From positions 1 through 24,945 of the IMG/VR virus record IMGVR_UViG_3300009071_000066: 24,945 bases of DNA; one strand, written 5' to 3'. Under the pieces are notes generated by a model. It made no database searches and was not told the DNA's origin. It saw only the letters and a list, made by a program, of their open reading frames with translations. Position 1 is the first letter of the stretch. Each line of letters begins with the position of its first letter. This document shows positions 1 through 24,945 of the stretch, piece by piece. Both the position numbers and the translations under genes were made by a program. This DNA comes from a virus.

Positions 1-2249
1 TCTGGAGTTTCTTTAAACTGAGGATTCTCAGCCTGAACACCCATTAACAGTTTGAAGTCACCCTCTTGTGTCACCAATAGCTTATCTGCTCGTGGTGTAT
101 AGTATCTTACGTCTGCGCTGAGGAAGTCGCCGCTTCTTGGTAATTCGATCTCTTGATCACCACCAAACTGAGTGAAGGTGGTGCCATCAAAGTCCGGCCG
201 AAAATCTAAGACATTACGCAGAGGAACAACTTCACCATTCGACTTTCTATGTGATGGAATGTCTTCATACTCATCAGGATATGAAGTCGCATCATAAAAA
301 TTACCTGTAGCGCTGTGCGAGTAGTGATTGACTCGAATAAAGACAGTTCCTGGATCTGCAATTCCATTCTTCAGAATGACTCGACCACGACCATAGTAGT
401 TATCTCTTTGCCCGTTATCCAGAACAAAGTTAGAAGAAATATCGACTCCGTCAGAGTCTGTAGTTCGTAGACGAGTTACTTCTTTAACATCAGTATACCC
501 AATGTCAAAGTATTTGAATCCCTCAGGATCAGTGGTTAATGTTCCGGCGTTCGTTACCGAGACAAGAGTTTTCGTTCTTGCAGCACCGGATGTGTCATTA
601 ACATATGCATAAACCTGATAGACTTTACCGTTTGTCAAACCGCCAATAACAACAGAAGTTCCTGTGTTAGAAATAATTGTTGGGGTTGTCTTAAATTGTT
701 CGTCTGCTCCAGCAACAATCCAGCGATCAGTGTCGACAAAACTTTGATTAGCGCTTAAACCAGTAATTGTTACTTGGTTGCCGCTTGCCGCCGCTGAAGT
801 AAATTGTCTTTGCGTTGTTATATTAATGTCCGTGATATTTTGAGGACGAGGTCTTGGCAAGACAATAAACATATCGTTTCGGCCAGCTTCTTTAATAACA
901 GCAGCATCAGTTTCAAGATCTATATCCCAGTAGTCTGTAGCGCTGTTGCCGATTGATCTGGCTGTACGAAAACTTTGACCTGCGTTCATTTGCACATCAA
1001 AGAGATATACCCGAACCCGACCGTCTGGCGTGTTGTCAATCGCTTTAACGCGGCAGGTACCAATAGTAGAACCACCATAAGCAATTGTATCGCGAATGTC
1101 AACCGTAGCTAATGTTGTAGAAGCAAATGGCGCGCCTCTACTTACGTCTGAAATAATAAAGCTACCATTTGTATAAGGAATTGCTTGATTATTGACCAAT
1201 TGTGTTCTTGTCGATCGAGGTACTGATAATCTAACAGGATGACTGTTAGAAACCCTGTAACCGTTAATGTACGCAGTTCCAGGAGAAACAATGAGATCTA
1301 AATTCGAGTCGCCTATTACATCATCTCTAAAATGTATGCTAAATGGATTAACAATGTAATCGCCAGACTCTTCGTTTGTTCTGAGAGCAAGCAACTCGTT
1401 TATCTTGTTGTAGCTCTCTAAGGTTGTGGCTTGTTTAGTGATTGTTGAGTTTTCTACACTACAAATAAAGCACTGAGTAGCACCAACAGTAACATTAATC
1501 TGGTCTTTAAGCGTTAAACGAATACGGTATCGGTCTGCGCCTGGAGAGGCCAAATTAGGCGAACCGCCTGTGTTATCATAAAGAGAAGTTGTGTCATTAA
1601 CGGTAACAACGTCTTCAACGACTTCATAAACAATCTCGCCGTTTGCTGTCTGCGTGTATGGAGAAAGGTATAATGTCTGTTCTGGTGAATGAACAAAGTG
1701 CCCCAGAACAAACCAGTCGCCTTCGGCAACAGTTATCTTGGTGCCAACACCAACAGAGTCTGTATCATTTCCAACAGTGAGTGTGTAGTTACCGCCTGTT
1801 AATGTTTCTGTGTTTATAAACAGAGCCGTTGAGCCCGCAGGAGAAACTGTGTTTGCTCCTACATATCGTAAATACAAAGTATCAGTTGCATAGCCATCCA
1901 CACCAGCAGCTTTAACGTCTAAAACGCGAGCAGTGTAACCACTAGTGGATCCGGTGAACAGAGTACCGACAGGAATATCAGCGAAAGTCCCGCCACCAAC
2001 AGTAGATATTTTTACATATCGAATTTGATTATCGATAGTAATACCACCTGCCGAAACCCGCGAACCTTCTTTAAAGACATTTTTACCGTGCCTAGAAATC
2101 TCTTCTTGGATGATTGTCTGTAGTTGAGTTAATTCTCTGGCTTGTAGTGCACGACCACTATTGAATAATATTTGATGATACCCATCGCTATCATTCCAGT
2201 CGTCTTTATACGTTCCAGATAAAGTGCTCGAATTAAATGTGTTTGGCAT
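1..2249 (-). CDS. DUF4815-like virion structural protein, 3' part outside window
   Basis: An open minus-strand frame starts at ATG 2249-2247 and runs off the left edge without a stop, so at least 748 residues are encoded and the C-terminus is missing. The N-terminus (MPNTFNSSTLSGTYKDDWND, then a segment with SGRALQARELTQLQTIIQEEI) matches what I know of the DUF4815 family of large structural proteins in marine T4-like phages. The rest is rich in beta-type Gly/Thr/Val sequence, as in tail fibre or baseplate-periphery proteins. The ribosome site AGGA lies 7 bases before the ATG and overlaps the gp8 stop, so it is the last gene of the baseplate operon visible here. Its exact role (long fibre connector or baseplate rim) is inferred, not shown. 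Confidence 0.75.
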   Translation of the reverse strand, partial: MPNTFNSSTLSGTYKDDWNDSDGYHQILFNSGRALQARELTQLQTIIQEEISRHGKNVFKEGSRVSAGGITIDNQIRYVKISTVGGGTFADIPVGTLFTGSTSGYTARVLDVKAAGVDGYATDTLYLRYVGANTVSPAGSTALFINTETLTGGNYTLTVGNDTDSVGVGTKITVAEGDWFVLGHFVHSPEQTLYLSPYTQTANGEIVYEVVEDVVTVNDTTSLYDNTGGSPNLASPGADRYRIRLTLKDQINVTVGATQCFICSVENSTITKQATTLESYNKINELLALRTNEESGDYIVNPFSIHFRDDVIGDSNLDLIVSPGTAYINGYRVSNSHPVRLSVPRSTRTQLVNNQAIPYTNGSFIISDVSRGAPFASTTLATVDIRDTIAYGGSTIGTCRVKAIDNTPDGRVRVYLFDVQMNAGQSFRTARSIGNSATDYWDIDLETDAAVIKEAGRNDMFIVLPRPRPQNITDINITTQRQFTSAAASGNQVTITGLSANQSFVDTDRWIVAGADEQFKTTPTIISNTGTSVVIGGLTNGKVYQVYAYVNDTSGAARTKTLVSVTNAGTLTTDPEGFKYFDIGYTDVKEVTRLRTTDSDGVDISSNFVLDNGQRDNYYGRGRVILKNGIADPGTVFIRVNHYSHSATGNFYDATSYPDEYEDIPSHRKSNGEVVPLRNVLDFRPDFDGTTFTQFGGDQEIELPRSGDFLSADVRYYTPRADKLLVTQEGDFKLLMGVQAENPQFKETP

Positions 2250-2257
2250 TTTCTATC

Positions 2258-3715
2258 CTAAAAACTGATAATTAATTTAACATCTTCTGTTTGGTTGATT
2301 GCTCTAGAAACATCTACTTGGTTATGAATATATAGCATATCCCCAGAATACCGATCTATACTAGGTTGAATGACAGCAGGACCTGAATTTGCAACACTGC
2401 CGGATCCGTTACTAGTATTTGGTGCTCCGTTTAAACCAGTCAAAGCAGTAACAGCGTCAGCATTTACAAAAGCTCCAAAGCCGGTTTCTTCGTTCTGATA
2501 AAAATAAAGATGATTGGACGCGGCGTCCCAATGTACAACAATACCTTGTGCATCGTTTTGTTTAAAATAAACATCCTCAACAAATGCAGTCGCACCCGCT
2601 TGAAAGACTAATATCTGCAGCGCCTGAGCTGTGTTGCCTGTATATGGTACTGTAGAACCGTATTGTGTGGGATTAGAGATGATAGCTACTTGTCGGAAAT
2701 CGTTTTCGATCAGAATACTACCCGACTCGTCGTCTTCAAAAACGCCCTGAACCATCAATCTGTTAGCGCGCAGAGTTTGAACAGGGTCTGCGGTCGGGCC
2801 ATTTTTAGGACCAAGTACTGCTCGACCAACTGCTGGGACGGCAGGACTACCGCCAGTAAAAGTAACTGTAGCAAAATTATAACCAGACCCGTGTGCTGTT
2901 AGACCATGAGCTGAATCCATATATACATTCTGAACAACTCCGCCACTTACAGAAGCAAGAAACGCCGCGCCCGAACCATTACCGGTTATTGACACTGATG
3001 GAGTTCCTGTATATCCATAACCAACTGAGTCTAACATAATACTCAAGACTTGTCCACCAATAGACGCGTTTTGTAGGTCTAAATTGTCACTGTCTTGAGG
3101 CAATAGTCCGACTGTTGGAACCACTTTCTTTACTGGATATAAAGACAGAGTAGCATATCTATTGACGTCGTTTAAAGAAGGCTTGTATAAGTATTGCCAC
3201 AAGTAACCTTGTCCTATGGCAGCTCCTGTGTCGGCCGTTCTGAATGAAAAGTTTCCATTATTATTGCCGATACCGTTTGGGCGAGCCGCTTCGTGATAAT
3301 ATCTTAGTGATGCCGAAGGTTCGATATCAGAAGACACAGCGTTCCCTGAAGCGTCTTTCCCTTGTTCGAGACAAAGAAATACCTGGCCCGCAGAGTTCAC
3401 AACATAATGGTTTGTTGTTTGATTTGTTTCTGCGTCATCATATGCATAATATATTGAATTAGTCCAATTAACTCTATCGACAATCATATTAGAACCAGAG
3501 ACAACTTTATATGACTGTAATCCGTGTCTTACTTTTCGTTGAAACGCTAATGAATTCACGTCCGAGTCGGCAATAACAGGAGGTGTATCAGAAGGATCCC
3601 AACTCAAGCTTCTTCCAAGAGCCATGTAATATAATTCTGTAGCATCGCTATCAACACTAGTCTCTAGAAGCTTCCCTAGAGTTTGTTTTAAGCTGTTTGT
3701 TACTTTCGCCGTCAT
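2258..3715 (-). CDS. gp8: Baseplate wedge subunit gp8
   Basis: 485 residues; T4 gp8 has 334. The N-terminal part has the wedge signature (ELYYMALGRSLSWDPSDTPP, like T4 'ITFGRSEPW'), then a D-W pair near residue 81 and GYLWQYLYKPS around 170-180 (T4 'GYVWEYLFEIP'). The C-terminus (DRYSGDMLYIHNQVDVSRAI, then NQTEDVKLIISF) aligns with the T4 end (RHSGEMIYMENRPPIIMAMD, then QTEEINILFTF). gp8 forms part of each baseplate wedge with gp6, gp7, gp10 and gp53. The extra length comes from a Gly-rich beta insert around residues 215-305. The gene follows gp6 with a 21-base gap holding an AGAAGA ribosome site and a late-promoter-like box. Confidence 0.88.
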   Translation of the reverse strand: MTAKVTNSLKQTLGKLLETSVDSDATELYYMALGRSLSWDPSDTPPVIADSDVNSLAFQRKVRHGLQSYKVVSGSNMIVDRVNWTNSIYYAYDDAETNQTTNHYVVNSAGQVFLCLEQGKDASGNAVSSDIEPSASLRYYHEAARPNGIGNNNGNFSFRTADTGAAIGQGYLWQYLYKPSLNDVNRYATLSLYPVKKVVPTVGLLPQDSDNLDLQNASIGGQVLSIMLDSVGYGYTGTPSVSITGNGSGAAFLASVSGGVVQNVYMDSAHGLTAHGSGYNFATVTFTGGSPAVPAVGRAVLGPKNGPTADPVQTLRANRLMVQGVFEDDESGSILIENDFRQVAIISNPTQYGSTVPYTGNTAQALQILVFQAGATAFVEDVYFKQNDAQGIVVHWDAASNHLYFYQNEETGFGAFVNADAVTALTGLNGAPNTSNGSGSVANSGPAVIQPSIDRYSGDMLYIHNQVDVSRAINQTEDVKLIISF

Positions 3716-3733
3716 TTATCTTCTCTTTTTCTT

Positions 3734-3741
3734 TATTTATT
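3734..3741 (-). promoter_or_regulatory. Late promoter-like box AATAAATA upstream of gp8
   Basis: The minus strand reads AATAAATA, a match to the NATAAATA late-promoter form of T4-like phages. It overlaps the gp6 stop codon. By T4 spacing (box at -13 to -6) transcription would begin near 3728, leaving a 12-13 base leader with an AGAAGA purine tract before the gp8 ATG. The region is A-rich, so a chance match is possible. Confidence 0.4.
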
Positions 3742-5533
3742 TCGATGTAGTAAGGATAGCTCGTGAAGATGAATTTACATCATCAAAGGTTAAAAGGTTA
3801 TTTCTTAATGGTGTGATAGACCCCTGATTTGAAGGTATAGCTAGAACACGTATAAAAGAAGATCCTGGAATAGAAGTAGGAGCAAACCCATTTAAAACAA
3901 TTAATCCAGATCCTGCATCATATTGGCCGACGTTATTGACAATAACTTGGTTGGCGTTAGAAACAATCTGAATTACATTTGACCCTAGTAAATTTCTTAG
4001 AGTGCAAGTTGTTGAATTAAAATTAAATACAGAACTTGTGATAGTGTATTGGTCTTTTGAAGTTCCAGCAATTGCAGCAGGAAACTGTAATAAGTATTCC
4101 GTAGCAATTGCAATGTTGTTCCCAGGAGTTAATCTTTGCTGCATTGCCACTTCTGCTCTACTAGAAAGAATTGCTGGGTCTGCTTCATCAATAGTAGTAA
4201 GCATATTTGAACGTCTGAACGTTTGCCCAAATCCCCCAAGATTAGCAGAGAAATAATTACTAATTGCTGTCTTCGCTGCAGCTTCTGCCGCAGTATTACT
4301 CAACGTTGTCAACTTAGGATTAAACTGAAACGTATTCTCAATTTCGATAAAGGTTTCGATTGGATTTACAAACACAACATTAAATGAAGCTATAGACAAA
4401 TCTTGTACCAGCGCCGTTATTTCTTTTTTATTCTGGGTTTCTACTGCCGGTAGAATACCGTCTTTATATTTGATTGAAATATAAACATTACCATAGTTGG
4501 TAGGAATATTGTCTTCACCCCCCCATGACTGTATGTCATCAATAAGCGAAGAGTATTTTCTTAATATAAGCGTAGAGTAATCTGCTGCAGTTACCATACG
4601 GTTTTGACTCCCCCATAAGAAAGGAGCATTCTGCCTAATAGAATCAATAGATTCTTTTTCAGCGCCAGAAGCAGAATTGGCGACTGTCACAACGCTTAAG
4701 TCTTCGCCCTCAAACTGAGTGTCTGGGCTAAAGGTTAAAGCGCCATTCGCGTCAAAACCGTTAACAGAAAGATAAGAGACTTCGATTTTATTACCAGGCG
4801 CCGGTGTTTGACCCAGCGAAGAACCATTACTAAACGTCAGTTCGTAGAAACCATTAGGCGCTTCTCGAATCGCATAGATAGTCGAGGAAGAAGTAATCGT
4901 AGTCGAATCGTTTATGTTCGTATAAGTCGTAAACGCGCCCGACGAAGCGGTAGGATAAACCTTAACAGTAACCGTACCAAGGTCTAAGTTCGCGTCTGGA
5001 ATGATATAGACATCATTCTCAGCAGCAGGACCAGCAGTAAAAACTTTACTGCTCGGAACGCCTTCGGTAATTTTAATATTTTCATCACCGTCTAAATTAA
5101 ACGTATAGAGGTTGCCGACCTTGTTAGTTACTAGAGAATCTCTTGTTTGAAAAGTATAGGTCTGCGAATCAACAGTCGAAGTAAAGGTAAATCCTGCCGG
5201 CATTGTATATTGAGAAGCGCCTCCTACTTTATTAAACGATAAAGCTACAAGCGCGAACGCGCCAGACCTAGACCTTGGAGTGTAGCCTATCGCAGTAGAA
5301 AGACCAACAACAGAAGAACGAAGTTGTGCTGTTGATAGAAATGATTCATTAAGAGCAAAGTTTGCGGTCAACCCATTGTAATGAGTGTTGTACGCAAGAA
5401 CATCAAGAATGTTAGAAAGGCCAGACGCTTCAAAATTATAATCAGTGAACTCACCACCTTGTTGATAAAATCTTTTCAGGTTATCTTTGATCGCCTGAAA
5501 GTCTAAACTTGTTGATTGTATTGTTGTTGCCAT
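3737..5533 (-). CDS. gp6: Baseplate wedge subunit gp6
   Basis: 598 residues, close to T4 gp6 (660). The N-terminus has the marine T4-like gp6 pattern: DFQAIKDNLKRFYQQGGEFT, then DYNFEASGLSNILDVLAYNT and LNESFLSTAQLRSSVVGLST. It also fits the general baseplate J family to which gp6 belongs (Tyr-Asn-Thr-His-Tyr and a following AIGYTPRS segment). gp6 dimers link the six wedges into the inner ring of the baseplate. The ATG directly follows the gp25 stop (TAAATG) with an AGGTTGAG ribosome site inside gp25, so the two are made together. They are also neighbours in function: gp25 and gp53 clamp gp6. Confidence 0.92.
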   Translation of the reverse strand: MATTIQSTSLDFQAIKDNLKRFYQQGGEFTDYNFEASGLSNILDVLAYNTHYNGLTANFALNESFLSTAQLRSSVVGLSTAIGYTPRSRSGAFALVALSFNKVGGASQYTMPAGFTFTSTVDSQTYTFQTRDSLVTNKVGNLYTFNLDGDENIKITEGVPSSKVFTAGPAAENDVYIIPDANLDLGTVTVKVYPTASSGAFTTYTNINDSTTITSSSTIYAIREAPNGFYELTFSNGSSLGQTPAPGNKIEVSYLSVNGFDANGALTFSPDTQFEGEDLSVVTVANSASGAEKESIDSIRQNAPFLWGSQNRMVTAADYSTLILRKYSSLIDDIQSWGGEDNIPTNYGNVYISIKYKDGILPAVETQNKKEITALVQDLSIASFNVVFVNPIETFIEIENTFQFNPKLTTLSNTAAEAAAKTAISNYFSANLGGFGQTFRRSNMLTTIDEADPAILSSRAEVAMQQRLTPGNNIAIATEYLLQFPAAIAGTSKDQYTITSSVFNFNSTTCTLRNLLGSNVIQIVSNANQVIVNNVGQYDAGSGLIVLNGFAPTSIPGSSFIRVLAIPSNQGSITPLRNNLLTFDDVNSSSRAILTTSK

Positions 5534-5977
5534 TTATCTCAACCTTGATAGTGATGTTTCAAATGATACAATTTCTGATGTATTTAATATTTGAAATTCT
5601 AAAAAAACAGATATATAATTTCGGTCTGGATTACTATTAACAATTAATTCTCGAACCTTTGCTCTTGGCTCGAACCTTTCTATTGACGTTTTTATTTGAT
5701 ATTCTAAGTCTGTTGCCGTTTCGCTCGCGGATAATTCAAACAACTGATTTGTAATGTTGGCGCCAAACGAAGGTCTGAATGGTTTCTCAAATCGACCTGT
5801 TTGTATCAAATTCATTACTGCTTGTTTCACTGCTGCAGCGTCTTGTTTTTTAAAGATATCGTTAGTAGTAGTATTTTTAGCTAAAGAAAGGTCTATATCT
5901 TTATAAACCCTATTTCGAGTCGTCGTAATACTCTTACCCGAGAGCTCTTGATCTTCTGTTGATAATACTTTTGCCAT
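5534..5977 (-). CDS. gp25: Baseplate wedge subunit gp25
   Basis: 147 residues, near the 132 of T4 gp25. It has the GPW/gp25 fold signature: RPSFGANITNQLFE near 68-81 and the conserved EPR triplet at 103-105 (RFEPRAKVREL), followed by strand NYISVFLEFQIL. gp25 primes sheath polymerisation and belongs to the wedge core with gp6 and gp53. It lies directly upstream of gp6. The start has no visible Shine-Dalgarno (ACTTCC before ATG); instead a TATAAATA late-promoter box ends 6 bases before the ATG. No other in-frame start would keep the conserved N-terminus. The gene may be expressed from a leaderless late transcript, by read-through from upstream, or both. Confidence 0.92.
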   Translation of the reverse strand: MAKVLSTEDQELSGKSITTTRNRVYKDIDLSLAKNTTTNDIFKKQDAAAVKQAVMNLIQTGRFEKPFRPSFGANITNQLFELSASETATDLEYQIKTSIERFEPRAKVRELIVNSNPDRNYISVFLEFQILNTSEIVSFETSLSRLR

Positions 5978-5983
5978 GGAAGT

Positions 5984-5991
5984 TATTTATA
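5984..5991 (-). promoter_or_regulatory. Late promoter box TATAAATA before gp25
   Basis: The minus strand reads TATAAATA, a perfect T4 late-promoter -10 box. It overlaps the stop codon of the upstream gene. The gap to the gp25 ATG is 6 bases, so with T4 spacing the +1 would be at about 5978, one base before the ATG. Confidence 0.5.
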
Positions 5992-6571
5992 TGCCAAATT
6001 CGACCAATTCGTTTCTAGTCATAAGTTTCTGATTAAAAACTGTTTCAACTTCTCCGCGAGGACTGACATCAAAAGATTCGGGACAAGAAGGAACAACGAG
6101 AATTATTTGACTTGAGAGGTTACCAGAAGGATCAAAAGTATCATAGTCTAAAACAAGTTTATCGTAGTGAGTATAATCTTTCCAATAAAGCGCTAAATCA
6201 AATGTTTTCTCATGATCAATTTCGCCATTTTTACCTATAAGTTGATAGACAACAGCGCGCCCTGTTTGTTTGTCTTTGTTGATATCATTTTCAGTCACAG
6301 CCTCATTAAAGGAAGGAACATACAATCCTTCGGCAACAATTAATCTATGATCGTTAAATTGCAGGTTATCAATTGTTGCTCTTATTATCTCTGTCTGCAG
6401 ATAAAGATTTCTTGCAATTTGATTTCTGTCGCCAGAGATGCGTTCGAATTGTAACCGAGAACCTGGAGCGCCAAGGAACTTAGCAAGAGTAACTCCTGGA
6501 CCAAGTTTTGTCGAAGACGTGATAGACGAAAGAAAGTTAGGGTTGTATACTGGGTCTGGTAAAATAATCAT
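5987..6571 (-). CDS. Baseplate-operon protein with degenerate M15-peptidase-like fold
   Basis: 194 residues. I do not recognise a T4 counterpart. The layout resembles the C-terminal M15A peptidase family (PF08291 type): 'VTLAKFL' (27-33) for the usual 'FTLSEF'; a helix NLYLQTEIIRATID; 'LIVAEGLYVPSFNEAV' (77-92) for 'VISSGYRSPELNKAI'; 'TGRAVVYQL' (103-111) for 'H..GxAxDF'; and 'YDKLVLDYD' (136-144) for 'FDQLILE'. The metal-binding residues appear lost: the His of SxHxxG is K/Q, the Asp of GxAxD is V108 or V109, and the final HVS is replaced by QIIL. It would then be a structural, non-catalytic derivative. This is inference from pattern only. The gene sits between the propeller protein and gp25, all on one strand. 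Confidence 0.6.
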   Translation of the reverse strand: MIILPDPVYNPNFLSSITSSTKLGPGVTLAKFLGAPGSRLQFERISGDRNQIARNLYLQTEIIRATIDNLQFNDHRLIVAEGLYVPSFNEAVTENDINKDKQTGRAVVYQLIGKNGEIDHEKTFDLALYWKDYTHYDKLVLDYDTFDPSGNLSSQIILVVPSCPESFDVSPRGEVETVFNQKLMTRNELVEFGI

Positions 6572-6575
6572 TATA

Positions 6576-7799
6576 TTACGCCTCTGAAGTTCCTCTGCCC
6601 CATTCCGAATGAGTCCTTAATATATTGCTTACTCCTGTAGTTGTAGTATCACTAGCAAAAGGAAACGCTTGTATTGTTTGTATAGGCGTAGACTGAGGCG
6701 CGATACTCCAACCGCCAGAGAGATATCCAGTCGAGTTTGTTGCAGAACCATGACCTCTATTCACCGCTATGGATAGATTTCCAACGTTACTAGAACCAAC
6801 ATCACCTTCTGCGGTAAAAGGATATTTCTGCATGACATCTGTATTCGTTGTAGGAACAGGAATCACTACTCCCCCAAGAGAATAACCATGAGTCGTGCTA
6901 GAAACACCAGTACCCTGAAAAGCCTCTGACGGACTTGGTCCCCAAGGGTCTAATCCTGTCAAGCGCGTATCTTCAGCATAATTAGCAAAGGGAAATTTAA
7001 TAACAGTTCCTGTAAAAGGAATAATCGAAGCAAAAGGTGCTCCCGTTCCACCAACATAAAAAGCCGCGTTTAAGTCTTGAGTAGCCATGGCGTCTCTTCT
7101 GCCATTCACGTTGTCTGGGCTTGTATCTGTTATGCCTGGAACAACCTGTCCTACAGCACTACCGTTGTTAGTAAAGGTATCACTTGCAAATGGAAACCTT
7201 GTCACATTAAAAATTGCATTATTTAGATTATCTGCTCCGATAATCCTCAACCCATAACCGTTAGCCTTGTCGTTTACTCCTACTTGTTTCTGTGTGGCAC
7301 TGCCTGGCCCTATATCATTCAAGTTATTTTGTGTTGTTGCATTTGCATAAGCAAAAAATGTCATTTGCGGAATTTGAAATAAGTTTAAGTTCGGCTCGGC
7401 CGTGCTCCGGACATGGAGATATCCATGAGTATTAGAACCGTTTTGCACTGCAGAAGTCCCAAAAAAGGTGCCCACCCACGTCGATTCCCATGTTGGTTCT
7501 AATCCAGGTGGAGCTTGTGGAGCCACATTAATTGAACTCGCTGTCATGGTGTCGCTCGCTGCTATATAATTTTCAATTGATACTTCGGAGAAGCTGTTGA
7601 CACCGTCAACGGTCCTCTGAAACCAACCAGTATACCCAGTTGCAATGGGCGGTGGTGGCGGTGGAAGAATGGGGGCGCGTTCTACAGATTGGTCTTTGTT
7701 ATATCCAATCGGTGTTGTCCTTGGCGCTAATCCTTCAAATCGAGGTCTGATGTAATTCTTTTGTGCTCTTGGTGATCCAAATAAAATTGGTGTGCTCAT
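6576..7799 (-). CDS. Tail protein with beta-propeller (kelch-like) repeats
   Basis: 407 residues. The first ~55 are a linker with a run of seven prolines (46-51 region), then repeated blades. The repeat core is F/Y-P-F-A-S-D-T, seen as RFPFASDT (201-208), KFPFANYA (268-275), KYPFTAEGD (325-333) and AFPFASDT (378-385), with weaker copies near 75-85 and 147-156. Each is followed by a V-G-x-L strand and a THGY/TGY-x-x-GG turn. Spacing is about 52-72 residues, giving about six blades. This repeat is widespread in tail and fibre proteins of marine myoviruses. The start overlaps the stop of the spike gene by 4 bases (ATGA), so it is translated with the spike. A surface-binding or adhesin role at or near the baseplate centre is inferred. 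Confidence 0.65.
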   Translation of the reverse strand: MSTPILFGSPRAQKNYIRPRFEGLAPRTTPIGYNKDQSVERAPILPPPPPPIATGYTGWFQRTVDGVNSFSEVSIENYIAASDTMTASSINVAPQAPPGLEPTWESTWVGTFFGTSAVQNGSNTHGYLHVRSTAEPNLNLFQIPQMTFFAYANATTQNNLNDIGPGSATQKQVGVNDKANGYGLRIIGADNLNNAIFNVTRFPFASDTFTNNGSAVGQVVPGITDTSPDNVNGRRDAMATQDLNAAFYVGGTGAPFASIIPFTGTVIKFPFANYAEDTRLTGLDPWGPSPSEAFQGTGVSSTTHGYSLGGVVIPVPTTNTDVMQKYPFTAEGDVGSSNVGNLSIAVNRGHGSATNSTGYLSGGWSIAPQSTPIQTIQAFPFASDTTTTGVSNILRTHSEWGRGTSEA

Positions 7800-9259
7800 T
7801 GTGGTCTAAACCTCTTGCTTAACGTTTCTGCTGGATTATTACCTATTACTGTGTTTCCAAACCGTAAAGAAGGTGTTTTCTTTTCAGCCCTTCCGCTTTT
7901 CTTGGGAACAATATTTGCAAACTCAGAATTAAGTAATCCAGACGCTACAAGGTTTCCGGTGAACTTGGTGTTTTCAAAAGCGCTCTTGGACCGTAGTTTA
8001 GATCTAATCTCTTGTATGGTTGGATCTCGGTTGAAAAAATTATCATAATCGTCTGTTTTAAGAATTTTAGACAGTAACGAATTTGGATCATCAATTGTCG
8101 TGTCGACTTTCACACCGCGAATTGCATAGTCAGATTTAGTAAGCCACGGTAAAACAATTGCTGCGTTGGGCATAACTGTTGTCGGAGGCACGGGAACAAA
8201 TGGTTGAAAGGTAGGATAGTATCCTCTAAACCCGCTGGCCGTTGCGCCATCTGCAGAACCCCTTTCTGCTCTCGCTGTTCTAGCTCTTCGAGCATAACCA
8301 GCCATGTTAGCAAAATCTGCTGTGATAGCTTCTTGTGCTTTACCGACCAAAGTACCATAGAAAGTTGTACCCCCATTACCTAATCCAGTAGGAGGACCAC
8401 CAAACATTTTACCATAATGATCGACCAGCTGGCCACCAATGGTTCCTTTTAATCCCACCATGGAGATATCGATAGCAGTAAGATTAGCTATGCTGGCAGA
8501 AACCGTCCATTCACCGCTGGCGGTTTGTTTTATGTCACTAGCAAAAAATTTAGCAGGGCCTTCCACAAGATTTTTTTGCTCACCTTTTACAAGTAGGTTG
8601 TTGTCCCCAAGTATAGTATCTGTGTTGGTTGCAACAACTTGCGAGTTCCTTGACCCTTTGACAACATAGTTCTGGTTCTGATCAACCGTTTTAATATGGT
8701 TGCCATTAATTTCTTCTTTTTTGTTGCCTGCAGTTTTAATGTTTATGTTACCGTCAACTGACAAATTATAGTCGCCAGTAACACGAACATTAAGATTGCC
8801 TTTGTACACAAGATTGCCTTCGCCTTCAACGATGACAGTGTGATCGCCACCGGTGACTTCTACCTTTTTATTAACAGTAGAGAATAGAACAGAACCGTCT
8901 GAACGAAGTTCTATTCCCGCGCCAGAACGATGCTTAAGAAGTATTCGTTCACCTCCAGGAGTGTCATCTATTTCCCAGATATGACCAGAAGTTGTTTCTG
9001 ACACTTTATTGTGAGGGTATTCTGAAGGTTTCTGATCCTGAAATTCTGTAGAGACGCCATAGTCTCCGCCACCAGCAAATAGGCTATTGATCTGCTCGCC
9101 TTTGGCTGCTTTATTGATTGAGTTGCCATAGAAGTAATCTCTTTTTGAGTACTCTCCTGTCGCGTCAACAAAACCGTCTCTTGATACACCTTCGGTTAAT
9201 TCTCGAGCTTTACCAAATTTTTCTTCTCTCTTTTCTAGATTGTCTACCCGAGTTGTCAT
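7796..9259 (-). CDS. gp5C-like: Baseplate central spike, gp5 C-terminal beta-helix homologue
   Basis: 487 residues. Residues 91-112 (SGHIWEIDDTPGGERILLKH) match the start of the T4 gp5 beta-helix (SGHIQEFDDTPGQERYRLVH). They are followed by octad-like repeats to about residue 235 (VEVTGGDHTVIVEGEGNLVY, GNLNVRVTGDYNLSVDGNIN) typical of the trimeric needle that pierces the outer membrane. An extension of about 230 residues follows, with an Arg/Ala-rich stretch (GYARRARTARAER, 321-333) and a Pro-rich segment. T4 gp5 ends soon after the helix, so the extension is unusual and may bind the tip or the propeller protein encoded next. Both ends are coupled by 4-base overlaps. The N-terminal 80 residues are not recognised. 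Confidence 0.82.
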   Translation of the reverse strand: MTTRVDNLEKREEKFGKARELTEGVSRDGFVDATGEYSKRDYFYGNSINKAAKGEQINSLFAGGGDYGVSTEFQDQKPSEYPHNKVSETTSGHIWEIDDTPGGERILLKHRSGAGIELRSDGSVLFSTVNKKVEVTGGDHTVIVEGEGNLVYKGNLNVRVTGDYNLSVDGNINIKTAGNKKEEINGNHIKTVDQNQNYVVKGSRNSQVVATNTDTILGDNNLLVKGEQKNLVEGPAKFFASDIKQTASGEWTVSASIANLTAIDISMVGLKGTIGGQLVDHYGKMFGGPPTGLGNGGTTFYGTLVGKAQEAITADFANMAGYARRARTARAERGSADGATASGFRGYYPTFQPFVPVPPTTVMPNAAIVLPWLTKSDYAIRGVKVDTTIDDPNSLLSKILKTDDYDNFFNRDPTIQEIRSKLRSKSAFENTKFTGNLVASGLLNSEFANIVPKKSGRAEKKTPSLRFGNTVIGNNPAETLSKRFRPQ

Positions 9260-11130
9260 AATACCACCTTTTGTTTGACTAAGTCGCTCGGTTTAAAGGG
9301 TCCTTGAGACGTTGGATCTGAAAATATAGACTCTTTACCAAAAACATCTTTGCAGTAATCAATAACATCAAACCCTGGATCTAGCTCCGTTGAGTCAATG
9401 TCATTATGGCCAAGGACTTGACCTCCAGGATATTTCTTATAGAATGCTCGACAGAATTGTTCGAAAGTAGTCATCTGCGCGCGGGTCAATGATTGTGAAG
9501 ACAAAAACGATTCAGGATTAGGCGTTCCAGAAGAACAATTAAAACCGCCAACAAACACCAGTCCTATTGAAAACTCGTCATGATCGTTTACAGAAGAATG
9601 CTCTCCTTGATTCGAAAGGGGTCGACCCCTTTGCAAAGAACCATCCCTACGAATCACATAATGATAACCAATGCCCTTTATTCCTAAACCAATGTGAGTT
9701 GAGTTAATTTCTTCTGAACCAATGTTTTTATTGGTAAACGTTTCTGTCCAATGCACTACAACCTCTGTAATGTCTCTTGTAGAGGTTCTCAACTCTGCTT
9801 CTAGTTCTTCAACGGTGTTTATATAAGAGAAACTCTGACTACCTTGCCCGTCGTTCCAATCATTTCTTTCAAAAGAAAACGGATTGGTAAACGCCGAATT
9901 TTCATTATCAACAACAGTTGTTCCTGCAATTGTCGTGTTGACTTTTAACAGTCTAGCTCGAACGGCGTTTGGTGGTTGTTTTGTTTTATTTTGAACAATT
10001 TCTGTCGCTTTATCTTGATCAGATTTATTTCCTTGAGAAAGTTCAACAACCTTTTTGGCCTCTTCGTCTGTCAATTCAGGATAATCTTTTTGTAAATTTT
10101 GTGCTTCTTGATTGAGGTCTGTAACAAATCCTTGTATCAAGCCGTTAGAAGAAGGCGAAATGGCTTGTAGGGCGGAAACGATATAATCTAATCCTTTTTG
10201 GCCTACATCGGTCACTGCGCTCACGACTGTTTGTAAATCAGAGAAAATTGACGCGCCCGAGACTATGTTATCTTTAAGGCCCGATAAATCTGTTTTAAGC
10301 GCATTTTCGTCGATGCTAATCGCTTTGTCTACTAAAGTCTGAGCGTCAGTAACGGCGCGCCCTGTTTCTAAAGTAAACCCATCATAAGTCTGTTGCATGG
10401 TCACATTTGTTATGTTAACGTCTGCAGAATCATTTGGAAATGCGTAGGTAAAATTACCAGCAGAGTCTCCTGAGTTTACATTTGGAGCATTAACAAATTC
10501 AGTAGCAGCATTTATTTTTGCTGTTATAGCTGAAACTGTGTCGTTTGCTTTTTGTGAAAGCGCATTAACAGTTGCTAAGTCAGGAAACCCTGCAACTGTT
10601 CCTTTGATATTATTAAGCGAACTTACAAGCCCTTCTGGTGAAGCGTTTGTAACTATTTCTTGAGCAAACCCTGAAAGGTCTGGCTTGCCAGCGCCAAGAC
10701 CAGATATGGAAGTTATAAGTGAACTCAGAGACGAATTGGTGTCTGCAACCAAAGAACTACTTCTAACTCTTACATTACCATCTTCGTCCGGATCTGTCCA
10801 AGTCAGTTCTAATTTGGTTCCAAAAGTAGAAGATAATATATTAGTCTCTGCAGAAAGAGTATCATCTATTGAACCTTTGATAGACGATACACCGTCTGTC
10901 ACCAAACCTTCAACTGGTGCGCTGTTCAGTTTATTAGAAACATCTTCAGCTTTCGCGCTGATACTCTGCACCCCACCTTTGACCTCACCGACTTTATTAC
11001 CAACAGCAGTTTGAACCGCGTTTTTCTTTTGTGCCGTCGCAGTCTTTGCTTGAGCGTTAACGCCATCATAACTGATTTTATTTGCAAGACCGGTTATTTG
11101 ATCTTTGACCTGTTCTTTACTTGCTGTCAT
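9256..11130 (-). CDS. Hub-associated N-acetylmuramoyl-L-alanine amidase (Amidase_2)
   Basis: 624 residues. The C-terminal part (about 453-595) is an amidase_2/PGRP-type zinc hydrolase that would cut the bond between muramic acid and L-Ala in peptidoglycan. Visible residues are VVHWTET with H460, YHYVI with H490/Y491, GHNDID with H575, and DPGFD with D584. H460, H575 and D584 are the expected zinc ligands. The first ~390 residues are low-complexity, Ala/Ser/Thr/Asn-rich and probably helical, and match no family I know. The gene lies between the OB/lysozyme gene and the beta-helix spike, with ATGA overlaps on both sides. That places the enzyme in the puncturing device rather than among free endolysins. 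Which molecule it binds is inferred. Confidence 0.82.
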   Translation of the reverse strand: MTASKEQVKDQITGLANKISYDGVNAQAKTATAQKKNAVQTAVGNKVGEVKGGVQSISAKAEDVSNKLNSAPVEGLVTDGVSSIKGSIDDTLSAETNILSSTFGTKLELTWTDPDEDGNVRVRSSSLVADTNSSLSSLITSISGLGAGKPDLSGFAQEIVTNASPEGLVSSLNNIKGTVAGFPDLATVNALSQKANDTVSAITAKINAATEFVNAPNVNSGDSAGNFTYAFPNDSADVNITNVTMQQTYDGFTLETGRAVTDAQTLVDKAISIDENALKTDLSGLKDNIVSGASIFSDLQTVVSAVTDVGQKGLDYIVSALQAISPSSNGLIQGFVTDLNQEAQNLQKDYPELTDEEAKKVVELSQGNKSDQDKATEIVQNKTKQPPNAVRARLLKVNTTIAGTTVVDNENSAFTNPFSFERNDWNDGQGSQSFSYINTVEELEAELRTSTRDITEVVVHWTETFTNKNIGSEEINSTHIGLGIKGIGYHYVIRRDGSLQRGRPLSNQGEHSSVNDHDEFSIGLVFVGGFNCSSGTPNPESFLSSQSLTRAQMTTFEQFCRAFYKKYPGGQVLGHNDIDSTELDPGFDVIDYCKDVFGKESIFSDPTSQGPFKPSDLVKQKVVL

Positions 11131-12002
11131 TCTAACGCCCCATCATAAGCTCTCTCTGCAAACTTTACTGCTTCGTTTGTGTTTGTAGAGTTTTTACTGT
11201 AATATTTAGCAATTGCCTCTACCGCTTTTTCTATAGAAGTTGTTTGTAGAAGTTTGACATTAGCTCTATTCTGAGTATTGCGCAATTCATATAAAATAAA
11301 TTGAAGCTGAATTGAATAAGATTTCCAGCTTTTTGTTTTCTGATAATTTTTAGAAAACTCTATTAGACCTTTAAACCGATTACCTTCGTTTTGTGACCAC
11401 TTTATCAACCCTTGTTCATTTTCTTTAGAGTCAATCTCGTAGATAGCGAAACCCGAAACCGCTTCAATAATACCAGCCAAAGCTGCGGCGTGTATTGGGC
11501 GATACCCGTTGTCTATGAAAAATTTTATAGCTTGGCTTCTTCTTCGAGAAACATTTCCCTTTTGAAACTCATCATCAATCATTACTGACGATTCAATAAA
11601 GTTTTGTTCTCTTTCTTGATCGTATTCTAATTCATCTTCTGATTGATTAGCAGAATTTACTCGTTTTTGCACTGCATTAGGGAATTCTATTCTTGGAAAC
11701 GATCCCAATATAACGGGCAGTTGTGATGATTTTCCGTCTAAGAAATAACCAAAAACAGAAGCTCCAGGAAGTATTCCTGGAACAGCCCCAATACCAGAGA
11801 CTCCTCCTTCTGTTGTAGGGATTAACACCTGTGCCCAAGGCAAATCACTTTCTTGTATTTCTCCTGTCGAAGGATTGTGTACACCGTGAATTCGCACTTT
11901 AACTCTACCCTGTAGAATAGGAGGAGGCGTTGCGTTAACTACGACTCCAATGAACCAACGGATATCGTCACCATAATATTTTCTTGGTATTGCGTTATCC
12001 AC
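11127..12002 (-). CDS. gp5-like: Baseplate hub OB-fold protein with tail-lysozyme-like domain (gp5 N-terminal homologue)
   Basis: 291 residues. The GTG start overlaps the upstream TAG (TAGTG). Residues 14-105 are the gp5 OB fold: WFIGVVVNATPPPILQGRVK, then RIHGVH, LPWAQVLIPTTEGGVSGIG, GASVFGYFLDG and LPVILGSF. T4 has WFVGVVED, LPWMSVIQPITSAAMSGIGG and GTRVYGHFLD. This domain sits on the gp27 ring. Residues 155-275 resemble the phage tail lysozyme family (PF18013 type), with 'AAALAGIIEAVSGF' for the usual 'AAGILGNLQAESGF', then GLIKWSQNEGNRFKGL and IQLQFILYEL. At the usual catalytic Glu there is V182, with a Glu two residues earlier (E180), so activity is doubtful. The T4 gp5 beta-helix is absent here and is encoded separately two genes on. 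Confidence 0.82.
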   Translation of the reverse strand: MDNAIPRKYYGDDIRWFIGVVVNATPPPILQGRVKVRIHGVHNPSTGEIQESDLPWAQVLIPTTEGGVSGIGAVPGILPGASVFGYFLDGKSSQLPVILGSFPRIEFPNAVQKRVNSANQSEDELEYDQEREQNFIESSVMIDDEFQKGNVSRRRSQAIKFFIDNGYRPIHAAALAGIIEAVSGFAIYEIDSKENEQGLIKWSQNEGNRFKGLIEFSKNYQKTKSWKSYSIQLQFILYELRNTQNRANVKLLQTTSIEKAVEAIAKYYSKNSTNTNEAVKFAERAYDGALE

Positions 12003-13339
12003 TATATCACCTTACGTCGATTCAACCTACAAACTTCCATCGAAACATTATGGTCTGTTTGTCTAAATGTGTGTCGTAATGAGTGGACGAGGAAATCACC
12101 AGAACCCTTTTCGTCAAATAGGTCTTTTGGATTTTCTTTATCCTGAGATATGTTTTTTAATACTCTAAACCTACAAATGTCACCAACGGTTGCTTTGGCC
12201 ATAAAAAAAGCAGTTCCTGGAATCGAAAACTTAATCACATTCTTATATAACGCTTGTTCAATCTGGTGTTTTTTAATCTTAAGTAAGAAGTCTTCACCAG
12301 AAGCGGCGTCATGATAACTTTTAATTTGATTATAGGTTAGTGATGAATTTACCTGATGAAAAAACTGAGCATTGTATTCGTCAGCATTTCTGTCTAGATA
12401 TTTTAAAGACTCGTCAAATATAACCTGTTGGGCGTCTTTTTTCAGAACACCTGCATTTTTTAATGTTTCTATATTTTTCTTAATCGAGACATGGGAGCGA
12501 AAAGAAATTCCAGTACCAATGTCTGTATTAGTATAGAACGCGCCAACGCCGCCAGCCATAATTTGATCTAAAGTGTCTTCTTGATCTTTACGTACATACT
12601 CTTTGACTGTTGTTGATTTTGTAAATTCGTCAGTAGGACTAGAAGCATTGCTTTTTGCCTGAGAAAAAACAAACGGCGATTCTTCATTAAACGCAGGTTG
12701 TTGAAGCATTTTGTCAAGGTCGCCCATACGAATATTGTTATCATAGACTGACGAGTATAAAAATGTAGGAGAACCGTTTGTTGTGGTAGCTCGATCAATT
12801 AACATTCTGCAAGCGTCTAACGGAGTCATATAAGGAACAATGAACTTACGAACACCTTGTGCGGTTGTTTCTTTTGTCAGATATGAAACGTCGACTTTTT
12901 TCTTGAGCTCGCCATTTAATATTTGAGAGACAATTGTTTCTATAGAACCAGTATATGCTCGGGACAATGTTCTTAGAGAATTAAAATAAGCATGTGGTTC
13001 TAAGAGATTAAACAGAATGACATCAGCATCATTTGACCCTCGAACAGTCTCTGCCATTTTGATCATAATAAATGTTTTGTCGATAAAAGTTTCGCCACCT
13101 GATATTGGCTGTATTCGAATAGTGATCCTTTCTGTACCTGAAAAGTTGATTGATCCGAATATACTTTTATCGTCGACTAATGCGACCATACCAGACACGT
13201 AAGGATTGTCTAATGATTCGAAAAGAGTTAATTCGTAAATAAGCCGAGCACATTCGATCTCATCATCAGAGCCAAATCTATCTGAAGAAATAATCGCTTC
13301 AGATAAGGTGAATTTTTGATTGTTTGGGGCGTCAGCCAT
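12002..13339 (-). CDS. gp27-like: Baseplate hub subunit, gp27-like
   Basis: 445 residues; T4 gp27 has 391. No strong T4 signature is visible, so the call rests on shape and position. The N-terminus (ARLIYELTLFESLDNPYVSG, then LVDDKSIFGSINFSGTERIT) looks like the gp27/late-control-D first barrel, with its 'elTLyeSl... G.l.l.D....f......G.E.i.i' pattern. The C-terminus (VGDICRFRVL, GDFLVHSLRHTFRQTDHNVS, MEVCRLNRRKVI) looks like the hub barrel strands that end gp27-type proteins. The gene precedes the OB-fold gp5 piece, its expected binding partner, and overlaps it by one base. An AAAGGA ribosome site sits before the ATG. gp27 trimers join the tube to the spike. Confidence 0.68.
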   Translation of the reverse strand: MADAPNNQKFTLSEAIISSDRFGSDDEIECARLIYELTLFESLDNPYVSGMVALVDDKSIFGSINFSGTERITIRIQPISGGETFIDKTFIMIKMAETVRGSNDADVILFNLLEPHAYFNSLRTLSRAYTGSIETIVSQILNGELKKKVDVSYLTKETTAQGVRKFIVPYMTPLDACRMLIDRATTTNGSPTFLYSSVYDNNIRMGDLDKMLQQPAFNEESPFVFSQAKSNASSPTDEFTKSTTVKEYVRKDQEDTLDQIMAGGVGAFYTNTDIGTGISFRSHVSIKKNIETLKNAGVLKKDAQQVIFDESLKYLDRNADEYNAQFFHQVNSSLTYNQIKSYHDAASGEDFLLKIKKHQIEQALYKNVIKFSIPGTAFFMAKATVGDICRFRVLKNISQDKENPKDLFDEKGSGDFLVHSLRHTFRQTDHNVSMEVCRLNRRKVI

Positions 13340-13340
13340 T

Positions 13341-14162
13341 TTATCCTTTCACCAGTCTATTAAATTCAGAAACAATATTAGAAATAGCGTCTTGTTTAAG
13401 TATCTTAATTATCTTCAGGTCATCATTATAGCTAATGAGTTTCTCTTGATAGGTGATCGGAATAAGCGGCCCAGTTGATGTTGCTATATCATACGGGTCT
13501 ATGTCTACCCGCGCTTCCAAAGAATTCGTATAGTAAGCCGGAGAGTTATATTCCACAACATTGTTAAAAAAATTGGTACCGTACGACGCCCCTGCTGAAA
13601 AAATATTAACGCCATCATTGTATGTAATTTCATTGATGTTCGTCATAACTGTCACGTCTCCACTAACAAAGCGAAGAATCATTTGACCGATATCTAAATT
13701 TTTACTAACAATTTTCGCATTTGCTACATTAGCAGAAATATCATTCAACAAAACATTGCCTCCTATAGGAAACGTTTGTGCGAGCACTGTATCAGAAGCA
13801 AGATAATTTTTGACGATTCCGCCTGTGTTTAAAGATCCCGCGCCGTCTAACTGAATAGCATAATTTGAATATGCTTCTTCAACAAATTCATAAACCTTTC
13901 CATGAGATAAAGGCCAGCCAGACTCTCTTAACTTTTCATTGAGCAAAAAGAAAGTCCAATAGTAGTCAGAGGTACCATATAATTTATATGACAGCGTGTC
14001 CGGTCTTTCTCCATCGAGGATATTAAAGCTTGCGTAATACGAAACATTATCTGCTACTTGATCGATAAGATCAACATACACACTAGCATCTTTGTAAAAT
14101 ACGCTTTCTTCGTTGTTACCGAATTTATATTTTATTATCGGAAAGTTCTTAAAATACGCCAT
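13341..14162 (-). CDS. gp53: Baseplate wedge subunit gp53
   Basis: 273 residues; T4 gp53 has 196. Residues 53-75 (RPDTLSYKLYGTSDYYWTFF, then LLN) match T4 RPEELANAIYGNPQLYWVLL, then MCN. The C-terminus (NDDLKIIKILKQDAISNIVS, then EFNRLV) matches T4 NEKLRQIKIIAKSDINSFMN, then DLIRIM. gp53 acts as a clamp joining neighbouring wedges around the hub. The middle (about 105-230) is longer than in T4 and strand-rich (VLAQTFPIGGNVLLNDISAN). The ATG overlaps the gp48 stop by one base (TAATG), so the two are coupled. In T4, gene 53 lies beside genes 4 and 5, and that neighbourhood is kept here. Confidence 0.88.
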   Translation of the reverse strand: MAYFKNFPIIKYKFGNNEESVFYKDASVYVDLIDQVADNVSYYASFNILDGERPDTLSYKLYGTSDYYWTFFLLNEKLRESGWPLSHGKVYEFVEEAYSNYAIQLDGAGSLNTGGIVKNYLASDTVLAQTFPIGGNVLLNDISANVANAKIVSKNLDIGQMILRFVSGDVTVMTNINEITYNDGVNIFSAGASYGTNFFNNVVEYNSPAYYTNSLEARVDIDPYDIATSTGPLIPITYQEKLISYNDDLKIIKILKQDAISNIVSEFNRLVKG

Positions 14163-15223
14163 TAAAATCCTTCCTCAATAAGTTCTCTAGTCATTGTTCT
14201 TGCTTCAATAAACGACAACGTTATTTCAACCTCAACTGGCGCCACCTTTCCTTTAACATTATGAAACGCCGCACCGTTTTGGTTATATGAGACGAGAACG
14301 TCTCGGAGGTAAGCGTCTTGTATTCCGGTATAAATTGGCTTTTCGTCATAGGTCATTTTAATTTCAAATAAGTTCGGCATTCTATACCCAATTGGGATAG
14401 AAACTCCCAGTTCTCCAGGTAATGGTGCCGAAATAGTTCCTGGATATAATTCTCTTCGAAACGTCTTAACAATCTTCTTTATTTCTTCTGCTTCTTGAGG
14501 AGATGACGCGAGAAGTTTAAATGTAAATGGAAACTCTCTCATCGGAACGCTTGAGAATATCGACCTAGTGTTTGGATTTACTGTTGTTCTTGTGAGAGAT
14601 TGTACTGCTCCACCAACGCCAGCGCCCCCCATAGACGCAACTTTGCTAATAGCAACACTAGCTGCATCTGCACCTGCACCGCCTCGAAACGCGTCAATGA
14701 AGCTTTCGACTCCGCCTTTTGCAGCAGCGCCCACACCTTGTGCGATTGAACCTCCTGCCTGTCCCACTGCTTCAACTGCGCCGCCGATCATTCCGAGGTT
14801 GACGTTATCGTAAGTAACTGCGTCTCTGATAGCAAAGGATCCAGGAAGATATAATGTTACTACATCACCATATGTTTTTTGTGCTTCAACGTTTTCATAT
14901 GATTGAGTTGTATTATTTTTACCTTCTAAAGCGTCTCGGCCTTCTTTAGCTTCTTCTTTCGTTGGCGTTTCTTCTTCGGAAGAGAATAGACCAGTGAACC
15001 TATTAATTATATCAGAGGTGTCTAAATTTTCTAATGATTTAAAAATAGAAGGAGTGATTCCTTCAACCTCAATAACTTTGAATGTTACTTTCCCTTTATA
15101 GTCGTCTTGATCGCGCAAAGGAAAACGATACTTCTGCGGAGTTTTTATAACTACTTCAGTAGATTGCCCTTGTGTTTTTTTCGAAATATCTGGTTTTGAT
15201 ATCTCTACGCTTTCTTGCGACAT
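14162..15223 (-). CDS. gp48: Baseplate tail-tube cap gp48-like protein
   Basis: 353 residues from ATG 15223 (MSQESVEISK). An upstream in-frame TTG at 15235 is less likely because a GGA stands 8 bases before the ATG. Family signs are the 'LYLPGSFAIRDAVTYDNVNL' segment, a Gly/Ala-rich middle, 'REFPFTFKLLASSPQEAEEI' (tube-fold beta strand and helix), and the end 'VEITLSFIEARTMTRELIEE' plus GF. T4 gp48 ends LEITFREIITLNRSSLYTEG plus F and has a similar length (364). gp48 and its relative gp54 form the tube base on the hub, above gp27. It is the first gene of the minus-strand baseplate operon and has its own late-promoter box at 15252-15259. gp54 is the alternative name, but a gp54-type gene is on the other strand. 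Confidence 0.72.
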   Translation of the reverse strand: MSQESVEISKPDISKKTQGQSTEVVIKTPQKYRFPLRDQDDYKGKVTFKVIEVEGITPSIFKSLENLDTSDIINRFTGLFSSEEETPTKEEAKEGRDALEGKNNTTQSYENVEAQKTYGDVVTLYLPGSFAIRDAVTYDNVNLGMIGGAVEAVGQAGGSIAQGVGAAAKGGVESFIDAFRGGAGADAASVAISKVASMGGAGVGGAVQSLTRTTVNPNTRSIFSSVPMREFPFTFKLLASSPQEAEEIKKIVKTFRRELYPGTISAPLPGELGVSIPIGYRMPNLFEIKMTYDEKPIYTGIQDAYLRDVLVSYNQNGAAFHNVKGKVAPVEVEITLSFIEARTMTRELIEEGF

Positions 15224-15234
15224 TTTAAAATCCA

Positions 15235-15242
15235 AATAAATA
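15235..15242 (+). promoter_or_regulatory. Late promoter-like box AATAAATA for gp4
   Basis: The plus strand reads AATAAATA (NATAAATA form). T4 spacing puts +1 near 15248, leaving about 20 bases before the gp4 ATG. No Shine-Dalgarno is evident in that leader. The box lies on the far side of the start site of the opposing promoter (box 15252-15259), so the two promoters face each other. Confidence 0.45.
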
Positions 15243-15251
15243 CTATTAAAC

Positions 15252-15259
15252 TATTTATA
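15252..15259 (-). promoter_or_regulatory. Late promoter box TATAAATA driving the baseplate operon
   Basis: The minus strand reads CTATAAATAG, containing the perfect T4 late box. T4 spacing puts +1 near 15246, giving a leader of about 23 bases before the gp48 ATG. It is the only plausible promoter ahead of the minus-strand baseplate genes in this 44-base divergent gap. Confidence 0.65.
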
Positions 15260-15267
15260 GCCATTCT

Positions 15268-15759
15268 ATGCAGACTTATAAAGGAAAATACAAAGTAAAA
15301 AACACCAGCAAATATAAAGGTGATTTTACCAACGTTGTGTATCGAAGTGGTTGGGAGAAAAATTGCATGCAATTCTTCGACAACAGCTCTGATATAATAC
15401 AATGGTCAAGTGAAGAAATTATTATTCCTTACTTATATGAGGCAGACAAAAGGATTCATCGTTACTTTCCAGACTTTGTCGTAACTTGGAAAAGCGGGCA
15501 GACTTCGCTGATTGAAGTCAAACCGCATAAAGAAACATTGCCACCTAAAGGCCCGACTAGGACAAAAAAATACATTACTGAGGGATTCACTTACGTTAAA
15601 AATCAAAACAAATGGGAAGCCGCCACACAGTACTGTAAAGACCGAAAATGGAGTTTCGAGATTTGGACCGAAATAGAACTGCGGCTTATGGGGATTTTAC
15701 CAAAACCATTTAAGAAAATAAAACCTATGCCCAAATACTCAAGGAAAAAGAAAAAGTGA
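15268..15759 (+). CDS. gp4: Head completion protein gp4 (T4 gp50/gp4)
   Basis: 163 residues; T4 gp4 has 150. It aligns from the first residues (YKGKYKVKNTSKYKGDFTNV, VYRSGWE) with T4 (KQGKFIPKNPEKYIGDLNNI, IYRSSWE), which fixes the start although no ribosome site is visible. Next come 'EEIIIPYLYEADKRIHRYFP' and 'SLIEVKPHKET', as in T4 'EEIVIPY... KLHRYF... ALIEIKP'. E30, D69, E83 and K85 fit a TnsA/PD-(D/E)XK nuclease-like core. gp4 acts after DNA packaging to complete the head before tail joining. A Lys-rich tail (RKKKK) ends the protein. In T4, gene 4 also lies next to 2 and 53. Confidence 0.9.
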   Translation: MQTYKGKYKVKNTSKYKGDFTNVVYRSGWEKNCMQFFDNSSDIIQWSSEEIIIPYLYEADKRIHRYFPDFVVTWKSGQTSLIEVKPHKETLPPKGPTRTKKYITEGFTYVKNQNKWEAATQYCKDRKWSFEIWTEIELRLMGILPKPFKKIKPMPKYSRKKKK

Positions 15760-15788
15760 AAAAGGTTTTTATTATTAGATTCAATCAG

Positions 15789-15796
15789 CATAAATA
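15789..15796 (+). promoter_or_regulatory. Late promoter-like box CATAAATA before gp2
   Basis: The plus strand reads CATAAATA (NATAAATA form) in the 43-base gap after gp4. It ends 6 bases before the next ATG (AGTCTT between them). The predicted +1 is 15802, one base before the ATG, and no Shine-Dalgarno is visible. Confidence 0.45.
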
Positions 15797-15802
15797 AGTC
15801 TT

Positions 15803-16387
15803 ATGTCAAGCCTATTTAATAAATTAGAATTACAAGCGTTTCGCGCCGGTATAACTCCTCGCACCCGAGAGTCTAGAGCGTGGTTTCAGAAAAAAGCAGC
15901 CGACCTTCGTAGAATCGACCGGAAAGCTCTTATGAACGAAGACCCTATTAAGAAAACTGGTAGCGAAATTGTTGGACATATGTACATGTATTTTTATGAA
16001 GCAAAGAATAAAGATACATTACCTTACTATGACAAATTTCCATTAACAATTGTCGCAGGACCGGCTGAAGGCGGTTTCTATGGTTTAAACTTGCATTACC
16101 TTCCGCCGGTGTTGAGAGCAAAATTCTTGGATTCCTTGTTAGATATAACCAATAATTCTAGATATGACGAATCAACCAAATTTAATCTGTCGTATAAAAT
16201 GCTCAAGAGAGCTTCTAAGATGAAATACTTTGCTCCTTGTTTTAAACATTATCTGAATTCGCAGGTTAGAAGTCAGTTCGCTAAAGTAAGCGCCCCAGAG
16301 TATGAGATTGCTGTGTTTTTACCCACTGCTCAATGGGAAGGAGCAAATAAAAATAAAGTCTATTCGGATTCAAGGAAAAAGATATAA
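15803..16387 (+). CDS. gp2: DNA end protector, gp2-like
   Basis: 194 residues. I assign it to gp2 from resemblance to the marine T4-like gp2 proteins I know: an N-terminal 'ESRAWFQKKAADLRRI', a central 'GHMYMYFYEAKNKDTLPYYD' with 'KFPLTIV', then 'GFYGLNLHYLPPVLRAKFLD', and C-terminal 'YEIAVFLPTAQWEGANKNKV'. T4 gp2 binds the ends of packaged DNA and shields them from host RecBCD. The position next to gp4 agrees with T4 order (2, 4, 53). The protein is basic (Lys/Arg-rich ends), as expected for DNA binding. It is shorter than T4 gp2 (274), so the identity is less certain than that of its neighbours. The stop overlaps the next start (TAATG). Confidence 0.6.
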   Translation: MSSLFNKLELQAFRAGITPRTRESRAWFQKKAADLRRIDRKALMNEDPIKKTGSEIVGHMYMYFYEAKNKDTLPYYDKFPLTIVAGPAEGGFYGLNLHYLPPVLRAKFLDSLLDITNNSRYDESTKFNLSYKMLKRASKMKYFAPCFKHYLNSQVRSQFAKVSAPEYEIAVFLPTAQWEGANKNKVYSDSRKKI

Positions 16388-17109
16388 TGTCATACAGTAT
16401 TGAAGATATAAAAAGTGCTGTGTCCGCTGGGAATGGGTTCGCTAGAGGAAATCTATTCAAAGTAAGACTGCCGCCAATAGACCCAAGGGCAAATACAAAG
16501 GATTTAAACCTATTGTGTAAAGGACTACAGCTGCCTGCCCGACAATTAAATGTGACTGCTAGACAAATCGGATTAACCACGGCCAATATAGTGAACGGGT
16601 TTGCTTCTCAAGATATAACAATGACGTTTCGAATGCTTAATAATCCTTACGTGAAAGATTACTTTGATACATGGCAGAATCAGATTGTAGACCATAACAG
16701 CTATGAAGTGGGGTATTACAGAGATTACGCAAAAGACATTACCATTTCATTATTAAGAAAATCGTTTGGGCTTGGTTTTCTGAACAGACAACTATTTGAA
16801 GTAAAGTCTTCAATACCAAGTGAAATTAGAAATCGATTGCCTTCTTTGGGTCCTCTGAATCTTGCCAGCGGAAAATTAGATTTTAACAAGTTAACGGCGG
16901 ATGCTATTGTATATGAATGCACTTTGATTGATGCTTATCCGACTTCTATTACCGCGATAGAATTGTCGGATGATGCCACAGACCAAGTTCTAGAAATAAC
17001 TGTAAGCTTTACATATAAAGATTGGAAAGCAGAATCGTTCTCGCCCCCGAACAATCCTTTGGGTGGAGTTCTGTCAAACGTACTAGATAAATTTGGATTG
17101 GGAAATTAG
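16387..17109 (+). CDS. gp54-like: Tail-tube family protein, probably gp54 baseplate tube initiator
   Basis: 240 residues with the T4 gp19/gp54 tube fold pattern: N-terminal 'GFARGNLFKVRLP', 'LCKGLQLPARQLN' (the 'k..sLP' strand), 'DITMTFRMLNNPYVKDYFDT' plus W, then the C-terminal 'YECTLIDAYPTSITAIELSD' and 'VLEITVSFTYKDW'. These are hallmarks of PF06841-type tube proteins. It has an insert of roughly 50 residues (about 133-180, with RNRLPSLGPLNLASGKL) compared with the 163-residue major tube protein gp19. The insert and the baseplate gene setting favour gp54, which starts tube assembly on gp48. A true gp19 would be expected beside the sheath gene elsewhere. AAGGA lies 10 bases before the ATG. 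Confidence 0.68.
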   Translation: MSYSIEDIKSAVSAGNGFARGNLFKVRLPPIDPRANTKDLNLLCKGLQLPARQLNVTARQIGLTTANIVNGFASQDITMTFRMLNNPYVKDYFDTWQNQIVDHNSYEVGYYRDYAKDITISLLRKSFGLGFLNRQLFEVKSSIPSEIRNRLPSLGPLNLASGKLDFNKLTADAIVYECTLIDAYPTSITAIELSDDATDQVLEITVSFTYKDWKAESFSPPNNPLGGVLSNVLDKFGLGN

Positions 17110-17129
17110 TTTTATTACTGGAGAATATT

Positions 17130-17834
17130 ATGGCGTTACCTAAGTTAAACGACTCACCGAAATATGCATTGAAGATACCTTCTACTCAGAAGAGAGTTAG
17201 ATTTCGTCCCTATTTGGTGAAAGAAGAAAAAGTACTAATGATGGCTGCAGAAACTAAAGATGCTTCAGCAACCATGAGTGCAATCGCGGACACGATTGAA
17301 GCGTGTTGTGATGAAAACATCGATAGAGAAAATCTGACGACATTTGATATTGAATATATGTTTACCAAGATTCGAGCGAAGTCCTCCGGAGAAACAGCAC
17401 AGATTTTTATGGCTTGTCAAAACTGCGAAACAAACAATGAGATTACGATAAATCTTGACAGCCTAGAAGTAAAAATGCCAAAGGTTAAAAACATGGCAAA
17501 GTTGACTAACGAAATCACTATTGAATTGCGCTATCCGCCCTTTGTTAATCTTCTAGAATATGATTTACAAAACATCAATTCAACAGAGACTGGGTTCTCT
17601 CTTGCAGCAGAATGTATTAAAGCAATCCATCATGGCGAAGAAAGGATTGATGTGAATGAAGTCTCGAAAAAAGAGATTTTAGATTTCATAGAACAAATGA
17701 CATCGGAACAGTTTAAAAATATTATGGAATTTATGGAAACTATGCCAAAGTTAGAATATGCTGCCAAGTTTAAATGTTCTGGTTGCGAAAAACCAAATTC
17801 GCAAAAGATAGAGGGTCTAAATAGTTTTTTTTAA
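17130..17834 (+). CDS. gp26: Baseplate hub/assembly protein gp26 (zero-frame product)
   Basis: 234 residues, similar to the T4 base plate family (PF12322, T4 gp26, 208 residues). It has 'KRVRFRPYLVKEEKVLMMAA' near the N-terminus, 'LTTFDIEYMFTKIRAKSSGE' and 'TIELRYPPFVNLLEYD' in the middle. Two CxxC pairs (C96/C99 in MACQNC and C216/C219 in KCSGC) make a probable zinc ribbon. GGAG stands before the ATG. The frame ends AGT TTT TTT TAA inside a run of eight T, where a -1 shift would extend it (see fusion entry). gp26 helps assemble the central hub in T4. It lies directly upstream of the probable tape measure gene, the usual place of tail-assembly chaperones. Confidence 0.8.
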   Translation: MALPKLNDSPKYALKIPSTQKRVRFRPYLVKEEKVLMMAAETKDASATMSAIADTIEACCDENIDRENLTTFDIEYMFTKIRAKSSGETAQIFMACQNCETNNEITINLDSLEVKMPKVKNMAKLTNEITIELRYPPFVNLLEYDLQNINSTETGFSLAAECIKAIHHGEERIDVNEVSKKEILDFIEQMTSEQFKNIMEFMETMPKLEYAAKFKCSGCEKPNSQKIEGLNSFF

Positions 17835-18016
17835 TATGCCTCTCTCATGATAATCTGGTAAATCATTATAAGCTTAACTTTGAGTTAATTTACCAAGATA
17901 GGTTTACACTTGAAGAGTTAGATAATATGATGCCTTGGGAGAGGGAAGTTTACGTAAATATGTTAATTAATAAGATTAAAGAAGAAAACGAACGAAGGAA
18001 ACACGCTAGTGGCTGA
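17130..18016 (+). CDS. gp26-51: gp26-gp51-type -1 frameshift fusion
   Basis: If ribosomes slip -1 on T_TTT_TTT at 17825-17831, reading continues through TTA (17831-17833) for 61 more codons to TGA 18014-18016, making 295 residues. The extension begins LICLSHDNLVNHYKLNFELI and contains 'FTLEELDNMMPWEREVYVNM', then 'LINKIKEENERRK'. This is clearly protein-like, and I recognise the pattern from C-terminal parts of T4-like gp26/gp51 proteins. The -1 frame has a stop just before the slip (TAG 17822). The only later in-frame starts inside it, the ATG codons at M33-M34 of the extension, would drop its conserved first half. It ends overlapping the next gene by 8 bases, leaving no real gap. Programmed frameshifting is inferred. 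Confidence 0.72.
17825..17831 (+). promoter_or_regulatory. -1 ribosomal frameshift slippery heptamer T_TTT_TTT
   Basis: It lies at the end of gp26, with zero-frame codons TTT TTT then TAA, so both tRNAs can re-pair one base back and the stop follows directly. Downstream, a 6-base stem (TTAACT/AGTTAA, loop TTG, 17874-17888) with flanking GGTAAA (17857-17862) and TTTACC (17889-17894) could form an extended structure. It begins 25 bases away, further than in classic sites, so the stimulator is uncertain. Confidence 0.7.
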
Positions 18017-19358
18017 AGAAAAAGAAATTAGTTACATGCAGCAGGTCACAGATCGTCTTAAGACGATCAACGAAGAAGGCGCTGAAGACCGAAATGCGAC
18101 CAAAGGCAAGGGCATACAAAGCTCTTTGCTTCGCGATCAGATAAAGATACTAGAAGTAATCGCGAATAGTGTCGCCATGCTCAATAATAACTTCGAAGAG
18201 TTTATGCAGAACCAAGCCCTTGCTAGTTTAAAAGGATTAGACCCAGAAGATAAAGGTGGCGTACAGGGCAAGACGTCGGGTGCCAAAAATTCGGGCGATA
18301 AAGATGATGCTGGCTTTCTCTTTGATGGTATTGTAGCGAGCTTCATAGCGTTCAAAGCTTCAATGATGTTATTTGGTACAAGGCTATTGAACTTCATAAA
18401 GCGTATTGCTCTTCCTGTGACTGCAGTTATTGCGCTTATTAAGGGGTTTATGGAAGATTTTGAATCAACAGAAGGTACGTTTGGAGAAAAGGTAGTCGCG
18501 GGACTTGGCGGTGCTATCCAGAAACTGTTTAAGTGGTTAATTGCAGTACCTAGTCAGTTCGTCGTAGATTTGGCTGCTTGGTTGGCTCGGAAATTTGGAG
18601 CAAATGAAGCAGCAGCATATCTAGAGAAAGTCGATGTTGCTAAAATGTGGGAAGATCTTCTTAAAGGAATTGGTGAATTCCTGAAACCGATGACCGATAT
18701 GATCGCAAACGGGATTGACTGGTTTATGGGACCGGAAAGCGAGGAAGCTAAAGAAATGGTTTCTACTGTGATAGATACCGTTTTTGAAAAAATAAAATCA
18801 ATCGCGAAAGGTTTAGCGGACCTCTTTCATTTCTTCACGACCGGCGAAGACATTGGTATAGTTACAGAAATACAAGAAATGTACCAAGGAATCGTAGATT
18901 GGCTTTCTACATTGCCAGACAAAATGATGGCCCCGATCATAAAAATACAAGAAATGTACCAAGGAATCGTAGATTGGTTTTCTGAATTGCCGTCCAAGCT
19001 TTTTAATGGTCTTGGCGACCTAACCAAAAAGGGGTTATCAGCGCTTGGGTTTGGATCAGACTCTTCAGAAGAGTCTGCAGGAGACGATGATTATGATCCA
19101 AAGACAGTCATCGATTATGGCGATCCTACGCGATCAGGAAGGGTAACTGCCGCAGAAGCGCGTAGAGCAGAGTTAACAGGAGAATTAACGGAGGCGGAAA
19201 AGAATGCCTTTAAAGGGCATTCTCAAACTGCTAATGTAAACATTGCGCCGCAGTCAAATAACACTAATGTTAACAACAGCACAACAAACGTTACAGCAAG
19301 CAGTGGTCCCGTAAGGGACCCCAACCCGTTAAAAAATCGAAGCAGAGAAACGTTTTAA
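18009..19358 (+). CDS. Probable tail tape measure protein
   Basis: 449 residues from GTG 18009, with AAGGA 9 bases upstream. The protein is mostly helical: a charged N-terminus, hydrophobic segments at about 103-147 (FDGIVASFIAFKASMMLFGT, IALPVTAVIALIKGF), long amphipathic helices to about 345, then an acidic and Asn/Thr-rich tail (NVNIAPQSNNTNVNNSTTNV). This profile, and the position right after a frameshifting chaperone-type gene, fit a tape measure protein (T4 gp29, 590 residues). A 25-residue unit is repeated in tandem (IQEMYQGIVDW at 288-298 and 313-323). Identity is inferred from context and composition. A hub protein such as gp28 or gp29-associated is the alternative. The stop overlaps the convergent gp32 stop. 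Confidence 0.58.
   Translation: MAEEKEISYMQQVTDRLKTINEEGAEDRNATKGKGIQSSLLRDQIKILEVIANSVAMLNNNFEEFMQNQALASLKGLDPEDKGGVQGKTSGAKNSGDKDDAGFLFDGIVASFIAFKASMMLFGTRLLNFIKRIALPVTAVIALIKGFMEDFESTEGTFGEKVVAGLGGAIQKLFKWLIAVPSQFVVDLAAWLARKFGANEAAAYLEKVDVAKMWEDLLKGIGEFLKPMTDMIANGIDWFMGPESEEAKEMVSTVIDTVFEKIKSIAKGLADLFHFFTTGEDIGIVTEIQEMYQGIVDWLSTLPDKMMAPIIKIQEMYQGIVDWFSELPSKLFNGLGDLTKKGLSALGFGSDSSEESAGDDDYDPKTVIDYGDPTRSGRVTAAEARRAELTGELTEAEKNAFKGHSQTANVNIAPQSNNTNVNNSTTNVTASSGPVRDPNPLKNRSRETF
18051..18068. repeat. Perfect 18-bp palindrome
   Basis: GATCGTCTTAAGACGATC reads the same on both strands. As RNA it would fold into a 7-bp stem with a TTAA loop, starting 42 bases after the tape measure start codon. 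It is inside coding sequence. A regulatory or protein-binding role is not shown. Confidence 0.5.
18868..18977 (+). repeat. Tandem duplication: 35-bp perfect repeat, 75-bp period
   Basis: Bases 18868-18902 are repeated exactly at 18943-18977. The sequences after each copy are also similar (TTTCTACATTGCC and TTTCTGAATTGCC). The period is 75 bases, exactly 25 codons, so the tape measure reading frame is kept. Confidence 0.85.
19057..19077. repeat. Perfect inverted repeat, hairpin in tape measure 3' region
   Basis: Arms CAGACTCTTC and GAAGAGTCTG are exact complements around one central A. A hairpin of about 8 bp with a 5-base loop is expected. There is no T run on either side. Confidence 0.45.
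19198..19223 (-). terminator. Possible intrinsic terminator for gp32 transcripts
   Basis: On the minus strand, AGAATGCC pairs with GGCATTCT (8 bp, extendable by T-G and T-A pairs over a short loop), and the stem runs straight into TTTT (19201-19198). It lies about 130 bases past the gp32 stop, antisense to the end of the convergent gene. On the plus strand no T run follows, so it would act in one direction only. Confidence 0.42.
19305..19320. repeat. Hairpin with GTAA tetraloop near convergent gene ends
   Basis: GGTCCC and GGGACC form a perfect 6-bp stem closed by GTAA (a GNRA-type loop in the plus RNA). It is inside the last codons of the tape measure gene, 35 bases from the gp32 stop. It could protect or stall mRNA ends. 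No T run follows. Confidence 0.4.
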
Positions 19359-20245
19359 TCTTCTGCAGCTAACTTTGCAAAGTATGACATAGTGTCATCT
19401 TCGTCTTCGGCGGTCACCGTAATCTCCGGTTCAGAAGCCGTCTTAGGAGCTGGCGCTGCAGCTGTCTCGGTTACTGAAGTAAAGTTTCGTTCAGCAGCAG
19501 CAGTAACACCAAGGACCATATTCAATCGCTCTTGTAGCTCGTTATAGCTCTTGTAGTTGTCTGGATCAGAATACTCGTTAAGATCATGCAGCTTCGAATA
19601 GATCTGTTCTAAGACGTCATCGTCGTCCGAAAGAGGTTTCGAAGAAGCAAACTCAGACTTATCGTAGTTTCGGTATCCCTCAACATTACGAATCTTCAAT
19701 TTGAAAGAAGCACCTTCCCAGAAGTCAAATGGGTTGACAGGATCTTCGTCAGCAAACTGTGGTTGCATAACATCCATAATCTTGTCAAAGATCTTCTTAC
19801 CAAAGACAAACAGTTTTACCTGTCCTTCAGTCTCAGGATTAGCAGAATCGCTCTCGACAAGAACATTTGCAACATAGTGCAATCGACGCTTACGTTCACG
19901 AACAATCTCTTTGTCTCGCTCGTTACCAGAGTTCCAGAGCTTGCTGTTAGCTTCTGATACAGGATCGTTCTGACCAATAGAGGTCAAAGACTTCTCAATG
20001 TACCATTGCCCAGTTGGACCTTTGAAACCATGATCCCAGTAACGAACCCACGGGAGGTCAGTACCTTCGGCAGCAGGAAGAAACCTTAATACCGCATAGC
20101 CATTGCCGGCTTTGTCAACTGTCGGCTTCCAGATACGTTCGTCCACATAGGACTTCTTCTCTGGACCAGCGTTTTGGCCAGAAGCAGCATTAACTAGTTT
20201 CGTGATTGAATTTGCGCGGTTGCGCTTAAGAGTGTCAAAAGACAT
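19355..20245 (-). CDS. gp32: Single-stranded DNA-binding protein gp32
   Basis: 296 residues; T4 gp32 has 301. It has an N-terminal basic segment (LKRNRANS, the cooperativity 'LAST'-like region), core 'VLRFLPAAEGTDLPWVRYWD', 'RRLHYVANVLV', 'PETEGQVKLFVFGKKIFDKI' and 'DFWEGASFKLKIRNVEGYRN' (T4: [40 protein letters not shown]), and an acidic C-terminal tail ending DDTMSYFAKLAAED. gp32 coats single-stranded DNA in replication, recombination and repair and recruits partners through the tail. The zinc-binding Cys of T4 (C77, C87, C90) appear replaced: the region reads EKSLTSIGQNDPVSEANS, with S86, D94 and S97. GAGGT lies 6 bases before the ATG. The stop interlocks with the convergent tape measure stop. 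Confidence 0.93.
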   Translation of the reverse strand: MSFDTLKRNRANSITKLVNAASGQNAGPEKKSYVDERIWKPTVDKAGNGYAVLRFLPAAEGTDLPWVRYWDHGFKGPTGQWYIEKSLTSIGQNDPVSEANSKLWNSGNERDKEIVRERKRRLHYVANVLVESDSANPETEGQVKLFVFGKKIFDKIMDVMQPQFADEDPVNPFDFWEGASFKLKIRNVEGYRNYDKSEFASSKPLSDDDDVLEQIYSKLHDLNEYSDPDNYKSYNELQERLNMVLGVTAAAERNFTSVTETAAAPAPKTASEPEITVTAEDEDDTMSYFAKLAAED

Positions 20246-20339
20246 ATTATTACCTCGTATTTTATTTGTATGTTTTGTATTTTTTTATCCACAAGTACAT
20301 CATTATGTAGAACTATATATATTACTCGATTATGAGTAA
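20246..20339 (-). promoter_or_regulatory. gp32 leader region with hairpin next to the gp33 stop
   Basis: This 94-base AT-rich gap is the longest non-coding stretch in the window. At 20322-20339, right after the gp33 stop, TTACTC and GAGTAA form a 6-bp stem with a 6-base loop. On the minus strand TATATATAG follows. No clear promoter can be named. T4 gp32 represses its own mRNA through an upstream leader structure, so a similar role is possible but not shown. Confidence 0.3.
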
Positions 20340-20573
20340 CTATTCAAACGGAAGAGTATTACCCTTCGGTATGAAATTCAGGCTTTGAGCCTCAACCTCG
20401 ATTTTATCTTTGATGACCTGCGAGATAAACTTGCGGACATCATCGATATCGATGTTATTTTGTTCACAAAGATAGACAACAGTGTCAAGATAGGACAAGC
20501 CTTTTGATTGTACTGTTTTCTCTATCATCTTGGTGAATTTACTTTTGTTCAATATTAGACCATCAAGGTTCAT
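20340..20573 (-). CDS. gp33: Late transcription coactivator gp33
   Basis: 77 residues; T4 gp33 has 112. The central part (GLSYLDTVVYLCEQNNIDID, then DVRKFISQVIKDKIEVEA) aligns with T4 (GMSYLEATTAFLEENSIPET, then QFAKFIPSGIIEKIQSEA). The C-terminal NTLPFE matches T4 NTLDFLL, the sliding-clamp-binding tail. gp33 bridges the RNA polymerase beta flap and the gp45 clamp and, with the gp55 sigma factor, turns on late genes. It would thus act at the NATAAATA boxes found here. AGGAG stands 9 bases before the ATG. It lies upstream of gp32 on the same strand and 24 bases from a divergent gene. Confidence 0.85.
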   Translation of the reverse strand: MNLDGLILNKSKFTKMIEKTVQSKGLSYLDTVVYLCEQNNIDIDDVRKFISQVIKDKIEVEAQSLNFIPKGNTLPFE

Positions 20574-20597
20574 TACAACTTACTCCTAGGTAAAATT

Positions 20598-20852
20598 ATG
20601 GCTACTAAAGAATTATTCGATTTTGGGTTTACAGCGGTAAACGAAGACGAACTTGACGTTGCGCAAGAGGTCAAATCTGTAACTGATACAGCAGAACAGT
20701 TACAGAAAAAATTAGACGATTTGTACAATGCGATTCAACCTCTTCTAGCAAACCTTAAAACTAATCCTGAAAAAGAATATATTAAATGGCCAAATAGGCT
20801 TGAGAAGGTAGAACAGTTCGAAGATGTTCTTCAAGATATCTACCTGTCATAA
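20598..20852 (+). CDS. Conserved small protein of marine T4-like phages, unknown function
   Basis: 84 residues, acidic and helical: 'FDFGFTAVNEDELDVAQEVK' at the N-terminus, then 'LQKKLDDLYNAIQPLLANLK' and 'NPEKEYIKWPNRLEKVEQFE'. I recall close relatives next to gp33/gp32 in marine T4-like phages, none with a known role as far as I know. The heptad-like leucine spacing (about 35-60) suggests a coiled coil. AGGT stands about 7 bases before the ATG. It is the only plus-strand gene among minus-strand genes, its end meets the next minus-strand gene with one base between, and its start faces gp33. Proximity to gp33 and gp32 hints at a link to transcription or replication; that is inference. Confidence 0.78.
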   Translation: MATKELFDFGFTAVNEDELDVAQEVKSVTDTAEQLQKKLDDLYNAIQPLLANLKTNPEKEYIKWPNRLEKVEQFEDVLQDIYLS

Positions 20853-20853
20853 C

Positions 20854-21129
20854 CTATAGAATAATCCCGCTTATCGACTTCGTATATTCGTTCGCGACTT
20901 CTTTAGCAGTGGGCACCAAAAGAATAACTCCTGATTTCTGAAAGGTTACTTCACCAATGCTGGGCATACCCGTCATGGCTACGGTGGGCATAAACTGAAT
21001 GGTTTCGTTAACAGGAGAAACGATATGTGGATCTCCTATGACAAAAGTGTCATCAGTTTCTTTCTTAAATTTACCTACGTACTCTGCGCCTGTTACAGCT
21101 ACAACGGTTACTATATCATTAATTTTCAT
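20854..21129 (-). CDS. Small beta-barrel protein, possibly Sm-like, unknown function
   Basis: 91 residues from ATG 21129, chosen because AGGAG lies 6 bases upstream; a further in-frame upstream start lacks this. The sequence is strand-rich: MKINDIVTVVAVTGAEYVGK, FKKETDDTFVIGDPHIV, then IQFMPTVAMTG and VTFQKSGVILLVP, with a short C-terminal helix (AKEVANEYTKSISG). The order 'DIVTVVAVTGAEYVGKFKKE' then 'FVIGDPHIV' resembles the first strands of an Sm/LSm or SH3-like barrel. That is a weak, pattern-only suggestion. The first 11 bases overlap the end of the upstream dehydrogenase gene. Confidence 0.72.
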   Translation of the reverse strand: MKINDIVTVVAVTGAEYVGKFKKETDDTFVIGDPHIVSPVNETIQFMPTVAMTGMPSIGEVTFQKSGVILLVPTAKEVANEYTKSISGIIL

Positions 21130-21898
21130 TTCTATACTCCTCATTACAATCTACGACAGCGTCTAATAGTGGTGAACCAACAGCAATATACCTCAATGCC
21201 GCGATATCCTTTGGTAAACAATGGCCCCCATATCCAAATTTACCATCCGGCCCAGGAACCTGAGTGTGAGACTTTCCAATTCTAGGGTCAACAGTAATAG
21301 CATCTACCATTTGGTCAAACCCTTCGAATCCAATGTCTTTATAGATTTTATACATCTCGTTAAAGAAGGTCACCTTAGTTGCTAAAAAGGTATTCTCAAC
21401 ATACTTAGCAAAGGATGCCTGTTGCAAAGAACAATACTTAACATCGCACAAACTTGGTAATACTGGCCGTAACAGTTCATCCCAAAATCGACAATCGTCT
21501 CCACCATAGATTGCATATGTTTGAAACTCAAATTCTTCTAATGTATTTCGATTGACGTTCGAACTACCCAAAAACTCAGGCGAGTAAGTATAACTACCGT
21601 CACGAACCCCCGCTTCCCAATCTATCCAAACAGGATCGACAGCTGATTTAATTAAATACTTCACACTACCGTACTTATTAAACACTTCTTCGACATGATC
21701 AGTATTACAAGAACCGTTTTCGCGCATAGGCGTGGCAACGCAAACGACAACAGCATCAACGGGAGATAGATTAGGATTCGGTATATAGTTGTGTCCCTTT
21801 GCAGGATCATCTACAAAAACCTGCAAATCGTCTCTCTTTTGCAAGACATATTCAACTGCCTGCCCAACGGCACCATAACCAGCAACAACAATTTTCAC
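21119..21898 (-). CDS. Short nucleotide-sugar dehydrogenase (UDP-glucose/GDP-mannose 6-dehydrogenase family)
   Basis: 259 residues from GTG 21898, chosen because it overlaps the previous stop as GTGA and has GGGA upstream; the protein then starts MKIVVAGYGAVG. Features are the Rossmann GxGxxG (G7-Y-G-A-V-G12), VATPMRENGSCNTDHV (55-69), YSPEFLGSS (105-113), AKYVENTFLATKVTFFNE (164-181, with K165 and N169), and YGGHCLPKD (223-231) with catalytic C227. The family oxidises the sugar C6 alcohol to the uronic acid in two NAD-dependent steps. Usual members have about 390-450 residues. This one ends at CNEEYR, just after the dimerisation helix, and lacks the C-terminal sugar-nucleotide-binding domain. 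All catalytic motifs seen are intact. A role in modifying host surface sugars or phage glycans is inferred. Confidence 0.82.
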   Translation of the reverse strand: MKIVVAGYGAVGQAVEYVLQKRDDLQVFVDDPAKGHNYIPNPNLSPVDAVVVCVATPMRENGSCNTDHVEEVFNKYGSVKYLIKSAVDPVWIDWEAGVRDGSYTYSPEFLGSSNVNRNTLEEFEFQTYAIYGGDDCRFWDELLRPVLPSLCDVKYCSLQQASFAKYVENTFLATKVTFFNEMYKIYKDIGFEGFDQMVDAITVDPRIGKSHTQVPGPDGKFGYGGHCLPKDIAALRYIAVGSPLLDAVVDCNEEYRNEN

Positions 21899-22209
21899 GA
21901 TAATATTCCCAAACAAAAATTTTCGGCGACATCTTCAGCATAACTAAGCGACTTGTCAAAGCACTCAACTGTTCTAATATACCTTGATTGTTCAAACAAT
22001 TCAACAGAATACCCTACCACACTCTTCTGTACAATAGCTTCTTTCTTGCCGTTGTCTGACCAATGTTTAGATATTACTTCATTGATGTTGACCTGACTCT
22101 TATGCTCATGGTATTTCATATTTTTTCCCCCAAAAATAAGATCCCATTGCGCATCAAATGCATTTTGCTTAACGCTCAGAGGTCTTGGTTTGCTTCCTTT
22201 ACCGTTCAA
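21895..22209 (-). CDS. KGSKPRPLSV-motif phage protein, unknown function
   Basis: 104 residues. The start is TTG 22209, overlapping the upstream TGA (TTGA), with AGGAG 10 bases before it. Residues 3-27 (GKGSKPRPLSVKQNAFDAQW, then DLIFG) carry a motif I recall as nearly the whole of small proteins in marine T4-like phages. Here it is joined to a second part of about 74 residues (from MKYHEHKSQVNINEVISKHW) that I do not recognise. An internal ATG starts that second part, with GGGGGA 7 bases upstream, so a separate shorter product is possible. The end overlaps the dehydrogenase start by 4 bases. Confidence 0.68.
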   Translation of the reverse strand: MNGKGSKPRPLSVKQNAFDAQWDLIFGGKNMKYHEHKSQVNINEVISKHWSDNGKKEAIVQKSVVGYSVELFEQSRYIRTVECFDKSLSYAEDVAENFCLGILS

Positions 22210-22811
22210 TGCACGGGCTCCTGAAATAAAGTTTTCTCAATTAGGTTATATTCTACTTGCTCTCTTTGAATCCACCAATCTGGTGGGCTCCTTCGTTTCC
22301 ACTTTGCCAGATTACGCTTGGCTTCCCAATAATAATTTCTGTAAGATTCTACAGAATCGTTTTTGACAATGCATGTGGAAAAGTTTCCCACTGCAGGAGT
22401 AACAGGCGTTAAGCCAATGTCTGTAGGAATATTGTTAGGAACCCAGAACAGAAAACTATGCAACTTGCCCGCGCCATGTTCCTTGTCATATCGATACGTA
22501 TACTCTTTAAGCAAAAAAGACCACATTGTGTATAGCCACTGGTAGTTATCTTTGCTTTGACGTAGCCAGATATTAGAAGGATGGTTAATATGACAAGCAA
22601 GGTAGAGGTTCATATTGAAAAGAGGATTCTCTAGGTAATACCTTTTAATTTTTCTACCTGTTGCAGACTTTCCATACCAAGGGGTTCCGTCGAGAACACG
22701 ATGCGCCGTAGACATTAGTTGAGCATATTCGGTGCACATTTTAACAACATGAGAATCATTATGACTTTCTGCGCATTTTTTAGGATCTTGATCAAGATCA
22801 AATATGTTCAT
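22206..22811 (-). CDS. Conserved T4-like phage protein with HVVKM motif, unknown function
   Basis: 201 residues. The N-terminus reads MNIFDLDQDPKKCAESHNDS, then HVVKMCTEYAQLMSTAHRVL. Later come 'LACHINHPSNIWLRQSKDNY', 'WLYTMWSFLLKEYTYRYDKE' and 'SYRNYYWEAKRNLAKWKRRS', then PPDWW. I recognise this as a conserved hypothetical in T4-like marine phages and some bacteria. Its many invariant His, Trp, Tyr and Asp residues suggest an enzyme or nucleic-acid-binding protein, but I cannot name one. GAGGAG lies just before the ATG, which overlaps the upstream stop by 4 bases (ATGA). The gene sits between thyX-linked and sugar-dehydrogenase genes in a coupled set. Confidence 0.78.
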   Translation of the reverse strand: MNIFDLDQDPKKCAESHNDSHVVKMCTEYAQLMSTAHRVLDGTPWYGKSATGRKIKRYYLENPLFNMNLYLACHINHPSNIWLRQSKDNYQWLYTMWSFLLKEYTYRYDKEHGAGKLHSFLFWVPNNIPTDIGLTPVTPAVGNFSTCIVKNDSVESYRNYYWEAKRNLAKWKRRSPPDWWIQREQVEYNLIEKTLFQEPVH

Positions 22812-23002
22812 CGCAACTCCTCATTAAGACTATCAGCGATAGTCTGTTTCATTTCTTTGTCTGTAGATTTATCTACAAGCTGCACATCAGTAGCTTTAAA
22901 CTTATACGTTTTCCAATACATCTTTTGTTTACAACGGAGTTTATATTCTACCTCATCGTAATTAAAAACCCAACCATAAACACCTTCTGGATAATCAGTC
23001 AT
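22808..23002 (-). CDS. Small unknown protein downstream of thyX
   Basis: 64 residues, overlapping the end of thyX by 8 bases and the next gene by 4. It reads MTDYPEGVYGWVFNYDEVEY, then KLRCKQKMYWKTYKFKATDV, with a charged C-terminal helix. I do not recognise it. The tight overlaps on both sides and the normal amino-acid make-up support a real gene. No ribosome site is obvious, so translation probably depends on thyX. Confidence 0.6.
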   Translation of the reverse strand: MTDYPEGVYGWVFNYDEVEYKLRCKQKMYWKTYKFKATDVQLVDKSTDKEMKQTIADSLNEELR

Positions 23003-23684
23003 CAGTAGGTTCTAGAGCAGAAACTACATCAGGAAAATGAACTCCAATTATCTCCCAACATTTATCTGCAATTTCCATATGTTCTGCTTGCGTTCCGTGT
23101 CCTCGGCGTAACTCACAGTAGTGAACCCAAGAGCGTAAGGTACCTGACATATACAAGGTTGTTTCTGTCAGGCCTTCTGGAAGCAGAGCACGCGCCTGTT
23201 CTTTAGCGATACCGGTATTTAGCGCCATCTCATAATAGTCCTTAGCGACTCGAGAGACTTCTCCTTGCATTTCAGAAAACACTTCTTGGGCTTTACGTTG
23301 AATTTCTGGATTTGTATCTTTCTGGCTCAACTGTCGATTAGTCGGATGTTGTTTTCTCGCTTCACGATTAGTTACAAACGACTCGCTTACTGCATAACGT
23401 TGAGAGAATTCTTGAAAAGAGAACGAACGATGCCGAAGAATCTGTCTGCTGATATCTCGAGTCGTAACAATCTCCATCGTAATCGAAACCATTTCGAAAG
23501 GCGACCAGTGGTTCTCTTTAATTAAATACTTTAACAGTTTCTTTGCTGTCTTAGTATTATTTTGGTTAGCCGGATTGCTAACCCGAGCAGCATATGCTAC
23601 TAACTCTGCAGCGGTATGGCATCCTGTAGACGCACTAGGGGTTGTCATACCTACTAAACTTACTTCACTATCTCTCTTCAGCAT
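22995..23684 (-). CDS. thyX: Flavin-dependent thymidylate synthase ThyX
   Basis: 229 residues from ATG 23684. GGAG stands 6 bases upstream; the adjacent ATG 23687 is only 3 bases from it, and a GTG at 23717 would overlap the previous gene deeply. ThyX makes dTMP from dUMP using FAD, NADPH and methylene-tetrahydrofolate. The signature RHRx7S is present (RHRSFSFQEFS, 84-94), followed by QRY. Also seen are 'HWSPFEMVSITMEIVTTRDI' before it and 'ARALLPEGLTETTLYMSGTL', then 'RSWVHYCELR' (dUMP- and FAD-binding C-terminal motifs). The length is normal for the family. It supplies dTMP for phage DNA synthesis; marine T4-like phages often carry ThyX rather than ThyA. It is part of the minus-strand early-type gene string. 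Confidence 0.95.
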   Translation of the reverse strand: MLKRDSEVSLVGMTTPSASTGCHTAAELVAYAARVSNPANQNNTKTAKKLLKYLIKENHWSPFEMVSITMEIVTTRDISRQILRHRSFSFQEFSQRYAVSESFVTNREARKQHPTNRQLSQKDTNPEIQRKAQEVFSEMQGEVSRVAKDYYEMALNTGIAKEQARALLPEGLTETTLYMSGTLRSWVHYCELRRGHGTQAEHMEIADKCWEIIGVHFPDVVSALEPTDD

Positions 23685-23877
23685 CATATGCTCCTTCCAT
23701 GTAAGTTCCAGGTACACTGTAATATGCTCTTACTACATGAATCGAACGTATCAGCGCGTCATCGTGCCAATCTTTGGGCGCTTTATCGTCCAAACAATAT
23801 TCGATCACGTCATCAAGTTCTTGACGCATGAACTCGTCAATTACTTCATCACGAAAAACTTCTCTTATCTTAATCAC
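23668..23877 (-). CDS. Small conserved-looking protein upstream of thyX
   Basis: 69 residues from GTG 23877, with AAGGA 7 bases upstream. It reads 'EVIDEFMRQELDDVIEYCLD', then 'DALIRSIHVVRAYYSVPGTY' and MEGAYDAEER, acidic and helical. I think similar small proteins precede metabolic genes in marine T4-like phages but cannot give a function. The last 17 bases overlap the start of thyX and contain its ribosome site, so the two are coupled. Confidence 0.65.
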   Translation of the reverse strand: MIKIREVFRDEVIDEFMRQELDDVIEYCLDDKAPKDWHDDALIRSIHVVRAYYSVPGTYMEGAYDAEER

Positions 23878-23891
23878 TTATTTGTCCTTAA

Positions 23892-24359
23892 TTAATTCCA
23901 ACTGACATAGGGTCTTGTATTGCCTGTTTCGTCCCACTCAATTTTACAACCACATTGTTCTATTATGGGCGAAATTAATTTTAAATTCAACACGCCTTCA
24001 TCGCTACCATCAAAACAGAACAGTGATCCGTCACACTCGGTAGGAGGCATACAAACAAACCCACCCACACTGGTGTCGGGTTCATAGTCGAGGTCCTCGA
24101 AGTCACATGAAACGAAACCCTCACCTTCACAATGTCCACAATGAACATCGTCTTCATCGTCGAAACCTGTACCGTCACAGTATTCGCAATCTTTATCACT
24201 CGTGTCAGCGACTTCACAGTCTTGAGAATGATTGAATAACACTTTGGTCATATCAGTGTGCTCGACTTCACCCCACGCGCACGACTGGCAACACGGCATG
24301 TTCCACTCAACGAACCAACCTTCGGCACGAAGTGCCTCCTGCATTCTAGCAAAACTCAT
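23892..24359 (-). CDS. DUF6891-like protein with inserted DnaJ-type zinc finger
   Basis: 155 residues from ATG 24359, with AGGAG 8 bases upstream. The ends resemble the DUF6891 family: 'ALRAEGWFVEWNMPCCQSCA' (9-28), 'VLFNHSQDCEV' (40-50) and the C-terminal 'CKIEWDETGNTRPYVSW'. Between them lie two CxxCxGxG motifs, CEYCDGTG (58-65) and CGHCEGEG (74-81), the zinc-binding repeat of the DnaJ cysteine-rich domain. A DnaJ zinc centre normally uses four such motifs for two zinc ions; here two would bind one. A J-domain is absent. Function is unknown; metal binding is inferred. The start overlaps the upstream small membrane gene by 4 bases (ATGA). Confidence 0.7.
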   Translation of the reverse strand: MSFARMQEALRAEGWFVEWNMPCCQSCAWGEVEHTDMTKVLFNHSQDCEVADTSDKDCEYCDGTGFDDEDDVHCGHCEGEGFVSCDFEDLDYEPDTSVGGFVCMPPTECDGSLFCFDGSDEGVLNLKLISPIIEQCGCKIEWDETGNTRPYVSWN

Positions 24360-24508
24360 TCAAAGACTCCTAAAAAAATTGATGCGGCAACAATACTAAC
24401 GTTGAGGATATACAAACCGAAGACCGCCAGCTCAAGACGATTAAACTTTTTTTCTTGTTCATCGAATGATTTTTCAATACCAGACATCAACCCGTTTATT
24501 TTCTTCAT
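24356..24508 (-). CDS. Small single-pass membrane protein, 50 residues
   Basis: The minus-strand frame ATG 24508 to TGA 24356 encodes MKKINGLMSGIEKSFDEQEK, then KFNRLELAVFGLYILNVSIV and AASIFLGVFE. A charged helix (1-24) is followed by a hydrophobic segment (26-49), so one membrane helix is expected, probably with the charged end in the cytoplasm. It overlaps its upstream and downstream genes by 4 bases each (ATGA), exactly filling the space between them, which strongly supports it. I do not recognise the family. Small membrane proteins of this shape can affect lysis timing or exclude other phages, but nothing here shows which. Confidence 0.7.
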   Translation of the reverse strand: MKKINGLMSGIEKSFDEQEKKFNRLELAVFGLYILNVSIVAASIFLGVFE

Positions 24509-24711
24509 CGAAATGCCTCATCCGTTTTTACGAACACGGTGTAGTCCGTGTTATGACCAGGAAAACCCTTGTCGTCGTGGACTACCATGTCCACAGCAAA
24601 ACCTTCGTCAAAGACTTCCGAAACGAAGCCCGTAGCACGTTTACCGTTGCGTTCAAAGTTGACGAAGGAACCGTTCAGGTATGCTTTAGGGTTGGTTGTT
24701 AATTCACTCAT
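24505..24711 (-). CDS. Small unknown protein
   Basis: 68 residues from ATG 24711 (MSELTTNPKAYLNGSFVNFE). This start is preferred because AAGGA lies 9 bases upstream and it forms a 4-base ATGA overlap with the previous gene; the longer frame to 24750 would overlap that gene by 43 bases. The protein looks like a small beta-barrel (SFVNFERNGKRATGFVSEVF, then DEGFAVDMVVHDDKG and YTVFVKTDEAF). The KRATGFVSEV turn and alternating strands resemble KOW or SH3-like modules, but this is only a shape impression. Confidence 0.65.
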   Translation of the reverse strand: MSELTTNPKAYLNGSFVNFERNGKRATGFVSEVFDEGFAVDMVVHDDKGFPGHNTDYTVFVKTDEAFR

Positions 24712-24944
24712 ACTAAGTATCCTTCTTTTTTTAAACTGTTTGGTTTCCATCCTTCGATGATGGTTTTGGCAGTCATCTTAAACCCCATAGCGTCAAGAAC
24801 ACCACGGATGTATTCGATCTCGTCTGCTTCCGCAAGACCAGCATGATACGCACGGCTGTCATCCGACATCATGTAAGTCCAGTCGTGAAACTTACACTTC
24901 TCGTGAAGAATTTCACAGATTTCTGTTGCGTCCAAACCAGACAA
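24708..24944 (-). CDS. Unknown protein, 5' end possibly outside window
   Basis: About 78 residues are visible, ending GWKPNSLKKEGYLV before TGA 24710-24708. No stop is seen between here and the window edge, and the only start candidate near the edge is a TTG at 24944, so the true start may lie beyond. The sequence (DATEICEILHEKCKFHDWTY, then DEIEYIRGVLDAMGFKMTAK) is mixed helical and not recognised. The stop overlaps the next start by 4 bases. Confidence 0.55.
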   Translation of the reverse strand: MSGLDATEICEILHEKCKFHDWTYMMSDDSRAYHAGLAEADEIEYIRGVLDAMGFKMTAKTIIEGWKPNSLKKEGYLV

Positions 24945-24945
24945 A

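Follow-up and report, generated by a model that had tools for sequence, protein, structure and literature searches.

The window, by which we mean the whole 24,945-nucleotide stretch analysed (positions 1 to 24,945 of IMG/VR record IMGVR_UViG_3300009071_000066), comes from a marine virus of bacteria, and this virus is the carrier of a two-domain dehydrogenase gene (Table 1). The gene runs on the minus strand, none having been named in the preliminary description. An in-frame TTG at 21916 is an alternative start for the gene, and a scan of the window found no RNA families or tRNAs. For the product of the conserved neighbour at 22206–22811 (minus strand), Pfam weakly suggests a pyrimidine-dimer glycosylase.

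Table 1. Features at the dehydrogenase locus, in window coordinates.
Feature	Position	Strand	Remarks
Predicted two-domain NDP-sugar dehydrogenase CDS	21119..21898	minus	259 residues and a stop codon; starts with GTG at 21898
Rossmann GxGxxG, residues 7–12 (G7-x-G9-x-x-G12)	21863..21880	minus	Tyr10 of the family is Ala in the window protein
K165...N169, equivalents of S. pyogenes UGDH catalytic Lys204/Asn208	21392..21406	minus	From alignment; roles according to PMC4794789
Active-site loop, R206 to residue 223, with invariant His211	21230..21283	minus	Exceeds that of full-length enzymes by about 5 residues
GGHCLPKD (224–231), with catalytic Cys227 and Asp231	21206..21229	minus	
Last helix (243–257) and protein end	21128..21172	minus	Full-length enzymes continue into the C-terminal domain; from model and overlay
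Upstream neighbour, 104 aa, conserved (cluster c3)	21895..22209	minus	Function unassigned; overlaps gene start
Downstream neighbour, 96 aa from first ATG, phrog_527	20854..21144	minus	Function unassigned; overlaps gene end
Conserved neighbour (cluster c2), 201 aa, phrog_624 "DNA binding protein"	22206..22811	minus	
Conserved neighbour (cluster c1), ThyX-type thymidylate synthase	22995..23717	minus	Named by eye
Conserved neighbour (cluster c6), gp32-type single-strand DNA-binding protein	19355..20245	minus	Named by eye

In Pfam, the window protein matches the central domain PF00984 (E 3.3e-18, 66 bits, cut-off 25.4) and, weakly and below the cut-off of 27, the NAD-binding domain PF03721 (E 0.02, 14.9 bits), with the GxGxxG kept and the structural overlay running from residue 1. 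The C-terminal domain PF03720 gave no Pfam match, so the domain is indeed missing, as the preliminary description had it. PHROG 9148, "UDP-glucose dehydrogenase," matches residues 45–244 (E 2.4e-28), the match stopping at position 279 of a profile 382 long, and the whole-protein threshold of TIGR03026 (NCBIfam) is not reached (95.9 bits, cut-off 189.8).

An AlphaFold model computed from 69 aligned short forms has a mean pLDDT of 95.1 and a pTM of 0.90; a model from a 28-row alignment left the active-site loop uncertain (pLDDT 83.5), and the 69 rows resolved it (block pLDDT 91–95). With VIA-align, 246 of the 259 residues overlay on residues 1–290 of the Campylobacter UGDH Cj1441 (7kws; Z 24.3, rmsd 2.0 Å) and 245 on residues 1–295 of the S. 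pyogenes UGDH (Z 23.5, rmsd 2.2 Å). As modelled, the window protein is thus predicted to be the first two domains of a UGDH, closed off as a unit. The length of 259 residues given in the preliminary description stands, but the chain does not end right after the dimerisation helix, which occupies residues 158–188 in mid-protein; it ends after the helix at 243–257, at the boundary of the central and C-terminal domains.

The Rossmann motif, the Lys/Asn helix and the GGHCLPKD motif that had been reported from the sequence are all present (G7-x-G9-x-x-G12, K165...N169 and residues 224–231). Eighteen residues are described as invariant across 229 enzymes of the family, Lys320 of the C-terminal domain included (PMC4794789). 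Mapped by eye from alignments, 15 of the 18 are found in the window protein: the equivalents of the three Rossmann glycines, Thr83, Ser117, Pro140, Glu141, Lys204, Asn208, Asn219, Gly257, Gly258, Cys260, Asp264, and Asn287. Absent are Thr118 (Ala86), Glu201 (Ser162), and Lys320, which lies in the missing domain; Tyr10 and Glu145 are also absent. The equivalents of the catalytic Lys204, Asn208, Cys260, and Asp264, namely K165, N169, C227, and D231, occur in 69 of 69 diverse short forms, in which P107, E108, H211, G224, G225, P229, and K230 are likewise invariant. The cross-subunit Arg (Arg244 in S. pyogenes and Arg260 in human UGDH, according to PMC4794789 and PMC3184952) is retained in 60 of the 69, which fits a dimer. 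On present evidence the window protein would behave like a UGDH, but without some defining features of the classical family: since it lacks the C-terminal domain and three of the 18 invariant residues and falls short of the TIGR03026 cut-off, we class it with a two-domain variant rather than with the classical enzymes.

The short length is conserved. We defined the two-domain variant by an end less than 60 residues after the GGxC catalytic motif and by a longer loop with a His at Arg+5, described below; the window protein has such a loop and ends 28 residues after the motif, and all 57 loci of the first IMG/VR search (one of them, L055, with its 5′ end cut by the contig) end 25–34 residues after it, two of the 57 being 100% identical to the window protein. 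In nine comparisons with the window gene, pN was 0.13–0.21 and pS 0.68–0.85, with synonymous sites mostly saturated; the gene is under purifying selection. A frameshift or truncation is ruled out by the 57 short relatives together with a pN far below pS. The suggestion of a genuine minimal form in the preliminary description therefore holds, and it also survives the test which that description had set for itself, as none of the 57 close relatives has a full C-terminal domain. Judged from sequence, the short form is unlikely to be a broken gene and is probably a functional version of the enzyme that has received little study.

The loop in front of the catalytic motif has a His at Arg+5 and usually also the stretch VPGPDG. 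In 57 of 57 loci of the first viral search the Arg stands 18 and the His 13 residues before the GG. More widely, the Arg-to-GG spacing is 18 in most short rows and 13–14 in 11 of the 12 rows with tails of 100–180 residues, the twelfth giving none. The search patterns for the wider sets contained HTQVPGPD and GGHC stretches and so biased these sets toward the loop; the 57 loci were selected by other patterns. In a GGHC-only subset of 60 genome loci, 26 of 38 short rows carry the His and none of the 22 longer rows does, and beyond these 26 it lies one residue outside the tested segment in the short rows L123, L126, L129, and L131. The loop is not universal among short forms, the exceptions being found in Patescibacteria, in haloarchaea, in L144, in Jayden (a different loop), and in CP220 (no such His), so it does not accompany every loss of the C-terminal domain. 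Where it is present, we infer that it could replace contacts made by that domain.

Short forms are widespread. A wider viral search with an alignment query returned at least 587 stretches, and we took the best 80; 75 of these have new locus ids, several re-fetching contigs of the first search with shorter flanks, and 74 of these 75 have short tails (25–53 residues), the remaining one being without the motif. A search of genome contigs gave 84 loci, and among the 80 taken from these there are 57 short forms, 9 with 60–120 residues after the motif, 3 with 165–180 (the full length of a C-terminal domain), 10 with tails of about 305 residues, and one without the motif. According to the record titles, the hosts include Bacteroidota, Pseudomonadota, Verrucomicrobiota, Patescibacteria, and haloarchaea; many of these loci come from MAGs, and phage DNA may account for some of the contigs (L094 shares 74% identity with the window protein). 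Eighteen genomes with the short form were compared: 14 also have a PF00984 frame of at least 400 aa, G021, G029, and G030 have the short frame alone, and in G025 the second frame measures 345 aa. No match fell in an intact frame of 150–380 aa in 60 further Bacteroidota genomes, where the only traces were fragments of 137 and 142 aa, so the short form is common in phages and rare in cells.

A tblastn search of annotated phages gave 89 records, all at 60% identity or less, with Microbacterium (56) and Campylobacter (14) phages in the lead. The members inspected from these two groups are short (Jayden, 261 aa; CP220, 256 aa), as are the BFVD entries of Microbacterium phage Fireman (262) and Campylobacter phage F379 (256). 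Longer forms of 381–442 aa are found in SP-15, LIS04, QdP_Psa3, Kuja, HTVC008M, S-SSM7, Sf-FS3, Yong-DA, and Bellamy. Databases already name such phage proteins UDP-glucose dehydrogenase, and the form is, as described above, widespread in phages and present in bacteria and archaea too, so its description as new needs qualifying. We found no account of the two-domain form in the literature searched (subscription papers and preprints lying outside its scope).

Three of the ten loci with tails of about 305 residues were scanned in Pfam, and in all three (L158:4944-6617, L160:4896-6629, and L163:247-1914, of Patescibacteria type) a SAM-dependent methyltransferase forms one protein with the short dehydrogenase; the other seven have the same tail length. 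A further fusion may be represented by A0A6J5TB28 in BFVD, a 788-residue uncultured Caudovirales protein that matches the model.

In a tree of 71 rows, the window protein and 19 other short rows from phages and bacteria group at 99/99. A single clade for all short forms was considered and is unsupported: three changes are needed for the 53 short rows, and L144 sits inside the full-length rows with starred support. The C-terminal domain was thus lost more than once, or regained; the branches of Jayden, CP220, and a TviB-like row are long. For the window's branch the short form appears, on the tree, to be an old lineage, with at least one separate change elsewhere.

In the phage relatives the gene lies, by names given by eye, between ThyX and gp33/gp32 in 14–15 of 18 locus sets, near-copies included and set lengths differing. 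A PHROGs scan of 83 neighbouring ORFs from 14 other viral loci (of 113 ORFs in 15 loci) gave DNA polymerase families with five members and, among others, nucleotide-sugar epimerase with three, and helicase and clamp loader with two each; with the polymerase families in the lead, the gene often travels with replication genes. A 155 kb T4-like phage has a 404-residue isocitrate lyase-like ORF, named by eye, near its ThyX-like gene (L027:6011-7225, plus strand), and a viral contig (L245:2893-3924) and Campylobacter phage CP220 (L068:2748-3542) have radical SAM genes in the vicinity of the short dehydrogenase.

Sugar genes lie about 4–15 kb upstream in the three relatives inspected (G001, G002, and G006), a region beyond the window, which ends short of the place where the relatives carry them. 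They include family-25 glycosyltransferases in several copies and one of family 8, a GDP-mannose 4,6-dehydratase with a mannose-6-phosphate-isomerase-type cupin in G002, and HAD–nucleotidyltransferase fusions in G001 and G006. Among 15 virus records, PF01370 is found in eight, GDP-mannose 4,6-dehydratase among them, and NTP_transferase PF00483 in three; family-2 glycosyltransferases (PF00535) are above cut-off in none of the 15. In one phage record, three family-25 glycosyltransferase-like genes (cluster c7) stand in a row upstream of the dehydrogenase (L010:2152-4177), and L084 has further copies of such genes.

Of 132 viral loci, counted with near-copies, 8 have an SDR epimerase abutting the gene, and in C48C1 the short gene comes after a "nucleotide-sugar epimerase." In 7 of the 57 short genome loci (L113, L116, L118, L119, L124, L125, and L127) an epimerase directly follows the short gene, with a gap of 0 to an overlap of 107; these epimerases are at least 75% identical to that of L125, and L120, with the two genes 12 bases apart, has one at 46% identity. 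The best PDB matches of the L113 epimerase are 5u4q (E 5e-126) and 6zl6 (1e-37), both of which we take to be relatives of UDP-glucuronate 4-epimerase; 5u4q was deposited as a dTDP-glucose 4,6-dehydratase. At the site where UDP-glucuronate decarboxylases have a Glu, according to PMC7984243, the L113 epimerase has Ser, as mapped by eye. The epimerase beside the bacterial short gene is probably of the UDP-glucuronate 4-epimerase type. Four loci from marine bacterial MAGs or single cells (L098, L114, L115, and L128) have another arrangement: the short dehydrogenase, directly after it a methionine adenosyltransferase, then an adenosylhomocysteinase-like gene, the last of these named by eye.

Our preferred reading, held with slightly better than even confidence, sets these computed observations in the frame of a dimeric, NAD+-dependent, two-domain NDP-hexose 6-dehydrogenase: the Lys/Asn/Cys/Asp chemistry would oxidise C6 of a nucleotide-activated hexose, the substrate most likely being UDP-glucose and the product UDP-glucuronate, the longer active-site loop with its invariant His would partly take over the nucleotide contacts of the lost C-terminal domain, and the product would most likely feed phage-encoded glycosylation of the host surface, the virion, or DNA. 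The probable epimerase adjoining bacterial short forms and the sugar context in phages make UDP-glucose the likeliest substrate, with GDP-mannose as its main rival; for the window protein UDP-glucose is carried over by homology only, because the epimerase loci belong to another branch (of GGKC type, with the Arg replaced). Also weighing against the preferred reading are the absence of three of the 18 invariant residues and of Tyr10 and Glu145, the low TIGR03026 score, the end of the window short of the sugar-gene region, and the lack of PF00535 glycosyltransferases above cut-off. More tentatively, one may picture an old and widespread lineage that lives without the nucleotide-binding domain regarded as necessary, the His loop having taken over binding, whose phage copies, amid replication genes, may supply a uronic or derived sugar for the modification of DNA or virion. 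Arabinosylated DNA is described in the T4-like phage RB69 in PMC6024577, the main text of which does not contain the word dehydrogenase.

The same fold and chemistry could serve another substrate, as the preliminary description suggested, be it GDP-mannose, an N-acetylhexosamine nucleotide, or a nucleotide-free sugar, which we regard as possible if rather unlikely. The protein has lost a domain that assists nucleotide binding, the GDP-mannose pathway genes of phage relatives noted above (the 4,6-dehydratase and the cupin) fit a substrate other than UDP-glucose and so count against the preferred reading, the best phmmer match by E-value is the GDP-mannose dehydrogenase 1mfz, and two-domain dehydrogenases of the 3-hydroxyisobutyrate type overlay at Z of about 17. 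Structurally, however, the closest enzymes are UDP-glucose dehydrogenases (Z 21–24, against 17.8 for 1mfz), the cross-subunit Arg and the active-site glycines are retained, and it is a probable UDP-glucuronate 4-epimerase that adjoins the bacterial short forms.

It is improbable that the enzyme performs a partial reaction, stopping at the 6-aldehyde or passing an enzyme thioester to another acceptor. Thr118 and Tyr10, to which PMC4794789 assigns the handling of water, are lost, and across the 69 short forms the Thr118 site is Ala in 24 and Tyr10 is kept in only 6; yet the Thr is retained in the other 45, Cys and Asp are invariant, and Tyr10 is also missing in some full-length phage enzymes, such as those of SP-15 and LIS04. 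The preliminary description envisaged pairing with a host protein. A phage or host partner supplying the C-terminal domain is very improbable: although classical enzymes need that domain, with its Lys320 and Arg327 (PMC4794789), a separate PF03720 gene was found at E ≤ 1 in none of 15 virus records (the window and those of 14 relatives, some perhaps fragments), the same search being positive in 14 of 14 control genomes, and short forms occur in unrelated hosts, some of them fused to a methyltransferase instead. Decay or mis-sequencing, to which the loss of three otherwise invariant residues might point, is hardly credible with 57 of 57 relatives at the same length, pN far below pS, and an invariant catalytic set.

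If the preferred reading of a UDP-glucose dehydrogenase is right, a conserved lineage that does without Lys320 and the C-terminal domain would reveal what the synthesis of uronic-acid nucleotides truly requires; it would also provide glycan work with an enzyme of 260 residues and indicate that many marine phages have a sugar step not yet described. The label "UDP-glucose dehydrogenase" in phages spans two architectures.

With the three-domain UGDHs (Cj1441, 7kws; S. pyogenes, 1dli) the window protein shares the NAD-binding and central domains, the catalytic Lys, Asn, Cys, and Asp, and the cross-subunit Arg. It differs from them in that the C-terminal domain is missing and Lys320 and Arg327 are lost with it, in the longer His loop, and in the replacement of Thr118, Tyr10, Glu201, and Glu145. 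The 3-hydroxyisobutyrate and tartronate semialdehyde dehydrogenases, which overlay on the model at the Z of about 17 given above, are also NAD-dependent and of similar size (about 290 aa), but they have no GGxCxPKD motif and a different chemistry. Gene 146 of phage SP-15, proposed to make UDP-glucuronate for a sugar on the phage DNA (PMC5977210), is likewise a phage UDP-glucose dehydrogenase, but of 436 aa and three domains. Closest in architecture are the short proteins of Jayden (gp85, 261 aa), CP220 (CPT_0019, 256 aa), and C48C1 (319 aa), which also consist of two domains and stop early after the motif; they are at most 33% identical to the window protein, those of Jayden and CP220 are without the VPGPDG loop, and that of C48C1 has a longer tail.
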